In this document: positions 1-64,000 of the stretch, piece by piece
Numbering within the stretch: the first letter of the stretch is position 1
How the letters are laid out: the number at the start of each line of letters is the position of its first letter
The notes under the pieces: generated by a model
Seen by the model: only the letters and a program-made list of their open reading frames with translations
What the model was told of the DNA's origin: nothing
Database searches by the model: none
Program-made: the position numbers and the translations under genes
From: Streptomyces sp. NBC_00582
Lineage (GTDB): Bacteria; Actinomycetota; Actinomycetes; Streptomycetales; Streptomycetaceae
Assembly: GCF_036345155.1 (NCBI RefSeq)
Contig: NZ_CP107772.1
Coordinates: 3,286,001 to 3,350,000 of the forward strand
Direction of reading: 5' to 3'
Length of the DNA: 64,000 nucleotides

Positions 1-858
1 CTCGAATCCCTCGGCGGCGGTCTGGAGCTGGTCGGCCGCCTTCTCGTTGACCAGTTTCGCGGCCCGCCGCACCGCCCGGTTGACCTGCCCCGGGGTGAGC
101 TCGCCGGTGGCGACGCCGGTGACCCTCGACACCAGTTCGTGCGCCTCGTCGACGATCAGCACCTCGTGCTGAGGGAGGACCGGGGCGCCCTCGATGGCAT
201 CGATGGCCAGCAGGGCGTGGTTGGTGACGACGACCTCGGCCAGCTTGGCGCGCTCACGGGCCATCTCCGCGAAGCACTCGGCGCCGTAAGCGCACTTGGT
301 CGCCCCGAGGCATTCCCGCGAGGACACCGACACCTGGGCCCAGGCCCGGTCGGACACGCCGGGGGTGAGGTCGTCGCGGTCGCCGGACTCGGTCTCGTCC
401 GACCAGTCCCGCAACCGCAGCAGGTCCTGGCCCAGCTTGCTGCTGGGCGCGGCCGCCTCGAACTGGTCGAAGAGGCCCTCCTCCTCGTCCTGCGGGACGC
501 CCTCGTGCAGACGGTGCAGGCACAGGTAGTTCGAGCGGCCCTTGAGCATCGCGAACTCCGGGCGCCTGCGCAGCAGCGGATGCAGCGCCTCGACCGTGCG
601 CGGCAGATCCCGCTCCACGAGCTGGCGCTGCAGGGCCAGCGTGGCGGTGGCGACCACGACCCGCTCGCCGTGCGCGAGGGCGGGCACCAGGTAGCCCAGT
701 GACTTACCGGTACCGGTGCCGGCCTGGACCAGGAGGTGGGAGCCGTCGTCGATCGCCTCCGCGACGGCTTCGGCCATGGCCACCTGGCCGGGGCGCTCCG
801 TACCTCCGACTGCGGCGACGGCGGCGTGGAGGAGTTCGGGGAGTGAGGGCTTCGTCAT
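1..858 (-). CDS. dinG: DinG-family ATP-dependent DNA helicase, N-terminal part (runs off left edge)
   Basis: Superfamily 2 DNA helicase of the DinG/XPD iron-sulfur group, which unwinds damaged or structured DNA in an ATP-driven 5'-3' manner. Translating the minus strand from the ATG at 858 gives 286 uninterrupted codons to the window edge. The frame has a Walker A motif GTGTGKS at about residues 47-53, a cluster of cysteines typical of the 4Fe-4S site (RECLGATKC and AECF, about residues 180-195) and a DEAH box in LIVDEAHEL at about residue 230. The C-terminal helicase domain lies outside the window. In Streptomyces this gene neighbours lexA, which would lie further left. It is the last gene on its strand after a 250-base gap downstream of the siderophore operon, in which I see no gene. 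Confidence 0.9.
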   Translation of the reverse strand, partial: MTKPSLPELLHAAVAAVGGTERPGQVAMAEAVAEAIDDGSHLLVQAGTGTGKSLGYLVPALAHGERVVVATATLALQRQLVERDLPRTVEALHPLLRRRPEFAMLKGRSNYLCLHRLHEGVPQDEEEGLFDQFEAAAPSSKLGQDLLRLRDWSDETESGDRDDLTPGVSDRAWAQVSVSSRECLGATKCAYGAECFAEMARERAKLAEVVVTNHALLAIDAIEGAPVLPQHEVLIVDEAHELVSRVTGVATGELTPGQVNRAVRRAAKLVNEKAADQLQTAAEGFE

Positions 859-1108
859 AGCGCGACCACCCTACGGCGCGGCACTGACAAACGGGTGATC
901 GAGCAGGTGGTCGGCGGGAAGAGCGGTGAGGGAATCACGGTGCGGGGCTTCTCGGATTCGGGGCCGGGGAAGGGTCTGCGGGACATCGGTGGGGTTGCCG
1001 GGGCCGGGGGAATGGAAGGCCGGGAAAAAATTCTCGGGGTTTTCGGGACGGGTGGGAACCGGCCGGAATTCCGAGGCGTTCCTCCTGTGACAGCACGGCT
1101 ACTCAGAG

Positions 1109-1723
1109 TCACAAGACATCACGGAGGTTCCTGTCTCTGGCCATGAGAGCGGCCCGCTTGGCGGGCAGGTCGACCTCGGCGCAGAAGCGGAACCCGGCGC
1201 GGAGGAAGGCCGCGAGGGAAGGGGTGTTGCGAAGGTCGGGTTCAGCGACGACACGTGAGCAAGCGGGTCTCCTGTCGAGGACGAGGTCGGCGACAGCTCT
1301 CAGCAGGAGGCCGCCGAGTCCTCGCCCACGGGTGCCGGAGCCTCCGATGAGGAGATGGATGCCGGTGTCATGAGGCCGGACGGGGTAATGGCGGGCCAGC
1401 GGGTCGAGATCCGCCCGGTAGATCTCCCAGTAGCTCATGGGCGTGCCCTCCAGCACGCCGAGGCACGGGACGCTGTGGGAGTCGTCTGCCAGTTGGCGGC
1501 GCAGGTGCCGTTCGGTCAGTGTCCGGGGTCCCGCCAGGTCCCAGAACGCCGAGATCGCCGGCTCGTTCATCCACCGGCAGATCCGGGGGAGGTCGCGGTC
1601 GACCTGGACGGGGACGAGGTGGAAGACACCCGCGGGTGTGGGGGTGGGGCCCCAGTCGCCCAGGCGGTCGAGCGGGCCTGTGCGGACGGCGACGGCTGCG
1701 GCACGGGTGTCGCTGGGCGGCAC
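1109..1723 (-). CDS. GNAT-type siderophore acyltransferase (IucB/RhbD/DesC-like)
   Basis: 204-residue acetyltransferase-like protein. The pattern HLVPVQVDRDLPRICRWMNEP near residue 40, SYWEIYRADLD near 100 and the acetyl-CoA loop GTRGRGLGGLLLRA near 130 match the siderophore acyltransferase branch (IucB, AlcB, MbtK conserved domain), which acylates an N-hydroxy-diamine or lysine before NIS synthetase coupling. The start is a GTG preceded by GAGGAG with a 7-base gap. It lies 79 bases downstream of the IucA/IucC gene on the same strand and is the last gene of the operon. Substrate cannot be read from sequence; a role in siderophore assembly is inferred from family and context. Confidence 0.83.
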   Translation of the reverse strand: MPPSDTRAAAVAVRTGPLDRLGDWGPTPTPAGVFHLVPVQVDRDLPRICRWMNEPAISAFWDLAGPRTLTERHLRRQLADDSHSVPCLGVLEGTPMSYWEIYRADLDPLARHYPVRPHDTGIHLLIGGSGTRGRGLGGLLLRAVADLVLDRRPACSRVVAEPDLRNTPSLAAFLRAGFRFCAEVDLPAKRAALMARDRNLRDVL

Positions 1724-1802
1724 GGTGGGCTCCTCTCAAGCCTGTGCGGGGTCGGGCCGTGTTCCTGAAGACGAAGGGAGTCGAAGTCGTGATGCGGACG
1801 GT

Positions 1803-3839
1803 TCAGGAGTGCAGGGGGTTGGCGATGGTGACGTACACGGACTGGGTCTCGACCGGGCCGACGAGTTCGTCCATGCCGTGCAGCCGGGTCAGCAGATTGG
1901 CCTTGCAGCGCAGCACGGGTGAGTCGAGGAGGCGGGCGGGCAGCGTGCTGCGCAGCCGGTGGGGACCGCCGGCCGCGGCGGTGAGAAAGCGGCGGAAGGC
2001 GGCGAGCAGCAGGCGCTCGTCGGCGAGACGCTGTGAGCCGAAGGCTCCGATGAGACCGAGGACGTTGTTGATACCCAGGTAGTAGGCGAAGCGCTCGTCG
2101 GTGACCTCGTCGGAGACGAAGGTGTCGCTGTGCTCGCCGATACCGGGCAGCCGGGCTTCGAGTTCCGCGCGGCGGGAGTCACGGAAGTAGTAGCCCTGGT
2201 TGTCGCGGTACCGGCCGCCGGAGGGCCAGCCGTCGGAGTCCAGCACGAGCAGCGTGTTCTGCTGGTGGGCCTCCAGGGCGATGCCCGTTTCTCCGTCGAG
2301 CCAGAGCACCGGGCGTACGACGTGTTCCAGGTATCGCAGGAACCACTCGGCGGCGACCGTGGTGAGAGGGCGTCCTGTCCGTGCGGCGAGGCGGGTGACG
2401 ATCTGGGCCAGTCGTGAGCTCTGCGCGGGACGCGGGTCCGGGGCGGCCGTCGCGGCTGCGGGGTACGGGCGGAGCGAGACGAGGCCGGCGATGCAGGAGA
2501 CGTCGTCCGTGGGGGCGAAGGGGTTGTGGCGGATCACGACGTCGAGTCCGGGCACCGGGCGTCCGTCGGTCCCGTCCACGGCCAGCCAGGCCGGATCGCG
2601 GACGATGTCGAAACCGGGATGGGCCGACTGCCACTGGCGGGAGAGGTTGGTGCGCAGCAGACGGTGGACTTCGACGCCGCGGTGGAGTTCCTTGCGCAGG
2701 TTCTCTCGGCGGGAGTTGGTGATGCGCAGGCCCAGCGACAGTTTGAGCATCGCCGGGGCACCGGACCGGTGGACGGTGCGTACGGAGGACGTCGGGTACC
2801 ACGGTTCGCCCTGGGCACCGAGGTCCCGGAGCAGCCCGGCTTCGAACAGGGCGGCGATCTCTGGGCGGTGCCGGACCTCACGCAGTTGCCAGGGGTGCGT
2901 CGGCAGGAGGGCGTAGCCGTCGGGCGCCGCGGGGCGGTCGAGCGAGGGCGGTTCGGCGCCGGCGAGTCGGGCCGTCAGCCGCTGGGCGGGGAGGGCACGG
3001 CCGCCTACGGTCCAGGCGGAGTCGGTGGCCAGCACGGAAGGAGCGACAGCAAGCCAGTGCAGGGGGAAGGAGCCGCGCAACTCGGGTGAGTACAGGCGGG
3101 CTTCCGCGTCGGAGAGGCCTTCTCGGCTCTTCGGGGTCGGGTGCAGCGGGTGCCCGAGGAGCAGTGACTGTTCGGCGGAGAGGAACAGGTCGGGGCCGTC
3201 GGCGGGGTGGCTGCGGCGGTCGCTGATGAAGTCCGCGGTGCGGCGGACGGAGTCGGCGACCCGGGACACCAGGTCCACCGGGTCGGTGCTGTGACCGGCC
3301 GATCGAGGGGGGATGGATGGCCTGGGCGGCTCGGGTGTCCCGGATGGGCTGGGCGGTTCGGGAGTCTCGCGGGACAGCAAGGCGGCGACCGTGACGGCGT
3401 CCGCGGGTGGGGACTGTTCCGGGGCGTCGGCCAGGCGTGGGAGGCCGAAGCGGTGCCAGCCGGTCGGGGACCAGTGGTGGACGGGGGTGAGCAGGGCGGT
3501 GCCGCTGGCGGGCAGCGGCACGCGGAGGATGCCGTCGGCGGGGGCGGCGGGCAGGCCGGTCTCTCGCACCCAGCAGCGCAGCAGGTTCTCCACGGCCGCC
3601 GCCTGGGCGGCGGTGTGCGGGTCGGCGTGGTCCAGGAGGTGGGCCGGGCCGCGGTGCGCGGCTTCGGCGGGAGTGGCGTGGCGCTGCTGAGGAGGGACGG
3701 AAGCGTTCGGTGCGGCGTGGATCGACGGAACGGAGGAGGTGGATGCCGGTGTGGTGGAAACGGAGGAGGTGGATGCCGATGTGGCGGAATCGACCGAAGT
3801 GGGGCCGGGAGAGCCGGTGGGCGCAGGGGAGTTGTTCAT
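1803..3839 (-). CDS. IucA/IucC-family NIS siderophore synthetase
   Basis: 678-residue NRPS-independent siderophore synthetase, which condenses a carboxylic acid (typically citrate) with an amine or alcohol via an acyl-adenylate in the cytoplasm. Family motifs are present: LPTHPWQ, KLSLGLRITNSRREN, EAHQQNTLL and RDNQGYYFRD, followed by a FhuF-like C-terminal segment. The ATG start overlaps the stop of the upstream aminotransferase in an ATGA arrangement, implying translational coupling. The first about 50 residues are an unusual Ser/Thr/Ala/Pro-rich extension encoded in part by a 30-base tandem duplication, absent from the family core. Which amine and acid are joined is not determinable here. 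Confidence 0.92.
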   Translation of the reverse strand: MNNSPAPTGSPGPTSVDSATSASTSSVSTTPASTSSVPSIHAAPNASVPPQQRHATPAEAAHRGPAHLLDHADPHTAAQAAAVENLLRCWVRETGLPAAPADGILRVPLPASGTALLTPVHHWSPTGWHRFGLPRLADAPEQSPPADAVTVAALLSRETPEPPSPSGTPEPPRPSIPPRSAGHSTDPVDLVSRVADSVRRTADFISDRRSHPADGPDLFLSAEQSLLLGHPLHPTPKSREGLSDAEARLYSPELRGSFPLHWLAVAPSVLATDSAWTVGGRALPAQRLTARLAGAEPPSLDRPAAPDGYALLPTHPWQLREVRHRPEIAALFEAGLLRDLGAQGEPWYPTSSVRTVHRSGAPAMLKLSLGLRITNSRRENLRKELHRGVEVHRLLRTNLSRQWQSAHPGFDIVRDPAWLAVDGTDGRPVPGLDVVIRHNPFAPTDDVSCIAGLVSLRPYPAAATAAPDPRPAQSSRLAQIVTRLAARTGRPLTTVAAEWFLRYLEHVVRPVLWLDGETGIALEAHQQNTLLVLDSDGWPSGGRYRDNQGYYFRDSRRAELEARLPGIGEHSDTFVSDEVTDERFAYYLGINNVLGLIGAFGSQRLADERLLLAAFRRFLTAAAGGPHRLRSTLPARLLDSPVLRCKANLLTRLHGMDELVGPVETQSVYVTIANPLHS
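3731..3790. repeat. 30-base direct repeat, two copies, inside synthetase N-terminus
   Basis: Two adjacent 30-base copies (3731-3760 and 3761-3790) starting CGGAGGAGGTGGATGCCG differ at only about three positions. They encode the repeated Ser/Thr-rich segment at the N-terminus of the siderophore synthetase on the minus strand. Being a multiple of three, copy-number change would keep the frame. Confidence 0.85.
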
Positions 3840-5377
3840 GGTCGTTCCTCAGCGGGTGGGGCCGACGCGGTCGGCTGCGTGCCGGTCCGGAACGGCGGTG
3901 GGGGCGCGGGAGGCCGGCGCGGCTGGTCCTTCTCGCTCTGGCCCCTGTGGTGGGCGTGGTGGCGGGCCGCCGCCTCGATCGCGTCGGCCAGCCGGTCGAG
4001 TACGGCGGCCGCCTGCTCGTCGGTGATCGTCAGGGGCGGAAGAAGGCGTACGACGCCGGCATGGCGGCCCCCCAGTTCGACGATCAGGCCGCGGCGCAGA
4101 CACTCCTGCTGGACGGCGGCGGCGAGCGCGGGAGCGGCGGGGTGGGGGCCGTGAGCCGACGCGGACGGCTCAGGCGGGCGGGGCTCAGCTTCCGGGTCGA
4201 CCAGTTCGACCCCGATCATCAGTCCGCGTCCGCGCACGTCCCCGATGCACGGGAAATGCTGGGCGAGGCACCGGAGTTGGTCCAGCAGGTGGGCTCCCAG
4301 GGTGGCCGCGCGTTCGGCGAGGCGGTTCTCCCGGACGTGGGCGAGGGTGGCCGTGCCGGCGGCCATGGCGAGTTGGTTGCCGCGGAAGGTGCCCGCGTGG
4401 GCGCCCGGTTCCCAGACGTCGAGGTCGTCGCGGTAGACGACGACGGCGAGGGGCAGGCTGCCGCCGATGGCTTTGGAGAGGACCATCACATCGGGGCTGA
4501 TCCCGCTGTGTTCCACCGCCCAGAAGGCGCCGGTGCGTCCGACGCCGGTCTGGACCTCGTCGGCGATGAGAGGGATGGAGCGGTCGGCGGTGATCTGCCG
4601 CATGCGCCGCATCCAGGTGTCCGGGGCGGGGATGACGCCGCCCTCGCCCTGGACGGGCTCGAGGATCATCCCGGCCGGGTGTCGCACGCCGGACTTGGGG
4701 TCGTCGAGGACGGACTCGGTCCAGCGGGCGGCGAGTTCGGCGCCGCGTGCGCCGCCGACGCCGAAGGGGCAGCGGTAGTCCTGCGGATAGGGCAGTCGCG
4801 CCACCCGGACGTCGAAGGCGCCGCCGGAGGCTTCGAGGGAGCCGGTGGTCATGCCGTGGTAGGCGCCGGTGAAGGCCAGGACCCCCGTGCGGCCGGTGGC
4901 GGCGCGGACGAGTTTGAGCGCGGCCTCCACGGCGTCCGTGCCCGCGGGCCCGCAGAACTGCACGCGGGCGCGGTCGGCGAGAGCGGGTGGCAGGGTGCGG
5001 AAGAGCTCGGTGATGAAGGCGTCCTTGACCGGGGTGGCGAGGTCGAGGATGTGCAGGGGCGCCCCCGAGTCGAGGACCTTGCGGATGGCCTCCAGGACGA
5101 CGGGGTGGTTGTGGCCGAGCGCGAGGGTGCCGGCGCCGGAGAGGCAGTCGAGGTAGCGGCGGCCGTCGGCGCCCTCGATGGTCAGTCCCCGGGCCCGGAC
5201 CGGCACGATGGGCAGGGCGCGCGCATAGGTGCGGGCCGCCGACTCGCGTGCCGACTGGCGCCGGAGGATCCCCTCGTGCGTGGGCCGTCGGCCGGCCTGG
5301 CCGACGGGGGACCGTCCGGCGGGCGATGGTCCGGCGGATCGCCCCGACGGAACCTCCTCGGGCACTGGCTCGGTCAC
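3836..5377 (-). CDS. Class III PLP aminotransferase, diaminobutyrate-2-oxoglutarate type
   Basis: 513-residue class III aminotransferase related to RhbA/DABA aminotransferase, which makes L-2,4-diaminobutyrate from aspartate semialdehyde and glutamate. Visible features: SGAGTLALGHNHPVV, the FTGAYHGMTTG segment, LIADEVQTGVGRTG, and the PLP lysine in MVLSKAIGGSLPLA. About 40 extra N-terminal residues and a long Ala/Pro-rich C-terminal tail flank the fold. Start is GTG preceded by GGGAGG. It is the first gene of the siderophore operon. No decarboxylase (RhbB-like) accompanies it, so the diamine may be used uncleaved or be processed by enzymes elsewhere. No iron-box sequence of the DmdR/IdeR type was found in the 200 bases upstream. 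Confidence 0.88.
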   Translation of the reverse strand: MTEPVPEEVPSGRSAGPSPAGRSPVGQAGRRPTHEGILRRQSARESAARTYARALPIVPVRARGLTIEGADGRRYLDCLSGAGTLALGHNHPVVLEAIRKVLDSGAPLHILDLATPVKDAFITELFRTLPPALADRARVQFCGPAGTDAVEAALKLVRAATGRTGVLAFTGAYHGMTTGSLEASGGAFDVRVARLPYPQDYRCPFGVGGARGAELAARWTESVLDDPKSGVRHPAGMILEPVQGEGGVIPAPDTWMRRMRQITADRSIPLIADEVQTGVGRTGAFWAVEHSGISPDVMVLSKAIGGSLPLAVVVYRDDLDVWEPGAHAGTFRGNQLAMAAGTATLAHVRENRLAERAATLGAHLLDQLRCLAQHFPCIGDVRGRGLMIGVELVDPEAEPRPPEPSASAHGPHPAAPALAAAVQQECLRRGLIVELGGRHAGVVRLLPPLTITDEQAAAVLDRLADAIEAAARHHAHHRGQSEKDQPRRPPAPPPPFRTGTQPTASAPPAEERP

Positions 5378-5583
5378 GGTTCCCTGTCCTCCCGCAGTTC
5401 AGGGGGCCGAGCGCGCGCAGCGGACCCCCCACCGCTACCAACCCCGGACGGCTGCCCCGGTTACGGGTTGCCCCAAGATCCTTGCCGTGACGGAACCGTT
5501 GCCCTCCCGTCGGAAGTCCCCCACAGCGAACGCATATCGTGTGGAGGCGTTTCAAGTTCGTTGACAGCAGGGGGAGTCAGACC

Positions 5584-6804
5584 ATGCGATCGATACGGCC
5601 GTCGTTCACCGCTCGTCGAGGGGGGAACGCGCGCCGCAGAACCTCCCCCGTGCTCGGAGCAGTCGCCCTCGCCTCGGTCCTCGCGCTCACCGCGACCGCC
5701 TGCGACTCGGGCGACACCACCGCGGACGGCCAGGCCAGTGCCTCGGCCACGGCGGGCGGTGACGGAAAGATCAAGATCCCGGACGACATCAAGGACCGGC
5801 TCAAGGAGCACGGGATCGATCTGGACAAGTGGAAGAACGGCGCATGGAAGAACTGGGACAAGGACGACTGGCTGCGTGAGGCCCAGGACTACGTCAACCC
5901 GATCATCAAGGGCCTGTGGGACCCGGACCGGATGCGGGAGGCGGAGGACCCGGACCGGGGGGTGGACGACAACGACCTCTCCGGCGACCAGGGGGTGACC
6001 GACCCGACGCCGGAAGCCGTGGACGCCAAGGCCGTACCGACGACGTACCACGCCAACGCCCCCGAGGCGGGCAAGGTGTTCTTCGACTCCCCCGAGGGCA
6101 CGATGGTCTGCTCGGCGACGGTCGTGAAGGACCCGGCCCACCCGGGCAAGTCGAACCTGGTGTGGACGGCGGGCCACTGTGTGCACGCGGGCAAGAAGGG
6201 CGGCTGGTACCGCAACATCGCGTTCGTGCCGTCGTACAACGACAAGGGTCTGTCCTCCGAGCAGATGCAGTCGGCGACCAGGGAGGAGTCCGCTCCGTAC
6301 GGCGTCTGGTGGGGCGACTGGGTGAAGACCTCGGACCAGTGGATCGCGCAGGGCGGGGAGACGGGCGGTGACGGGGCGCCGTACGACTTCGCCGTCATCC
6401 ATGTGACGCCGGAGGCCGGTGGTACCGGCAAGTCGCTGGAGGAGACGGTCGGTTCGGCGCTGCCGGTGGACTTCAACGCCCCGGCGGTGCCGAAGGTGGA
6501 CAGCATCACCGCGACGGGCTACCCGGCGGCGGCGCCGTTCGACGGGCTCAAGCTCTACCAGTGCCAGGACAGGCCGGGGCGGCTGTCGTTCAGTGAGTCG
6601 GACCCGACGATGTACCGGATCGGCTGCACGATGACGGGTGGTTCGTCCGGCGGTGGCTGGGTGGCGACGGGGTCGGACGGCAAGCCGGCGCTGGTGTCCA
6701 ACACATCGATCGGGCCGGTGCGTTCGGGCTGGCTCGCGGGGCCTCGGCTGGGTGAGGTGGCCAAGGGTGTGTACGAGTCGGTGAGCGACAAGTTCGCCCG
6801 GTAG
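5584..6804 (+). CDS. Secreted lipoprotein-like trypsin/V8-type serine peptidase
   Basis: 406-residue exported peptidase. The chosen ATG follows AGGGGGAG; a farther upstream start lacks a ribosome site. The N-terminus has twin-Arg-rich basic residues, a hydrophobic stretch and a lipobox-like LTATAC, suggesting a lipidated cell-surface protein. A charged Lys/Asp-rich segment (residues about 60-110) precedes the catalytic domain. The triad is visible: His in WTAGHC, Asp in YDFAVIHV and Ser in TGGSSGGGW, as in glutamyl endopeptidase/trypsin-like families. Divergent from the siderophore operon and convergent with hflX, with a strong shared hairpin between them. Substrate unknown. Confidence 0.85.
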   Translation: MRSIRPSFTARRGGNARRRTSPVLGAVALASVLALTATACDSGDTTADGQASASATAGGDGKIKIPDDIKDRLKEHGIDLDKWKNGAWKNWDKDDWLREAQDYVNPIIKGLWDPDRMREAEDPDRGVDDNDLSGDQGVTDPTPEAVDAKAVPTTYHANAPEAGKVFFDSPEGTMVCSATVVKDPAHPGKSNLVWTAGHCVHAGKKGGWYRNIAFVPSYNDKGLSSEQMQSATREESAPYGVWWGDWVKTSDQWIAQGGETGGDGAPYDFAVIHVTPEAGGTGKSLEETVGSALPVDFNAPAVPKVDSITATGYPAAAPFDGLKLYQCQDRPGRLSFSESDPTMYRIGCTMTGGSSGGGWVATGSDGKPALVSNTSIGPVRSGWLAGPRLGEVAKGVYESVSDKFAR

Positions 6805-6824
6805 GAGACGCACCGCGGACATGA

Positions 6825-6862
6825 CGAAGGCCCGCCCCCGTGAGAGAGGGGGCGGGCCTTCG
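6825..6862. terminator. Bidirectional intrinsic terminator between protease gene and hflX
   Basis: Perfect 15-base-pair stem (6825-6839 with 6848-6862) beginning CGAAGGCCCGCCCCC, with an 8-base loop, in the 66 bases between two convergent genes. Long GC stems without a U-run are the usual Streptomyces terminator form. Confidence 0.9.
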
Positions 6863-6870
6863 TCCGCCGG

Positions 6871-8364
6871 TCAGGCGAGCGGGGCCGGGACGTACGGTGC
6901 GAGGTCGGCGGCCAGTTCCTCGTGCACCCGCACCTTGAGGAGCGTGCCCTCCGCCGTGTGCTCCGCGGAGATCACCTCGCCCTCGGTGTGGGCGCGGGCG
7001 ACGAGCTTGCCGTGGGTGTACGGCACCAGCGCCTCGATCTCGACCGAGGGCCGCGGCAGCTCGCTGTCGATGAGCGCGAGCAGTTCCTCGATGCCCTGGC
7101 CGGTGCGGGCCGAGACGGCGATGGAGCGCTTCTCGATCCGCATCAGCCGCTGGAGGGTCAGCGGATCGGCCGCGTCCGCCTTGTTGATCACGACGATCTC
7201 GGGCACGCCGATGGCGCCGACGTCACGGACCACCTCGCGCACGGCGGCGAGCTGCTCCTCCGGGTTGGGGTGGGAGCCGTCCACCACGTGCAGGATCAGG
7301 TCGGACTCGCCGACCTCCTCCATGGTGGAGCGGAACGCCTCGACCAGGTGGTGCGGCAGGTGCCGGACGAAGCCGACGGTGTCCGCCAGCGTGTACAGGC
7401 GGCCGCTCGGGGTCTCGGCCCGGCGCACGGTGGGATCGAGGGTCGCGAACAGGGCGTTCTCGACGAGGACGCCCGCACCGGTGAGCCGGTTGAGCAGGGA
7501 GGACTTGCCGGCGTTGGTGTAGCCCGCGATGGCGACGGACGGCACCTTGTGGCGCTTGCGCTCCTGGCGCTTGATCTCGCGGCCGGTCTTCATCTCCGCG
7601 ATCTCCCGGCGCATCTTCGCCATCTTCTCGCGGATCCGTCGCCGGTCCGTCTCGATCTTGGTCTCACCGGGACCACGGGTGGCGAGGCCGCCGCCCTTGC
7701 CGCCGCCCATCTGCCGGGACAGCGACTGACCCCAGCCGCGCAGTCGCGGCAGCATGTACTGCATCTGCGCGAGGGCGACCTGCGCCTTGCCCTCTCGGGA
7801 CTTCGCGTGCTGGGCGAAGATGTCGAGGATCAGGGCCGTACGGTCGATGACCTTGACCTTGACGACGTCCTCGAGATGGATGAGCTGGCCCGGGCTGAGC
7901 TCACCGTCGCAGATGACGGTGTCCGCGCCCGTCTCGAGGACGATGTCCCGCAGTTCGTCGGCCTTGCCGGAGCCGATGTAGGTGGCCGCGTCGGGCTTGT
8001 CGCGGCGCTGGATCACGCCGTCGAGCACGAGCGCGCCCGCGGTCTCCGCGAGGGCGGCGAGCTCCGCGAGGGAGTTGTCCGCGTCCTGCACGGTCCCCGT
8101 GGTCCAGACGCCGACGAGGACGACCCGCTCCAGGCGGAGCTGGCGGTACTCGACCTCGGTGACGTCCTCGAGCTCGGTGGAGAGGCCCGCGACGCGGCGC
8201 AGGGCCGCGCGCTCGGAGCGGTCGAACTGGTCGCCGTCCCGCTCTCCGTCGATCTCGTGGCTCCAGGCGACGTCCTCTTCCATCAGGGCATCGGCCCGAA
8301 GACCTTCGGGGTAGGCGTGCGCGAAGCGCTTGGTGTCCTGGGAAGGGGAAGAAGAGGAGGTCAT
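6871..8364 (-). CDS. hflX: GTPase HflX
   Basis: 497-residue ribosome-associated GTPase that splits or rescues stalled 50S/70S particles. The N-terminal HflX domain contains DGELSPGQLIHLEDVVKVKVIDRTALILDIF and the Gly-rich RQMGGGKGGG-like loop, followed by a helical segment and the G domain: GYTNAGKSSLLNRL (G1), DTVGFVRHLPHHLVE (G3) and VINKAD (G4). Start ATG is preceded by AAGGA with a 5-base gap. Length is slightly above E. coli HflX because of an N-terminal extension typical of actinobacteria. Confidence 0.96.
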   Translation of the reverse strand: MTSSSSPSQDTKRFAHAYPEGLRADALMEEDVAWSHEIDGERDGDQFDRSERAALRRVAGLSTELEDVTEVEYRQLRLERVVLVGVWTTGTVQDADNSLAELAALAETAGALVLDGVIQRRDKPDAATYIGSGKADELRDIVLETGADTVICDGELSPGQLIHLEDVVKVKVIDRTALILDIFAQHAKSREGKAQVALAQMQYMLPRLRGWGQSLSRQMGGGKGGGLATRGPGETKIETDRRRIREKMAKMRREIAEMKTGREIKRQERKRHKVPSVAIAGYTNAGKSSLLNRLTGAGVLVENALFATLDPTVRRAETPSGRLYTLADTVGFVRHLPHHLVEAFRSTMEEVGESDLILHVVDGSHPNPEEQLAAVREVVRDVGAIGVPEIVVINKADAADPLTLQRLMRIEKRSIAVSARTGQGIEELLALIDSELPRPSVEIEALVPYTHGKLVARAHTEGEVISAEHTAEGTLLKVRVHEELAADLAPYVPAPLA

Positions 8365-8547
8365 TGGGTCCTTACGTCGTTGGGGGTACCGATGCGGCGG
8401 AGTTCACCGTGCATGGTGGACAACGCACGAGTACCCCGGGAGATTCCCGTGCCCCGTGCGGCGCCGACCTGACGATGGTCGCACGGTACGCCCCGTCTCG
8501 TCACGGCCTTATTCGGGTGCCCAAGGGGCCTGTGGGGTGGGCGGGAC

Positions 8548-10089
8548 TTACGGGGTCTTGGTGGCGCGCGGGACCTGTGAGGCCTTGGGCGCCTTGGTCG
8601 CCGGGGTCGGCTTCCAGTCGGGGTGACCGGGCATGGGCGGGGTCCTCTCCCCGTACAGCCAGGCCTGGAAGAAGTCGCCGAGGTCGCGTCCGGAGATCTC
8701 CTCGGCGAGCCGCCGGAAGTCCGCCGTGGTGGCGGTGGAGTCCCTGTGGTCGCGCACCCAGTCCCGCTCGAGCTGTTCGAACGCCTTCACGCCGATCTCC
8801 TGGCGCAGGGCGAACAGGGCGAGGGCGGCCCCGTCGTAGACGTTCGGGCGGAAGATGCTGATCTTCTCGCCGGGGGCGGGCGGCTTGGGGAGCGCAGGGG
8901 GGCCGCCGGCGGCGCGCCAGCGATCGGACGCGCCGTACGCCGCCTTCATGCGCTCCTGAAGGGTGGGGCCGCCCTTCTCCTCGGCGTAGAGGGCCTCGTA
9001 CCAGGTGGCGTGGCCCTCGTTGAGCCAGAGGTCGGACCAGACGCGCGGGCTGACGCTGTCGCCGAACCACTGGTGGGACAGCTCGTGCACCATGATCGAC
9101 TCGATGTACCACTTGGGGTAGCCGGGCTCGGTGAAGAGGTCCTTCTCGAAGAGGGACAGGGTCTGCGTCTCGAGTTCGAAGCCGGTGTCGGCCTCGGCCA
9201 TGAGCACGCCGTAGGTCTCGAAGGGGTAGGGCCCGACCTTGTTCTCCATCCAGGTGATCTGGTCGGGGGTCTTCTTGAGCCAGGGTTCGAGCACCGCTCG
9301 GTCCTTCGTGGGCACCACGTCCCGGACCGGCAGACCGCGCGGGCCGTCGCGGTGCAGGACGGTGGAGCGGCCGATGGAGACCTGGGCGAGCTCGGTGGCC
9401 ATGGGGTGCTGGGTGCGGTACGTCCAGGTGGTCGTCCCGCCGGCGCGTTCGGCGCCGGTGGGCAGCCCGTTGGCGACGGCCGTGTAGTCGTCGGGGGCGG
9501 TGATCCGGATGGTGAACATCGCCTTGTCGGAGGGGTGGTCGTTGCACGGGAACACCAGGTGGGCGACATCGGCCTGGTTGGCCATGGCGAGACCGTCGGC
9601 GGTGCGCACCCAGCCGCCCTCCCGGTCGCCGGGGCCCACCGGATCGCTGGTGTGCCGCACGGTGATCCGCGTCCAGCTTCCCGCGGTCAGCGGGGTTTCG
9701 GGGGTGACGACCAGGTCGTCGCCGGCGCTCTCGAACGTGGCGGGCCTGCCGTTGACCTCGACCGACTCGACCTTGCCCCGCGCGAAGTCGAGGTTGATCC
9801 GGTCCAGGGTCGTGGTGGTCCAGGCGTCGAGGGTGGTGACCGCCTGCAGCGGCTTGCTGTTGGAGCCGGAGTACGTGAAGGAGAGGTCGTACGCCGCGAC
9901 GTCGTAGCCGGGGTTGCCCAGCTGGGGGAAGAGGCGGTCGCCGACGCCGAGCGGTTCCGCCGGGGCGCTCGCCGCGACGAGGCAGACGGAGACGGCTGAG
10001 GCGAGCAGCGCGGACTTCAGCCGACGGGAGGCGGCACGTGGACGGGGAGCCCCGGGGCGCAGCCCCGAGGAGCGGGGGGTGAGCAGCAT
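8548..10089 (-). CDS. Secreted M1-family metallopeptidase
   Basis: 513-residue zinc aminopeptidase-type enzyme. After a basic N-terminus, a hydrophobic signal segment (about residues 25-45) predicts export. The M1 signature is intact: HELSHQWFGD (HEXXH) at about residue 334 and the third zinc ligand in NEGHATWYE about 18 residues later; an upstream exopeptidase-like ETQTL segment occurs at about 300. It is shorter than full-length aminopeptidase N because the C-terminal ERAP-like domain is missing, as in other short Streptomyces M1 proteins. A competing longer frame on the same strand lacks these motifs and is rejected. Lies 183 bases downstream of nothing co-directional except rshA. Confidence 0.92.
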   Translation of the reverse strand: MLLTPRSSGLRPGAPRPRAASRRLKSALLASAVSVCLVAASAPAEPLGVGDRLFPQLGNPGYDVAAYDLSFTYSGSNSKPLQAVTTLDAWTTTTLDRINLDFARGKVESVEVNGRPATFESAGDDLVVTPETPLTAGSWTRITVRHTSDPVGPGDREGGWVRTADGLAMANQADVAHLVFPCNDHPSDKAMFTIRITAPDDYTAVANGLPTGAERAGGTTTWTYRTQHPMATELAQVSIGRSTVLHRDGPRGLPVRDVVPTKDRAVLEPWLKKTPDQITWMENKVGPYPFETYGVLMAEADTGFELETQTLSLFEKDLFTEPGYPKWYIESIMVHELSHQWFGDSVSPRVWSDLWLNEGHATWYEALYAEEKGGPTLQERMKAAYGASDRWRAAGGPPALPKPPAPGEKISIFRPNVYDGAALALFALRQEIGVKAFEQLERDWVRDHRDSTATTADFRRLAEEISGRDLGDFFQAWLYGERTPPMPGHPDWKPTPATKAPKASQVPRATKTP

Positions 10090-10158
10090 GCATCACCGCT
10101 ACCAGCGCTCACCTGCCCTGCGACGGCGACGCGCGCCCGGCCCACCCGAACGGGTGGC

Positions 10159-12375
10159 TCAGGAGGCCGAGGCGTGGTGCTGGGCGCGGCTCACGTCGTA
10201 GACGCCGGGGACGTTCCGCATGGCGCGCATGAGGGTGGGCAGATGGGCCGCGTCGGGGAGCTGGACGGTGTACGTGTGGCGTACGCGCTGCTGGCTCGGG
10301 GGTTCGACGGTCGCGGAGACGATCTCGGCGCCCTCCAGGGCCATGGCCTCCGTGAGGTCGGCGAGCAGATGGGGACGGCCGAACGACTCGGCGACCAGGG
10401 TGACCCGGCACTCGGTGGTGTCGCCCCAGCGCACGTCGACGGCCGCGCGCCCCGCGTCGGTCATGCGGGCCACCGCGGCGCACTCCGCGCGGTGCACGGT
10501 CACCACTCCCCCGCGTACGGCGAAGCCGGTGACCTCGTCGGCCGGTACGGGGGTGCAGCAGCCGGCGAGGCGTACGCCGGCGTCCGGCCGGCCGACGACG
10601 GTGATGGCGGTGTCGGGGCGGGACAGGGGGGTGTCGGCGGTCGGGTCGGGAGCCGGTGCGGGGGCCGGTGTCTCGGTGGCATCGGTCCGTACGGCGGATC
10701 CGGTCCGGCCCTCGGCCGCCTCTCCCGTGTCCTCCTCCGCCGGGGCCGGATGCGTCGCGAGCCAGCGCTGGATGGCGATCCGCGCGGCGGGGGTGTGGGC
10801 GTGCTCCAGCCACTCCCTGGAGGGCTCGGAGGCGGGGTCCTGGCCCATGAGGAGCTGGACGGTGTCGCCGTCCCGCAGCACGGTGCTCAGGGTGGCGAGC
10901 CGGCCGTTGACGCGGGCGCCGATGCAGGCGTGCGCGTCCTCGCCGTACTGCGCGTAGGCGGCGTCGACGCAGGTGGCGCCCTCGGGGAGGCCGAGGGTGC
11001 CGCCGTCGGGGCGGAAGACGGTGATCTCGCGGTCCTGGGCGAGGTCCTCGCGCAGGGTGGACCAGAAGGTGTCGGTGTCGGGCGCGGCCTCCTGCCAGGC
11101 GAGGAGGCGGGAGAGCCAGCCGGGCCGGGTCGGGTCGACCCGCTCCCCGTCGGCGCGCTCCCCGTCGAGCCGGTCCCCGTCCGCCGGGGCGCCCTCGCGG
11201 GTCTGCTCCTCCTGCGGACCGACGTAGGGATTGCCGAGCGCGACGACGCCGGCCTCGGCGACCTTGTGCATCTGGTGGGTGCGGATGAGGACTTCGGCGA
11301 CCTGGCCGTCCTCGCGGGCGACGGCGGTGTGCAGCGACTGGTACAGGTTGAACTTGGGTACGGCGATGAAGTCCTTGAACTCCGAGACGACGGGCGTCAT
11401 ACAGGTGTGCAGTTCACCGAGGACGGCGTAACAGTCCGCGTCCTCGTTGACGAGCACCAGCAGGCGGCCGAAGTCGCAGCCGCGCAGTTGGCCGCGCTTG
11501 CGTGAGACCCGGTGGACGGAGACGAAGTGCCGTGTCCGGATGAGGACTTCGGCCTGGATGCCGGCCTCGCGCAGGACCGCGCGCATGGCGTCGGCGAACT
11601 CGGCGAGGGGGTCGTCCGCACGGGAGGCGTTGTCGACGATCAGCTCGCGGGTGCGCTCGTACTCCTCGGGATGGAGGATCGCGAAGACGAGGTCCTCCAG
11701 CTCGGTCTTGAGGGCCTGGACACCGAGGCGTTCGGCGAGCGGGATGAGGAAGTCCCGGGTGATCTTGGCGATGCGCTCCTGTTTCTCGGGGCGCATCACG
11801 CCGAGGGTGCGCATGTTGTGCAGCCGGTCGGCGAGTTTGATCGACATCACGCGGACGTCGCTGCCGGTGGCGACGAGCATCTTGCGGAAGGTCTCGGGTT
11901 CGGCGGCGGCGCCGTAGTCGACCTTCTCCAGCTTGGTGACGCCGTCGACGAGGTAGCGCACCTCCTCGCCGAACTGCTCGCGCACCTGGTCGAGCGTCAC
12001 ATCGGTGTCCTCGACGGTGTCGTGGAGCAGAGAGGCCGTCAAGGTGGTGGTCTCCGCGCCGAGTTCGGCGAGGATCAGGGTCACGGCGAGCGGGTGGGTG
12101 ATGTACGGCTCGCCGCTCTTGCGCATCTGGCCGCGGTGCGAGGACTCGGCGAGCACATAGGCGCGGCGCAGGGGTTCGAGGTCGGCATCCGGGTGGTGGG
12201 CGCGGTGGGCCTCGACGACATGGCCGATCGCGTCGGGCAGCCGGCCCCGGGAGGGGCTGCCGAGCAGGGCGGCCCGGCCCAGGCGGCGCAGGTCGATCCG
12301 GGGCAGGCTGCGCCTGCGGGGCGTGGCCGGCGCTACCGGGCCCGGCGTCGCAGGGTTCGTGGCCTCCGCACTCAT
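10159..12375 (-). CDS. rshA: RelA/SpoT-family (p)ppGpp enzyme
   Basis: 738-residue stringent-response enzyme, second RelA/SpoT homologue of Streptomyces (RshA type). The start was set at the ATG preceded by GGAGGTG rather than one 17 codons upstream without a ribosome site. Domain order: HD hydrolase (HDTVEDTD near residue 118, DRLHNMRTLG), synthetase (FKDFIAVPKFNLYQSLHT near 330, AEVLIRT), TGS-like domain near 480 and a C-terminal ACT-like domain. Hydrolase residues look intact. In the synthetase the usual RXKD or EXDD charge motif reads EFKD, the AIR motif after the catalytic Asp reads GRLL, and the AAHW segment is replaced by VALG, so synthesis may be weak or differently regulated. This is inference from family alignments. 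Confidence 0.93.
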   Translation of the reverse strand: MSAEATNPATPGPVAPATPRRRSLPRIDLRRLGRAALLGSPSRGRLPDAIGHVVEAHRAHHPDADLEPLRRAYVLAESSHRGQMRKSGEPYITHPLAVTLILAELGAETTTLTASLLHDTVEDTDVTLDQVREQFGEEVRYLVDGVTKLEKVDYGAAAEPETFRKMLVATGSDVRVMSIKLADRLHNMRTLGVMRPEKQERIAKITRDFLIPLAERLGVQALKTELEDLVFAILHPEEYERTRELIVDNASRADDPLAEFADAMRAVLREAGIQAEVLIRTRHFVSVHRVSRKRGQLRGCDFGRLLVLVNEDADCYAVLGELHTCMTPVVSEFKDFIAVPKFNLYQSLHTAVAREDGQVAEVLIRTHQMHKVAEAGVVALGNPYVGPQEEQTREGAPADGDRLDGERADGERVDPTRPGWLSRLLAWQEAAPDTDTFWSTLREDLAQDREITVFRPDGGTLGLPEGATCVDAAYAQYGEDAHACIGARVNGRLATLSTVLRDGDTVQLLMGQDPASEPSREWLEHAHTPAARIAIQRWLATHPAPAEEDTGEAAEGRTGSAVRTDATETPAPAPAPDPTADTPLSRPDTAITVVGRPDAGVRLAGCCTPVPADEVTGFAVRGGVVTVHRAECAAVARMTDAGRAAVDVRWGDTTECRVTLVAESFGRPHLLADLTEAMALEGAEIVSATVEPPSQQRVRHTYTVQLPDAAHLPTLMRAMRNVPGVYDVSRAQHHASAS

Positions 12376-12612
12376 GGGCACCTCCGGCTGCGTGGACCGG
12401 CGGACGGGGTGTCCCAGGGCGGACACGGCTCAGGGGACTGGCAGAGTCCCCCGTCCGGGCCGGTGCTTGATGCTACCGAGCCCATCACGTGCGACTGACC
12501 GCCTCTCGCCGAGCGTGAAACGGATCACCCATTCGAGCGACGATTTGGGGGTTTACGGTTTTGCGCCACCAGAATCAGGACGGGCAGCCATTTCGAATCC
12601 CTGACCGTGCCT

Positions 12613-12651
12613 CAGGTGTGCGGTCGCGCCGTCCACGCCCGCACACACCTG
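12613..12651 (-). terminator. Probable dapF terminator
   Basis: Inverted repeat CAGGTGTGCGG (12613-12623) and CCGCACACACCTG (12639-12651) about 20 bases past the dapF stop on the minus strand. The stem is perfect except for a two-base insertion and lacks a U-run. Confidence 0.6.
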
Positions 12652-12672
12652 CGATACGAAGCCGTCATGGCG

Positions 12673-13542
12673 TCAACGAGCGGCGTTTTCCAGCCACTCG
12701 GGGTCGATCTCGCCTGTGGCGACGATCACTGCGGGTCCGGTCATCTCGATCTCGCCGTCGGGCCGCTCGGTGATCACCAGACGGCCGCCGGGGACGTCCA
12801 CGGTGTATGTGGCCGGGGTCCCGGTGACGGCCGGGTCGGCGCCGTCCCTGCGGGCGGTGGCCACGGCGACGGCACACGCGCCGGTGCCGCAGGAGCGGGT
12901 CTCGCCGGAGCCCCGCTCGTGCACGCGCAGGGCGACGTGCCCAGGGCCGCGGTCGACGACGAACTCGACGTTGACCCCGTCCGGGTAGGCGGAGGCGGGG
13001 CTGAAGGGCGGCGGGCTGTACAGGTCGCCGGCGTGCGCGAGGTCCTCGACGAAGGCGACGGCGTGCGGGTTGCCCATGTTCACGTTCCGCGCGGGCCAGC
13101 TGCGCTCGCCGACGCTCACGGTGACCTCGCCCTCGGGGAGGCGCGCCCGGCCCATGCCGACGGTGATGTCGCCGTCCTTGGCGATGTGCGCGCTCTTGAC
13201 GCCCGCGCGCGTGGCGACGGCGATGTCACCCTCGGGGACGAGTCCCGCGTGCTGGAGGTAGCGGGCGAACACGCGCACGCCGTTGCCGCACATCTCGGCG
13301 ATCGAGCCGTCGCCGTTGCGGTAGTCCATGAACCACTCGGCCTCGGTCGCCATGTCCCGCGCCTCGGGGTGCGCGGCGGAGCGCACGACGTGCAGCAGCC
13401 CGTCACCGCCGATGCCCGCGCGCCGGTCGCACAGGGCGGCGACGGCGGCCGGGGGGAGGTCGACGACGTTCTCCGGGTCCGGGACGATCACGAAGTCGTT
13501 CTCGGTCCCGTGGCCCTTGAGGAAGGCGATCCGCGTGCTCAT
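12673..13542 (-). CDS. dapF: Diaminopimelate epimerase
   Basis: 289-residue cofactor-independent epimerase converting LL- to meso-diaminopimelate in lysine and peptidoglycan synthesis. Both catalytic cysteines are present, in EMCGNGVRVFARYL and RSCGTGACAVAV, and the N-terminal KGHGTENDF motif matches the family. Length is normal. It is 34 bases downstream of the small membrane gene on the same strand and follows miaA and that gene in order, the arrangement conserved in actinobacteria. Confidence 0.97.
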   Translation of the reverse strand: MSTRIAFLKGHGTENDFVIVPDPENVVDLPPAAVAALCDRRAGIGGDGLLHVVRSAAHPEARDMATEAEWFMDYRNGDGSIAEMCGNGVRVFARYLQHAGLVPEGDIAVATRAGVKSAHIAKDGDITVGMGRARLPEGEVTVSVGERSWPARNVNMGNPHAVAFVEDLAHAGDLYSPPPFSPASAYPDGVNVEFVVDRGPGHVALRVHERGSGETRSCGTGACAVAVATARRDGADPAVTGTPATYTVDVPGGRLVITERPDGEIEMTGPAVIVATGEIDPEWLENAAR

Positions 13543-13576
13543 TCCTCGATCGTACGGCGTGGCACCGACAGGCCCG

Positions 13577-14098
13577 TCAGCGCAGGCGGGCGACTCTCCA
13601 CACGGCGAGGACCGCCACCACGGCGACCAGGACGACGTACGCCAGGACGACCCGCCAGTCGGGACGGCGGCCGGAGCCGCGCGCGGGGAGACCGGGCCAC
13701 GTGTAACCCACGCGACGCGCGGCCATCATGCCCCAGCCGGCCGCACAGGAGCAGATCAGCAGCCCCAGCATGGCGATCACGGCCCCGCTGTCGCCGAAGT
13801 CGAAGGCGAGAGGAAACGCGAACATCAGGGAACCGGTCGCGGAGAGGGCGACGATGGGCGCGAGCTGCCAGATCCGCAGGCGGCGCTGCGGGCGCAGCTC
13901 GACCTCGACCTCGGGCCCGCTCGCGAACATCTCCTCGGGCTCGGGACCGTCGTCGGTCACCCCGCCGCCCTGGGTGTCGTCCACCACGTCGGGGTCCACC
14001 GCGTCGGGAAGGGCACGCCCCTCCTCGGGCTCCGGTTCCCCACGCTCCGGGGTGAGGCCCTCGGTGCCTTGTGCGGTGTCACGAGGGCCGGCCTCCAT
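13577..14098 (-). CDS. Three-helix membrane protein of unknown function
   Basis: 173-residue protein starting at an ATG preceded by GGGAGG; longer frames upstream lack a ribosome site. The first about 90 residues are acidic (Glu/Asp/Pro-rich, probably disordered and cytoplasmic). Three hydrophobic segments follow: APIVALSATGSLMFAF, AVIAMLGLLICSCAAGWGMMA and VVLAYVVLVAVVAVLAVW. I do not recognise a family with a known role. It sits between miaA and dapF on the same strand and is probably co-transcribed with them. Confidence 0.75.
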   Translation of the reverse strand: MEAGPRDTAQGTEGLTPERGEPEPEEGRALPDAVDPDVVDDTQGGGVTDDGPEPEEMFASGPEVEVELRPQRRLRIWQLAPIVALSATGSLMFAFPLAFDFGDSGAVIAMLGLLICSCAAGWGMMAARRVGYTWPGLPARGSGRRPDWRVVLAYVVLVAVVAVLAVWRVARLR

Positions 14099-14206
14099 CG
14101 CCACGCGCCCTCCCAACTCGGACTCCACTTGGTCGATCGAAGCTCGATGATGGCACGGCACCGGAGGCACGGACGGCGGCCTGGGCGTCCCGATGCCATG
14201 ACGTGA

Positions 14207-15145
14207 TCAGGCTGTAACCGGTCGTTCCACCAACGCCATCGCGAGCTCCGGAAGTTTGGTGAGATCCGCCGCAGCCCCACTCAACCAGTGCACCCGCGGA
14301 TCGCGCCTGAACCACGAATCCTGACGGCGCGCGAAGCGTTTGGTGGCACGGACGGTCTCGGCCCGCGCCTCGGCGTCCGTGCACGCGCCGGCCAGGGCGG
14401 CGAGGATCTGCTGGTAGCCGAGCGCGCGCGACGCCGTACGCCCCTCGCGCAGGCCCTGCGCCTCCAGTGCGCGCACCTCGTCGACGAGCCCGGCGTCCCA
14501 CATGCGGTCGACACGGCGGGCGATGCGCTCGTCGAGTTCGGGGCGTGCCACGTCGACGCCGATCTGGATCGTGTCGTAGACCGAGTCGTGGCCGGGAAGG
14601 TTGGCGGTGAAGGGCCGGCCGGTGATCTCGATGACCTCCAGGGCGCGGACGATACGGCGGCCGTTGCCGGGCAGGATCGCCTGGGCGGCCTCGGGGTCGG
14701 CGGCGGCCAGCCGGGCGTGCAGGGCGCCGGAGCCGCGCAGGGTGAGCTCCTCCTCGAGGCGGGCGCGGACCACGGGGTCGGTGCCGGGGAACTCCAGGTT
14801 GTCGACGGCGCCGCGGACGTACAGCCCGGAGCCGCCGACGAGGATCGGCCAGCGGCCCTCGGCGAGCAGGGCGTCGATCCGGGCCCGCGCCAGCTTCTGG
14901 TACTCGGCGACGGAGGCGGTGACGGTGACGTCCCAGACGTCCAGGAGGTGGTGCGGTACCCCGGCGCGTTCCTCGGGGGTCAGCTTGGCGGTGCCGATGT
15001 CCATCCCTCGGTACAGCTGCATGGAGTCGGCGTTGACGACCTCGCCGCCGAGTCGCTGGGCCAGGAAGACGCCCAGATCGGACTTTCCGGCCGCGGTCGG
15101 TCCGACGACGGCGATGACGCGGGGGGTGGGGGCTGCGCTGCTCAC
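14207..15145 (-). CDS. miaA: tRNA dimethylallyltransferase
   Basis: 312-residue enzyme adding a dimethylallyl group to N6 of A37 in tRNAs reading UNN codons, supplying the substrate of MiaB. The P-loop GPTAAGKSDLG lies at the N-terminus, NADSMQLYRGMDIGTAK and VGGSGLYVR follow, and KRFARRQDSWFRRDPR is near the C-terminus. Start is a GTG preceded by GGGAG, which gives the normal family length; the open frame extends upstream without motifs. miaA and miaB are both here, 1.4 kb apart. Confidence 0.95.
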   Translation of the reverse strand: MSSAAPTPRVIAVVGPTAAGKSDLGVFLAQRLGGEVVNADSMQLYRGMDIGTAKLTPEERAGVPHHLLDVWDVTVTASVAEYQKLARARIDALLAEGRWPILVGGSGLYVRGAVDNLEFPGTDPVVRARLEEELTLRGSGALHARLAAADPEAAQAILPGNGRRIVRALEVIEITGRPFTANLPGHDSVYDTIQIGVDVARPELDERIARRVDRMWDAGLVDEVRALEAQGLREGRTASRALGYQQILAALAGACTDAEARAETVRATKRFARRQDSWFRRDPRVHWLSGAAADLTKLPELAMALVERPVTA

Positions 15146-15302
15146 CGCACCAGTCTCCCAAACGCCGGGGGCGTGGACGCCGTCGCCCCGGGGCGGGATT
15201 TCGCCCACACGAGTACCGTATGGAGTTGATATGGGTGTTTTTGACACGTTCGGATCCTCAGAGCGGACCCGCGCACGACGAACCCGCGACGGAAGGTGGC
15301 CC

Positions 15303-15575
15303 ATGGGTCTCCTGGACAACCTGAAGGCCCGGCTCGGCCCGGCCAAGGACAAGGTCTCGCACCTCGCGCACCAGCACGGGGACAAGGTCACGCACGGTCT
15401 CGACAAGGCGGCGAAGGTCGTCGACGACAAGACCAAGGGCAAGTACACCGACCGGATCCACACGGGTACCGACAAGGCCAAGGGCGCCATGGACCGGCTC
15501 GCGCACAAGGACGAGCCGCCGGCGGGCGGCGGCGACACGTTCACACCGCCGCGCACGCCTCCGCCGGCCTCCTGA
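15303..15575 (+). CDS. MT0933-like antitoxin-family small protein
   Basis: 90-residue Lys/Asp-rich helical protein beginning MGLLDNLKARLGPAKDKV, with TKGKYTDRI in the middle and a Pro/Gly-rich tail. This matches the MT0933/Rv0909-type antitoxin domain common in actinobacteria. The ATG follows GGAAGG. No toxin gene lies next to it, so a toxin-antitoxin role is uncertain. It is divergent from miaA across 157 bases and convergent with the next gene. Confidence 0.7.
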   Translation: MGLLDNLKARLGPAKDKVSHLAHQHGDKVTHGLDKAAKVVDDKTKGKYTDRIHTGTDKAKGAMDRLAHKDEPPAGGGDTFTPPRTPPPAS

Positions 15576-15590
15576 CCGTCCGGGTGCGTG

Positions 15591-16307
15591 CTAGGACCAG
15601 GCCGCGACCACGTACCCCACGCCGTACGGCGCGTCCTCGTACAGCAGTGAGCCGCTCAGCCCGGCGTTCTCGGCGGCGCCCGCCAGAACCTGCCAGGAGG
15701 TGCGGCCCGCGGCTTTCAGCTCGTGGGCGAGCCCCGCGTCGAGCGCCTTGATCGCCTCCACGTCCGCCGCGCCCAGCGCGCGGGCGACCGCCGCGTCGAA
15801 GGGCGCGGCGCGCTCGTCGAGGTAGCCGGGCGCCTTCAGGGTGCGGCAGGCGCTCCCGTCGCCCATGACGAGCAGCGCGACCCGGTCCGCCCGCGCGCCG
15901 AGTCCCCGGCCGGTCTCGACGCACCGCTCGACGGGGAGCGGTTCGCCGACGCCCAGGCCCTCGACGGGTGCCGCCGACCAGCCGGCCCGCTCCAGCAGCC
16001 AGGCGGCGACGGCGAGCGAGACCGGCAGCTCGCGTGCGGACGGGGCGTCCACACCCGCCCGGCCCAGCCGTACGGCCACCTCCACCCCGAAGCCGCGGAA
16101 CGAGCCGTGGGCGCCCTCGGGGTGCGGACCGCGCCCGGCCTCGTCGGCGGGTCCTACGACGACGAGCCGGTCCGGGCGGGCGGCCGTCAGCACGGCCAGC
16201 GCGTCGGAACAGGCGGCACGCGCCGCGTCCAGCTCGGACGCGGCACCCGCGGCGACCTCGGGCACCAGCAGCGGCGGACAGGGGCAGACGGCAGCGGCGA
16301 CAAGCAT
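15591..16307 (-). CDS. Class III extradiol dioxygenase-fold protein
   Basis: 238-residue protein beginning MLVAAAVCPCPPLLVPEV, with PDRLVVVGPADEAG, GSFRGFGVEV, LLVMGDGSACRTLKAPGYLDERAAPFD and a C-terminal LLYEDAPYGVGYVVAAW. This pattern belongs to the LigB/MEMO-related dioxygenase fold, whose role in Streptomyces is unknown. The start ATG lacks a convincing ribosome site, but the open frame upstream is shadow-like. It is downstream of miaB on the same strand and ends 16 bases from the antitoxin-like gene. Confidence 0.75.
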   Translation of the reverse strand: MLVAAAVCPCPPLLVPEVAAGAASELDAARAACSDALAVLTAARPDRLVVVGPADEAGRGPHPEGAHGSFRGFGVEVAVRLGRAGVDAPSARELPVSLAVAAWLLERAGWSAAPVEGLGVGEPLPVERCVETGRGLGARADRVALLVMGDGSACRTLKAPGYLDERAAPFDAAVARALGAADVEAIKALDAGLAHELKAAGRTSWQVLAGAAENAGLSGSLLYEDAPYGVGYVVAAWS

Positions 16308-16567
16308 GATCGGCAGCGTAACCCCGCGGGTACGCCGGCGGTCAGTCACCGGCGCGGGCAAAAGCACGTCGGCGAGACCGGCCGATGCCTCCGGTGCGGC
16401 CCGGCCGGGTGTCGACGGCCACGCCGAGGAGACCGGCCGCGGCCGCCGGAACGGCCCGGGGCAGAGCGGGCCGCGATGAGTACGCCGTCCGGCTCGGCGC
16501 GGACCACCGGTGGGGCCGGAGGAGCCGTCGGGCGCCCCGGCCACGCCACCCCCGCGTCACCGAGCGG

Positions 16568-18097
16568 TCAGTCGCAGCCGCAGCCGCTTCCCGTGGCCAC
16601 CGGCAGGGGGGCCGGGGCGCCGATCTTCGGGAGGCCCAGCATGACGCCGGTCTGCTGGGTGGCCTTCTCGGTGGTGCGCTTCTCCCAGGCGTCCCCCGCG
16701 CGCGTGCGGCGTACGTCGAGGACGGGGCCCTCGGCGAGGAGGTGGTGCGGGGCGGCGTAGGTGATCTCCACCGTGACGACGTCGCCGGGGCGGACCTCCT
16801 GGTCCGGCTTGGTGAAGTGGACCAGGCGGTTGTCGGGGGCGCGGCCGGAGAGGCGGTGGGTGGCGCCGTCCTTGCGGCCCTCGCCCTCGGCGACCATCAG
16901 CTCCAGGGTGCGGCCGACCTGCTTCTTGTTCTCCTCCCAGGAGATCTCCTCCTGGAGGGCGACGAGACGCTCGTAGCGCGCCTGGACGACCTCCTTGGGG
17001 ATCTGGTTCTCCATGGTCGCGGCCGGGGTGCCGGGGCGCTTGGAGTACTGGAAGGTGAAGGCCTGCGAGAAGCGCGCCTCACGGACGACGTGCAGGGTCT
17101 GCTCGAAGTCCTCCTCGGTCTCGCCGGGGAAGCCCACGATGATGTCGGTGGTGATCGCCGCGTGCGGGATCGCGGCCCGCACCTTCTCGATGATCCCGAG
17201 GTAGCGCTCCTGCCGGTAGGAGCGGCGCATGGCCTTCAGGACCGGGTCGGAGCCGGACTGGAGCGGCATGTGGAGCTGGGGCATGACGTTCGGGGTCTCG
17301 GCCATGGCCGCGATGACGTCGTCGGTGAAGTCGCGGGGGTGGGGCGAGGTGAAGCGGACGCGCTCCAGGCCCTCGATCTTCCCGCAGGCGCGCAGCAGCT
17401 TGCTGAACGCCTCTCGGTCGCCGATGTCGGAGCCGTACGCGTTGACGTTCTGGCCGAGCAGGGTGATCTCGGAGACGCCCTCGCCGACCAGGGCCTCGAT
17501 CTCGGCGAGGATGTCGCCGGTGCGGCGGTCCTTCTCCTTGCCGCGCAGGGCCGGGACGATGCAGAACGTGCAGGTGTTGTTGCAGCCGACGGAGATCGAC
17601 ACCCAGGCCGCGTAGGCGCTCTCGCGGCGCGTCGGCAGCGTGGAGGGGAAGGCCTCCAGGGACTCGGCGATCTCGACCTGGGCCTCTTCCTGCACGCGCG
17701 CGCGTTCCAGCAGGACGGGGAGCTTGCCGATGTTGTGCGTGCCGAAGACGACGTCCACCCAGGGCGCCTTCTTCACGATGGTGTCCTGGTCCTTCTGCGC
17801 GAGGCAGCCGCCGACCGCGATCTGCATGCCGGGGCGGGAGGCCTTCTTCGGCGCGAGGCGGCCGAGGTTGCCGTACAGCCGGTTGTCGGCGTTCTCGCGG
17901 ACCGCGCAGGTGTTGAAGACGACGACGTCCGCGTCCCCGTCGGAGCCCTCGGGGGCGCGCACGTAACCGGCCTCTTCGAGCAGCCCGGACAACCGCTCGC
18001 TGTCGTGGACGTTCATCTGGCACCCGTAGGTGCGGATTTCATAGCTCTTGGGTGCGGGAACGTCCAATGCGAGGCTCCGGTCGCTGCTGCTGGTCAT
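16568..18097 (-). CDS. miaB: tRNA-2-methylthio-N6-dimethylallyladenosine synthase
   Basis: 509-residue radical-SAM methylthiotransferase acting on i6A37 made by MiaA. The N-terminal UPF0004 domain starts at [18 protein letters not shown]; the radical SAM cluster is [12 protein letters not shown] near residue 170; PHPRDFTDD and [18 protein letters not shown] follow; a TRAM domain ends the protein before a short cysteine-containing tail (GSGCGCD). Start ATG is standard. Confidence 0.97.
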
Positions 18098-18162
18098 GCC
18101 TCAAGGGTAGGTGCTCGCGCGCGAGCCCCGGCCCGGCCCTCGCACCGTCGCTTCGCCGCCGC

Positions 18163-18468
18163 TCAGGTCTCGATCACGGCGTCGCAGTCGGGGCAGACCA
18201 GGGACGCGTGTTCCGGTGGGTACCAGCGTGCTCCCTCGTGCTCGGCGGGCTGCCGGCGGGCCCGCACCATGGCGAAGGTGTCCTTGCCGCACAGGGTGCG
18301 GGGCCCGGTGGTCCCCGGTGTCCCGGGGGCGGCGGGTGCCGCGTGCACCGTGCGGACCTGCGGTTCGGCGCCACCGGGTGCGGCCGCCGGGTTGTCGATC
18401 TCGTAGACGACGATCTCACTCATGTCCGTCTCATCCATGCCCGTGTCACCCATGCCCGTCTCACTCAT
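18163..18468 (-). CDS. Small cysteine-containing protein with a tandem Met-start N-terminus
   Basis: 101-residue unknown protein. The core after MSEIVVYEIDN has LCGKDTF and CPDCDAVIET, a possible CxxC metal site. The gene opens with three 15-base units encoding MSETG, MGDTG and MDETD before MSEIV, so there are four in-frame ATGs spaced 15 bases apart. I chose the first because GAGGGGGA sits upstream of it; if the last ATG (18423) is used the protein has 86 residues. It lies between miaB and a VOC-family gene on the same strand. Confidence 0.6.
   Translation of the reverse strand: MSETGMGDTGMDETDMSEIVVYEIDNPAAAPGGAEPQVRTVHAAPAAPGTPGTTGPRTLCGKDTFAMVRARRQPAEHEGARWYPPEHASLVCPDCDAVIET
18409..18468. 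repeat. 15-base tandem repeats carrying repeated ATG codons
   Basis: Four units on the minus strand begin ATGAGTGAGACGGGC, ATGGGTGACACGGGC, ATGGATGAGACGGAC and ATGAGTGAGATCGTC. Each carries one in-frame ATG at its start. Confidence 0.85.
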
Positions 18469-18488
18469 GCCGGTCCCCCTCATGCCGC

Positions 18489-18869
18489 TCATGTCTGTGC
18501 CGGTTGCTCGATGAGGGAGAGCACATTGCCCGCCGGGTCGGTGAACCACGCGATCAGCGGGCCGCCGCCGCGGAAGATGCCCTTGTCGTCGGCCGGGAGG
18601 TGGTCGTAGCGCTCGAAGCGCACGCCCCGGCCGGTCAGCTCGTCCACCGCCGCCTCGATGTCGTCGACGGGGAAGTTGAGGATCGTGAAGGTCGCCGGGG
18701 TGTGGTCGGGCTTGGGGTAGACCAGGATGTCCCGGTCGCCCGCGATGTGCAGGGTCAGCAGCCCGTTCTCCTCGGAGACCCGCAGGCCGAGCGTCTCGGC
18801 GTAGAACTTCCTGGCCGCGTCGAGGTCGTCCACCGAGAAGCCGCTGAACGCCTTCGTCGTACCGAACAT
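18489..18869 (-). CDS. VOC/glyoxalase-fold protein
   Basis: 126-residue vicinal-oxygen-chelate family protein with the two expected beta-alpha-beta repeats: [21 protein letters not shown] and [21 protein letters not shown], ending [15 protein letters not shown]. These proteins bind small ligands or metals; the substrate is unknown. Start ATG is preceded by an excellent GGGAGG. Shares its strand with PP2C upstream (29 bases away). Confidence 0.88.
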
Positions 18870-18898
18870 GATCGCCTCCCAGGCGTGGTCACTGCTGT

Positions 18899-19681
18899 TC
18901 AGATCCCGGCAGCCTCCGGGAACTCGCCGCCCGCCCCGTCCTCCGCGACGCGCACGACCGCGAGCGTGATGTTGTCCGGGCCGCCCGCGGCGATGGCCGA
19001 CTTCCACAGTTCGAAGGCGGCGCGGACGTCGTCGTACTCCCGCATGACCTCCTCGAGCGTCTCGTCCGGCACGGCGTCGCTGAGCCCGTCGGTGCAGACG
19101 AGGTACCGCTCGCCGGGTGTCAGGGGCACGGCGGTCACATGGGGGTGCACGGGGCGGTGGGTGAGGGAGCCGCCGAGGCACTGGGTGACGAGGGAGGTGG
19201 TGCGCAGGCCCGGTGCGAGCGGCGGGCTGTCGTCCACGCTCACCCGGCGCAGTACGTCCCGGGAGGCCGCGTAGACCCGGCTGTCGCCCACGTTGAACAC
19301 GAGCGCCGAGCCGGGCCGTACCACGACTCCGGCGATCGTCGTCCCCATGCCGGCGAGTTCGCCCTCCGGCCCGTCGGCGGCCTCGTACACGGCCCGGTTG
19401 CAGGCGCTCAGGGCGTCGCGTACGGCGTCCTCGTCGGTCAGCAGGGCGCCCACGGCCGCGATGCGGCGGGCGACCAGGGCGCTGGCCACGTCGCCGCCGG
19501 GATGCCCGCCGAGCCCGTCGGCGACGGCGGCCACGAGGGGCGTGCCGAGTGGGAACACCAGGGTCTGCGGGTTCTCGGTGACGGTGGCGCACAGCGTCCA
19601 CGGCCCTATGACGAGGCTGTCCTCGTTGCGTTCACGGAGCAGCCCGGGGTGGCTGAGCGCGCTGACGGCGACGTGCGGCAT
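18899..19681 (-). CDS. PP2C-family Ser/Thr protein phosphatase
   Basis: 260-residue metal-dependent phosphatase. Metal-binding motifs of the PPM family are visible: RERNEDSL near the N-terminus, [41 protein letters not shown] and [11 protein letters not shown]. No membrane segment is seen, so it is cytoplasmic. The ATG at 19681 has GAGGGTGA upstream; a GTG three codons earlier is too close to it. Target unknown. Confidence 0.92.
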
Positions 19682-19775
19682 GGACGTCACCCTCGGCTTC
19701 GGTCGCCGTTGCCGGTCGTGCCGGTCATGTCTCCAGCGTAGGCGGCCTGCGGGAGGATTCCACCGGTCGCCCGGG

Positions 19776-20867
19776 TCAGACGGCGGGGCCCCGGCACGCC
19801 CGGGAGCGCATCAGGGGCTGGATGCGGGTGCCGAAGTTCTCCAGTCCCGCCAGGAAGTCGTCGAAGACGAGCATGATCCCCTTGGTGCCGGGCACCCCGG
19901 CGATCTCGTCGAGCATCCCGGCGACGGTCTCGTAGGAGCCGACCAGCGTGCCCATGTTGAAGTTGACCGCGCCCTCGGGGAGCACGATGGTGCGGGCGGT
20001 GGAGGACGCGTCGGCGGTGGTGTCGGTGGCCGACTCCCCCGCCATGTACGCCAGCGCCGCGTGGTCGGCGTAGTCGTGGTAGTCCCGCCACGTGGCGCGG
20101 GCGGCCTCGTCGGTCTCGTCGGCGATCACCATGAACAGCGAGAGCGCCCCGACGTCCCGGCCCGTCTCCCGTACCGCGTCCGCCAGCGCGGCGGTGGTGT
20201 CCGCGAACGCGAGCGGGGTGTTGACGCCGCTGCCCAGGACGAAGTTGTAGTCGGCGTGTTCGGCGGCGAACCGCATGCCGGTGCCGCTCTGTCCGGCGGC
20301 GACGATGTCGATGTGCCCGTGCGCCGGCCGCGGGGACAGCACGCAGTCGTCCATCTCGTAGAACGCGCCCTTGAAGTTGCTGACGCCCTCGCTCCAGAGC
20401 TCCTTCATGACGGTGACGTACTCGGCGGCCCGCGCGTACCGGTTGCCGAAGTGCTCGTCGCCGGGCCAGGCGCCCATCTGCGCGTACTCGCCGGGCGCCC
20501 AGCCGGTGACGATGTTGACGCCGAAGCGGCCGGGGGCGATGGAGTCGACCGTGACCGCCATGCGCGCGACGATGGCGGGCGGCAGGGCGAGGATCGGGGT
20601 GGAGGCGTACAGCCTGATCCGTTCCGTCACCGCGGCCAGCCCCGCCATCAGCGTGAACGACTCCAGGCAGTGGTCCCAGAACTCCGTCTCACCGCCGAAG
20701 CCCTTGAGTTTGATCATGGACAGGGCGAAGTCGAGACCGTGCTCCTCGGCCTTCTGCACGATCGCCTTGTTGAGTTCGAACGTCGGCAGGTACTGGGGGG
20801 CGCTCTTGGAGATGAGCCAGCCGTTGTTGCCGATGGGGATGAAGACACCGATGTCCATGGACCACAT
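19776..20867 (-). CDS. rutA: RutA-like pyrimidine monooxygenase (LLM-class flavin oxidoreductase)
   Basis: 363-residue FMN-dependent luciferase-like monooxygenase. The long matches to E. coli RutA, including [61 protein letters not shown] and [19 protein letters not shown], and the same length support uracil-ring cleavage. Two Met starts (20867, 20858) both lack a clear ribosome site. The rest of a rut operon (rutBCDEFG) and the flavin reductase are not in the window, so this is an orphan gene or uses partners elsewhere. Confidence 0.82.
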
Positions 20868-20960
20868 TTGATCAACCGGGCTCGTTTTTTAGGTCGTTGA
20901 ACCGTGAAACTGGCAGGAAACCGCCGGTGAGAATGTGTGAAAGGGGTTTCGTTCGAGAAC

Positions 20961-20977
20961 GGGAACGATAGGTTCCC
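20961..20977. promoter_or_regulatory. Inverted repeat touching the start codon of the PAS/SpoIIE gene
   Basis: GGGAAC (20961-20966), five bases, GTTCCC (20972-20977), ending three bases before the ATG at 20981. It occupies the place where a ribosome site would be; no good Shine-Dalgarno is seen. It could be an operator or a translation-blocking hairpin. Confidence 0.5.
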
Positions 20978-20980
20978 TGC

Positions 20981-23890
20981 ATGAACGCACGGCTCGCTCT
21001 GCTCAGCACTGTGGCCCCCGGTGTCACGGAGAGCGAGGTGTTCCGGCTTGCCCTGCAGCACGCGATGGGCGAACTGGGCGCGCTCGGCGCGGCGATGCAT
21101 CTGCGGGGTCCGATGTCGGCCCTGCGTCTGGTCTCGGCCGCGGGGCTTCCGCCCGCCCTCACGCGCGCGTGGGAGATCGTCGACCAGGAAGGGCCGTCGG
21201 CTCCCGCACGGGCGCTCCAGAAGAACGACAGCGTCTGGGTGGCGCGACCGGCGCCCGAGGCCCTCTGGCCCGGCACCGGACTGGCAGCCCTCCCCGTGTT
21301 CAGCGGAGGGCGCAGCATAGGCGCGATGACCGTGCTGGCCGGTGAGCGCGGCGAACCCACGCCGGAGCACTGGCGGTTCCTGCGGGCCGTGGTCGCCTGG
21401 ACCGAGGACCGCATGGCCCAGGCGCCCCGCCCGGCCGGGCCCGCGCACACGGAGCTGAGCGGGGAGCGGCTGCGGCAGGCGCTGAAGGAGGTCCGGGTCG
21501 GTTCGTGGGACTGGGACATCCGCAGCGGCGATCTGATCTGGGACGAGGCGGCGCTGGAGCTGTACGGGACCCGGCCGGCCGACTTCACCGGGAAGATCGA
21601 CAACTGGATGCGGATCGTGCACCCCGACGACCTGGCGCCCACGCTGGCGGCGGCGCAGCGGGCGATCCTCGACCGGTCCGTCTACGAGGCCGAGTACCGG
21701 GTACGGCGCCTGGACGGCACGTACGGCTGGACGCAGGCGCGTGGCAGGGCCACGTACGACGAGCGGGGCGAGCCGCTGCGGATGATCGGCGTGGGCTGGG
21801 AGAGCGACGAGTCGCGGACCGCCCGTGACACCCTCGGCCGGGCCCTGCGGCACATGAGCGACGGCTTTCTCGCGGTGGACGACGAGTGGCGGATCACCTT
21901 CGCGAATCTGGAGGCGGAGCGGTTCCTGGGCTTCTCGGAGGAGGAACTGTTCGGACGGCTGCTGTGGGATCTGCCCGCCGCCCGCCAGGTGCCCGATCTG
22001 GAGGCCCGGTGCCGGGCGGCGGCGGCCGAGGAGAAGCCGGCCGGGTTCGACGTCCGGGTGCCGGCCTGCGGCTGCCGCTACCACCTGCGGCTGGTGCCGG
22101 GGCCCGACGGGCGCACCCTGTACTTCACCGACGTCACGGAGAACCGGCGTCTGGCGGAGAAGCAGCGGGCGGAGAAGCAGCAGGCGGACGAGCGGTCGGC
22201 GCGGATCGCGGAGCTCACCGCGGAGCTCGCGAAGGCCACCACCTCGCAGGACGTGGTGGACGCGGTGGCCCGGCGGGTGCTGCCACCGTTCGCGGCCGCC
22301 GGGGTCCTGGTGCAGGTGACGGAGGAGGAGCGGCTGCACTACGTCGGGGCCGTCGGCTACCCGGACGACTTCCTGCACCTCATCGACGGCCGGGGCCGGT
22401 TGGCCGGCGATCCCGCCTGGGACGCGATCGGCTCGGGCACGCCCCTGTTCTTCTCCTCGCCGCAGGAGCTGACCGCCCACTCGCCCTGGCTGGCCGGACT
22501 GCCGGAGCGTGCGGGCAAGCAGGCGTGGGCCTTCCTGCCGCTGACCGCGTCGGGGCACACGTTCGGGGTGTGTGTCGTGGCGTTCGACCGGCCGCGGCTG
22601 CTCACGTCCGAGGAGCGCGCCCTGCTCTCCACGATCAGCGCCCTCGTGGCGCAGTCGCTGGAACGGGCCCGGCTCTACGACGCCGAGTACACCCGTTCCC
22701 GTGAGCTCCAGCGCAGTCTGCTCCCGCAGGCGCTGCCCGAGCTGCCCGCGTGCACGGCGGCCGCCCGCTATCTGCCGGCCGGGCCGGGCGCGGACGTGGG
22801 CGGCGACTGGTACGACATCATCCCGCTGTCCGGCGGGCAGGTCGCGCTCGTCGTCGGTGACGTCATGGGCCACGGGCTGCCGGAGGCGGCCACCATGGGC
22901 CGGCTGCGCACCGCCGTCCACACGCTGGCCGACCTCGAACTGCCGCCCGGCGAGATCATGGGCCATCTCAACGACATCGTCGGCGCCATGGGCGAGGGGT
23001 CGTACGCCACCTGCCTGTACGCGCTCTACGACTCCACCACCCGGGTCTGCTCCCTGGTCCGCGCCGGGCATCCGCCACCGGCGCTGGTGCGTCCCGACGG
23101 GACCGTGTACTTCCCGGAGCCGGACGCCGACCCGCCGCTGGGCGCGGCCGAACCGCCGTTCGAGACGGTCGAGCTGGAGGTCCCGGAGGGCAGTCTGCTC
23201 GTGCTGTACACCGACGGTCTGGTCGAGTCGGCGAAGCGGGACATCGACGAGGGGACGGCGGAGCTGGCCCGGCTGCTGAGCGCGGCCCATGCGCGCGGCG
23301 CGCTCGACACCGCCGCAGACCTTGAACGTCTGTGCGACTCGCTGACGGCCGCTCTGCTGCCCGCCGAACAGCAGGCCGCCGACGACGCGGCCTTACTGGT
23401 CGCGCGGCTGCATGCGCTGCCCGTCGAACGGGTCGTCTCCTGGCCGCTGCCCGACGACCCGAGAGCGGCCGGGCAGGCCCGTCGGCATGTGCGCGAGCAG
23501 CTCGCCCTGTGGGACCTGGAGCAGCTCACCGCCACCGCGGAGCTGCTGGTCAGCGAGCTCGTGGGCAATGTCGTCCGCCATGCCCGGGGCCCGGTCCGGC
23601 TGCGGCTGCTGTACGGCGCCGAGCTGATCTGCGAGGTCTACGACGGCAGCCAGACCATGCCCCGCATCCGCCGGGCCTCCGAGACCGACGAGGGCGGCCG
23701 GGGGCTCCAGCTGATCACGGCGCTGTCCGGGCGGTGGGGGGCGCGCTACACGCCCACCGGCAAGTGCTTATGGACCGAGCAGCCGTTGCCCGGGCCGGAC
23801 GGCGGGGCGGAGCCGGACGGCGATCCGGAGCCGATGTTCCCGAACGCGGCCGGCTTCGAGGAGGGCGAGGACTGGAGCGCGCTGCTGTGA
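20981..23890 (+). CDS. Large PAS/GAF sensor with SpoIIE phosphatase and HATPase domains
   Basis: 969-residue cytoplasmic signalling protein. Approximate domain order: GAF-like (1-140), PAS (165-275, VGSWDWDIRSGD), PAS (285-390), coiled coil rich in Glu/Lys/Ala (385-415), GAF (415-565), SpoIIE/PP2C phosphatase (570-790, GGDWYDIIPL near 605, GDVMGHGLPEA), then an anti-sigma-type HATPase (790-935, SELVGNVVRHA near 858, EGGRGLQLI). Such proteins dephosphorylate anti-sigma antagonists and may phosphorylate them through the ATPase. Two in-frame TTA codons occur, at about residues 805 and 930, so translation should depend on the bldA tRNA in Streptomyces. It is divergent from the RutA-like gene. Confidence 0.92.
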   Translation: MNARLALLSTVAPGVTESEVFRLALQHAMGELGALGAAMHLRGPMSALRLVSAAGLPPALTRAWEIVDQEGPSAPARALQKNDSVWVARPAPEALWPGTGLAALPVFSGGRSIGAMTVLAGERGEPTPEHWRFLRAVVAWTEDRMAQAPRPAGPAHTELSGERLRQALKEVRVGSWDWDIRSGDLIWDEAALELYGTRPADFTGKIDNWMRIVHPDDLAPTLAAAQRAILDRSVYEAEYRVRRLDGTYGWTQARGRATYDERGEPLRMIGVGWESDESRTARDTLGRALRHMSDGFLAVDDEWRITFANLEAERFLGFSEEELFGRLLWDLPAARQVPDLEARCRAAAAEEKPAGFDVRVPACGCRYHLRLVPGPDGRTLYFTDVTENRRLAEKQRAEKQQADERSARIAELTAELAKATTSQDVVDAVARRVLPPFAAAGVLVQVTEEERLHYVGAVGYPDDFLHLIDGRGRLAGDPAWDAIGSGTPLFFSSPQELTAHSPWLAGLPERAGKQAWAFLPLTASGHTFGVCVVAFDRPRLLTSEERALLSTISALVAQSLERARLYDAEYTRSRELQRSLLPQALPELPACTAAARYLPAGPGADVGGDWYDIIPLSGGQVALVVGDVMGHGLPEAATMGRLRTAVHTLADLELPPGEIMGHLNDIVGAMGEGSYATCLYALYDSTTRVCSLVRAGHPPPALVRPDGTVYFPEPDADPPLGAAEPPFETVELEVPEGSLLVLYTDGLVESAKRDIDEGTAELARLLSAAHARGALDTAADLERLCDSLTAALLPAEQQAADDAALLVARLHALPVERVVSWPLPDDPRAAGQARRHVREQLALWDLEQLTATAELLVSELVGNVVRHARGPVRLRLLYGAELICEVYDGSQTMPRIRRASETDEGGRGLQLITALSGRWGARYTPTGKCLWTEQPLPGPDGGAEPDGDPEPMFPNAAGFEEGEDWSALL

Positions 23891-23905
23891 CGGCCTCGGA
23901 ACGGC

Positions 23906-24595
23906 TCAGGGGTCGATGAGACCGGCGCGGATGGCGTAACGGGTCAGCTCCAGCCGGTCGCGCATGCCGAGTTTCTGCAGGAGGTTGGCGCGGTGCCGCT
24001 CCACGGTCTTGGCGCTGATGTGGAGCAGGGCGCCGATCTCCCGTGAGGTGTGGCCCTCGGCGACCAGTTTGAGGATCTCCTCCTCGCGCTCGGTGATCGG
24101 CCGCTCCGGCAGTCCCTCGACGCCGGCCCCGCGGTGGAGCCGCTCCAGGTACGAGCGGACGAGGGCCCGTTCGGCACCGGGGTAGATGAACGGTTCGTCG
24201 CGTACGACGGCCCGGCAGGCCTCGACGAGGTCGCGGTCGGCGACGGACTTCAGGACGTAACCGCCCGCCCCCGCCTTGAGGGCCTCGAAGAAGTACTGCT
24301 CGTTGTCGTACATGGTGAGGATCAGGATGCGCAGGGCGGGCAGCCGGCGGGACAGCTCACGGGCCGCCTGCAGCCCGGTCATCCGGGGCATGGCCACGTC
24401 CAGGACGGCCAGGTCGATGTCCCCGGCCCGCGCCCGCTCGACCGCCTCGGCCCCGTCCCCGGCCTCGGCCACGACCCGCAGATCCGGTTCCCCGTCCAGG
24501 ATGAGGCGCACACCGCGGCGGACGAGGGTGTGATCGTCGGCGAGCAGGACCCGGACCGGCGGCCTGCCCGGGGGCACCGAGGGGCCGGGGGTCAT
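23906..24595 (-). CDS. NarL/LuxR-family response regulator
   Basis: 229-residue regulator. The receiver domain has acidic pocket DDH, phospho-acceptor Asp in LAVLDVAMP near residue 66, Thr in ILTMYD and Lys in YVLKSV. A linker follows, then a LuxR HTH (TEREEEILKLVAEGHTSREIGALLHISAKTVERHRANLLQKLGM split across residues 168-215). Its start overlaps the kinase stop by 4 bases, so the pair is translationally coupled. Ends 15 bases from the convergent SpoIIE-type gene. Confidence 0.95.
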   Translation of the reverse strand: MTPGPSVPPGRPPVRVLLADDHTLVRRGVRLILDGEPDLRVVAEAGDGAEAVERARAGDIDLAVLDVAMPRMTGLQAARELSRRLPALRILILTMYDNEQYFFEALKAGAGGYVLKSVADRDLVEACRAVVRDEPFIYPGAERALVRSYLERLHRGAGVEGLPERPITEREEEILKLVAEGHTSREIGALLHISAKTVERHRANLLQKLGMRDRLELTRYAIRAGLIDP

Positions 24596-25605
24596 CGGCC
24601 TGCTCCGGGGGCGCCCACGGCAGCCGCGGTCGGGCCGTCGTCACCCGTCGGGGGCCCCGCCGACACCCTGAGCCGTACGTCCGTCCCCGGACCGGCATCG
24701 GAGGCAGCGCTGGGCGAGACCACGGACAGCGTCGCTCCTATCAGCAGCGCCCGTTCCCGCATCCCCGTGATCCCGGCTCCCTGCCCGGCCGCCGTGCCGA
24801 GCCCTCTGCCGTTGTCCCGTACGAGCAGTTCGACGCCGCCGTCCAGGGGGCGCAGCCGGAGTTCGGCGCGGTCGGCCGCGGCGTGCCGCGCGGTGTTGGT
24901 GAGGGCTTCCTGGGCGACGCGGTAGAGCACGAGTTCCGTCTCCTCGGTCAGCGCGGGCAGGCCGGCACCCAGGTCGTGACGCACGGTCAGTCCATGGGTG
25001 GTGAACTCGGCCGCGAGGGAGCGCAGGGCGCTGTGCAGGCCGAGTTCGTCGAGCACGCCGGGGCGCAGCCGGCGCGCGATGTGCCGGATCTCCTCCAGGC
25101 CGGCGCGGGTGGCCTCCTGGGCCTGGCCCAGCTCCTCGCGCAGGTCCTCGGGCGCCCGGTCGGCGACCCGCTTGAGCTGGAGCAGGACGGCGGTGAGGGT
25201 CTGGCCGACCTCGTCGTGCAGTTCGCGCGCGATGCGGTGGCGTTCGCGCTCCTGGGCGGACAGCGCACGGCCCGCGCTGGCGGCGCGTTCCGCCTCCAGC
25301 CGGTCGAGCATCGCGTTGTACGTGGTGATCAGCTCCGCCGCCTCGACCGGCCCGGAGACCGCGGCACGGGCCCCGGGCCGCAGCAGGTCGGCGTCGGCCA
25401 TGGCCCGGCCCAGCCGTCCGAGCGGGGCCAGCCCCACCCGCAGCACCAGGACGTTGACGGCCAGGAGCACGGCCAGCCCGCCGAGGACGACGAGCGCCTC
25501 GCCGGGCAGGACCGGGGTGGAGACGGTGACCGGGCCCAGCAGCAGCGCGGCGGCCACGGTCAGACCGACGGCGTTGAGCGTGAAGATCCGCACGAACAAC
25601 GACAT
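24592..25605 (-). CDS. Membrane sensor histidine kinase (HisKA_3 type)
   Basis: 337-residue kinase partner of the downstream regulator. The ATG at 25605 is preceded by GGAGGGG; the open frame to 25854 lacks any other good start. Two hydrophobic segments at the N-terminus (IFTLNAVGLTVAAALLLG and ALVVLGGLAVLLAVNVLVL) have almost no extracellular loop, then a HAMP-like linker, the phospho-acceptor His in RHRIARELHDEVGQTL, and an HATPase domain with DNGRGLG. The short exterior suggests it senses something in the membrane or cytoplasm. Confidence 0.93.
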   Translation of the reverse strand: MSLFVRIFTLNAVGLTVAAALLLGPVTVSTPVLPGEALVVLGGLAVLLAVNVLVLRVGLAPLGRLGRAMADADLLRPGARAAVSGPVEAAELITTYNAMLDRLEAERAASAGRALSAQERERHRIARELHDEVGQTLTAVLLQLKRVADRAPEDLREELGQAQEATRAGLEEIRHIARRLRPGVLDELGLHSALRSLAAEFTTHGLTVRHDLGAGLPALTEETELVLYRVAQEALTNTARHAAADRAELRLRPLDGGVELLVRDNGRGLGTAAGQGAGITGMRERALLIGATLSVVSPSAASDAGPGTDVRLRVSAGPPTGDDGPTAAAVGAPGAGR

Positions 25606-25787
25606 GCCCGCAGCCCCTCCTCTCCCGTCGCTCACCCGGAGCACAGCCGTGACCAGCCTCTCCTTGCTCCGCCGTCCCCGTCCATCCGTGACAACACCCA
25701 TGTCGCCACCGTACGGGCGGATGGCAGCATGACCGCGACCGGCGACGGTCCGTGGCCGTCCGTGATCGACCAGCAAGGGGAAGAAAC

Positions 25788-26273
25788 GTGTCTGCTCCAC
25801 GCCTCCGCACGACACCGCTGCCAGGCATCGGCGTCCGGTACGACCTGGTGACACGAGAGCAGCGCCATCTGTCCGTGGTGGCCCACCGCGACGGCACCCG
25901 CACCGTCGGCGTGTACCGCGCCGACGACCCGGACTCCTGCGCGCAGTCGCTGCGGCTGACCGGGGCGGAGGCCGCTTCGCTGATCGACGCGCTGATGCCG
26001 TCCCACCACAGCCCGAGCCTGCTGTACACCAGTGATCTGGGCCTGGTCGCCGAGCGCATCGAGGTCGCGGCGGCCTCCCGCTGGAACGGGCGGCTGCTGG
26101 GCGACACCCGGATGCGCACGCAGACGGGCGCGTCGATCGTGGCGGTGCTGCGGCGCGCCGAGGCGATCCCGTCCCCGGCGCCGGACTTCCGGCTGGCGGG
26201 GGGCGACACCCTCATCGTGATCGGCACCCGCGAGGGCGTGGACGCGGCCGCGGCGACACTCGGGCGGGAGTGA
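25788..26273 (+). CDS. KhtT-like TrkA-C regulatory subunit of a K+/H+ antiporter
   Basis: 161-residue cytoplasmic protein starting at a GTG after AAGGGGAAG. The N-terminal half (LPGIGVRYDLVTREQRHLSVVAH) and C-terminal TrkA-C fold (RWNGRLLGDTRM, VAVLRR, ADTLIVIGTREGV-like) match KhtT, which gates the KhtU antiporter in response to nucleotide and pH. The antiporter gene follows after 4 bases. Divergent from the histidine kinase across 182 bases. Confidence 0.88.
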   Translation: MSAPRLRTTPLPGIGVRYDLVTREQRHLSVVAHRDGTRTVGVYRADDPDSCAQSLRLTGAEAASLIDALMPSHHSPSLLYTSDLGLVAERIEVAAASRWNGRLLGDTRMRTQTGASIVAVLRRAEAIPSPAPDFRLAGGDTLIVIGTREGVDAAAATLGRE

Positions 26274-26277
26274 TCGA

Positions 26278-27504
26278 GTGCACTCCGCTGTCCTGCTGAT
26301 CGAGTTCGGTTCCATCATCCTGGCGCTCGGGCTGCTCGGCCGGTTCGCCGCACGGTTCTCGTTCTCGCCGATACCGCTGTATCTGCTGGCCGGGCTGGCC
26401 TTCGGCGAGGGCGGGCTGCTGCCGCTGGGCGCGAGCGAGGAGTTCGTCGCCACCGGCGCCGAGATCGGCGTCATCCTGCTGCTGCTGATGCTGGGCCTCG
26501 AGTACACGGCGAGCGATCTGGTCTCCAACCTGAAGTCGCACTATCCGTCGGGCCTGGTCGACTGCGCCCTCAATGCGCTGCCGGGCGCGGTGATGGCCCT
26601 GCTGCTGGGCTGGGGCCCGGTGGCGGCGGTCGTGCTGGCGGGCGTCACCTGGATCTCGTCGTCCGGGGTGATCGCGAAGGTGCTGAACGACCTGGGCCGG
26701 GTCGGCAACCGCGAGACCCCGGTCATCCTGAGCGTGCTGGTCCTCGAAGACCTGGCGATGGCGGTCTATCTCCCCATCGTCACGGCGCTGGTGGCCGGGG
26801 CGGGGCTGGCTGCGGGCAGCCTCACCCTGGCCGTCGCGCTGGGGGTCGCGGGGCTCGTCCTGTTCGCGGCGGTGCGCTACGGCCGGGTCATCTCCCGGTT
26901 CGTCTCCAGCGACGACCCGGAGAAGCTGCTGCTCGTGGTGCTGGGGCTGACCATCCTGGTCGCCGGTGTGGCCCAGCAGTTGCAGGTGTCGGCGGCGGTG
27001 GGCGCGTTCCTCGTGGGCATCGCGCTGTCCGGGGAGGCCGCGGAGGGCGCGCACACCCTGCTCAGCCCGCTGCGGGACCTGTTCGCGGCGATCTTCTTCG
27101 TCTTCTTCGGGCTGCACACCGACCCGGCGAGCATCCCTCCCGTCCTCCTGCCCGCGCTGGCGCTGGCCGTCGTCACCGCCGCGACGAAGATCGCGACCGG
27201 TTACTGGGCGGCGCGGCGCGCGGGCATCTCCGTCAAGGGCCGCTGGCGGGCGGGCGGTGCCCTGGTCGCCCGCGGCGAGTTCTCCATCGTCATCGCCGGT
27301 CTCGCGGTCACCGCCGGGATCGAGCCGTCCCTGGGCCCGCTCGCGACGGCGTACGTGCTGCTCCTGGTGGTCCTCGGCCCGCTCACCGCGCGCTACACGG
27401 AACCGCTCGCCCTGTGGCGGACCCGCCGCCGGGCGCCCCGGGAGGACACGGCGGAGCGGCAACCCGAGTCCCTGGCCCGACCTCAGGCACCGGTGGGCGA
27501 CTGA
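26278..27504 (+). CDS. CPA2-type cation:proton antiporter (KhtU-like)
   Basis: 408-residue integral membrane antiporter with about 12 hydrophobic segments, beginning HSAVLLIEFGSIILALGLLGRFA. Conserved Na+/H+ exchanger features include EIGVILLLLMLGLEY and VLVLEDLAMAVYLP. It has no own RCK domain, which fits use of the separate KhtT-like subunit encoded just upstream. Start is GTG. Expected role: K+ (or other cation) efflux coupled to proton entry under alkaline or osmotic stress. Confidence 0.92.
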   Translation: MHSAVLLIEFGSIILALGLLGRFAARFSFSPIPLYLLAGLAFGEGGLLPLGASEEFVATGAEIGVILLLLMLGLEYTASDLVSNLKSHYPSGLVDCALNALPGAVMALLLGWGPVAAVVLAGVTWISSSGVIAKVLNDLGRVGNRETPVILSVLVLEDLAMAVYLPIVTALVAGAGLAAGSLTLAVALGVAGLVLFAAVRYGRVISRFVSSDDPEKLLLVVLGLTILVAGVAQQLQVSAAVGAFLVGIALSGEAAEGAHTLLSPLRDLFAAIFFVFFGLHTDPASIPPVLLPALALAVVTAATKIATGYWAARRAGISVKGRWRAGGALVARGEFSIVIAGLAVTAGIEPSLGPLATAYVLLLVVLGPLTARYTEPLALWRTRRRAPREDTAERQPESLARPQAPVGD

Positions 27505-27628
27505 GGCGGCAGCTCCCGGACCCCGGCTTCACGCCTCCCCCGCGGGGTCGCGTTCCTCCGGAGAGCGCGTGCTTCCTCCTTCCGCGTGGCCCACGTCACA
27601 GCGCACGATGGCCGAATCCTGGACCAGC

Positions 27629-27690
27629 GGTGGGACACCCATGGCATGCTCATGGCTTATTACCGGCCAGTAGGCACTCGGTGTCCCACC
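27629..27690. promoter_or_regulatory. Inverted repeat with internal palindromic motif upstream of the lipoprotein gene
   Basis: Perfect 11-base arms GGTGGGACACC (27629-27639) and GGTGTCCCACC (27680-27690) flank 40 bases that include TACCGGCCAGTA, itself a near-palindrome. They lie in the 232-base gap between the antiporter gene and the lipoprotein gene. Either a regulator site or the terminator of the antiporter pair. Confidence 0.45.
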
Positions 27691-27736
27691 GTGCCCGGCC
27701 GATCCCCCCTCTCACCCCCCATCCCCAGGACTGACC

Positions 27737-29173
27737 TTGCGCAGACGCCTGAGGCACTCCCGTGCCCTCATGCCCGCCTTAGCCGCATCCGCCCTCCTCT
27801 TCGCCGCGGGCTGCTCCTCCGCCCCGTCACCGACCGCGTCCCCCTCCTCCACGGCCGGCCCGCACTCCGTCGCCCCGGACACCGCCGCCGACCACTCGCT
27901 CGCGGTGGCCGCCGCTCCGGCGGGCACGGCGGCCGCCTCGGCCAACCCCGCCAGGTCCGGCGGCAAGGCCCACCGGACCGGGCTGAGCGTCGCCTCGTAC
28001 GACAGCCGTACCCGACGGGCCGTCATCTCCTCGAACGACGGCACGGGCGGCTCGAGTTCCCCCGGTGCCTCACCCTCGGGCCCGGCCTCCCCGAGCGCCT
28101 CCCCCAGCGCCTCGACGGCCCCTCGGCAGCACACCGCCGTCGGTGACGTCATCGCCAGCGCGCCCGCGCCGGGCGCACCGCAGGGGCTCCTCGCCAAGGT
28201 CACGAAGGTGCTCGGCGAGACGGACGAGGGCACGGAGGTGCAGACCGAACCGGCCCGGCTCAACGCCCTGCTCGGGGACGACACCGCCCGGGGCAGCGTG
28301 CCGGTCGACCCGGCCGCCTTCGACGTCGACAAGCTGCTGCCCGACGTCGACGTCTCCTGGACGAGCACGGGCGAGGTGCACGTCGGCCCGGAGGGCGCGA
28401 CCGTCCCCCTCGGCAGCCTGCGGCTCGACGTCCGCGCGGAACTCCCCACCGTGACCAACGGTTCCGCCGCCGCGGACGCCTCCGTCGAGGGATTCGTCCA
28501 GGTCGCCCCGCAGGTCGACTTCCGCTACGGCGGCGAGGGCGCCGACTCCGCACCCGCCTCGGCCTATCTCGGCGTGTCCGGGGACTGGACCTCCGGTTGG
28601 GCGCTGAAGGGGCAGGCCAAGGCGTCCACGACCGCGGCACGGATCCCCTTCGCCAAGCTGCACGCCGACCCGGTCATCCAGGTCGGCCCCGTCCCCGTCG
28701 TCGTCAACCTCGAACTGACCTGCTACGTCCAGATCACGGGTGACGGCAGGATCACCGTCGACGTGGAGCAGAGCCTCGAGGGCGACTTCAAGGCCGGCGG
28801 CACCTTCGGCCTCACCCAGGGCTGGACGCCGGTCAGCTCCTCCGACATGACCAGCACGCCGGTACGCACCTCCGTCACCACCGCCGGAAGCGTCAAGGCG
28901 GCCCTCGGCGCGGAGGCGAGCGTCGGCCTGTACGGGAGTGTCGGCGTCGTCGCCGACCTGGCGCCCTACGTCCGCGGCGAGGGCACCGGCACGGTCACCG
29001 GCACCGACGACGACTTCGAGGCCCACGGCACCTGGGCGCTGTACGGCGGGGTCGACCTCACCGGCACCCTGCGGCTCCAGCTGACCATCTTCGGCACCCC
29101 GGTGTTCACCAAGGACATCCCCCTGGGCGCGCTCCACCGGGAGTGGAGGCTGGCGGGCAGCGCCGCCTCCTAG
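27737..29173 (+). CDS. Exported lipoprotein of unknown function
   Basis: 478-residue protein whose best start is a TTG (AGGA six bases upstream); an ATG twelve codons in would trim the basic signal region. The N-terminus MRRRLRHSR then a hydrophobic stretch and the lipobox LLFAAGC predict a lipidated secreted protein. A Ser/Pro/Ala-rich segment (about 25-135) follows, then a beta-rich domain with repeated Gly/Thr-rich strands (for example VNLELTCYVQITGDGRITVDVEQ). I do not recognise a functional family. Confidence 0.78.
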   Translation: MRRRLRHSRALMPALAASALLFAAGCSSAPSPTASPSSTAGPHSVAPDTAADHSLAVAAAPAGTAAASANPARSGGKAHRTGLSVASYDSRTRRAVISSNDGTGGSSSPGASPSGPASPSASPSASTAPRQHTAVGDVIASAPAPGAPQGLLAKVTKVLGETDEGTEVQTEPARLNALLGDDTARGSVPVDPAAFDVDKLLPDVDVSWTSTGEVHVGPEGATVPLGSLRLDVRAELPTVTNGSAAADASVEGFVQVAPQVDFRYGGEGADSAPASAYLGVSGDWTSGWALKGQAKASTTAARIPFAKLHADPVIQVGPVPVVVNLELTCYVQITGDGRITVDVEQSLEGDFKAGGTFGLTQGWTPVSSSDMTSTPVRTSVTTAGSVKAALGAEASVGLYGSVGVVADLAPYVRGEGTGTVTGTDDDFEAHGTWALYGGVDLTGTLRLQLTIFGTPVFTKDIPLGALHREWRLAGSAAS

Positions 29174-29194
29174 TACCCCGTTCCGCCAGGTCAT

Positions 29195-29244
29195 GTCCGC
29201 ACCATCCCGTCGTCCGCCCGCGGGGCAGACGGGACCTTGCGGAC
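29195..29244. terminator. Terminator hairpin after lipoprotein gene
   Basis: Nested inverted repeat with GTCCGC (29195-29200) pairing GCGGAC (29239-29244) and CCCGTC (29206-29211) pairing GACGGG (29228-29233). It lies between the lipoprotein gene and the MazG-like gene that pointed at it before the IS insertion, so it probably served both. Confidence 0.7.
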
Positions 29245-29249
29245 ACGGC

Positions 29250-30203
29250 CTAGTTGTGCTGACCGGACAGGTTGGTGACACGGCTGGCTGGGGGGTGGCC
29301 GCCGATGCCGGTGTGGGGTCGGTGGTAGTTGTACCAGTGCAGCCAGTCGGGAAACGCTGCCTGACGTTCGCTGTCTGACATGTAGGGCCGCGTGTAGGCC
29401 CATTCCTCGAGCAGGGTGCGGTGGAAGCGTTCGACCTTGCCGTTCGTCTGCGGCCGCCAGGGCCTCGTCCAGCGGGGACTGATCCCCAGGTCGAGGCAGG
29501 TGTCACGCCAGGTGTTCTTGGTGTAGGCCCAGGCGTTGTCGGTCAGGACCCGTTCGACGGTGATCCCTTGCTGCGCGAACCAGGCGGTGGCGCGGGTGAG
29601 GAAGGCGGCGCAGGTCGGGGCGGTCTCGTCGGGCAGGTCTTCGGTGTAGGCCAGGCGGGAGTGGTCGTCCAGGGCGGTGTGCAGGTAGGCGTAGCCGGTC
29701 CCGGTGCGGTTGCGTCGGCCTTCGGCGCGGCCCTGGGTGCGGTGCCCGCCGCCGTCGGGAATCCGCCCCAGCTTCTTGACGTCGATGTGGACCAGTTCGC
29801 CGGGCCGTGCACGCTCGTAACGGCGGACGGGTTCGCCGGTGGCCCGGTCGACGGCGGCCAGGACGGGCAGGCCGTGCCGGCGCAGGATGCGATGGGCGGT
29901 GGAGGCGGCGACGCCGGTGCGGGCGGCCAGCCGCAGTGGGCCGATACGGTGCTCGCGCCGCAGCCGCACGACCCGTTCTTCCACCGCCGCCGGTGTCCGG
30001 TGCGGTTGACGGTGCGGGCGGCTGGAGCGGTCCCGCATCCCCGCCTCGCCGTGCTGCCGGTAGCGGCTCGCCCAGCGTGCGGCGGTGGTGTGACTGACCT
30101 GGAAGCGTTCCGCGGCCCGGCGCAGCGGCCAGCCGTCGTCCACGACACACCGGGCCAGACGGAGCCTGCCGGTCGGCGTCAGCGGCGCATTACGGTGGGA
30201 CAC
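29250..30203 (-). CDS. IS481-family DDE transposase
   Basis: 317-residue transposase. The GTG at 30203 follows GGAGG and gives the family start SHRNAPLTPTGRLRLARCVV; the longer frame has no ribosome site. N-terminal helix-turn-helix (RAAERFQVSHTTAARWASRY) and a DDE core: Asp in HIDVKKLGRIPD, Asp in VLTDNAWAY and Glu in NGKVERFHRTL, all intact, so the element may be active. The last two bases of its final Asn codon and the TAG stop come from the duplicated target sequence, not from the element. Confidence 0.95.
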   Translation of the reverse strand: MSHRNAPLTPTGRLRLARCVVDDGWPLRRAAERFQVSHTTAARWASRYRQHGEAGMRDRSSRPHRQPHRTPAAVEERVVRLRREHRIGPLRLAARTGVAASTAHRILRRHGLPVLAAVDRATGEPVRRYERARPGELVHIDVKKLGRIPDGGGHRTQGRAEGRRNRTGTGYAYLHTALDDHSRLAYTEDLPDETAPTCAAFLTRATAWFAQQGITVERVLTDNAWAYTKNTWRDTCLDLGISPRWTRPWRPQTNGKVERFHRTLLEEWAYTRPYMSDSERQAAFPDWLHWYNYHRPHTGIGGHPPASRVTNLSGQHN

Positions 30204-30314
30204 GAGGGCCTCCTGAGCGTTGGTGCAGATGTCGCGATCCACACCGAACCCGGAAGGCCCTCACCTGTTCAAGCACCCAGCACGCGTGTCACCAACGTCC
30301 CGGGACAACACACC
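29255..30314 (-). mobile_element. IS481-family insertion sequence with CCTAGT target duplication
   Basis: About 1.06-kb element with one transposase gene. Terminal repeats are 29255-29282 and 30285-30312, identical at 22 of 28 positions and sharing GTTGGTGACACG. Both flanks carry CCTAGT (29249-29254 and 30315-30320), a 6-base target duplication with the CTAG core known for IS481. The right end carries two extra bases outside the aligned repeat. It inserted exactly at the stop codon of a MazG-like gene, leaving that gene intact. Confidence 0.92.
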
Positions 30315-30315
30315 C

Positions 30316-30735
30316 CTAGTCGCCGGTCGCCGCGCCGCCGGGTATCCAGCCCTGGCGGCGCAGCACCGCCGAGACGTCCGGCGCCTCGTAGTGCTCCCCC
30401 TTGAGGACCTTGCCGTCGGCCCGGCGGGCGACCTGGCCGTCGGGGCCCAGCTTGCTCATGTTGGCGCGGTGGATCTCGGCGATCACCGCGTCGAGGTCGA
30501 TCCCGTGCACCAGCGCGGTGCCGTACGCCACGTAGACGACGTCGGCCAGTTCATGCGCCAGCCGGTCCAGGGGACCGCTCACCGACACCTCGGCGACCTC
30601 CGCCGCCTCCTCGGCGAGCAGCTCACCGCGGTGCGCGGCCAGGCCGGGCGACACCTCCGTGGGCGTGCTGCGCGCGTCGAGCCCGAAGGCACGGTGGAAC
30701 TCACGGACCAGGTCCGCGGGCGAGGAAATGCTCAT
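30316..30735 (-). CDS. MazG-like nucleotide pyrophosphohydrolase
   Basis: 139-residue all-helical NTP pyrophosphohydrolase. ATG follows GGGGG. Metal-binding carboxylates are seen in ELLAEEAAEV and HELADVVYVAYG (EExxE and ExxD pattern of the MazG/HisE superfamily). Such enzymes remove odd nucleotides or act in histidine-like pathways; the short single-domain form suggests housekeeping of NTP pools. Its TAG stop lies inside the right-hand copy of the IS481 target duplication, so the coding sequence was not altered by the insertion, though its terminator was displaced by about 1 kb. Confidence 0.82.
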   Translation of the reverse strand: MSISSPADLVREFHRAFGLDARSTPTEVSPGLAAHRGELLAEEAAEVAEVSVSGPLDRLAHELADVVYVAYGTALVHGIDLDAVIAEIHRANMSKLGPDGQVARRADGKVLKGEHYEAPDVSAVLRRQGWIPGGAATGD

Positions 30736-30852
30736 GCCCCCGACTGTAACGACCCCCACTGACAGCGGACCGACCACCGGGACGATCACCGGACCGACCA
30801 CCGGTGAACCCCGCCCTGGTCAGCCGCGCGCGACGGCTGGCAGGATCGGGGC

Positions 30853-31851
30853 ATGTCCAAGGTGTTCTCCCAGATCGGCAGAGGTCGGGCCCTGCAGGGC
30901 GCGGCGGCCGGGGTCGTGGTGCTCGGGCTGCTGCTGTGGTGGCTGCTGCCGCTGGGCGAGGATCCGCCGAGCGGGACGATCACGTTCAGCACGGGCACCC
31001 CCCGTGGCGTCTACCAGGAGTACGGCACCTGGCTGCGCGACGAGCTCGCCAAGGACATGCCCGGTCTCCACGTGATCCTGGAGTCCAGCAACGGCTCTCA
31101 GGACAACGTCGAGCGCGTGGCGAAGGGCGAAGCGGACTTCACCATCGCGGCGGCGGACGCGGTGCAGTCCTACGAGTCGCGGAACCCCTCCGCTGCGGCC
31201 CGGCTGCGCGGGGTGGCCCGGCTCTACGACGACTACGTCCAGCTCCTGGTGCCCCGCGACTCGGACGTCCGCTCCGTCGCCGACCTGAAGGGGAAGACGG
31301 TGGCGACCGGCCTGCCCGGCTCGGGGGTGCGACTGATAGCCAACCGGGTGCTCGAGGCCGCGGGACTGGACCCGCAGAAGGACGTCACGGCGGTGGACAA
31401 GGGCATCAACAACGGCCCCCAGGCGCTGCGGCAGGGAACCATCGACGCGTTCTTCTGGTCGGGCGGCATCCCGACGGGCGGTCTGACGGACCTGGCGAAG
31501 ACCTTCGCCTTCCGGTTCGTGCCGATCGACGCCACCCTGGTCGCCAAGATGCACAGCCAGGACAGTTCCACGAGCTACTACCGCACCACGAACATGTCCG
31601 AGTCGGTGTACCGGAGCGTCCAGAACGGCGAGACGGTCCCGACGATCGCCGTGTCCAATGTGATGATCACCCGGACGGACATGGATCCACGGCTCACCGA
31701 ATGGATGACCCGGGTCGTGATCAAGAGCCGTGACGAGATCGGCGCCCGCGTCCACTCCGCGCAACTCGTCGACCTGCGCACGGCGATCGACACCAACCCG
31801 CTCCCCTTGCACGAGGGCGCCCGGCGCTACTACCGCTCGGTCAAGCCGTAG
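30853..31851 (+). CDS. TAXI-family substrate-binding protein
   Basis: 332-residue extracytoplasmic binding protein anchored by an N-terminal hydrophobic helix (GAAAGVVVLGLLLWWLL). TAXI-TRAP family features: FSTGTPRGVYQEYGTWL, ESSNGSQDNVERVAKGEADFTIA, RLYDDYVQLLVP, TGLPGSGVRLIANRVL and AFFWSGGIPTGGL. Characterised TAXI proteins bind glutamate or related acids. No TRAP permease gene is nearby. It is convergent with the GluK-like kinase gene and overlaps its 3' end by 11 bases, which suggests a sensory partnership rather than transport (inference). Confidence 0.88.
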   Translation: MSKVFSQIGRGRALQGAAAGVVVLGLLLWWLLPLGEDPPSGTITFSTGTPRGVYQEYGTWLRDELAKDMPGLHVILESSNGSQDNVERVAKGEADFTIAAADAVQSYESRNPSAAARLRGVARLYDDYVQLLVPRDSDVRSVADLKGKTVATGLPGSGVRLIANRVLEAAGLDPQKDVTAVDKGINNGPQALRQGTIDAFFWSGGIPTGGLTDLAKTFAFRFVPIDATLVAKMHSQDSSTSYYRTTNMSESVYRSVQNGETVPTIAVSNVMITRTDMDPRLTEWMTRVVIKSRDEIGARVHSAQLVDLRTAIDTNPLPLHEGARRYYRSVKP

Positions 31852-33253
31852 GCCGTGACCTGGGCACCGACACCGTCACTTTGAGCCCGTTCGGCTCGTG
31901 ATGGTCGCAGGAGAGCGAACCGCCGCCCGCCGCGAGCAGGGTGCGGGTGATGGACAGGCCGAGCCCCGAGCCCTTGATGTTCTGGTGGCGGCCGCTGCGC
32001 CAGAAACGGTCGCCCACGCGCGTGAGTTCCTCGTCGGTGAGGCCGGGGCCGTGGTCGGCGACCACGACGGTGGAGGTCTCGCCGTCGGCCGCGACCGTCA
32101 CCTCGACGCTCTCCCCCTCCGGAGTGAACTTCACCGCGTTGTCGATCACCGCGTCCAGCGCGCTGGACAGCGTGACGGGGTCGGCCCAGGCCGTGGTGGC
32201 CGGGCAGTCGCCCACCAGCCGTACGCCCTTGGCCTCGGCCGTGGGGGCCCAGGCGGCGACGCGCTCGGCGGTCAGCGCGCCGATGTCGGTGACCCTCAGA
32301 TCGGCCTCGGTGTGCTCGGCCAGCGCGAGATCGAGCAGGTCGTCCAGCACCTGAGCCAGGCGCTTGCCCTCGCTCTGGACGGAGGCGATCTCCTCGTTGC
32401 CCTCCGGGAGTTCGTACGCGAGCAGTTCGATGCGCAGCAGCAGCGCGGCGAGCGGGTTGCGCAACTGGTGCGAGGCGTCGGCGACGAAGGCGCGCTGCTG
32501 CTCCAGCACGTCCTCGACGTTGTCGGCCATCTCGTTGAACGCCCCGGCCAGTCGCCTGAGTTCCGGCGGGCCGCTCGCCACCGCCACCCTGGACTTCAGC
32601 CGGCCGCTCGCGATCGCGTGCGTGGTGATGTCCAGGACCCGCACCGGTTTGAGGACCCAGCCGGTGAGCCGCAGCGCGGCGCCGATGGCCAGCAGCATCG
32701 CGGCCACCTCGCCCGCGCCGATGACCAGCCAGCCGTGCAGGATCCGTGACCGCATCGGCCCGGTGGGCGAGTCGGTGACGACGACCGCCACCACGTCCCC
32801 GTCCCGGATGACCGGCGACGCCACCACGAGACGGCTGCGCTGCCAGGGCCACACCTGCCGGGGGTCGTGGCTGCGCCGGCTGAGCAGGGCCTCGGCATAC
32901 GCCTCCCGCACCTCACCCTCCTGGGGGAGACGCAGACTCCTGGGCGCACTGGCCAGGGGGGTACCTCTGGTGGAGAAGACACCGGCACGGATGTCGTAGA
33001 CGTCGTGGTAGCTGTCGAGCTCGCGTTCGAGTGTCAGCAGCCGCTCGTCCTTGGACGCGGAGGCGCTCTCGTCCGTGCCCGAGGCGAGGGTGACGAACTG
33101 GGCGAGCGCGGCGAAACGAGCGGTGTCGTCGATCCGGTCGACGACCACCTTCTGCTGCTGTCCTCCGGCCACGCTGACGGCCAGCGGCACCCCCAGGGCG
33201 AGCAGCACGGCCGCCATCAGGACGATGAGCAGCGGCAGCAGACGAGTGCGCAA
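31841..33253 (-). CDS. gluK: Sensor histidine kinase, GluK type
   Basis: 470-residue membrane kinase. Two transmembrane segments (LLPLLIVLMAAVLLALGVPLAV and LVIGAGEVAAMLLAIGAALRL) flank an extracellular sensing region of about 150 residues; HAMP follows, then the phospho-acceptor His in DASHQLRNPLAALLLRIE and the ATPase boxes DNAVKFTPEG, DHGPGLTDEE and GSGLGLSI. It lies 9 bases downstream of the response regulator gene, and the pair is divergent from gluABCD, the arrangement of the glutamate-sensing GluR-GluK system of S. coelicolor. Name given from that synteny. Confidence 0.9.
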   Translation of the reverse strand: MRTRLLPLLIVLMAAVLLALGVPLAVSVAGGQQQKVVVDRIDDTARFAALAQFVTLASGTDESASASKDERLLTLERELDSYHDVYDIRAGVFSTRGTPLASAPRSLRLPQEGEVREAYAEALLSRRSHDPRQVWPWQRSRLVVASPVIRDGDVVAVVVTDSPTGPMRSRILHGWLVIGAGEVAAMLLAIGAALRLTGWVLKPVRVLDITTHAIASGRLKSRVAVASGPPELRRLAGAFNEMADNVEDVLEQQRAFVADASHQLRNPLAALLLRIELLAYELPEGNEEIASVQSEGKRLAQVLDDLLDLALAEHTEADLRVTDIGALTAERVAAWAPTAEAKGVRLVGDCPATTAWADPVTLSSALDAVIDNAVKFTPEGESVEVTVAADGETSTVVVADHGPGLTDEELTRVGDRFWRSGRHQNIKGSGLGLSITRTLLAAGGGSLSCDHHEPNGLKVTVSVPRSRPTA

Positions 33254-33262
33254 CGGTCCCCG

Positions 33263-33949
33263 CTACCCGGCCGGGGCGACGAGCCGGTAGCCGACGCCGC
33301 GTACGGTCTCGATCAGGGCGGGCATGCGCAGCTTGGCGCGCAGTGAGGCCACGTGCACCTCCAGGGTGCGTCCGGTCCCCTCCCAGCTCGTGCGCCATAC
33401 CTCGCTGATGATCTGTTCCCGCCGGAACACGACCCCCGGCCGCTGGGCGAGCAGGGCGAGCAGATCGAACTCCTTGCGGGTGAGCTGGACGACCGTGCCG
33501 TCGACCGTGACACGTCGCGTGGGCAGTTCGATCTGCACGGCGCCGAGCCGCAGCGCGTCCTCGCCGCCCGCGCCGGCTTCCTCGTGGACGGTGCGCCGGC
33601 TGACGGCGTGGATGCGGGCGAGCAGCTCTCCGGTGTCGTACGGCTTCACCACGTAGTCGTCGGCGCCCAGGTTGAGGCCGTGGATGCGGGAGCGCACGTC
33701 GGAACGGGCCGTCACCATGATCACGGGGGTGGCGGTGCGCTTGCGGATCTTTCCGCAGACCTCGTAGCCGTCCTGGTCGGGCAGGCCGAGGTCGAGCAGG
33801 ACGACCCCGAAGCCGGGGCCTTCGGGAACGAGCGCCTGGAGCGCCTCCTCGCCGTTGCGGGCGTGCGTGACGTCGAAACCGTGCCGCTTGAGGACCGCGG
33901 ACAGTGCGGCGGCGACATGGTTGTCGTCCTCGACGAGGAGCAGTCTCAT
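33263..33949 (-). CDS. gluR: OmpR-family response regulator, GluR type
   Basis: 228-residue regulator starting at the ATG after GGAGGGGG. Receiver domain with EDD pocket, phospho-acceptor in VVLLDLGLPDQDGYE, Thr in MVTARSD and Lys in VVKPYDTGELLAR; C-terminal winged helix with RVTVDGTVVQLTRKEFDLLALLAQRPG and EVHVASLRAKL. In S. coelicolor the orthologous position encodes GluR, which activates gluABCD in response to extracellular glutamate. The 288-base gap to gluA would hold its binding sites. Confidence 0.92.
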   Translation of the reverse strand: MRLLLVEDDNHVAAALSAVLKRHGFDVTHARNGEEALQALVPEGPGFGVVLLDLGLPDQDGYEVCGKIRKRTATPVIMVTARSDVRSRIHGLNLGADDYVVKPYDTGELLARIHAVSRRTVHEEAGAGGEDALRLGAVQIELPTRRVTVDGTVVQLTRKEFDLLALLAQRPGVVFRREQIISEVWRTSWEGTGRTLEVHVASLRAKLRMPALIETVRGVGYRLVAPAG

Positions 33950-34128
33950 CCCGGCCCCCTCCGATTCATCGGCCGTTTGGTCTGTTTGGGTATAAAACGC
34001 GAGCCGCACGCGCGTGCGCACCATGCAGTCACGCTGATGGACGAGGACGCCGTCAAGTGGGTTCCGGTTGCGCGGGACTTCCGTTATCCGCCCGATACGC
34101 GCGCAGGTCACAAGTGCTACAACACGTG

Positions 34129-34144
34129 TCCGATTGCTATCGGA
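34129..34144. promoter_or_regulatory. Palindrome in the gluR-gluA intergenic region
   Basis: TCCGAT (34129-34134), four-base loop, ATCGGA (34139-34144), 94 bases upstream of gluA in the shared promoter region of gluR and gluA. Candidate regulator site; OmpR-type regulators usually prefer direct repeats, so the assignment is weak. Confidence 0.35.
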
Positions 34145-34237
34145 TCGTGATGCTCAGATTCCCCTCAGATGTAATGACGCTGGTCGCGGCCGGTTACTAC
34201 TGTCCTCCGAAACCGACGTGGACGGAGCCTGAGAGCG

Positions 34238-35017
34238 ATGACCGAAGTATCGGTGACCAAGCAAGACGCGGTCCCGCCCGGCGGCGATCTCGTCGTCCTG
34301 AGCAGCGTCAACAAGCACTTCGGCGCGTTGCACGTGCTCCAGGACATCGATCTGACGATCACCCGCGGTGAGGTCGTCGTGGTCATCGGGCCCTCCGGGT
34401 CCGGGAAGTCGACCCTGTGCCGCACCATCAACCGCCTCGAGACGATCGACGGCGGCACCATCACGATCGACGGGAAGCCGCTGCCCCAGGAGGGCAAGGA
34501 GCTGGCCCGGCTGCGCGCCGACGTCGGCATGGTCTTCCAGTCGTTCAATCTGTTCGCGCACAAGACCGTGCTCGAGAACGTGATGCTGGGCCAGATCAAG
34601 GTCCGCAAGGCAGACAAGAAGCAGGCCGAGGACAAGGCCCGCGCCCTGCTGGACCGCGTCGGAGTGGGTACTCAGGCCGACAAGTACCCCGCCCAGCTCT
34701 CGGGCGGTCAGCAGCAGCGCGTCGCCATCGCCCGGGCACTGGCCATGGACCCGAAGGTCATGCTCTTCGACGAGCCGACCTCGGCCCTCGACCCGGAGAT
34801 GATCAACGAGGTCCTCGAGGTCATGCAGCAGCTCGCCCGGGAGGGCATGACCATGATCGTCGTCACCCACGAGATGGGCTTCGCACGATCGGCCGCGAAC
34901 CGTGTGGTCTTCATGGCCGACGGCCGGATCGTCGAGGAGGCCGCGCCCGACCAGTTCTTCAGCAACCCGCGCAGTGACCGTGCCAAGGACTTCCTGTCGA
35001 AGATCCTGCACCACTGA
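34238..35017 (+). CDS. gluA: Glutamate ABC transporter ATP-binding protein
   Basis: 259-residue ATPase of the polar amino acid uptake (PAAT) family. Walker [11 protein letters not shown]-loop VFQSFNLF, signature [15 protein letters not shown], Walker [13 protein letters not shown] and switch His in VVTHEMGF are complete. First gene of gluABCD, homologous to the Corynebacterium glutamicum operon for glutamate import. gluB follows after 57 bases. Confidence 0.96.
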
Positions 35018-35074
35018 ATCGCCGGATCCGCACCGCCCTCAGCCCTTCATTCATTACTCCCCAAGGAAGTAGCC

Positions 35075-35932
35075 ATGAAGCTTCGCAAGGTCACCGCCGC
35101 CTCGGCCGCCGTTCTCGCGCTCGCGCTGTCCGCCACCGCGTGCGGCGGTGACAGCAAGGACGAGGGCAGCAGCAGCTCCAGCGGGGGCGGCGGCGGCACG
35201 ATCAAGATCGGCATCAAGTACGACCAGCCCGGTCTCGGCCTGAAGAAGCCCGACGGATCCTTCGCCGGCTTCGACGTGGACGTGGCCACCTACGTCGCCA
35301 AGCAGCTCGGCTACGCGCCGGACAAGATCGAGTTCGTCGAGACCAAGAGCGCCGACCGCGAGAACGCCCTCGCGCGCGGTGACGTCAAGTTCATCGCCGC
35401 GACCTACTCGATCACGGACGAGCGCAAGCAGAAGGTCGACTTCGCCGGCCCGTACCTGCTGGCCCACCAGGACCTGCTGGTCAAGGCGGACTCGGACATC
35501 TCCAAGGGTACGGACCTCAACGGCAAGAACCTGTGTTCCGTGACCGGGTCGACCTCGGCGCAGAACGTGCAGAAGACGATCGCGCCGAAGGCCAACCTGA
35601 AGGAGGTCAGCGGCTACTCGGAGTGCATCTCCGGTCTCCAGAGCGGCGCCGTGGACGCGGTGACCACCGACGACTCGATCCTCGCCGGCTTCGCCGCCCA
35701 GGACCAGTACAAGGGCAAGTTCAAGCTCGCGGGCCTGAAGCTCAGCAACGAGAACTACGGCATCGGCGTCAAGAAGGGCGACACCGCGACCGTCGACAAG
35801 ATCAACAAGGCGCTGGAGCAGATGGTCAGCGACGGCTCCTGGCAGAAGGCGGTCGACGCCAACTTCGGCCCGGCGAACTACAAGAACGAGCCAGCCCCGA
35901 AGATCGGCGTGATCGTCCCGAACGCCGGCTAG
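35075..35932 (+). CDS. gluB: Glutamate-binding lipoprotein
   Basis: 285-residue solute-binding protein of the PAAT family, anchored through the lipobox LSATACG. The SBP_bac_3 fold shows GIKYDQPGLGLKKPDG, GFDVDVATYVAKQLGY, KFIAATYSITDERKQKVDFAGPYLL (split across the region) and the ligand-domain GLQSGAVDAVTTDDSILAGFA. Delivers glutamate to GluCD at the membrane. It is followed by a 12-base-pair hairpin before gluC that may favour excess binding protein. Confidence 0.95.
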   Translation: MKLRKVTAASAAVLALALSATACGGDSKDEGSSSSSGGGGGTIKIGIKYDQPGLGLKKPDGSFAGFDVDVATYVAKQLGYAPDKIEFVETKSADRENALARGDVKFIAATYSITDERKQKVDFAGPYLLAHQDLLVKADSDISKGTDLNGKNLCSVTGSTSAQNVQKTIAPKANLKEVSGYSECISGLQSGAVDAVTTDDSILAGFAAQDQYKGKFKLAGLKLSNENYGIGVKKGDTATVDKINKALEQMVSDGSWQKAVDANFGPANYKNEPAPKIGVIVPNAG

Positions 35933-35963
35933 TCACCGCCCGGCCCAGCGGGTCCCTGCAGCG

Positions 35964-35994
35964 CGCCGCCGCCGTCGCGATCACGGCGGCGGCG
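35964..35994 (+). promoter_or_regulatory. Intercistronic hairpin between gluB and gluC
   Basis: Perfect 12-base-pair stem CGCCGCCGCCGT / ACGGCGGCGGCG (35964-35975 and 35983-35994) with a 7-base loop in the 108-base gap. Likely partial terminator or 3' stabiliser that raises gluAB over gluCD. Confidence 0.75.
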
Positions 35995-36040
35995 TGCCCT
36001 GCCCTCCACATACGCCACCCACCCGGAAGCGCGGGAGATC

Positions 36041-36706
36041 GTGTTCGACTTTCTTGAAGGTTACGACGTCCTCGGGGCGTTCTGGATGACGGTGAAGCTC
36101 ACCGCCCTCTCCGCCGTGGGCTCCCTGGTCTGGGGCACCCTGCTGGCCGCGATGCGGGTCAGCCCGGTCCCGCTGATGCGCGGATTCGGAACCGCCTACG
36201 TCAACATCGTCCGGAACATCCCTCTGACGGTCATCATCCTCTTCTGCTCGCTCGGCCTGGCCGATGTCTTCGGCGTCACCATGGGCTCACACGACTTCAA
36301 GATCCAGGGCTTCCGGCTGGCGGTGCTCGGCCTGATCGCGTACACGGCGGCCTTCGTCTGCGAGGCGCTGCGCTCCGGCATCAACACGGTGCCACTCGGC
36401 CAGGCGGAGGCGGCCCGGGCCATCGGGCTCAGCTTCAGCCAGACCCTGCGGCTGATCATCCTGCCCCAGGCCTTCCGGGCGGTCATCGGCCCGCTGGCCA
36501 ACGTGCTGATCGCCCTGACCAAGAACACCACGGTGGCGGCCGCCATCGGCGTCGCCGAGGCCGCCTACCTGATGAAGACGATGATCGAGAACGAGGCGCA
36601 GACGCTGCTCATCGGCGCGGTCTTCGCGTTCGGGTTCGTGGTTCTGACCCTGCCGACCGGCCTGATCCTGGGCTGGCTGGGCAAGCGACTGGCGGTGAAG
36701 CGATGA
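36041..36706 (+). CDS. gluC: Glutamate ABC transporter permease
   Basis: 221-residue inner-membrane permease with about five hydrophobic segments and the EAA-like loop EALRSGINTVPLGQAEAARAIGLSF split over the cytoplasmic face. Start is GTG preceded by GGGAG. It ends in an ATGA overlap with gluD, so the two permeases are translationally coupled and probably form a heterodimer. Confidence 0.94.
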   Translation: MFDFLEGYDVLGAFWMTVKLTALSAVGSLVWGTLLAAMRVSPVPLMRGFGTAYVNIVRNIPLTVIILFCSLGLADVFGVTMGSHDFKIQGFRLAVLGLIAYTAAFVCEALRSGINTVPLGQAEAARAIGLSFSQTLRLIILPQAFRAVIGPLANVLIALTKNTTVAAAIGVAEAAYLMKTMIENEAQTLLIGAVFAFGFVVLTLPTGLILGWLGKRLAVKR

Positions 36707-37614
36707 GCTCGGTCCTGTACGACACCCCCGGCCCCCGCGCCAAGCGGCGCAACCTCCTGCTCTCGGTGGTCTTCTCCGCCCTCGTCATCCTGCTCCTGTG
36801 GTGGGTATGGCTGAAGATGGACGAGAAGGACCTCCTGACGTCCGCCCAGTGGAAGCCGTTCACGGAGTCCGAGGCATGGACGACGTATCTGATCCCCGGC
36901 CTCCTCGACACGCTGAAGGCCGCGGCGCTCGCCATGGTGATCGCCCTTCCGCTGGGCGCGGTCTTCGGCATCTCCCGCCTGTCCGACCACCGCTGGGTGC
37001 GGATCGTGTCCGGCACGGTGGTGGAGTTCTTCCGGGCCATCCCGGTGCTGCTGCTGATGCTCTTCGCCAACGAGTTCTACGCCCGCTCCACCGACGTCAC
37101 CAGCGAGGACCGGCCGCTCTACGCCGTCGTCACGGGCCTGGTCCTCTACAACGCGGCGGTCCTCGCCGAGGTCGTGCGGGCCGGCATCCTTGCCCTGCCG
37201 AAGGGCCAGACGGAGGCGGCGTACGCCATCGGTCTGCGCAAGGGGCAGACGATGAGCAGCATCCTGCTGCCGCAGGCGGTCACGGCGATGCTCCCGGCCA
37301 TCGTCAGCCAGCTGGTGGTCATCGTGAAGGACACCGCGCTCGGCGGTGTGATGATCGGCTTCACCGAACTGCTCAACACGCGAGGCACCCTGGCGGCCAA
37401 CTACGCCAACCCGATCCCGAGCTTCATCGTGGTCGCGGCCATGTTCATCGTGCTCAACTTCATCCTGACCAGCTTCGCGAGCTGGCTGGAAGGCCGTCTG
37501 CGGCGCAGCAAGCGCGGCACGGGCGCGGTGCTCGCCACCGACAAGGTCGACGACCTGAACGCGGCCGAGGTCGGCGGCAGCTACGGCACCGGCGCCGGTG
37601 GGGCGAGCTTCTGA
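36703..37614 (+). CDS. gluD: Glutamate ABC transporter permease
   Basis: 303-residue permease partner of GluC. After about 75 residues carrying one transmembrane helix and a Lys/Asp-rich loop, the HisM-type permease domain follows (GLLDTLKAAALAMVIALPLGAVFG, then the EAA loop AEVVRAGILALPKGQTEAAYAIGLRKGQ in pieces). The C-terminal tail is Gly/Ala-rich. Last gene of the operon, followed by a clear terminator. Confidence 0.94.
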   Translation: MSSVLYDTPGPRAKRRNLLLSVVFSALVILLLWWVWLKMDEKDLLTSAQWKPFTESEAWTTYLIPGLLDTLKAAALAMVIALPLGAVFGISRLSDHRWVRIVSGTVVEFFRAIPVLLLMLFANEFYARSTDVTSEDRPLYAVVTGLVLYNAAVLAEVVRAGILALPKGQTEAAYAIGLRKGQTMSSILLPQAVTAMLPAIVSQLVVIVKDTALGGVMIGFTELLNTRGTLAANYANPIPSFIVVAAMFIVLNFILTSFASWLEGRLRRSKRGTGAVLATDKVDDLNAAEVGGSYGTGAGGASF

Positions 37615-37644
37615 CGCATACTCAAGGGGCGTGACCTGTACGAG

Positions 37645-37672
37645 GGCAGTGGCGTGCGCGCCACTGCCTTTC
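37645..37672 (+). terminator. gluABCD terminator
   Basis: 10-base-pair stem GGCAGTGGCG / CGCCACTGCC (37645-37654 and 37659-37668) with TGCG loop and a short TTT run, 31 bases after the gluD stop. Confidence 0.88.
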
Positions 37673-37790
37673 GTCGCTTGACGCAAACAACGACAATGGG
37701 TTGCATACGTTCTGTGATCGTGCACCCTGCTCCAACCTGTTGTTCACTCTCGTCCCCGAGGACACCGTCGAAGGCAGGGAGCGTCACGCC

Positions 37791-39392
37791 GTGGACCCGG
37801 TGATCATCGTCGGAGCGGGGCCGGTCGGCCTCACGCTGGCCCTGGCCCTGGCCCGCCAGGAGGTGCCGTCGGTCGTGCTCGACGAGGGCCCGGGCAAGGA
37901 CGAACCGCGGCTCGCGCGCACGGTCGTGCTGCGGGAGGACACCGCCGCCCTCATGGAGCGGCTCACCGGGGCGCCCCTCGACAAGGCGGGTGTGCGCTGG
38001 TCGGGATGGCGGTCGATGCGCCGCCGGCAGGTGACGAACGAGGTCGTCTTCGGCGACGCCGAGGCCGCCCCGCTCCACATCGCCCAGCATGTGCTGACCG
38101 GCGCCCTGCGCACGGCCCTGGCGCGCGAGCGGCTGGTGAAGATCGCCCTGGACAGCCGTCTGGACTCGATCGAGCAGGAACCTTCCGGTGTCACCGCCCA
38201 CACCCGGGGCCCGCAGGGCACGTGGTGGCGCGGCAGTCATCTGGTCGGCTGCGACGGCCCCCGCTCCACGGTCCGCAAACTCCTCGACATCCGCTTCCCG
38301 GGGCGTACGGCGGTGGAGCGACACGCCGTGGCCGCGCTGCGCGTGGAACTTCCCTGGGACGACGAGGCGTTGCTCCATCGGACACCGCCGTGGCGGTCGT
38401 CCGGACCCTCGGCCGGGGAGATCACCGGACGTCCGCTGCCGGACGGTGTGTGGCGCCTGGACTGGCTGCTCCCGCCCGGCAAGGACCTGGTCACCCCCGA
38501 GCTGCTGGTGGCCCGCGTCCGCGAGACCCTCGCGGGCTGGAGCGAGGGCCCGACGCCGGAGTACGAGCTGCTCGACACCGGCGTGCACACGGTGCACCAC
38601 CGGCTGGCCCGTCGCTGGCGCGTGGGCCGGGTCCTGCTCGCCGGGGACGCGGCGCATCTGCTCGGCACGCTCGGCACCCAGGGGCTCGACGAGGGCCTGC
38701 GGGACGCCGACAACCTCGCCTGGAAGCTGGCCCTGACCTGGCACCACGGTCCGCACGAGGCGCTCCTCGACAGCTACCAGACCGAGCGCCGCGCGGTGGT
38801 CGCCGCCCGGCTGCGCGCGGCCGACCAGGTGCTGCCGCTGCTGCGCGGGGGCGGCGGCATAAGGTCGTACGTCCCCGGCGCGGCCCGGGGCACCGACGCG
38901 CTGCTCTCCGACGGCCACCTGGGACGCGGCCAGCTCGGCGCGCCGGGCACGTACGCCGGGTCGCCGCTGGCGCCCCAGCACCTGGAGGCCGAGGTGCCGG
39001 TGGACACGCCCCTGGGCTCGGCCGTCGAGGACGTGCGGGTGACCGCCGAGGACGGCTCCTTCGTGCAGCTGCGGGACCGGCTCGGGCGGGGCCGGCTGCT
39101 CGTCGTGCTGATCGCGCCGGGCACGGGGGTGTGGGAGCGCCGGCACTGGGTGAGCGCCGGGCTGATGCCCCGGCTGGCCGCCGCCGTGACGGCCCTGCCG
39201 TCGCCGGCCGAGCTGCTGGTCGCCGAGAGCTACCCGGGCGCCGCCGCCCACACCGTGCTGCTGGTGCGCCCCGACGGTCACCTGGTCACCGCGTTGAACG
39301 GGGTGCGTCCGGCCGACCTCTACGCGGCGGCGGAGGCGGCCGTGGGCGGGAAGGCGACGGAGGAGGCCACGGCGGGGTCCGCGGCGAAGTGA
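37791..39392 (+). CDS. FAD-dependent aromatic-ring hydroxylase-type monooxygenase
   Basis: 533-residue class A flavin monooxygenase. Start is a GTG with GGGAG upstream; the frame extends left to a TTG without motifs. FAD-binding VIIVGAGPVGLTLALALARQ at the N-terminus, the DG segment VGCDGPRSTVRK, and the second FAD motif VLLAGDAAHLLGTLGTQGLDEGLRDADNLAWKL (in pieces) are present; the C-terminus has the thioredoxin-like fold of phenol hydroxylase/MhpA relatives (LVRPDGHLVTAL). Such enzymes hydroxylate aromatic or polyketide substrates. No pathway neighbours reveal the substrate. Confidence 0.9.
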   Translation: MDPVIIVGAGPVGLTLALALARQEVPSVVLDEGPGKDEPRLARTVVLREDTAALMERLTGAPLDKAGVRWSGWRSMRRRQVTNEVVFGDAEAAPLHIAQHVLTGALRTALARERLVKIALDSRLDSIEQEPSGVTAHTRGPQGTWWRGSHLVGCDGPRSTVRKLLDIRFPGRTAVERHAVAALRVELPWDDEALLHRTPPWRSSGPSAGEITGRPLPDGVWRLDWLLPPGKDLVTPELLVARVRETLAGWSEGPTPEYELLDTGVHTVHHRLARRWRVGRVLLAGDAAHLLGTLGTQGLDEGLRDADNLAWKLALTWHHGPHEALLDSYQTERRAVVAARLRAADQVLPLLRGGGGIRSYVPGAARGTDALLSDGHLGRGQLGAPGTYAGSPLAPQHLEAEVPVDTPLGSAVEDVRVTAEDGSFVQLRDRLGRGRLLVVLIAPGTGVWERRHWVSAGLMPRLAAAVTALPSPAELLVAESYPGAAAHTVLLVRPDGHLVTALNGVRPADLYAAAEAAVGGKATEEATAGSAAK

Positions 39393-39440
39393 CCGGCGCC
39401 TTACTACGTCCATTTTTTAGTACGACAATCGGACGACCGT

Positions 39441-39479
39441 ACTCACTGTCACCGCGCTGTCCGCATCGTGACAGTGAGT
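39441..39479. promoter_or_regulatory. Long inverted repeat upstream of the cysteine leader promoter
   Basis: Perfect 12-base arms ACTCACTGTCAC (39441-39452) and GTGACAGTGAGT (39468-39479) with a 15-base spacer. The right arm touches the predicted -35 element of the leader/cysteine dioxygenase transcript, so it is a candidate operator; it could alternatively terminate the upstream monooxygenase mRNA. Confidence 0.6.
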
Positions 39480-39507
39480 TGACCGGTCACCACCGGCATG
39501 GTGTACT
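39479..39507 (+). promoter_or_regulatory. Candidate promoter of the cysteine dioxygenase operon
   Basis: TTGACC (39479-39484), 17-base spacer, TGTACT (39502-39507). Transcription would start near 39514, leaving about 40 bases before the leader peptide ATG. Confidence 0.5.
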
Positions 39508-39553
39508 CCGGATCGTGACCGACACCGATGTGCGCCTGTGGCGGAGGGTCCAT

Positions 39554-39601
39554 ATGGACCTGGTCCGCTATGCGGGCTGCGTGTGTCGTCCGTCCTGCTG
39601 A
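39554..39601 (+). CDS. Cysteine-rich leader peptide
   Basis: 15-codon reading frame MDLVRYAGCVCRPSC with an excellent GGAGGG ribosome site 6 bases upstream and three cysteine codons in its last seven. It ends 94 bases before cysteine dioxygenase. The composition matches the putative leader peptides annotated before sulfur-metabolism genes in Streptomyces and the Cys-sensing upstream ORFs described in mycobacteria. Probable role: ribosome stalling at Cys codons when charged tRNA-Cys is scarce controls the downstream operon. Too short for the usual gene finders. Confidence 0.78.
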   Translation: MDLVRYAGCVCRPSC

Positions 39602-39695
39602 ACTCGCACCCTTTCCTTCCCTCCGGCTCGCCGCCGACGCGCCTGTGCGCTCCTGCGCTGCCGCACGCTCCCGCGAACGTTCCAGGACGGTACCC

Positions 39696-40223
39696 GTGTC
39701 TGTCACCCCCTCGCTTTCCACCGCCGTCGCCCCACCGACCCAGGCGGACCTCCTCGACTTCGTGCGGCGTACGGCCGCCGACGCCGAGCTGATCGCCTCC
39801 CTCCCCCTCGACCCCGAGGGCCGTACCTGGGTACGGCTGGAGGGGCCCGGCGGCAGCGAGGCCTGGCTGATCGGCTGGCCGCCCGGCACCGGCACCGGCT
39901 GGCACGACCACGCCGACTCGGTGGGCGCCTTCGTCACCGCGCGGGGCGAGCTCAAGGAGTACTCGCTCGCCGCGCGGCTGCCCACCGACGGCTGGAAGAC
40001 CCTGGAGCTCACCGACGGCGTGGACCGGGAGCGCACCCTGCCGGCCGGCCGGGGCCGCTCGTTCGGCCGCCACCACGTCCACGAGGTCCTCAACGAGTCG
40101 GGCGAGGAACACGCCGTCTCCGTCCACGCCTACTACCCGCCGCTGCCGCGCATCCGCCGCTTCAGCCGCACAGGACAGATCCTGCGTCTGGAGCAGGTCG
40201 AGCGCCCGGAGGACTGGCAGTGA
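39696..40223 (+). CDS. Cysteine dioxygenase
   Basis: 175-residue cupin oxygenase that converts cysteine to cysteine sulfinate with O2 and ferrous iron. The GTG start follows AGGACGG. The three-His iron site is visible as WHDHADS and the later HHVHEVLN; family core GWPPGTGTGWHDH and SVGAFVTARGELKEY. Translationally coupled to a rhodanese gene by a 4-base GTGA overlap, and preceded by a cysteine-codon leader peptide, indicating that the unit manages cysteine excess. Confidence 0.92.
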   Translation: MSVTPSLSTAVAPPTQADLLDFVRRTAADAELIASLPLDPEGRTWVRLEGPGGSEAWLIGWPPGTGTGWHDHADSVGAFVTARGELKEYSLAARLPTDGWKTLELTDGVDRERTLPAGRGRSFGRHHVHEVLNESGEEHAVSVHAYYPPLPRIRRFSRTGQILRLEQVERPEDWQ

Positions 40224-40615
40224 GCGACGACAGGCCCCTCGGCATAGACGAGTTGCTGGACCGGGTACGCGCGGGGTACGCGCGCGTGGACGCACAGGAG
40301 GCCTACGAGGCCGCCCGCGCGGATGAGGCGCTGCTGGTCGACATCCGGTACGCGGCCCTGCGCGAGCGGGACGGTCTGATCCCCGGCGCGCTGGTCGTCG
40401 AGCGCAACGAACTCGAGTGGCGCCTCGACCCCCAGGGCAGCCACCGCCTCCCCGAGGCCACGAGCCACGATCTCCAGATCGTCGTGCTGTGCAACGAGGG
40501 CTACGCCTCCAGCCTGGCGGTCGCCTCCCTGCGCCAGTTGGGGCTGCACCGGGCGACCGATCTGATCGGCGGCTTCCAGGCCTGGAAGGCGGCGGGGCTG
40601 CCGGTCACGCCGTAG
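40220..40615 (+). CDS. Rhodanese-domain sulfurtransferase
   Basis: 131-residue single-domain rhodanese. The catalytic cysteine lies in the loop VVLCNEGYASSLA; LVDIRYAALRERDGLIPGALVVERNELEWRL (in pieces) and LIGGFQAWKAAGLPV are typical. Moves sulfane sulfur to an acceptor such as cyanide or thiols. Its overlap with cysteine dioxygenase suggests it handles persulfides produced during cysteine breakdown. Confidence 0.9.
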   Translation: MSDDRPLGIDELLDRVRAGYARVDAQEAYEAARADEALLVDIRYAALRERDGLIPGALVVERNELEWRLDPQGSHRLPEATSHDLQIVVLCNEGYASSLAVASLRQLGLHRATDLIGGFQAWKAAGLPVTP

Positions 40616-41100
40616 TCCGGCGCACCGGTCGTTCCCCCTCTCTCTGGAGCGAGTCCGCGTCTCTCTGGAGCGGGTCCGCGACGGCCGGAGAAATCACCGG
40701 GAGTTCCGGAAGCTCACGAAGCGTGTTCGCGCGTTGTGTCTGTGTACAGCCCGTGCTGAGGAGGAGGGAGGCAGTGAGCGGGTTGTCGACGTGGCGGGCG
40801 AGGAGGTCGTGCGCGAAGGTGAGGTCCCCGAAGCCGAGACCCCTGGCGTAGACGGCGGCGACGGTGAGCGTGGCGGGCGTGCCGTCGCCGAGTGTGAGGT
40901 CCAGGGTGCTGCCGGGCGTCAAGTGAAGCTGGTCCGCGGCCAGTTCGCTGACGGCGACGGTGTCCTCGGTGAGCCGGTCGAGGGAGCCGACGGTGACGTC
41001 GGGGTCCCAGGTGCGGGTGAGCCCGGCCGGGGTGACGCCCTGGGCCGTGTACTGGTCGAGGCCGGCCGGGGGGCGCTTGTAGCGGTGAGGAGGGCGATGT
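40605..41100 (-). pseudogene. Fragment of a FtsX/MacB-type ABC transporter permease
   Basis: A minus-strand frame contains QYTAQGVTPAGLTRTWDPD, VGSLDRLTEDTVAVSEL, LHLTPGSTLDLTLGDGTPATL and ARGLGFGDLTFAHDLLARHVDN, typical of the extracytoplasmic part of FtsX-like permeases. The surrounding membrane helices are missing, the upstream part shifts frame near 41090 and there is no proper start. The 3' end runs to just past the rhodanese stop. No matching ATPase gene is nearby. A decayed remnant. Confidence 0.7.
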
Positions 41101-41119
41101 ACTCCTCGAGGTCCCGGAG

Positions 41120-41221
41120 TCAGGTTCTTCGACGGTCCCTTCGACGAAGTCGGGGCCGGGCGAGCGCCTTGAGCGCGGCGAGATCACCGATCTCGACCGG
41201 TGAAAGAGGCGTGGGGAGCAT
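41120..41221 (-). pseudogene. Truncated start of a possible winged-helix regulator
   Basis: 33-codon frame beginning MLPTPLSPVEIGDLAALKALARPR, which resembles the N-terminus of ArsR/MarR-like regulators (an ALKAL-A-P-R segment), then stops. It starts 3 bases from a pair of overlapping 20-base palindromes. I infer that a deletion joined the 5' end of an autoregulated repressor gene to the permease remnant. The assignment rests on a short match only. Confidence 0.35.
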
Positions 41222-41223
41222 GC

Positions 41224-41257
41224 GTACACAGTCGTCTGTGCACAGGCGCCTGTGCAC
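41224..41257. promoter_or_regulatory. Two overlapping 20-base operator-like palindromes
   Basis: GTACACAGTCGTCTGTGCAC (41224-41243, imperfect) and GTGCACAGGCGCCTGTGCAC (41238-41257, perfect) share the six bases GTGCAC. Three half-sites of GTRCACAG type are thus spaced 14 bases centre to centre, as for cooperative dimer binding. They lie just upstream of the truncated regulator start. Confidence 0.7.
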
Positions 41258-41314
41258 TGCGGTGGCCCGGTGTCCTCAGCGGGGGCACCCGCACTGAGGG
41301 GGCGGACGCTGACG

Positions 41315-41480
41315 TCAGCTCAGGTGCCGGGTGAAGAACCGCAGGGAGCCGTCCTGTGCAAAGTCCGGGACCTCGCCGTGGGTGCCGGGGGCCTGCTTGT
41401 GCTGTCCGCCGCCGTGTTTCAAGCCTTCGGGGTGCCTGCTGCGGGCACTTCCAGCCCGTATGGAGCTGGTCCCACGACCG
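41315..41480 (-). pseudogene. C-terminal remnant, possibly of a hydrolase
   Basis: A minus-strand frame ends PGTHGEVPDFAQDGSLRFFTRHLS then stop. The ending looks like the last helix of an alpha/beta-hydrolase or S9-type protein. No start and no catalytic residues are present. Part of the same decayed stretch between rhodanese and recX. Weak call. Confidence 0.3.
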
Positions 41481-41556
41481 CTTCACGGCACGGCGGGCAT
41501 TTTCATGAACTCAAGCCCCGTCTCCCTGACTCCCCCCACCCCCGGCCTCTCTGAGC

Positions 41557-42273
41557 TCAGCCCCCGTCCTCCACGAAGAACTCCGTGTCCTCTCCTTCTT
41601 CGCCCTCCTCCGCCAGCGCCTGCCGGACCACGCGCAAGGCCATGCCCTCGGAGTAGCCCTTGCGGGCGAGCATGCCCGCGAGGCGGCGGATCCGTTTGTC
41701 GCGGTCGAGACCGCGGGTCGAGCGGAGCTTGCGGGCGACTAGGTCGCGCGCGGTCTCCTCCTCCCGCTCGGAGTCCAGCTGAGCGACGGCCTCGTCGATC
41801 AGCGTCGGGTCGACCCCCTTGGTCCGCAGTTCCTGCGCCAGCGCGCGCCGGGCCAGTCCACGGCCGTGGTGCCGGGACTCCACCCAGGCGTCCGCGAAGG
41901 CACTGTCGTTGATCAGCCCGACCTCCTCGAACCGCGAGAGCACCTCCTCGGCCACGTCGTCCGGGATCTCCCGCTTACGCAGCGCGTCAGCAAGCTGTTT
42001 GCGTGTGCGCGGGGTCCCGGTGAGCAGGCGCAGGCAGATCGCCCGTGCCCGCTCAGCCGGGTCCCCTGAAGGCGTGTCCCCCTCGGCCCTCGACGAGGGG
42101 GAAGCGCCTCCGTCCTCGGCGGACGGCTCCCCGAAGCCGCGGCGACGGCGACCTCGCCCGCCGCGCGAACCGCCCTCGCCACCGCGGCCAAGACCGGCGT
42201 GGTCCCCGCTCCCCGGCTCCCAGGGGATGCCGGGGTGGGCGTCGTGCTCGGCCCAGTCCGTTCGTCGTGTCAC
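41557..42273 (-). CDS. recX: Recombination regulatory protein RecX
   Basis: 238-residue RecX, inhibitor of RecA filaments. The first about 70 residues are a Gly/Arg/Ser-rich disordered extension; the helical RecX repeats begin at AERARAICLRLLTGTPRTRKQL and continue through ADAWVESRHHGRGLARRALAQEL and RKLRSTRGLDRDKRIRRLAGML. A GTG start lies 3 bases after the recA stop, so recA-recX are coupled in one mRNA. Confidence 0.95.
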   Translation of the reverse strand: MTRRTDWAEHDAHPGIPWEPGSGDHAGLGRGGEGGSRGGRGRRRRGFGEPSAEDGGASPSSRAEGDTPSGDPAERARAICLRLLTGTPRTRKQLADALRKREIPDDVAEEVLSRFEEVGLINDSAFADAWVESRHHGRGLARRALAQELRTKGVDPTLIDEAVAQLDSEREEETARDLVARKLRSTRGLDRDKRIRRLAGMLARKGYSEGMALRVVRQALAEEGEEGEDTEFFVEDGG

Positions 42274-42276
42274 GGA

Positions 42277-43404
42277 TCAGCTCTTGGCGGTCGTCGCCTT
42301 GGTCTTGGCGGTCTTGGCGGCGGATGCCGGCACCGTCTTGGCGTCGTCAGCGGGGGCGCCCGGGGTGGCCGCGGCGTCCGCGCCCGGCTCTGCGGCGGGC
42401 TCCTCCGGGCGCACGCCGACGCCCAGCTTCTCCTTGATCTTCTTCTCGATCTCGTTGGCGAGATCGGGGTTGTCCTTCAGGAAGTTGCGGGCGTTCTCCT
42501 TGCCCTGGCCGAGCTGGTCGCCCTCGTACGTGTACCAGGCGCCGGCCTTGCGGACGAAGCCGTGCTCCACGCCCATGTCGATGAGGCCGCCCTCGCGGCT
42601 GATGCCCTGGCCGTAGAGGATGTCGAACTCGGCCTGCTTGAAGGGCGGCGCGACCTTGTTCTTGACGACCTTGCAGCGGGTGCGGTTGCCGACCGCCTCC
42701 GTGCCGTCCTTCAGGGTCTCGATACGGCGGATGTCGATACGCACCGAGGCGTAGAACTTCAGCGCGCGGCCACCGGTCGTGGTCTCCGGGGAGCCGAACA
42801 TCACGCCGATCTTCTCGCGGAGCTGGTTGATGAAGATCGCGGTGGTCTTGGACTGGTTGAGCGCGCTGGTGATCTTCCGCAGCGCCTGGCTCATCAGACG
42901 GGCCTGCAGACCGACGTGGCTGTCACCCATCTCGCCCTCGATCTCCGCGCGCGGGACGAGCGCGGCGACGGAGTCGATGACGATGAGGTCGAGGGCGCCG
43001 GAGCGGACCAGCATGTCCACGATCTCCAGGGCCTGCTCGCCGTTGTCGGGCTGGGAGAGGATCAGGTTGTCGATGTCGACGCCGAGCTTGCGCGCGTACT
43101 CGGGGTCGAGGGCGTGCTCCGCGTCCACGAAGGCGACCTGACCGCCGGCCTTCTGCGCGTTGGCCACGGCGTGCAGGGTCAGCGTGGTCTTACCGGAGGA
43201 TTCCGGTCCGTAGATCTCCACGACACGGCCGCGCGGCAGACCGCCGACGCCGAGCGCCACGTCGAGTGCGGTCGACCCGGTGGGGATGACCTCGATGGGC
43301 TCCCTCGACCGCTCGCCCATGCGCATGACCGCGCCCTTGCCGAATTGCCGTTCAATCTGTGCGAGTGCGGCATCGAGGGCCTTCTCGCGGTCGGTTCCTG
43401 CCAT
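42277..43404 (-). CDS. recA: Recombinase RecA
   Basis: 375-residue RecA. Chosen ATG has GGTGGA upstream and gives [24 protein letters not shown]; the frame extends 22 codons further without a site. Walker [10 protein letters not shown], Walker [11 protein letters not shown], loops [18 protein letters not shown] and [21 protein letters not shown] (in pieces) are intact. The C-terminus is a long Ala/Thr/Lys tail usual in actinobacteria. Catalyses strand exchange and LexA cleavage. Confidence 0.98.
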
Positions 43405-43568
43405 GGGTTCCACCCGGTTTGCTTGAGTCGATCGCTTCACGTCAAAGACGCTAACGCCTGCCACTGACAATGCGCCCCGACGCCGGTCCGGCCTGTGGAT
43501 AACTCAGGGACTTCCCCGTCCAAACCGGGACGTAACACCCGTCGTAAGCCTCGCCGGAGCCTCCATAA

Positions 43569-43580
43569 GAATGGATGTTC
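43569..43580 (-). promoter_or_regulatory. SOS (Cheo-type) box upstream of recA
   Basis: On the recA strand the sequence reads TCGAACATCCATTC, a one-sided match to the actinobacterial LexA box GAAC-N4-GTTC, 165 bases upstream of the recA ATG. The same degenerate form has been described for Streptomyces recA. The gap between recA and the divergent membrane gene holds no other recognisable gene. Confidence 0.7.
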
Positions 43581-43692
43581 GATTTTCGTGTCAAGCGCGC
43601 CCTTCGGCACACGCCCCCTGCTTCGCCGGCCGTACTCCAGGTGTCTCCGAGCGGACGACGACGGCGTCCGGCGCGGCCGGGAGGCTCGGCGC

Positions 43693-44442
43693 ATGGCCCA
43701 AGAGAACCCGCCCCGCCCGTACCGCCTCCACGAGGCGACCGCCCTCCTGCTGATCCTCTCCGGCCTCGTGCACCTCGGGGTGTTCGCCGTCGACGGCGGC
43801 CCGTGGACCGGCCCCGTCTCCTGGCGCAAGCCGGTGACCTTCGGGCTGTCCTTCGGGGTGACGCTCCTCGCGATCGTCAGGGTCACGGCGTGTCTGCGCA
43901 TCGGTCCGCGACCGCGCACGGCCCTGCTCGGGATCTTCGCCGCCGACTGCGTGGTGGAGGTCGGCGGCATCACCCTCCAGACGTGGCGGGGAGTGCCCTC
44001 GCACCTGGACATGGAGACACCCTTCGACACGGTGGTGTCCATGACGCTCGCGGTCGGCGGCGCGGTCCTGGTCGTGCTGCTCACCGTGTTCGCCGCGCTG
44101 TCCTTCCGGCACCGGCCGACCGGCCCGGCCGGAATGGCGTCGGCCGTCCGCTCGGGGTTCGCGATCCTCCTCGTCGCGCTCGCCTCGGGGGCGGCGATGA
44201 TCGCGCGCGGTGTCGTCCTCACCCGGACCGGCCACCAGGAGGCGGCCTATCGCTCCACGGCCTCCCTCAAGCCCTTGCACGGGGTGAGTCTGCACGCCGT
44301 CCTGGTGCTGCCCGCGCTGGCCTGGCTGCTGTCCCGTACGTCCTGGAGCGCGACGGCACGCCGGCGGATCGTGGCCGCGGCGGTCGCCTGTTACGCGGCG
44401 GCGGTCGCCGTGACCGCGGTGTGGGCGGTCCTCACGTACTGA
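43693..44442 (+). CDS. Multi-pass membrane protein of unknown function
   Basis: 249-residue protein starting at an ATG with GGGAGG upstream. Seven hydrophobic segments can be seen, from EATALLLILSGLVHLGVFAV to VVAAAVACYAAAVAVTAVW, with conserved-looking polar residues between (VSWRKPVTFGLSFG, TLQTWRGVPSHLD, FDTVVSM). No functional family recognised. Divergent from recA across 288 bases and convergent with the AI-2E-type gene. Confidence 0.85.
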   Translation: MAQENPPRPYRLHEATALLLILSGLVHLGVFAVDGGPWTGPVSWRKPVTFGLSFGVTLLAIVRVTACLRIGPRPRTALLGIFAADCVVEVGGITLQTWRGVPSHLDMETPFDTVVSMTLAVGGAVLVVLLTVFAALSFRHRPTGPAGMASAVRSGFAILLVALASGAAMIARGVVLTRTGHQEAAYRSTASLKPLHGVSLHAVLVLPALAWLLSRTSWSATARRRIVAAAVACYAAAVAVTAVWAVLTY

Positions 44443-44458
44443 CGGCCCGCGTCGCCCG

Positions 44459-45718
44459 TCAGTCCGTCCCGTCCTCCGACCGGTTCTCCCGGTGCCGCCG
44501 TGCTCTCGCCCACAGGCTCCGCGCGCGGGTCAGCAGCCGCGGGCCCGCGCCCCGGCCCCGGTGACCGTGGACACGGGGGTCGTCGGTGACGTCGTAGCGC
44601 TTCACGTACGCGCCCAGGAACGCCTGCAGGGTGGCGACGGCCGGGATGGCGATCAGAGCGCCTATGGCGCCGAGGAGGGCGGTGCCGGCGATGACGGAGC
44701 CGAAGGCGACCGCGGGATGGATGTCGACGGTCTTCGAGGTCAGCTTCGGCTGGAGCATGTAGTTCTCGAACTGCTGGTAGACCACGACGAAGATCAGCAC
44801 CCACAGCGCGTACAACGGCGAGACCGTGAAGGCGATCAGCATGGGCAGGGCGCCCGCGAGATAGGTGCCGATGGTCGGGATGAACTGGGAGACCACACCC
44901 ACCCACACGGCCAGCACGGGCGCGTACGGGATGCCGAGCGCCTCCAGCAGCACATAGTGCGCGGCCCCCGAGATCAGTGCCATCAGCCCGCGGGAGTACA
45001 GATACCCGCCGGTCTTGTCGACGGCGATCTCCCACGCGCGCAGCACCTCGACCTGCTTGGCGGGCGGCAGGACGGAGCACAGGGCGCGGCGCAGGCGCGG
45101 TCCGTCGGCGGCGAAGTAGAACGAGAACAGGGCGATCGTCAGGAGCTGGAAGAGGCCGCCCAGGACCTGCGTGGAGACGTCCAGGACGCCGGCGGCGCTG
45201 TTCTGCGCGTACTTCTTCAGCCAGTCCGAATGGAGCAGGCCCTCCTGGATGTCCACGCGCCGCAGATCGGTGTGGAACGTCGTGTTGACCCAGTTGATCA
45301 CGGAGTCGAGGTAGTCCGGGAAGCCCTCGATCATCTTGATGATCTGCCCCGCGAGCATCGAGCCGAGCAGCGTGAAGAAACCGGCGACCACGATCAGCAG
45401 GCCGAAGAAGACCAGGAAGGTGGCGAAGCCCCTGCGGATCCCACGGGCCGCCATCCGGCTGACCGCGGGCTCCACCGCCAGGGCCAGGAAGAACGCGATG
45501 AGGATGTTGAGCAACAGCCCTATGACCTGGTGGAAGGCCCAGGTGCCCAGTTGGAACACACCGATGAGCGCGAGCGCGAGGACCATCGCACGCGGGAGCC
45601 AGCGCGGCATGCGCTCGCCCGCGGGGACGGCGCCGTCGGCCGGGGGCCGGTTCGGCGGCGTCGTGCCGGACGGGGGTGCGTGCCGGGCGGCCTGCCCGGT
45701 CTCGTCAGTGGGTGCCAC
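44459..45718 (-). CDS. AI-2E family transporter
   Basis: 419-residue membrane protein of the AI-2 exporter/PerM family, about eight hydrophobic segments. Conserved features: VIGLLLNILIAFFLALAVEPAVSRM, a large extracellular segment (residues about 120-190), GYLYSRGLMALISG, FIPTIGTYLAGALP and YQQFENYMLQPKL. The C-terminus is Arg-rich. Start taken as GTG at 45718 although its ribosome site is weak; a Met 36 codons in is possible. Substrate unknown in Streptomyces. Confidence 0.9.
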   Translation of the reverse strand: MAPTDETGQAARHAPPSGTTPPNRPPADGAVPAGERMPRWLPRAMVLALALIGVFQLGTWAFHQVIGLLLNILIAFFLALAVEPAVSRMAARGIRRGFATFLVFFGLLIVVAGFFTLLGSMLAGQIIKMIEGFPDYLDSVINWVNTTFHTDLRRVDIQEGLLHSDWLKKYAQNSAAGVLDVSTQVLGGLFQLLTIALFSFYFAADGPRLRRALCSVLPPAKQVEVLRAWEIAVDKTGGYLYSRGLMALISGAAHYVLLEALGIPYAPVLAVWVGVVSQFIPTIGTYLAGALPMLIAFTVSPLYALWVLIFVVVYQQFENYMLQPKLTSKTVDIHPAVAFGSVIAGTALLGAIGALIAIPAVATLQAFLGAYVKRYDVTDDPRVHGHRGRGAGPRLLTRARSLWARARRHRENRSEDGTD

Positions 45719-45778
45719 GCCACAAGTCTCGCCTACGCCACCGACATTCCGGGACCCCCGGGTGATCTCCCCGGCGGA

Positions 45779-45973
45779 TCAGCGCAGCTCCTGCGGAACG
45801 TTCATCACCGCGCAGACCACCCGCCACACGTCCTTGGCCTCCCAGCCGTCGGCCAGCGCCTCGTGCACGGTGCGCCCGCCGAGTTCCGTCATCACGTGAT
45901 CACGCGCGAACGTCTCGGCGTACCCCCTACCGAAGTGCTCGTCCATCCGCTGCCAGAAGACCGTCAACCGCAT
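45779..45973 (-). CDS. DUF3046 protein
   Basis: 64-residue protein beginning MRLTVFWQRMDEHFG and ending WRVVCAVMNVPQELR, with TELGGRTVHEALADGW in the middle. This matches DUF3046, a small actinobacterial family that is usually found near recA. Function unknown. The ATG at 45973 is the only start giving family length. Confidence 0.88.
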   Translation of the reverse strand: MRLTVFWQRMDEHFGRGYAETFARDHVMTELGGRTVHEALADGWEAKDVWRVVCAVMNVPQELR

Positions 45974-46051
45974 GCACCCAGTATCCCGCCCCCGGGGGTG
46001 GCCCCCGCCGGGGCCGCCTGTCGAGACCGCTTTCCGCCCTACGGTCTGACC

Positions 46052-46996
46052 ATGGCCGAAACCGGAGCATCCCCACTCCCCCCGACGCCCACGGCGCGCT
46101 CCCCGCTCTTCCGCGCCGAGCACTTCGTCTGGCTCACCGCGCGCGTGCTGGAACAGCGCCTCTTCGCGTACGACTTCCTGCACGGCGACGCCGACCCCGT
46201 CGAGGCGGCGCTCGACGCCTACCGCAACGAGGACGGCGGGTACGGCCATGCGCTGGAACCCGACCTGCGCGGCCCCGTGAGCCAGCCCCTGCACACCGCG
46301 TACGCCCTGCGCGTCCTGGACACCATCGGCCGCCTCGGCGGACAACGCGTCGAGCGGGTGGGCCGCTATCTCACCGCGGTCTCCACCGCCGACGGCGCCC
46401 TGCCCGCGGTCGATCCCGGCCAGCGCGGCTACCCCGCTGCCCCCTTCGTCCCGATCGTGGACGCCCCGCCCGGTGACCTGCTGGCCACGGGCCCGGTGGT
46501 GGGCCTGCTGCACCGCAACGAGGTGTGGCACGCCTGGCTGTTCCGGGCCACGGACTTCTGCTGGCAGGCGGTGGACTCCCTGGAGCGGTCCCACCCGTAC
46601 GAGATCCGGGCCGCGGTCGCCTTCCTGGACTCCGCTCCCGACCGCACGCGCGCGGAGGCGGCGGCCGACCGCCTGGGCCGCCTGGTGCGCGCCCAGCGCC
46701 TCGCGGCGCTGGACCCTGACCACCTGGACGCGTACCCGGTCGCGCCCGGCTACGCCCCCGGTGAGCACCACTTCCCGCACGACTTCGCGCGCACTCCGCG
46801 CTCGCTCGCGCGCGCGTGGTTCACCGACGGCGAGATGGCACGCTCCCTGGATTTCCTCGCGAGCGAGCAGCGGGAGGACGGCGGCTGGCCGATCCGCTGG
46901 CGCCATTGGGCACCGGCCCCGGCCCTGGAGGCGCGTCCCGTGGTGACGATCGAGGCCCTGCGCACCTTGAGGGCCCATGGCCGGTCGATCGGCTGA
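46052..46996 (+). CDS. Prenyltransferase/squalene-cyclase-like repeat protein
   Basis: 314-residue cytoplasmic protein. Repeats of the alpha/alpha toroid type are seen: LDAYRNEDGGYGHALEPDL, HTAYALRVLDTIGR, RYLTAVSTADGALP and LASEQREDGGWPIRW, i.e. the QxxDGGW-like motifs of terpene cyclases and prenyltransferase beta subunits. The catalytic DXDD motif of class II cyclases is not visible, so enzymatic activity is doubtful. Start ATG at 46052 with an upstream ATG-less gap. Confidence 0.75.
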   Translation: MAETGASPLPPTPTARSPLFRAEHFVWLTARVLEQRLFAYDFLHGDADPVEAALDAYRNEDGGYGHALEPDLRGPVSQPLHTAYALRVLDTIGRLGGQRVERVGRYLTAVSTADGALPAVDPGQRGYPAAPFVPIVDAPPGDLLATGPVVGLLHRNEVWHAWLFRATDFCWQAVDSLERSHPYEIRAAVAFLDSAPDRTRAEAAADRLGRLVRAQRLAALDPDHLDAYPVAPGYAPGEHHFPHDFARTPRSLARAWFTDGEMARSLDFLASEQREDGGWPIRWRHWAPAPALEARPVVTIEALRTLRAHGRSIG

Positions 46997-47049
46997 GCGA
47001 TTCGGCCCCCTCGGCGTCAGAGTCTGCCGGACAGGCCCCGGCGGCCCCG

Positions 47050-47358
47050 TCATCCGCCCAGGGCCCGCACCCCCGCCGTGACCACCACGGCCGCCGCGAC
47101 GACGAGCAGGAAGGGCGCCCTCAGCACCAGCGCCACGGCGGCCGCAGCGAGCCCTGCGGCCCGTGCGTCGAGGACGAGCGCGTGCCCGTGGGCGAAGGTC
47201 TGCTGGGCCGTGAGAGCGGCCAGCAGAGCCACGGGCAGCAGAGCGGCGAGCCGTCGCACGAGAGGCCGCTCCAGCACCCCCGCGGGCACGAGCAGCCCGG
47301 CGAGCTTGACGACGTAGCAGCCCACAGCGGTGGCGATGATCGCGATCCACACACCCAT
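47050..47358 (-). CDS. AzlD-family branched-chain amino acid exporter subunit
   Basis: 102-residue membrane protein with four hydrophobic segments (IAIIATAVGCYVVKLAGLLV, LLPVALLAALTAQQTF, AGLAAAAVALVLRAPFLL, VVAAAVVVTAGVRAL). AzlD works with AzlC to export branched-chain amino acids or analogues. Its ATG overlaps the stop of the AraC-AzlC gene by 4 bases, so the two subunits are co-translated. Confidence 0.9.
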   Translation of the reverse strand: MGVWIAIIATAVGCYVVKLAGLLVPAGVLERPLVRRLAALLPVALLAALTAQQTFAHGHALVLDARAAGLAAAAVALVLRAPFLLVVAAAVVVTAGVRALGG

Positions 47359-48947
47359 CACGCACGCCCCCCGGCTCGGCGCCGCCCCTGGACGTAGAGC
47401 ACGGCGGGCGCGGCGAGCGCGGCCGCCAGCACCGGCACACCGGCCGGCACCACCGGCAGCAGCCCCAGCCCCAGCAGCACGGCGAGACCGGCCACGGCCC
47501 GCTCGGTGGCGGTCCGCAGCATGGGCGCGAGCAGCGCCAGGAAGACGGCGGGCCCGGCCGCGTCCAGCCCCCACACGTCGGTGTCCCCGATCGCCTCGGC
47601 TCCCAGGGCACCCAGCAAGGTCGTGAGGTTCCACAGCACGTACAGGCTCACCCCGGTGACGGCGAACCCGATGCGCGCCCCGCGCCGCCCGGGCTGGGCC
47701 AGCGAGACGGCCGTCGTCTCGTCGATCACCCACTGCGCGGCGAACGGGCGCACCGCGCGCGGGAGGGCGAGCACCTGGGACAGCCGCAGTCCGTAGAACG
47801 CGTTGCGCACGCCCAGGAAGAACGCGCCCGCGGCCGCCGTGAGCGGATTGCCGCCGGCCGCCAGCGCCCCGACGAGCGCGAACTGGGACGCGCCGGTGAA
47901 CACCAGGAGGCTCAGCGCGCAGGTCTGCCACACGGTGAGTCCGCTGCCCGCCGAGGTCACCCCGAAGGCGAAGCCGGACAGTCCTACGGCGACACCTACG
48001 CCCAGTCCGTCCCGGACGACGGCGGAGTCCGGCTTTCCGGCCACGTCGGCGCCCATGTCTGAGATCGCTGTCTGTTCTCCCACACCTCGGACGGATAGGA
48101 GCAGCCCCGCCCGCGCGTCTTGTACGTTCTTGCGCTCCCGCTGGTACGCCCCCGGCGGCACGCCCACGATCCGGGCGAAGTGCCGGTTGAGGTGGGGCTG
48201 GTCGGTGAACCCCACGGCCACCGCCGCCTCGGCAGGTGTCGTCCCGCCATCCAGGAGCCGGCGCGCGCGCCGCACCCGGGCGTCGGTGAGCCAGGCGTGC
48301 GGCGGCATCCCGAAGGCGTCCCTGAAGGCACGCAGCAGCGCGAAGGAACTGGTCCCGAGCTCCCGCGCCAGCCGGTCCAGCGTCGGCGGATCGGCCATCC
48401 GTTCCTCCAGCACCCCCCGCGCGCGTGCGGCGATCCGCGCCCCTGCCGTCCGCACCTCCCGCTGTGGCAGCACCCCGCCGTTGAGCCGCAGCAGCCGGGT
48501 CACGGCCACCCGCAGCAAGGTGTCGGCGGCCAGTGCGTTGCCCTCCTCCGTGGCCCGGAGCACCTGGTGCACCAGCGCGGCGGAGTAGGCGTCCTCGAGC
48601 ACGGGACTCACGAAACCGGGCGCGCCCCGCAGACGCGTCGTCTCCGCGGCGATCTCCGCCACCAGCCCGGGCAGCGGGTACACGGCGCCGTACCGCCATC
48701 CCTCCGGAACCCCGGCCCGTCCGGTGTGCGGGGTGTCGGGATTGACCAGCGCCAGCGCACCGGCGCCCACGTACACATCGGACCCGCGGTGCCGGAAGAC
48801 CTCCGCTCCCTCGGCCACGGCAGCGATCACGAAGTGCTCGTGGGTGTGCCGCAGGAACGTCTTGCGGACGTACGAGGCACGCAGCAGATCAACACCGGGC
48901 AGCTCCGCGTACCGCCAGTGCCGAGCCGACTCACGAGAACCCGCCAT
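47358..48947 (-). CDS. Fused AraC-family regulator and AzlC-type permease
   Basis: 529-residue single frame. Residues 1-about 160 form an AraC cupin sensor (FLRHTHEHFVIAAVAEGAEVF, NPDTPHTGR); about 185-285 form the AraC DNA-binding domain (LDRLARELGTSSFALLRAF, HAWLTDARVRRARRLLDGG, VGFTDQPHLNRHFARIVGVPPGAY in pieces); a short linker (about 285-310) leads to an AzlC permease of seven to eight helices (VVRDGLGVGVAVGLSGFAFG, SLLVFTGASQFALVGALAAGG, GVRNAFYGLRL). ATG has a GGAGA-containing upstream region. It ends in ATGA overlap with azlD. No stop or frame change separates the two halves, so regulator and transporter are one membrane-bound protein. Confidence 0.88.
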   Translation of the reverse strand: MAGSRESARHWRYAELPGVDLLRASYVRKTFLRHTHEHFVIAAVAEGAEVFRHRGSDVYVGAGALALVNPDTPHTGRAGVPEGWRYGAVYPLPGLVAEIAAETTRLRGAPGFVSPVLEDAYSAALVHQVLRATEEGNALAADTLLRVAVTRLLRLNGGVLPQREVRTAGARIAARARGVLEERMADPPTLDRLARELGTSSFALLRAFRDAFGMPPHAWLTDARVRRARRLLDGGTTPAEAAVAVGFTDQPHLNRHFARIVGVPPGAYQRERKNVQDARAGLLLSVRGVGEQTAISDMGADVAGKPDSAVVRDGLGVGVAVGLSGFAFGVTSAGSGLTVWQTCALSLLVFTGASQFALVGALAAGGNPLTAAAGAFFLGVRNAFYGLRLSQVLALPRAVRPFAAQWVIDETTAVSLAQPGRRGARIGFAVTGVSLYVLWNLTTLLGALGAEAIGDTDVWGLDAAGPAVFLALLAPMLRTATERAVAGLAVLLGLGLLPVVPAGVPVLAAALAAPAVLYVQGRRRAGGRA

Positions 48948-49076
48948 GCCCCCATTCTCCGCCCCCGCCCCCTCACCGCCGCTCGCGGGCGGCCGCCGCC
49001 GGCCCGCCGAGGCCGCTGCCGCCTCGCATCGCCGCAGGTCAGGGCGATTGTCAGTGGCCGGGTGCAGGATGGACGC

Positions 49077-52000
49077 ATGGTCAGCTCAGCACACCGAGCC
49101 CTCGACGGCTTCTCGCCCGCGACCCGCGGCTGGTTCACGGGGGCGTTCTCCGCGCCCACCGCGGCCCAGGCGGGCGCGTGGCAGGCCATCGCCGCGGGCT
49201 CGGACGTCCTGGTGGTGGCGCCGACCGGCTCCGGCAAGACCCTCGCCGCCTTCCTCGCGGCCCTCGACCAGCTCACCTCGACTCCCCCGCCGGCCGACCC
49301 CAGGAAGCGCTGCCGGGTCCTCTACGTCTCCCCCCTCAAGGCCCTCGCGGTGGACGTGGAGCGCAACCTCCGCAGCCCCCTGACCGGCATCCGCCAGGAG
49401 TCCGTCCGTCTGGGCCTGCCCGAACCCGAGGTCAAGGTGGGCATCCGCTCCGGCGACACCCCGCCCGCCGAGCGCCGCGCGCTGACCACCCGCCCACCGG
49501 ACATCCTGATCACCACCCCCGAGTCCCTGTTCCTGATGCTGACATCGGCCACCCGCGACGCGCTGACGGGCATCGAGACGGTCATCCTCGACGAGGTCCA
49601 CGCGGTGGCCGGCACCAAGCGCGGCGCGCATCTGGCCCTGTCCCTGGAGCGCCTGGACGAGCTCCTGCCCAAGCCGGCCCGCCGTATCGGCCTCTCCGCC
49701 ACCGTCCGCCCGGTGGACGAGGTCGCCCGCTACCTGTCCCCGCACCGCAAGGTGGAGATCGTCCAGCCGAAGTCGGGCAAGGAGTTCGACCTCTCGGTGG
49801 TGGTCCCGGTGGAGGACCTGGGCGAGCTGGGCGGCTCCCCGGTGGCCGACGGCTCCGAGGGAGCCGAGCGCCCCTCGATCTGGCCGCACGTGGAGGAGCG
49901 GATCACGGACCTGATCCAGGCCCACCACTCCACGATCGTCTTCGCCAACTCCCGCCGCCTGGCCGAACGCCTGTGCAACCGCCTGAACGAGATCGCCTAC
50001 GAACGGGCGACCGGCCACCCCCTGGACGAGCACCACGCCCCCGCCGAGCTGATGGGCGGCTCGGGAGCGGCCCAGGGCGCCCCGCCCGTCATCGCGCGCG
50101 CCCACCACGGCTCGGTGTCCAAGGAGCAGCGCGCCCTGGTGGAGGAGGACCTCAAGGCGGGCCGCCTTCCGGCGGTGGTCGCCACCTCCAGCCTGGAGCT
50201 CGGCATCGACATGGGCGCGGTGGACCTGGTGGTGCAGGTCGAGTCGCCGCCGTCGGTGGCCTCGGGCCTGCAGCGCGTGGGCCGCGCGGGACACCAGGTG
50301 GGAGCCGTCTCCACCGGCGTGGTGTTCCCCAAGTACCGCGGTGACCTGGTCCAGGCGGCCGTGGTCACCGAGCGCATGCGCACCGGCTCGATCGAGTCCC
50401 TGAAGGTCCCCGCCAACCCGCTGGACGTCCTGGCGCAGCAGCTCGTCGCGATGACCGCGCTGGACACCTGGCAGGTGGACGACCTGCTGGCGACGGTCCG
50501 CCGGGCCGCGCCCTTCGCGTCCCTCCCGGAGTCCGCCTTCACGGCCACCCTGGACATGCTCGCGGGCCGCTACCCCTCCGACGCGTTCGCCGAGCTGCGC
50601 CCGCGCGTGGTGTGGGACCGCGTCGCCGGCACGGTCACCGGCCGCCCGGGCGCCCAGCGCCTCGCCGTCACCTCCGGCGGCACGATCCCGGACCGCGGTC
50701 TGTTCGGCGTCTTCCTCGCGGGTTCCGACCCCAAGAAGGGCGGCGGCCGGGTCGGCGAGCTCGACGAGGAGATGGTCTACGAATCCCGTGTGGGCGACGT
50801 CTTCACGCTCGGCACCAGCTCCTGGCGGATCGAGGACATCACCCGGGACCGGGTACTGGTCTCCCCGGCCCCCGGTGTCCCGGGCCGCCTGCCGTTCTGG
50901 AAGGGCGACCAACTGGGCCGCCCGCTGGAGCTCGGCCGCGCGGTGGGCGCGTTCCTGCGCGAGGTCGGCTCCCTGCCCAAGGACGACGCCCGGCTGCGCC
51001 TGCTCACGGCGGGCCTGGACGCGTGGGCGGCCGACAACGTCCTCGCCTACCTGGACGAACAGCGCGAGGCCTGCGGCCATGTCCCCGACGACCGCACGAT
51101 CGTCGTCGAACGCTTCCGCGACGAGCTCGGCGACTGGCGGGTCGTCGTCCACTCCCCGTTCGGCGCCCAGGTCCACGCCCCGTGGGCGCTGGCGCTCGGC
51201 GCCAAGCTCTCCGAGCGGTACGGCATGGACGCCCAGGTCATGCACGCCGACGACGGGATCGTGCTGCGCCTGCCGGACGCCGATCTCATGAGCCTGGACC
51301 TGCTCGACCAGGAGCCGAGGAAGGCCGGGACGGAGTACGACGCGGAGCAGGCCCCGGTGGGTGCGGCGGACGTCGTCTTCGACAAGGGCGAGGTCGACCA
51401 GATCGTCACCGACCAGGTCGGCGGCTCCGCCCTGTTCGCGTCCAGGTTCCGCGAGTGCGCCGCCCGCGCGCTGCTGCTGCCCCGCCGCAATCCGGGCAAG
51501 CGGACCCCGCTGTGGCAGCAGCGCCAGCGCGCCGCCCAACTGCTGCAGGTGGCGAGTGAGTTCGGCTCGTTCCCGATCGTCCTGGAGGCGGTCCGCGAGT
51601 GTCTCCAGGACGTCTTCGACGTCCCCGGACTGGCCGAGCTGATGGGCGACCTGGAGTCCCGCAAGGTCCGCCTGGTCGAGGTGACCACCCCCGAACCCTC
51701 TCCGTTCGCCCGCTCACTGCTGTTCGGGTACGTCGCCCAGTTCCTGTACGAGGGCGACTCGCCCCTCGCCGAGCGCCGCGCCGCCGCCCTCTCCCTGGAC
51801 TCACGGCTCCTGGCCGAGCTGCTCGGTCAGGCGGAGCTGCGCGAACTGCTCGACGCCGAGGTCCTCACGGAGCTCGAACAGGAACTCCAGTGGCTCACCG
51901 AGGACCGCCGCGCCAAGGACCCCGAAGGCGTCGCCGACCTCCTCCGGCTCCTCGGCCCGCTCACCGACGCCGAGCTGGCCCGGCGCGGCGCCGAACCGCA

Positions 52001-54095
52001 CTGGGCCCAGGAACTGGCCACGGCGCGCCGCGCCCTCCGCGTCCGTATCGCCGGCGCCGACCACTGGGCGGCCGTCGAGGACGCGGGCCGGCTGCGCGAC
52101 GCGCTCGGCACGGCCCTCCCGGTCGGTGTCCCGGAGGCGTTCACCGAACCGGTGAAGGACCCCCTGGGCGACCTCCTCGCCCGCCATGCCCGGACCCACG
52201 GCCCGTTCACCTCGGCCGCCGCGGCCGCCCGCTTCGGCCTGGGCGTCGCGGTCACCGAGGGCGCCCTGCAACGGCTCGCGGCGAGCGGACGCGTGGTCCA
52301 GGGGGAGTTCCACCCGGCCGGCATCGGCCAGGAGTGGTGTGACGCGACCGTCCTGCGCCGGCTCCGCCGCCGCTCCCTGGCCGCCCTGCGGCACGAACTC
52401 GAACCGGTCCCGCCACCCGCCCTCGCGCAGTTCCTGCCCCAGTGGCAGCACATCGGCCAGGGCCACTCCCTGCGCGGGGTCGACGGCCTGGTGCGGGCCG
52501 TCGAGCAGCTCCAGGGCGCCTCCGTACCGGCCTCGGCCCTGGAGAAGCTCGTCCTGCCCTCCCGGGTGAGGGACTACACCCCCGGCATGCTCGACGAACT
52601 CACGGCCGCCGGAGAGGTCGTCTGGGCGGGCGCGGGCGCGCTCCCCGGCAAGGACGGCTGGGTCTCCCTCTACCTGGCGGACGCGGCCCCGCTGCTCCTG
52701 GCCCCGCCCCACCCACTGGAGCCGACGGCACTGCACCAGTCCGTCCTGGACGCCCTGTCCGGGGGCTACGGCCTGTTCTTCCGCCAGATCGCCGACCAGG
52801 TCCGCGCCACCACCCACCCCGACGCGACGGACCCCCAACTCGCCGACGTCGTCTGGGACCTGGCCTGGTCCGGCCGGCTCACCAACGACACGCTGGCGCC
52901 GATGCGCTCCCTGCTGGGCTCGGGCCGTACGGCCGGCTCCACCGCCCACCGCGCCAAGCGGGCGATCCCGCGGGGCCGCTACGGCTCCCTGACGGCCGCC
53001 GCCCGCCCCGCCTCCCGCGGCGGCCCGCCGACCGTCGCCGGCCGCTGGTCCCTCCTGCCGGCCCAGGAGCCCGACGCCACCGTCCGGGCCCACGCCCTCG
53101 CCCGCACCCTCCTCGACCGGCACGGTGTGGTGACCAGGGGCGCGGTGGCCGCCGAGGGCGTCGAGGGCGGCTTCTCGGCGACGTACCGCATCCTGTCCGC
53201 GTTCGAGGAGAGCGGCCAGGCCCGGCGGGGGTACGTGGTGGAAGGCCTCGGCGCGGCGCAGTTCGCGATGGACGGCGCGGTGGACCGACTGCGCGCGGTG
53301 GCCAACGCCCGGGACCGGGGCGAGCCCCTGCCCGCCCCGGCCGAGACCCGGCCGGGCACGCCGGGCGCCTTCGCCGACCCCTTCCCCGGTCCCTTCCCCG
53401 ATGCGTCCACCGACGGCTTCACCGACGCCTTCCCGCCGGACGACGCCCCGTGGGACGCCTCGGACCCCGGTGAGTACGCGTCCCCGCACGACTTCGGCTC
53501 CCCGGGCGCAGGCGGCCCCCGAGGCGGCGGCACCGCCGCCCCCTACGGCACTGGATCCCCGTACGGCTCGACGTCCCCGTACGGCTCGTCCCCCTACAAA
53601 TCGGGGGATCCCTACGCCCCCGGCCGGGCCCGCGGATCCGGCCCGGGCGGCGGCCCCGCCCACCGCCACAGCCGTACGACGCCCCGCTCACGTGACGCCT
53701 CCCGCGCGGTCGTCCTCGCCGCCGCCGACCCGGCGAACGCGTATGGTGCCGCGCTGGCGTGGCCGGAGCCCCCGACGGGCGCCGGGCACAAGCCGGGGCG
53801 CAAGGCGGGTTCCCTGGTCGTGCTCGTCGAGGGCGAGCTGACGCTCTACATGGAGCGCGGCGGGAAGACCCTGCTGGCCTGGCCGTCCGCCCCGGACGCC
53901 GCGGGCGCCCCCACCGACGACCCCCGCCTGCGGGCGGCGGCGGAGGCCCTCGCCCTGGCCGCCCGTGCAGGCTCGCTCGGCACGGTCACGGTGGAGCGGA
54001 TCAACGGCGCCGCGGCACTGACCTCCCCCATAGGCGTGCTGCTGGAGGGGGCGGGCTTCGTCGCGACCCCCAGGGGTCTGCGGCTGCGCGCATGA
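49077..54095 (+). CDS. lhr: Lhr-family ATP-dependent helicase
   Basis: 1672-residue superfamily 2 helicase. The ATG has AGGATGGA upstream; the frame extends much farther left as a shadow. Walker A APTGSGKT at about residues 46-53, DEVHAVAGTKRG near 172, SATVRP, GIDMGAVDLVVQVESPPSVASGLQRVGRAGHQVG (motifs V-VI, near 390-410), then the Lhr core winged-helix and beta-barrel region and the long C-terminal Lhr domain. Between about residues 1425 and 1535 there is a Pro/Gly/Ser/Tyr-rich low-complexity insert with repeated PYG. Lhr proteins repair alkylated or crosslinked DNA; the adjacent Nei-type glycosylase fits. Confidence 0.93.
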   Translation: MVSSAHRALDGFSPATRGWFTGAFSAPTAAQAGAWQAIAAGSDVLVVAPTGSGKTLAAFLAALDQLTSTPPPADPRKRCRVLYVSPLKALAVDVERNLRSPLTGIRQESVRLGLPEPEVKVGIRSGDTPPAERRALTTRPPDILITTPESLFLMLTSATRDALTGIETVILDEVHAVAGTKRGAHLALSLERLDELLPKPARRIGLSATVRPVDEVARYLSPHRKVEIVQPKSGKEFDLSVVVPVEDLGELGGSPVADGSEGAERPSIWPHVEERITDLIQAHHSTIVFANSRRLAERLCNRLNEIAYERATGHPLDEHHAPAELMGGSGAAQGAPPVIARAHHGSVSKEQRALVEEDLKAGRLPAVVATSSLELGIDMGAVDLVVQVESPPSVASGLQRVGRAGHQVGAVSTGVVFPKYRGDLVQAAVVTERMRTGSIESLKVPANPLDVLAQQLVAMTALDTWQVDDLLATVRRAAPFASLPESAFTATLDMLAGRYPSDAFAELRPRVVWDRVAGTVTGRPGAQRLAVTSGGTIPDRGLFGVFLAGSDPKKGGGRVGELDEEMVYESRVGDVFTLGTSSWRIEDITRDRVLVSPAPGVPGRLPFWKGDQLGRPLELGRAVGAFLREVGSLPKDDARLRLLTAGLDAWAADNVLAYLDEQREACGHVPDDRTIVVERFRDELGDWRVVVHSPFGAQVHAPWALALGAKLSERYGMDAQVMHADDGIVLRLPDADLMSLDLLDQEPRKAGTEYDAEQAPVGAADVVFDKGEVDQIVTDQVGGSALFASRFRECAARALLLPRRNPGKRTPLWQQRQRAAQLLQVASEFGSFPIVLEAVRECLQDVFDVPGLAELMGDLESRKVRLVEVTTPEPSPFARSLLFGYVAQFLYEGDSPLAERRAAALSLDSRLLAELLGQAELRELLDAEVLTELEQELQWLTEDRRAKDPEGVADLLRLLGPLTDAELARRGAEPHWAQELATARRALRVRIAGADHWAAVEDAGRLRDALGTALPVGVPEAFTEPVKDPLGDLLARHARTHGPFTSAAAAARFGLGVAVTEGALQRLAASGRVVQGEFHPAGIGQEWCDATVLRRLRRRSLAALRHELEPVPPPALAQFLPQWQHIGQGHSLRGVDGLVRAVEQLQGASVPASALEKLVLPSRVRDYTPGMLDELTAAGEVVWAGAGALPGKDGWVSLYLADAAPLLLAPPHPLEPTALHQSVLDALSGGYGLFFRQIADQVRATTHPDATDPQLADVVWDLAWSGRLTNDTLAPMRSLLGSGRTAGSTAHRAKRAIPRGRYGSLTAAARPASRGGPPTVAGRWSLLPAQEPDATVRAHALARTLLDRHGVVTRGAVAAEGVEGGFSATYRILSAFEESGQARRGYVVEGLGAAQFAMDGAVDRLRAVANARDRGEPLPAPAETRPGTPGAFADPFPGPFPDASTDGFTDAFPPDDAPWDASDPGEYASPHDFGSPGAGGPRGGGTAAPYGTGSPYGSTSPYGSSPYKSGDPYAPGRARGSGPGGGPAHRHSRTTPRSRDASRAVVLAAADPANAYGAALAWPEPPTGAGHKPGRKAGSLVVLVEGELTLYMERGGKTLLAWPSAPDAAGAPTDDPRLRAAAEALALAARAGSLGTVTVERINGAAALTSPIGVLLEGAGFVATPRGLRLRA

Positions 54096-54139
54096 CGACC
54101 CAGGATCACGACCGGGCCGCCCCATGCCACCCTTGACCC

Positions 54140-54985
54140 ATGCCCGAAGGTGACACGGTCTGGCAGACGGCGAAGCGGCTGCACGGCGCTCTCGCGGGCA
54201 AGGTGCTGACCTCGAGCGACTTCCGGGTGCCGAAATACGCCACGGTGGACCTCACCGGCCGACGCGTGCTGAACACGATCCCGCGCGGCAAGCACCTGCT
54301 CACCCGGGTCGAGGGCGGACTGACCCTGCACACCCATCTGCGCATGGAGGGCTCCTGGAAGGTCTACGGCGACGGCGAACGCTGGAAGGGCGGCCCGGCC
54401 CACCAGATCCGGGTGATCCTCGGCACCGAGGACCGCACCGCGGTCGGCTACCGGCTCCAGGTCATGGAACTCATGCGCACCGCCGAGGAGGAGCGCGTGG
54501 TCCGCCATCTCGGCCCCGATCTCCTCGGCCCGGACTGGAACCCCGAACTCGCGCTGACGAACCTCCTCGCCGATCCCACGCGCCCCCTGGGCGAGGCCCT
54601 TCTGGACCAGCGCAATCTCGCCGGCATCGGCAACGTCTACAAGAGCGAGCTCTGTTTCCTGCTCGGCGTCACCCCCTGGCTCCCCGTCGGCGCGCTCCCC
54701 GCCGACCGCACCGCCAAACTGCCCGGCCTCGCGCAGAAGCTGCTGGAGGTGAACCGCGACCGCGTGGTCCGCCAGACCACGGGCCTGCGCCACCAGGACC
54801 TCTTCGTCTACGGCCGTGCGCCCCGCCCCTGTCTGCGCTGCCACACGTCGATCCGGGTGGCCGACCAGGGCGACGGCTCGCAGGAACGCCCCACCTACTG
54901 GTGCCCGTCGTGCCAGCAGGGCCCCGCCCCGGCGCCGGGTTCCCCGCAGCGCTGGCGCGAGCGCTATCGCCGTACGACTAATTGA
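54140..54985 (+). CDS. Fpg/Nei-family DNA glycosylase
   Basis: 281-residue bifunctional glycosylase/AP lyase. N-terminal MPEGDTV places catalytic Pro and Glu at positions 2-3; Lys in YRLQVMELMR-downstream region GRHLLTR-like GKHLLTR; DQRNLAGIGNVYKSE contains the helix-two-turn-helix; a zinc finger is formed by CLRCHTSI and YWCPSCQ. Nei2-like rather than MutM. It begins 45 bases after lhr, and is probably read with it. Confidence 0.92.
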   Translation: MPEGDTVWQTAKRLHGALAGKVLTSSDFRVPKYATVDLTGRRVLNTIPRGKHLLTRVEGGLTLHTHLRMEGSWKVYGDGERWKGGPAHQIRVILGTEDRTAVGYRLQVMELMRTAEEERVVRHLGPDLLGPDWNPELALTNLLADPTRPLGEALLDQRNLAGIGNVYKSELCFLLGVTPWLPVGALPADRTAKLPGLAQKLLEVNRDRVVRQTTGLRHQDLFVYGRAPRPCLRCHTSIRVADQGDGSQERPTYWCPSCQQGPAPAPGSPQRWRERYRRTTN

Positions 54986-55011
54986 CGGACCGTCAGAAAC
55001 ACTCGTACCGT
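54982..55011 (+). promoter_or_regulatory. Promoter with overlapping palindrome before the SDR gene
   Basis: TTGACG (54982-54987), 18-base spacer, TACCGT (55006-55011). The -35 overlaps the perfect palindrome TGACGG-A-CCGTCA (54983-54995). The ATG of the next gene is only 6 bases past the -10 and has no ribosome site, so the mRNA is probably leaderless and controlled by a TetR-type repressor. Confidence 0.6.
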
Positions 55012-55017
55012 CCCCTC

Positions 55018-55782
55018 ATGGCCGTGAAGGCGTACGACCTCACCGGACGCACCGCGTTCGTCACCGGCGCCGCGAGCGGGATCGGCCGCGCCTGCGCCGT
55101 CCTGCTCGCCCTCGCCGGCGCCACCGTGCACGGCGCGGACCGCGACGCGCAGGGCCTGCACGAGACGGCGACGCTGATCGAGGACCAGGGCGGCACATCC
55201 CATACCCACCACCTGGACGTCACCGACCGTGGGCAGGTCCGCCGGGCCGTGGAGTCCTGCGAGCGCCTCGACGTGATGGCCGCCGTCGCCGGGATCATGC
55301 ACAGCAGCCCCGTCCTGGAGACCCGCGACGAGGACCTCGACCGGGTGCTGGACGTCAACTTCAAGGGGGTGCTGTACGCCTGCCAGGAGGCCGCCCGGCT
55401 GATGCTCGCGCAGGGTACCGGCGGCAGCATCGTCACCATGGCCTCGGGCGCCGTGGACACCGGCGGCCCCGGTCTGCTCTGCTACGGCGTCGCCAAGGCG
55501 GCCGTGGTCCAGCTGACGAAGACCCTGGCGACCGAGGTCGGCCGTCATGGCATCCGGGTCAACGCCGTCGCCCCCGGCTGGATCCGCACCCCCATGACCG
55601 ATCGCCACGACCCCGGCGCACAGGCGCACACCGAGGCGCTCATGGCCCGTATGTCGCCGCTGGGCCGCGTCGGCGCGCCGGAGGACATCGCTCACGCGGT
55701 CCTTCACCTGGCATCCGACGCGTCCGCCTTCACCACGGGCCAGATCCTCCGCCCGAACGGCGGAGTGGCCATGCCCTGGTGA
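55018..55782 (+). CDS. SDR-family oxidoreductase
   Basis: 254-residue classical short-chain dehydrogenase/reductase. NAD(P) motif TGAASGIGRA, structural NAG-like segment AAVAGIMHSS, catalytic Ser in VTMASGAVDTGG, and Tyr/Lys in CYGVAKAA; the C-terminus FTTGQILRPNGGVAMPW is typical. An in-frame start 12 codons upstream lies inside the glycosylase stop region; the ATG at 55018 fits a leaderless promoter. Substrate unknown. Confidence 0.92.
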   Translation: MAVKAYDLTGRTAFVTGAASGIGRACAVLLALAGATVHGADRDAQGLHETATLIEDQGGTSHTHHLDVTDRGQVRRAVESCERLDVMAAVAGIMHSSPVLETRDEDLDRVLDVNFKGVLYACQEAARLMLAQGTGGSIVTMASGAVDTGGPGLLCYGVAKAAVVQLTKTLATEVGRHGIRVNAVAPGWIRTPMTDRHDPGAQAHTEALMARMSPLGRVGAPEDIAHAVLHLASDASAFTTGQILRPNGGVAMPW

Positions 55783-56083
55783 CCCTCTCCCCAAGCCCCC
55801 ACCCTCGCCCCCGGCGGCCCCGGCCACCTCACCGGGCTCGACAGCCCGGGCCTCAGCGGGCCCGACACCCCCGGCGCCACCAGGCCCCGCAGCCCCGTCC
55901 TTCCCAAAACCGGCGGCTCCCGCCTTCCCGAACCGACCGCACCGGCCTTCCCCGACCCGCGGCCTCCCCGTACCCAGCCGCACCGGCCCTCCCAGACCCG
56001 GCCTAACCGGCCAGACCCGACCCCACCGGCCAGACCCGACCCCACCGGCCAGACCCGACCGCACCGGCCTCCCCAGCCCTGGC
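55783..56083. other. Low-complexity C/G-rich stretch without a gene
   Basis: About 300 bases between the SDR gene and the small membrane gene. It is a decayed run of ACCGG/CCAGACCC motifs with the 19-base tandem repeat listed separately. All frames are Pro/Arg/Gly-rich shadows. No gene is seen. Confidence 0.7.
56009..56065. repeat. 19-base tandem repeat, three copies
   Basis: GGCCAGACCCGACCCCACC is repeated at 56009-56027, 56028-56046 and 56047-56065, the last copy with one change. Degenerate copies extend to about 55900 on the left. Confidence 0.85.
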
Positions 56084-56413
56084 CTACCCGGAACCGGCCG
56101 CCCCTGCCTCCCCGGACCCGGCTTCCGCGCCCTCCCCCGACCCGGCGGCCTCCGCTCCCTCGCCCTCAGGCCCCGCCCGCAGCGCCGCCCCGGGCCCCCA
56201 CCAGGCCGCCCGCCACCGCCCCGCCGCGATCGCCCCCACGGCCCGCCCCTTGGCCACGCAGTGCACCGGCAGCAGGCTCAGCCCCCAGCCGCCGGCGGCG
56301 ACCGCACCCTCCAGAGCGCCGGCGCCCGGTGCCAGGGCGAGCCTGACCACGGCCCACCACCACACGGCACCGAGCCCGACCAGCGCCCCCCGGCGCACCA
56401 CGCGGTCCGCCAC
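56084..56413 (-). CDS. Small membrane protein of unknown function
   Basis: 109-residue protein starting GTG. The first about 75 residues look conserved and membrane-associated (ALVGLGAVWWWAVVRLALAPGAGALEG, AAGGWGLSLLPVHCVAKG). The tail from about residue 78 is repeated Gly/Glu/Ala/Ser encoded by low-complexity DNA, so the original C-terminus may be shorter or replaced. No family recognised. It lies just outside the integrase end of the mobile element on the chromosomal side. Confidence 0.55.
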   Translation of the reverse strand: MADRVVRRGALVGLGAVWWWAVVRLALAPGAGALEGAVAAGGWGLSLLPVHCVAKGRAVGAIAAGRWRAAWWGPGAALRAGPEGEGAEAAGSGEGAEAGSGEAGAAGSG

Positions 56414-56430
56414 GGCCCTTCCGCCCCGGG

Positions 56431-56475
56431 TCAGACGTTCTCCGCCTGGAACATCCAGTGGTGAACTCCTAGATC
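56431..56475 (-). pseudogene. Possible 3' end of a host gene left of the element (attL region)
   Basis: Upstream of the small membrane gene a frame ends HDLGVHHWMFQAENV then TGA (56431-56433), with normal downstream spacing. It is cut off by the integrase gene. It looks like the C-terminus of a host protein into whose 3' end the element integrated. The exact attachment core cannot be read without the right end of the element. Confidence 0.35.
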
Positions 56476-57739
56476 ATGGATTGACCTGGACAAGAGCACG
56501 CTCCCGGGAGACGGGTTCCGGATTCCTTCCGGTCGGCTGGGAAATCTCCCCGCCGCTTCCGTCAGTCTCGCCCGGCTCCGCCCACGCCGCATCCAGGACG
56601 GACCGCGTCTGCTCCTCCGCCTCGGCGAAGAGGTGCGCGTAGATCCGCATGGTGAACGCCACGTCCGTGTGCCCGAGCCGTCGGGAGACGACCTTCGGGT
56701 TCTCGCCTCCGGCGATCAGCACGGAGGCGTAGTGGTGGCGCAGGTCGTGCCATCGGTAGCGCCTGGCCTTCGCCTTGGTGCACATGGCTTTGAAGGCCCA
56801 GTCCAGCGTGGACTCACCGATCGGCGTGCCGCCCGGCATGGTGAAGACCAGGCCTGCCCACTCGCCCTGCGCCGGGGGCGGGTACTTCGAGAGGTACCAG
56901 GCGAGGAGATCGATCGCGGCCTTGTTCAGCGGCAGCGTGCGGCGGCCGGCCCCGGTCTTCAGCTTGTCGAGGTAATAGCCCTTGCCCGGCTCGTACACCA
57001 GCTGCTGGTGGACGTCGAGGGCCTGGTTCAGCAGGCGCAGATTGTCGACGCGCAGACCGCGGATCTCGCCCGAGCGCATGCCCGTGAGGGCGTCGAGCTG
57101 GGCCATCACCGCCCACCTGTCCCGGTGGGCCTCCTTGATGATGAGCCGGACCGTGCTCACGTCCGGCGGGTCGATGTGGGGTTCGACCAGGGTGGGGGCC
57201 TTGATGCCGTCGAAGGGCGAGACGGGGATCATGCGGTCGATGACGGCCATCCGGAACACCGAGCGCACCAGGCGGGAGACACGGTTGGGGGTGGCTCCGC
57301 CGAGCTCGTACTTGCTGGTGAGCAGGTTCTGCCAGGCGCCGGCCTCACTCGGGCGGATGGAACGGACCTCACGCCCTGCCCACTCGGGGATCAGGTAGCG
57401 GTTCATCACGCCGCGGTACTCGCGCTTGGTGCGCTCGATCGTGTTGGTCGCCGGGAGCCAGATGTCGAACACGACTTGTTCGATCTTCGTCTTGCCTCGG
57501 TCGGGATCGATCCACGATCCGTCGAGCTTCGAGGCCTCCTGCTTCGTGATCTCTTTCTCGGCCTCGGGCTTGGTGCGGTGCAGCGATGTCCGCTCGGCGC
57601 CGTCCGGGCCGTTGTAGCGGGCCTGCCAGCGCTTGCCCTTGCCGTGTGCCTTGGCGGCGACCTTGCCCTTGTGCTCGCCGCACTCAGCGGCGCCCTTGGG
57701 CGGAGTTGACAGGTGCCACCGGTCAACGACGTACCCCAT
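56474..57739 (-). CDS. Tyrosine site-specific integrase
   Basis: 421-residue integrase. Arm-binding AP2-like N-terminus (GKRWQARYNGPDGAERTSLHRTKPEAE in pieces), core-binding SAM-like region, catalytic domain with Arg in LTGMRSGEIRGL, the HxxR box in RWHDLRHHYAS, the later His in RRLGHTDV and nucleophile Tyr in MRIYAHLF. All catalytic residues are present. It is the outermost gene of the element, and its 3' end points into the chromosome junction. A 70-residue gene just upstream overlaps its start by 17 bases. Confidence 0.95.
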   Translation of the reverse strand: MGYVVDRWHLSTPPKGAAECGEHKGKVAAKAHGKGKRWQARYNGPDGAERTSLHRTKPEAEKEITKQEASKLDGSWIDPDRGKTKIEQVVFDIWLPATNTIERTKREYRGVMNRYLIPEWAGREVRSIRPSEAGAWQNLLTSKYELGGATPNRVSRLVRSVFRMAVIDRMIPVSPFDGIKAPTLVEPHIDPPDVSTVRLIIKEAHRDRWAVMAQLDALTGMRSGEIRGLRVDNLRLLNQALDVHQQLVYEPGKGYYLDKLKTGAGRRTLPLNKAAIDLLAWYLSKYPPPAQGEWAGLVFTMPGGTPIGESTLDWAFKAMCTKAKARRYRWHDLRHHYASVLIAGGENPKVVSRRLGHTDVAFTMRIYAHLFAEAEEQTRSVLDAAWAEPGETDGSGGEISQPTGRNPEPVSRERALVQVNP

Positions 57740-57935
57740 TGACCACCTCCCTGATGGTGCGTTCGTCGACCCCGAGATCGGCGAGCACGGCAGCCGCCTG
57801 CTCTCGGATCTCGGGGTCCTCTCTGGCGCGTGCGTTGACGACAGCGACCGGAGTGCCGTCGATCACCGCCGTAAAGGCGGCGATGCGGGACGACTCAAGA
57901 TCAGCAACGGTGATGGCAACGGAACGTTTGAGCAC
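57723..57935 (-). CDS. Small protein upstream of the integrase
   Basis: 70-residue protein beginning MLKRSVAITVADLESSRIAAFTAVI, with TPVAVVNARAREDPEIREQAAAVLADLG after it. No HTH or metal motif. Its overlap with the integrase gene suggests co-translation and a role in integration, but it is not recognisable as an excisionase. GGGGGAGG lies about 10 bases upstream of its start. Confidence 0.65.
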   Translation of the reverse strand: MLKRSVAITVADLESSRIAAFTAVIDGTPVAVVNARAREDPEIREQAAAVLADLGVDERTIREVVNGVRR

Positions 57936-58011
57936 AGGCTGTACGCCTCCCCCTGGCGGAACGTGACCGTCCGAGTCAGAGAAGAGTAAACCTGTTACGT
58001 CTCGTTGCTAA

Positions 58012-58023
58012 GCGTTTCGTCGC
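58012..58023. promoter_or_regulatory. Operator-like motif shared with the divergent promoter
   Basis: GCGTTTCGTCGC, 10 of 12 identical to GCGCTTCGTTGC at 58616-58627. The two copies flank the XRE repressor gene; this one precedes the small gene and integrase on the minus strand. A tandem 10-base repeat AACGTTCAGT lies beside it at 58026-58044. Confidence 0.45.
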
Positions 58024-58040
58024 AAAACGTTCAGTAACGT

Positions 58041-58463
58041 TCAGCTCGACTCACGCAGTAAACCGCGACGACGCAGGTCGTCGAGTGCGATCTTGGTCGC
58101 CTTGCGGATCTCGGCCGACGTCACGTTGTCCAATGCCCGGACCATGGCGTTGGAGATGACGGCCTCCACCTGGTCGTCGGTGACTTCGACTCGGACGTCC
58201 TGCCAGCCGCCCGGCGGTTCGGCGCCCGCGAGCACCGCATCGACCGCACCTGACGGCCAGCCCAGCGCTTTCGCGATGGGTGCGAGCGTGTAGGGCATGC
58301 GCCTCTTGGGCACGCGGCCCGCCTCCGCATCCTGAACGCTCTTCGTCGAGACGCCTGCCCGCTGAGCGAGCTCGTCCTGGGTCAGCCCTTGTCTCTCCCT
58401 CGCCGCGCGTAGCGCCCGTCCTAGACGCCCCCACGCATCAGGGTCCTGGGTCATGGTCATCAC
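58041..58463 (-). CDS. XRE-family repressor of the element
   Basis: 140-residue regulator with an N-terminal lambda-repressor-type HTH (LRAARERQGLTQDELAQRAGVSTKSVQDAEAGR, residues about 17-50) and a helical C-terminal half (DDQVEAVISNAMVRALDNV) for dimerisation. It is divergent from a second, smaller XRE gene, the standard layout of a mobile-element switch. Codon 135 is TTA (58059-58061), so full-length repressor should require the bldA tRNA. Confidence 0.88.
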   Translation of the reverse strand: MMTMTQDPDAWGRLGRALRAARERQGLTQDELAQRAGVSTKSVQDAEAGRVPKRRMPYTLAPIAKALGWPSGAVDAVLAGAEPPGGWQDVRVEVTDDQVEAVISNAMVRALDNVTSAEIRKATKIALDDLRRRGLLRESS

Positions 58464-58605
58464 GAAGCGCCCCTTCGTGTTCCGTGCCAGTCAACGACCG
58501 GCAACAACAGGCAACAGGGTAGAGCGACCAGACCCCTGCCGACATGCAAGAACGCGTCAACTCGACATACCGAACACTTGTCTCGCATCAACTCCGCTCA
58601 ATGCG

Positions 58606-58634
58606 TTGCATCGATGCGCTTCGTTGCGTATCGT
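58606..58634 (+). promoter_or_regulatory. Leaderless promoter of the second XRE gene with operator motif
   Basis: TTGCAT (58606-58611), exactly 17 bases, TATCGT (58629-58634); the ATG at 58641 lies 6 bases further and has no ribosome site. Inside are the palindrome GCATCGATGC (58608-58617) and the shared motif GCGCTTCGTTGC (58616-58627), good places for repressor binding. Confidence 0.65.
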
Positions 58635-58640
58635 CACGGC

Positions 58641-58913
58641 ATGCAGGTTGATGGTCCGAGAATCCGCCGACGGCGAGAACGCAACGGTCAAGGCCTCCGT
58701 GCCTTCGCATCCGCCGTCGGTGTCTCCCCCAGCCATCTGTCCCGGATCGAACGCGGTGAGCGCGCCCCGCAACCCGAGGTTCTGGTCCGGATCGCGCGGG
58801 GCCTGAACTGCCCAGTTGAAGAACTCGAAGGAGCCGAAGGAGCACACGATGAGCGAGCCCAACACCGACTCGCCGTTCATGACGACGAAGGAGCTCGCGG
58901 TCCACGTCCGTAG
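58641..58913 (+). CDS. Small XRE-family regulator
   Basis: 90-residue HTH protein (RIRRRRERNGQGLRAFASAVGVSPSHLSRIERGERAPQPEVLVRIARGLN in pieces, residues 6-58), similar in size to Cro-type or transfer regulators. Leaderless start predicted. Its last 65 bases overlap the next gene in another frame; the overlapped tail (after residue 68) is low-information, so the effective protein is the HTH. Confidence 0.85.
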   Translation: MQVDGPRIRRRRERNGQGLRAFASAVGVSPSHLSRIERGERAPQPEVLVRIARGLNCPVEELEGAEGAHDERAQHRLAVHDDEGARGPRP

Positions 58914-59067
58914 GTCCGTGGCCACGGTGCGCGGATGGCGCCACCGGGGCACCGGCCCCAAGGGCGTCAAGGCCGGCCGCGGTGTTCTGTACCGCCGCGA
59001 CGTCGTCGAGGCGTGGCTGAAAGCGCAGGAAGACGCCGACGAGCTGGCCCGCCGCGCCGTCGCCTGA
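58849..59067 (+). CDS. AlpA/MerR-type HTH protein, possible excisionase
   Basis: 72-residue protein starting at an ATG with AAGGAG. It is a single winged HTH_17-like domain: MTTKELAVHVRRSVATVRGWRHRG then RGVLYRRDVVEAWLK. Proteins of this kind act as excisionase (Xis) or repressor in Streptomyces integrative elements. It precedes the cargo gene run and is likely its partner regulator. Confidence 0.8.
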   Translation: MSEPNTDSPFMTTKELAVHVRRSVATVRGWRHRGTGPKGVKAGRGVLYRRDVVEAWLKAQEDADELARRAVA

Positions 59068-59155
59068 TCACACAGTTCGGGGCCGCGCCCGGCTGGACCC
59101 CGGAACGCGACCCCTCGGCACACCACACCCAAACCCGAACCAGGAGTGGAGAACC

Positions 59156-60079
59156 GTGACCACAGCATCCCAGACCCCGGAGGCGCAGACCTCCGAGACC
59201 GCGGCCGCCGAGCGCCGCCGCGGGTCCCTGACGGCCGCCGCCGGCACCATCGCCGCAGCGATGAAGCGGGGCGCCGGGGCCCCTGCCGAAATCGCCCAGT
59301 CCCTGATGGACGTCGGGCTCCTGTTCGACCCGCAGACCGCGGCCGACATCGCGGCCGCCGCGTACGACCAGGCGCACGCCGACGACGAGGCCGAGGTCAC
59401 CGAGGCCCGGCAGGCCGAAGGCGCACTGGACTGGTTCCACGCCCGCTACCGGGCGGTGCAGCACCTGGTCTTCGGGCGTCCCGACACCGACCTGATGTTC
59501 GTCCGCGAGATCCTCACCGCGCTGGAGCCCGGACGCCCGGACGACATCCCGCCGTCCCTCACCTGGGCTGGCCTGGTGATGGGCCCCTCGGGCGACACCC
59601 CGAACGAACGCACCCTCGTCCCGCTGAACACCTCCTTCGGCGCTCAGGCGTTCCTCACCCTCACCGACGAACAGCGCCTGCAACTCGGTGGCCTCCTGGT
59701 CTCGGTCCTGCACACCGCTGAGGGCTGCGAGACGCCCGGCTGCGGAATGGCGCACGAGGACCTCGACGTCTCGGACCCGTCGGTCGAGGGATGGATCCTC
59801 GTCGCCGTCGCCGGCAGCACGCTCGGTTCCCGCTGGTGGTGCTCGCCTCTGTGCGCCAACGCCGCGATGACCGCAGGCGCTGCCGACATTGCGGCCGCCG
59901 ACCAGGACGCGCCGGACGAGGACGACGTGGCACGGTGCAAGCGGTGCAGCTGCACCGACAGCGCCGCGTGCGCGGGCGGCTGTGCGTGGGTGCCGAACGA
60001 GCAGGGCATCGACCTGTGCTCCGCCTGCGCCACCCCGGCCGAGCTCGCGGCGGCCGGATGGGCGGTGTCCGGTGAGTGA
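59156..60079 (+). CDS. Cys-rich zinc-ribbon protein of unknown function
   Basis: 307-residue protein starting GTG after GGAGTGGAG. An Ala-rich helical N-terminal half (residues 20-100) is followed by a cysteine region: CETPGCGMAH, WCSPLCAN, then CKRCSCTDSAACAGGC and LCSAC, enough ligands for two zinc ribbons. Similar cysteine tails occur in unknown proteins of Streptomyces integrative elements. First gene of a run of overlapping genes. Function unknown. Confidence 0.75.
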   Translation: MTTASQTPEAQTSETAAAERRRGSLTAAAGTIAAAMKRGAGAPAEIAQSLMDVGLLFDPQTAADIAAAAYDQAHADDEAEVTEARQAEGALDWFHARYRAVQHLVFGRPDTDLMFVREILTALEPGRPDDIPPSLTWAGLVMGPSGDTPNERTLVPLNTSFGAQAFLTLTDEQRLQLGGLLVSVLHTAEGCETPGCGMAHEDLDVSDPSVEGWILVAVAGSTLGSRWWCSPLCANAAMTAGAADIAAADQDAPDEDDVARCKRCSCTDSAACAGGCAWVPNEQGIDLCSACATPAELAAAGWAVSGE

Positions 60080-60491
60080 CACCGGCGGGCACACCCCGCT
60101 GCAGACCATCGAGGCCCTGGAGGCCGCCGCGTTCCGTACGGGGCAGGCCCTGCGCCAGGTCCTGGCCGAGCACCCCGAACTGCCCATCCGCGCCCTCCAC
60201 CCGTACGTCCACGTCTCCGGCTACCTCGACGAGGAGGCCACGACCAGGGCCTCGGTGGAGATCAGCACCCACGGTGTGGACGGCGTCCACGCCTGGGCCC
60301 AGGCGCTCGGCGGCGAGCCCGTGATCAGCATCCACGGCGACTCCGCCCACCCGTTCGAGCACGCGGAGCTGAAGGTGACGCTCGGCGGGACCGAGGTGCG
60401 GATTTGTGGCACGCGTCGCCTCACCGACACCGCGGCAGCGGCCCTGGACTCGGAGAAGGACCAGGCGCCCGCCGCTGGGGGTGACAGCTGA
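60072..60491 (+). CDS. Unknown element protein
   Basis: 139-residue protein starting GTG inside the end of the previous gene (8-base overlap). Contains IRALHPYVHVSGYLDEEATTRASVEIS and GEPVISIHGDSAHPFEHAELKVTLGGTEVRI, suggesting a small alternating alpha/beta fold, perhaps binding a partner protein. No family recognised. Confidence 0.7.
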   Translation: MSDTGGHTPLQTIEALEAAAFRTGQALRQVLAEHPELPIRALHPYVHVSGYLDEEATTRASVEISTHGVDGVHAWAQALGGEPVISIHGDSAHPFEHAELKVTLGGTEVRICGTRRLTDTAAAALDSEKDQAPAAGGDS

Positions 60492-60796
60492 TGCCGCGCC
60501 CCCGACTTCCGGAGACCAGCGAAGGACAGCGCCGGGCCCGCCTGGCCTGGAACCAAGGCCGCACGGGCAAGAGCCAGTCGGCCACCGACACGCCCATCGT
60601 CTCCAAGTGCGCGGCCGAAAACTGCGGCACCGCTGTCACCTCCCCGCGTCCGCCGACAGCGGGCATGGTGCAGGTGAGTGGCGCTGCGGATGGCGCGGCC
60701 GCGCATTGGTACTGCCCCGGCCGGTGCTCGGCGATCGCCCAGGCACGGGCGGACCTGCGCGCCGTTTCGACGCGGTCGGGCGGTGAGCCGCAGTGA
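60491..60796 (+). CDS. Small Arg-rich zinc-ribbon-like protein
   Basis: 101-residue protein. Arg-rich start (RPRLPETSEGQRRARLAWNQG), then SKCAAENCG and WYCPGRCSA, a CxxxxC...CxxxC set that may bind zinc. It begins on the stop of the previous gene (TGATG) and ends in a GTGA overlap with the next. Function unknown. Confidence 0.7.
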   Translation: MPRPRLPETSEGQRRARLAWNQGRTGKSQSATDTPIVSKCAAENCGTAVTSPRPPTAGMVQVSGAADGAAAHWYCPGRCSAIAQARADLRAVSTRSGGEPQ

Positions 60797-61320
60797 CCGC
60801 CGTCGGGGAGCTGGCGGCCGGCATGGCAGGGAAGAGCACCCGGGGCAGCAGCCTGCTGCCGTTGGGCGATGCCACCCTCGCCGCGCTGCTGGCCGCGCTG
60901 CTGCTGGACCGCTACGCCGCCGCCGTGTCCGCCGAGCTGGGCGAGATCGAGTTCGTACCGGACGCGATGGAGACCGGCACCCGCTTCGAGCCCGGAGGCG
61001 GCCAGGAGCTGTTCTTACGGCTGGAGTGGCTGCCCGGGCACGACGGCCTGGCCGTGCCCGCAGTGCGGGCCGAGGGCCTGACGCTGGAGTGGTCGCACAT
61101 CGTCGGCTGGCTGGTCCACTCCGGCGCGGACGTGGTCGTGCCCGACGCCGCCCTGCTCGCTGACCCTCCGGTCGTCGGCCACCTGGCGATGCACGCCTCG
61201 GTGTGCGGGATCCGCTGTGGCTGCGACAAGCCCGACGGCACGGCCTGCTGGACGGGCGCCGCCCAGCTCGGCGCCGCCCTCGACTCCTACGACGAGCGCA
61301 TGGGGGTGACGCCCCGATGA
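60793..61320 (+). CDS. Unknown element protein with a TTA codon
   Basis: 175-residue protein with helical LGDATLAALLAALLLDRYAAAVSAELGE, a middle part FLRLEWLPGHDGLAVPAVRAEG and a cysteine set CGIRCGCDKPDGTACW near the C-terminus. Codon 75 is TTA (61015-61017), implying bldA dependence. Starts by GTGA overlap and ends by ATGA overlap with the next gene. No family recognised. Confidence 0.7.
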   Translation: MTAVGELAAGMAGKSTRGSSLLPLGDATLAALLAALLLDRYAAAVSAELGEIEFVPDAMETGTRFEPGGGQELFLRLEWLPGHDGLAVPAVRAEGLTLEWSHIVGWLVHSGADVVVPDAALLADPPVVGHLAMHASVCGIRCGCDKPDGTACWTGAAQLGAALDSYDERMGVTPR

Positions 61321-61670
61321 TCTGGCTCTTCGTCACCGTGGCCGTCGTCCTGGCAGTGCTCGTCGCCCTCGGCGTCGACGACACCCGCTGGAGGCGACGC
61401 GCCCTGCCCCGGGTACGGCAGCGGCCGCCCCGGGTGCCGTACCTGCCCGAGACCGCCAGCGGCCCGTGGCAGCCGGAGTTCCACCTGAACCGCGGCCGCC
61501 GGGTCCGCGCCGCCCGCGCCCGCTACCGCTGGCCGCAGGACCCGCCCCGTATCCGCCTGCCCCGCCCGACCGAGGAGGACCGATGGACCGGACCGACGTC
61601 ATCGCCGGAGTCCTGCGCCGCCCCACGCTCCGCCGCCGACTCCTCGGACACGAGCTGCGAGGCCGCCTGA
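61317..61670 (+). CDS. Small protein with one N-terminal membrane helix
   Basis: 117-residue protein. IWLFVTVAVVLAVLVALGV is a clear transmembrane helix; the rest is Arg/Pro-rich and probably cytoplasmic. Its final 88 bases overlap the next gene in another frame, so the C-terminal part may not be under selection. Function unknown. Confidence 0.55.
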   Translation: MIWLFVTVAVVLAVLVALGVDDTRWRRRALPRVRQRPPRVPYLPETASGPWQPEFHLNRGRRVRAARARYRWPQDPPRIRLPRPTEEDRWTGPTSSPESCAAPRSAADSSDTSCEAA

Positions 61671-61975
61671 TCCAGGGACTCGGCCGGGGCTCCACGGTCC
61701 CGGAGTGGACCGCGACGATCCCGCAACTGGCCGAGGACCTCGACACCGCGGTGACGGCCGCCGACGCAGCCGCGGCCGCCATCACGGCGGCCAGCGCGGG
61801 GGCCGGTCACGCCCTGGTCGTCGAGCAGCGCGGCATCGACCTGGTCGGCACCTGCCAGTGCGGCCGCCCCCTGGGGCGCATCCGCCCCGGCAGCCCGCTC
61901 GACGCCCTCGCCGTCCCGTGGATCACCCACACCACCGACGCGCTCGCCGCGTCCGCCATCCGCGCCACCGCCTGA
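61583..61975 (+). CDS. Unknown element protein
   Basis: 130-residue protein with a good GAGGAG ribosome site. RRPTLRRRLLGHELRGRLIQGLG is basic and helical; an Ala-rich helix follows, then a CQCG pair and PWITHTTDALAAS. Could be nucleic-acid associated, but no family is recognised. An 83-base gap without a gene follows. Confidence 0.65.
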   Translation: MDRTDVIAGVLRRPTLRRRLLGHELRGRLIQGLGRGSTVPEWTATIPQLAEDLDTAVTAADAAAAAITAASAGAGHALVVEQRGIDLVGTCQCGRPLGRIRPGSPLDALAVPWITHTTDALAASAIRATA

Positions 61976-62058
61976 CCGCCCACCCCGAACCCCGGGCGGG
62001 CGGGACGTGACCTGAACCGTCCCGCCCACCCGGCCACCACGACCGAGGACACCGCACC

Positions 62059-62688
62059 ATGCACCGACCTGTCGTACACCGCCGCGACCCGCGACTGGAG
62101 ATCCTCACCGAAGGCATCGAGGACGTCATCCCCCGCGCCACGCCGGCGTACCTGACCGTCACGGTCACCGAGACGCTGCCCGGCACCGCCAACCCCGACG
62201 GCACACCCCACACGAACACCTGGACCGGCCGCCCCGCGGACCTGGCCCAGCACCAGTTCACCCGCCTGTACGGGCGGCCGCGGTCCCAGGAGCCGCGGTC
62301 CCCGCTGGCGCAGGCCGAGGACGCCAAGCGCCGCCGCGACCTCGGCGGCGAGATCGGCGCGCTCATGTCGGCCGGGAACGCGCTGGAATCCGCGCCCTGG
62401 TATCCGTGCCGCCGCGGCGACGTCGTCCTGCTCGCCTACCCGGCCGCCGGCGACTTCCCCGCCCACGGGGAGACGTACGTGATCGACGACGCCGGTGACG
62501 GCCTGATGAGCATGAAGCTCGTCGCCCACTCCAGCCCGCTCGCGCAGGACGAGCAGGAGGGGTACGTGGGCTGCTACGCCACCGAGGCCGCCGACTGCCC
62601 GATCAATGAGGCGTGGTTCGAGGCGGGCCCGCATCTGCTGACGATCGTCCGTGACGGCCGCCCCGTCCACGTCGGGGGTGCGCGATGA
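62059..62688 (+). CDS. Unknown element protein
   Basis: 209-residue protein. The middle has WYPCRRGDVVLLAYPAAGDFPAHGETYVI and DDAGDGLMSMKLVAHSS, a beta-rich part that resembles small SH3-like domains; LAQAEDAKRRRDLGGEIGALMSAG is helical. It starts 83 bases after the previous gene and ends in an ATGA overlap with the next. No family recognised. Confidence 0.7.
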   Translation: MHRPVVHRRDPRLEILTEGIEDVIPRATPAYLTVTVTETLPGTANPDGTPHTNTWTGRPADLAQHQFTRLYGRPRSQEPRSPLAQAEDAKRRRDLGGEIGALMSAGNALESAPWYPCRRGDVVLLAYPAAGDFPAHGETYVIDDAGDGLMSMKLVAHSSPLAQDEQEGYVGCYATEAADCPINEAWFEAGPHLLTIVRDGRPVHVGGAR

Positions 62689-63434
62689 CGTTCGAGGCCG
62701 CGCCGCAGCCGGCGCCCTGGTTCGAGCTCCTCGAGGGCAGTGTCCGGGCGCTGGGCGAGGCCGCGCGCGAGTGGCAGATCGCCGACCGGGCCGCCGCTCT
62801 CAACGTGGCCCACCTGGAGAGGTCGAACCGTTTCCACGAGGGGAAGACCACCCACGAGCCCGGTCCCGGCACCCCGGTTCTGTGGCGCCGCACGCGCACC
62901 AACCACCGCCCGCACGTCCAGGCCTTCTTCACGCTGCAGCGCGTCTACGGCGAGCACCGCAGACTCACGCGCCGCGAGTACCGGCAGGCGGCGCTGCTGT
63001 TCGCCTCCGGCGCTGCCTGGGCGATCGGCCTGGTGCAGGACGGCCAGGAGCCGCGCCAGGTCGTGTTCGAACTCGACGGCTACGAGCGGCCCGCCCCCGT
63101 CCCGCACCCTTGCGCCATCGCGGGCCTGACCGGCTGGGTCCACGGCGGAGAGGTCGAGCGCGCCTACGAGCGGCTGACGTCGAAGCAGCTCGCCTTCGAC
63201 GTCTGCGAGGAGATCGCGGGCCGCGACGACCGCGACGTGACCGAGCGCGACGCCAACGAGATGTTCGACGCCGCCGACGCCGCCCGCGGCCTGGAGGACG
63301 CCGCCTACGAGTACGGCCTCCTCGCCGAACGCGCCCTGGGCCACGTCCTCCTCCCGGCGCGGGATACCCACCGCAGGCAGCTCGCCGAGCAGCGGGCCGC
63401 CGGCGCTGCGCAGTCGGGCGAGGTGGCGCAGTGA
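62685..63434 (+). CDS. Unknown helical element protein
   Basis: 249-residue, mostly helical protein. RRTRTNHRPHVQAFFTLQRVYGEHRRLTRREYRQAALLFASG (in pieces) and DVTERDANEMFDAADAARGLEDAAYEYGLLAERALG are predicted helices. Starts by ATGA overlap with the upstream gene and ends with GTGA overlap with the next gene. No family recognised. Confidence 0.7.
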   Translation: MTFEAAPQPAPWFELLEGSVRALGEAAREWQIADRAAALNVAHLERSNRFHEGKTTHEPGPGTPVLWRRTRTNHRPHVQAFFTLQRVYGEHRRLTRREYRQAALLFASGAAWAIGLVQDGQEPRQVVFELDGYERPAPVPHPCAIAGLTGWVHGGEVERAYERLTSKQLAFDVCEEIAGRDDRDVTERDANEMFDAADAARGLEDAAYEYGLLAERALGHVLLPARDTHRRQLAEQRAAGAAQSGEVAQ

Positions 63435-64000
63435 CGCGCGCGGACCGGCGCACGCTGGTGCGCCAGCTGCACGAGCAGGGCCTGAGCCGGCGCGCGATCG
63501 GCGAGCGCCTCGGCGTCGGCAAGGACACCGTGCGCCGCGACCTGGACGCCATCAAGCGCCAGGACGAGTGCGAGAGCGCGCCGCCCGCCGCGCCTGCTGC
63601 GCCGGAAACGCCGCAGGCCAGCGATGGCGCCACGGGCGAAAGCGCGCCGCAGGATGCGCCGCCTGCCGAGGACGCGCGCGCCGACGAGCAGGGCGCCGCC
63701 GCGCCGGGCGCGCCGGTGGCGCGCCTGCCGCGCCGGATCCCCGTGGACAGCCGGCTGACCCTCGACGTCGACCTGAGCAAGCGGCACGCGCTGCGCCGTG
63801 CTCTGGCCGACCTGGCGGTGACCGGGCTGAGCCTCGAGGAACTGGTCGGTCAGGGTCTGGTGGTCCTGGCTCTCGCCCACCGGCAGGGCGTCGCCGCGCA
63901 GCGGATCAGTCCGCAGGGCCGGTTCACGGTTCTCGGTGCCCGCGCCGTGCCGTCCCAGCCCGGATACGCCGTCCCGCGCAGACCCCAGCCCGCCGCCTCC
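63431..64000 (+). CDS. HTH protein with Ala/Pro linker, C-terminus beyond window
   Basis: 190 codons open to the right edge from the GTG at 63431, missed by simple ORF scans because it has no stop here. N-terminal HTH: LVRQLHEQGLSRRAIGERLGVGKDTVRRDLDAI (in pieces, residues 9-42), followed by a long Ala/Pro/Glu linker (about 45-100) and a second, helical domain (DSRLTLDVDLSKRHALRRALADLAVTGLSLEELVGQG). Probably a DNA-binding protein of the element, such as a regulator or replication accessory factor. Confidence 0.7.
   Translation, partial: MTRADRRTLVRQLHEQGLSRRAIGERLGVGKDTVRRDLDAIKRQDECESAPPAAPAAPETPQASDGATGESAPQDAPPAEDARADEQGAAAPGAPVARLPRRIPVDSRLTLDVDLSKRHALRRALADLAVTGLSLEELVGQGLVVLALAHRQGVAAQRISPQGRFTVLGARAVPSQPGYAVPRRPQPAAS

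Follow-up and report, generated by a model that had tools for sequence, protein, structure and literature searches.

The window, a stretch of 64,000 nucleotides from Streptomyces sp. NBC_00582, holds an intact insertion sequence of the IS481 family whose transposase gene has no stop codon of its own and is closed by a TAG in the duplicated target site. The ends, the duplications, the phase and the stop codon are direct observations. We consider it very probable (about 0.93) that this is an ordinary IS481-family element, present in several copies and probably active recently, to which the CTAG target gives the stop. Target specificity would have arisen first, and the missing stop would have been tolerated because the target supplies one. 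A target-supplied stop is already published for the family; here it is confirmed, and is ordinary for the family. The part worth a specialist's look is the spectrum of off-target insertions. The element is a neat example of a mobile gene that its landing site completes.

The window element and its sister copies

The element occupies positions 29255–30312 on the minus strand (1058 bp) and has the ends TGTG...CACA. The source genome (11.1 Mb, two contigs) has three further copies (L002–L004) with 0 mismatches over the 1058 bp. Their duplications are exact, 6 bp long and directly abut TGTG and CACA (in the transposase direction GCTAGG, TCTAGG and TCTAGA), which fixed the element ends and allowed us to recognise two extra C in the window copy. 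There, the duplication CCTAGT lies at 29249–29254 on the left and at 30315–30320 on the right, and the two extra C (30313–30314), missing in the three sister copies, separate the right duplication from the element end. The inverted repeats, 28 nt long and 79% complementary, are found at 29255–29282, at the 3' end of the transposase gene, where the repeat encodes the C-terminus, and at 30285–30312, at its 5' end. The element has the family trait of inverted repeats starting with TGT. Its 6-bp duplication agrees with the usual length for the family, as given in an excerpt of PMC10045372.

The transposase reading frame spans 29250–30242 (minus strand), counted from GTG at 30242, the start candidate that gives the longest product; this coordinate is an upper limit. 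The product scored 360.9 bits against the NCBIfam IS481 model NF033577 (cut-off 224), and the Pfam domains LZ_Tnp_IS481 (PF13011), rve (PF00665) and rve_3 (PF13683) were all above cut-off. IS481 transposases are of the DDE type by family. The named organisms with the closest relatives of this transposase were Streptomyces.

No in-frame stop is present within the element. On the minus strand, its transposase end reads CAG CAC A/AC TAG G, with the slash at the element border. The last element base (A, 29255) and two target bases (AC, 29254–29253) form the final Asn codon, following Q and H, and the first in-frame TAG (29252–29250) lies entirely within the left copy of the duplication. The initial annotation had described a transposase without a stop, an Asn codon made of A plus AC and a TAG from the target; this was correct base for base, and the sister copies, with the same frame, concur. 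One genome thus has four byte-identical copies in four targets, all CTAG and all reading TAG alike. A coincidence, or a misassembly of a single copy, would fit the two extra C at the right junction of the window copy, but is extremely improbable, as the four copies concur and copies from many genomes and record kinds agree with them. The sister copies and the survey described below rule out that stop and element end came together by chance.

Based on family knowledge, the transposase would insert with a 6-bp stagger around CTAG, and gap repair would duplicate NCTAGN on both sides. The final element base (A) would be the first base of a codon that NC completes (to Asn, Thr, Ser or Ile, depending on N), and TAG would follow. 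Because CTAG is its own reverse complement, either orientation of insertion works. We infer both the staggered cutting with repair and tolerance as the evolutionary reason for the missing stop. For hypothetical circles, we computed junctions with a spacer of 0–8 bases of any letters, in which the frame would close 8–19 codons on.

The window target is itself a host stop codon. A host gene with a PRA-PH/MazG-like domain (30316–30801, minus strand; domain match E 2e-22) has its TAG stop at 30318–30316, in the right target duplication, and its homologues in 11 relatives terminate near the same residue. After the insertion, one TAG ends the host gene and another ends the transposase. The two extra C are outside the transposase and past the host-gene stop. 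The original target (empty site) was not found at the 11 relative loci with the host gene, so that we infer the source of these two bases from their appearance, which is that of a C-run expansion.

Target-supplied stops across the family

Survey loci were taken from the own genome, 199 genus genomes, named species genomes (80 loci), 296 phylum genomes, 197 order genomes (via the Pfam leucine-zipper model) and extra copies in multi-copy genomes. Removal of four loci without a transposase match reduced the 259 loci to 255; a further 41 had no callable ends (214 left) and 14 were duplicates, leaving 200 distinct copies. The ends were scored by inverted repeat, duplication and TGT/ACA ends, and CTAG played no part.

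Of the 200 distinct copies, 158 had an exact 6-bp duplication, these and the following counts being uncorrected for some rows with misplaced ends (e.g., L038, L041 and L137, which really have TAG at +2). The initial annotation expected CTAG in the duplication of every related copy. This held for 153 of the 158 and failed for five, which had CTAA (twice), TTAG, CTAC and GTAG, the latter from an element with an internal stop. The 6-bp NCTAGN duplication with an in-frame TAG from the target, also proposed there, was recovered in 149 of the 153 CTAG copies, with TAG two bases beyond the element end (+2). The other four had TAG at −7 (two copies), TGA at −15 (one) or no call (one). In all 200 copies together, TAG was at +2 in 176 and TAA in two.

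The 149 elements ranged from 1021 to 1295 bp, and their lengths modulo 3 formed classes of 36, 47 and 66, while the end phase was constant. Among copies that had both a stop at +2 and an exact duplication, transposase identity to that of the window ranged from 43 to 99.7%. An A followed by NC can encode exactly T, S, I and N, and one of these was the last residue in 108 of the 120 homologous proteins listed (the best 120 of 7823 passing, several of them marked partial); eight of the other 12 ended in H and four otherwise. For annotation this means that the last residue (N, T, S or I) is decided by the target, and that a copy gains a long C-terminal tail from the flank where its target is CTAC or its junction is damaged. 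Searching 150 genomes for the pattern of element ends plus CTAG yielded 282 matches, spread over 84 of them.

From plasmids, ten loci were fetched, five of which (L386–L390) had an exact duplication. The same arrangement as in the window was found in Pseudomonadota, in ISBcen26 (L390; exact duplication GCTAGC, TAG two bases beyond the end) and in a Rhizobium etli copy (TCTAGC). ISRel2 (L388), also from Pseudomonadota, had the exact duplication TCTAAT and a TAA two bases beyond the end. Both ISBcen26 and ISRel2, named by record annotation, are distant from the window transposase (H24, 42.7% and H18, 44.7% identity, respectively). In the more distant ISEc19 of E. coli, the stop is within its repeats.

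Long C-terminal extensions were suspected in one genome (G469, open frames of 314–797 aa) and rejected: all seven fetched copies had TAG at +2, placing the surplus length upstream. Eight copies (L062, L066, L081, L091, L105, L203, L204 and L208) had CTAG at both ends and unequal flanking bases, as expected from recombination between copies or adjacent rearrangement. In L160 (G417), one added base at the 3' junction of the transposase made the frame miss CTAG, and the stop was 248 nt downstream.

Two published IS481-family systems resemble the window element. For ISLxc2/ISLxx4 from Leifsonia xyli, an excerpt of PMC2516522 places the transposase stop codon within the host insertion site; as in the window, NCTAGN is duplicated and the ends are TGT, whereas ISLxc2 is 1105 bp long and has an additional in-frame stop near its start. 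For ISRe46/TnRErm46 from Rhodococcus equi, an excerpt of PMC6794481 names the TAG of the right NCTAGN repeat as the transposase stop, and the left repeat as the end of some target genes, which is the role of the right repeat in the window. TnRErm46, likened here by description, differs in being a 6.9-kb transposon with cargo. The same excerpt states that the family is thought to move by copy-paste (PMC6794481).

A literature search by title and abstract start, with most subscription journals outside its range, recognised no survey dealing with off-target stops or with lineages that carry an internal stop. Our survey quantifies the published remark: its generality, the off-targets that keep a stop, and the lineages with a stop of their own. 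According to its title, a 1993 study (J. Bacteriol. 175:3151) reports that IS870 needs a CTAG target for the creation of its large ORF's stop codon. IS870 is an IS5-like element of Agrobacterium and belongs to a different family.

Off-target insertions and internal stops

Two pattern searches in 343 genus genomes, using element ends plus one-base variants of CTAG, yielded 22 and 8 matches. For 14 of these 30 loci the stretch lacked a transposase, and of the 16 remaining, six had exact duplications. The other ten (fragments or unequal sides, e.g., L320, L326, L327, L336 and L343) were excluded, as only exact duplications were counted as off-target. The six exact loci represented five insertions, one already known as L084: CTAA in L330, L332 and L318/L337 (the L084 insertion), TTAG in L342 and CTAC in L328. 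Two Pseudomonadota copies contributed TCTAAT and CTTAGG. Ten off-targets of stop-less elements were verified: five CTAA (giving TAA), three TTAG (giving TAG) and two CTAC, which give no stop.

The proposal that insertion at other targets extends the protein was therefore right for two of the ten (L175 and L328) and wrong for eight, in which CTAA or TTAG gave TAA or TAG. For the window element itself, no off-target insertion was seen; its relatives have two of ten open and eight with a stop. In L175 (CTAC), the frame reaches a TGA 92 nt beyond the element end. In L328 (G092, 461–1806), with TCTACC on both sides, it reaches a TGA 284 nt beyond the end. The L328 tail reads LLDEPTTGLHP..., which we take to be a UvrA-like ABC ATPase motif, and continues in frame into a host coding frame, forming a natural fusion frame. 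The genome of L328 has 11 identical copies, L328 among them. All but L328 are at CTAG and read TAG at +2; two of these ten have common flanking bases and may represent a single insertion within repeated DNA. L374 and L380, near opposite contig ends (G092:C1, near 6801332 and 6319), had flanking bases in common and perhaps mark terminal repeats of a linear chromosome.

The initial annotation had also named what would speak against it: related copies with the stop inside the element, or with another duplication length. Both were encountered in side lineages, the former in L131, L138, L153, L158, L159, L161, L294 and relatives, the latter once (7 bp, L294). Twelve internal-stop copies were found: (i) with TAG at −7, L131, L138, L158 and L294; (ii) with TGA or TAA at −15 and a common end sequence, L159, L286, L288, L301, L306 and L354; and (iii) L161 with TGA at −15 and L153 with TAA at −24. 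L287, from the same group as L159, was not placeable and is outside the 12. CTAG was at the ends of nine of the 12, as an exact duplication in L131, L158, L161, L306 (L306/L357) and L354, and unequal or one-sided in L286, L288, L301 and L153. The remaining three were off CTAG: L159 (GGTAGC), L294 (CTTCAGG) and L138 (ACTACC/ACTTAC, not exact). In a tree of 108 transposases, L131, L138, L158, L159 and L161 were scattered among target-stop rows; several internal-stop rows are long branches, which leaves the count of gains uncertain.

The internal-stop lineages found mostly keep CTAG, so CTAG specificity does not need the missing stop. This is the main evidence against the idea, suggested from the window, that target choice and the stability of the transposase are linked. 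As far as these sequences tell, target choice is not accounted for by a requirement for a stop.

Functional coupling, by which an off-target insertion yields an extended transposase of lower stability or activity, or by which survivors are filtered for a kept stop, nevertheless has some observations on its side. Eight of the ten stop-less off-targets were CTAA/TTAG, which give a stop in both orientations, though CTAC/GTAG was ~20 times commoner (1530 against 72 sites) in 20 stretches of 20 kb (400 kb, seven genomes). Off-target internal-stop copies (L159 with GTAG, L294 and L138) had CTAA/TTAG in none of three, against the eight of ten (p 0.035, post hoc). Among exact duplications, the non-CTAG share was 2/7 for internal-stop and 4/153 for stop-less elements (p 0.02, post hoc and ignoring relatedness); a higher share in the former would fit a stop that holds targets to CTAG. 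Against coupling, nine of the 12 internal-stop copies still had CTAG at their ends, and both stop-less insertions of the CTAC/GTAG type (L175 and L328) were in the stop-losing orientation, contrary to filtering. An enzyme preference for pyrimidine-TA-purine yields the same skew and is the simpler reading of it. Selection for the stop would produce this skew and would also make GTAG commoner than CTAC, as read in the transposase direction; stop-less elements had GTAG 0 and CTAC 2, too few to decide and not in selection's favour. The orientation bias of CTAC/GTAG insertions was thus dropped as a selection test, with two cases, both stop-losing. Overall, coupling appears unlikely. We are equally doubtful of its extended form, in which selection would filter the off-targets of stop-less IS481 elements by the stop supplied, internal-stop lineages would drift freely (GTAG, CTTCAGG, ACTTAC), and rare CTAC insertions would lead to transposase–host fusion frames. 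The survey makes it testable whether the range of off-targets is shaped by the enzyme or by selection.

CTAG sites and host stop codons

In the same 400 kb, CTAG was observed 76 times, compared with 1063 expected from composition. The per-site use in the survey was ~2.0 for CTAG, 0.04 for CTAA/TTAG and 0.001 for CTAC/GTAG; these values are rough, as seven genomes provided the stretches and many provided the copies.

CTAG targeting could mainly serve a harmless landing in host stop codons, with the transposase stop as a by-product. The window insertion within a host stop codon is in line with this, and so are the target genes described as uninterrupted in an excerpt of PMC6794481. In a crude test for coding, 82 of 151 targets were the stop of a neighbouring frame, compared with 53 of the 191 further CTAG sites in the flanks of those targets (p 8e-7). 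By the same crude test, the excess was small relative to the classified CTAG of the 20 stretches (31 of 75, p 0.09), and CTAG is rare and often terminal in any case. Landing in stop codons is mostly as expected for such a motif. We do not claim it as the driver, given an excess over neighbouring CTAG and none clear over the sampled stretches, and regard it as improbable beside the main reading, in which specificity came first and the missing stop was tolerated.

Within the 64 kb of the window, CTAG occurs 8 times, compared with ~162 expected from composition, and two of these are the element's own duplications.
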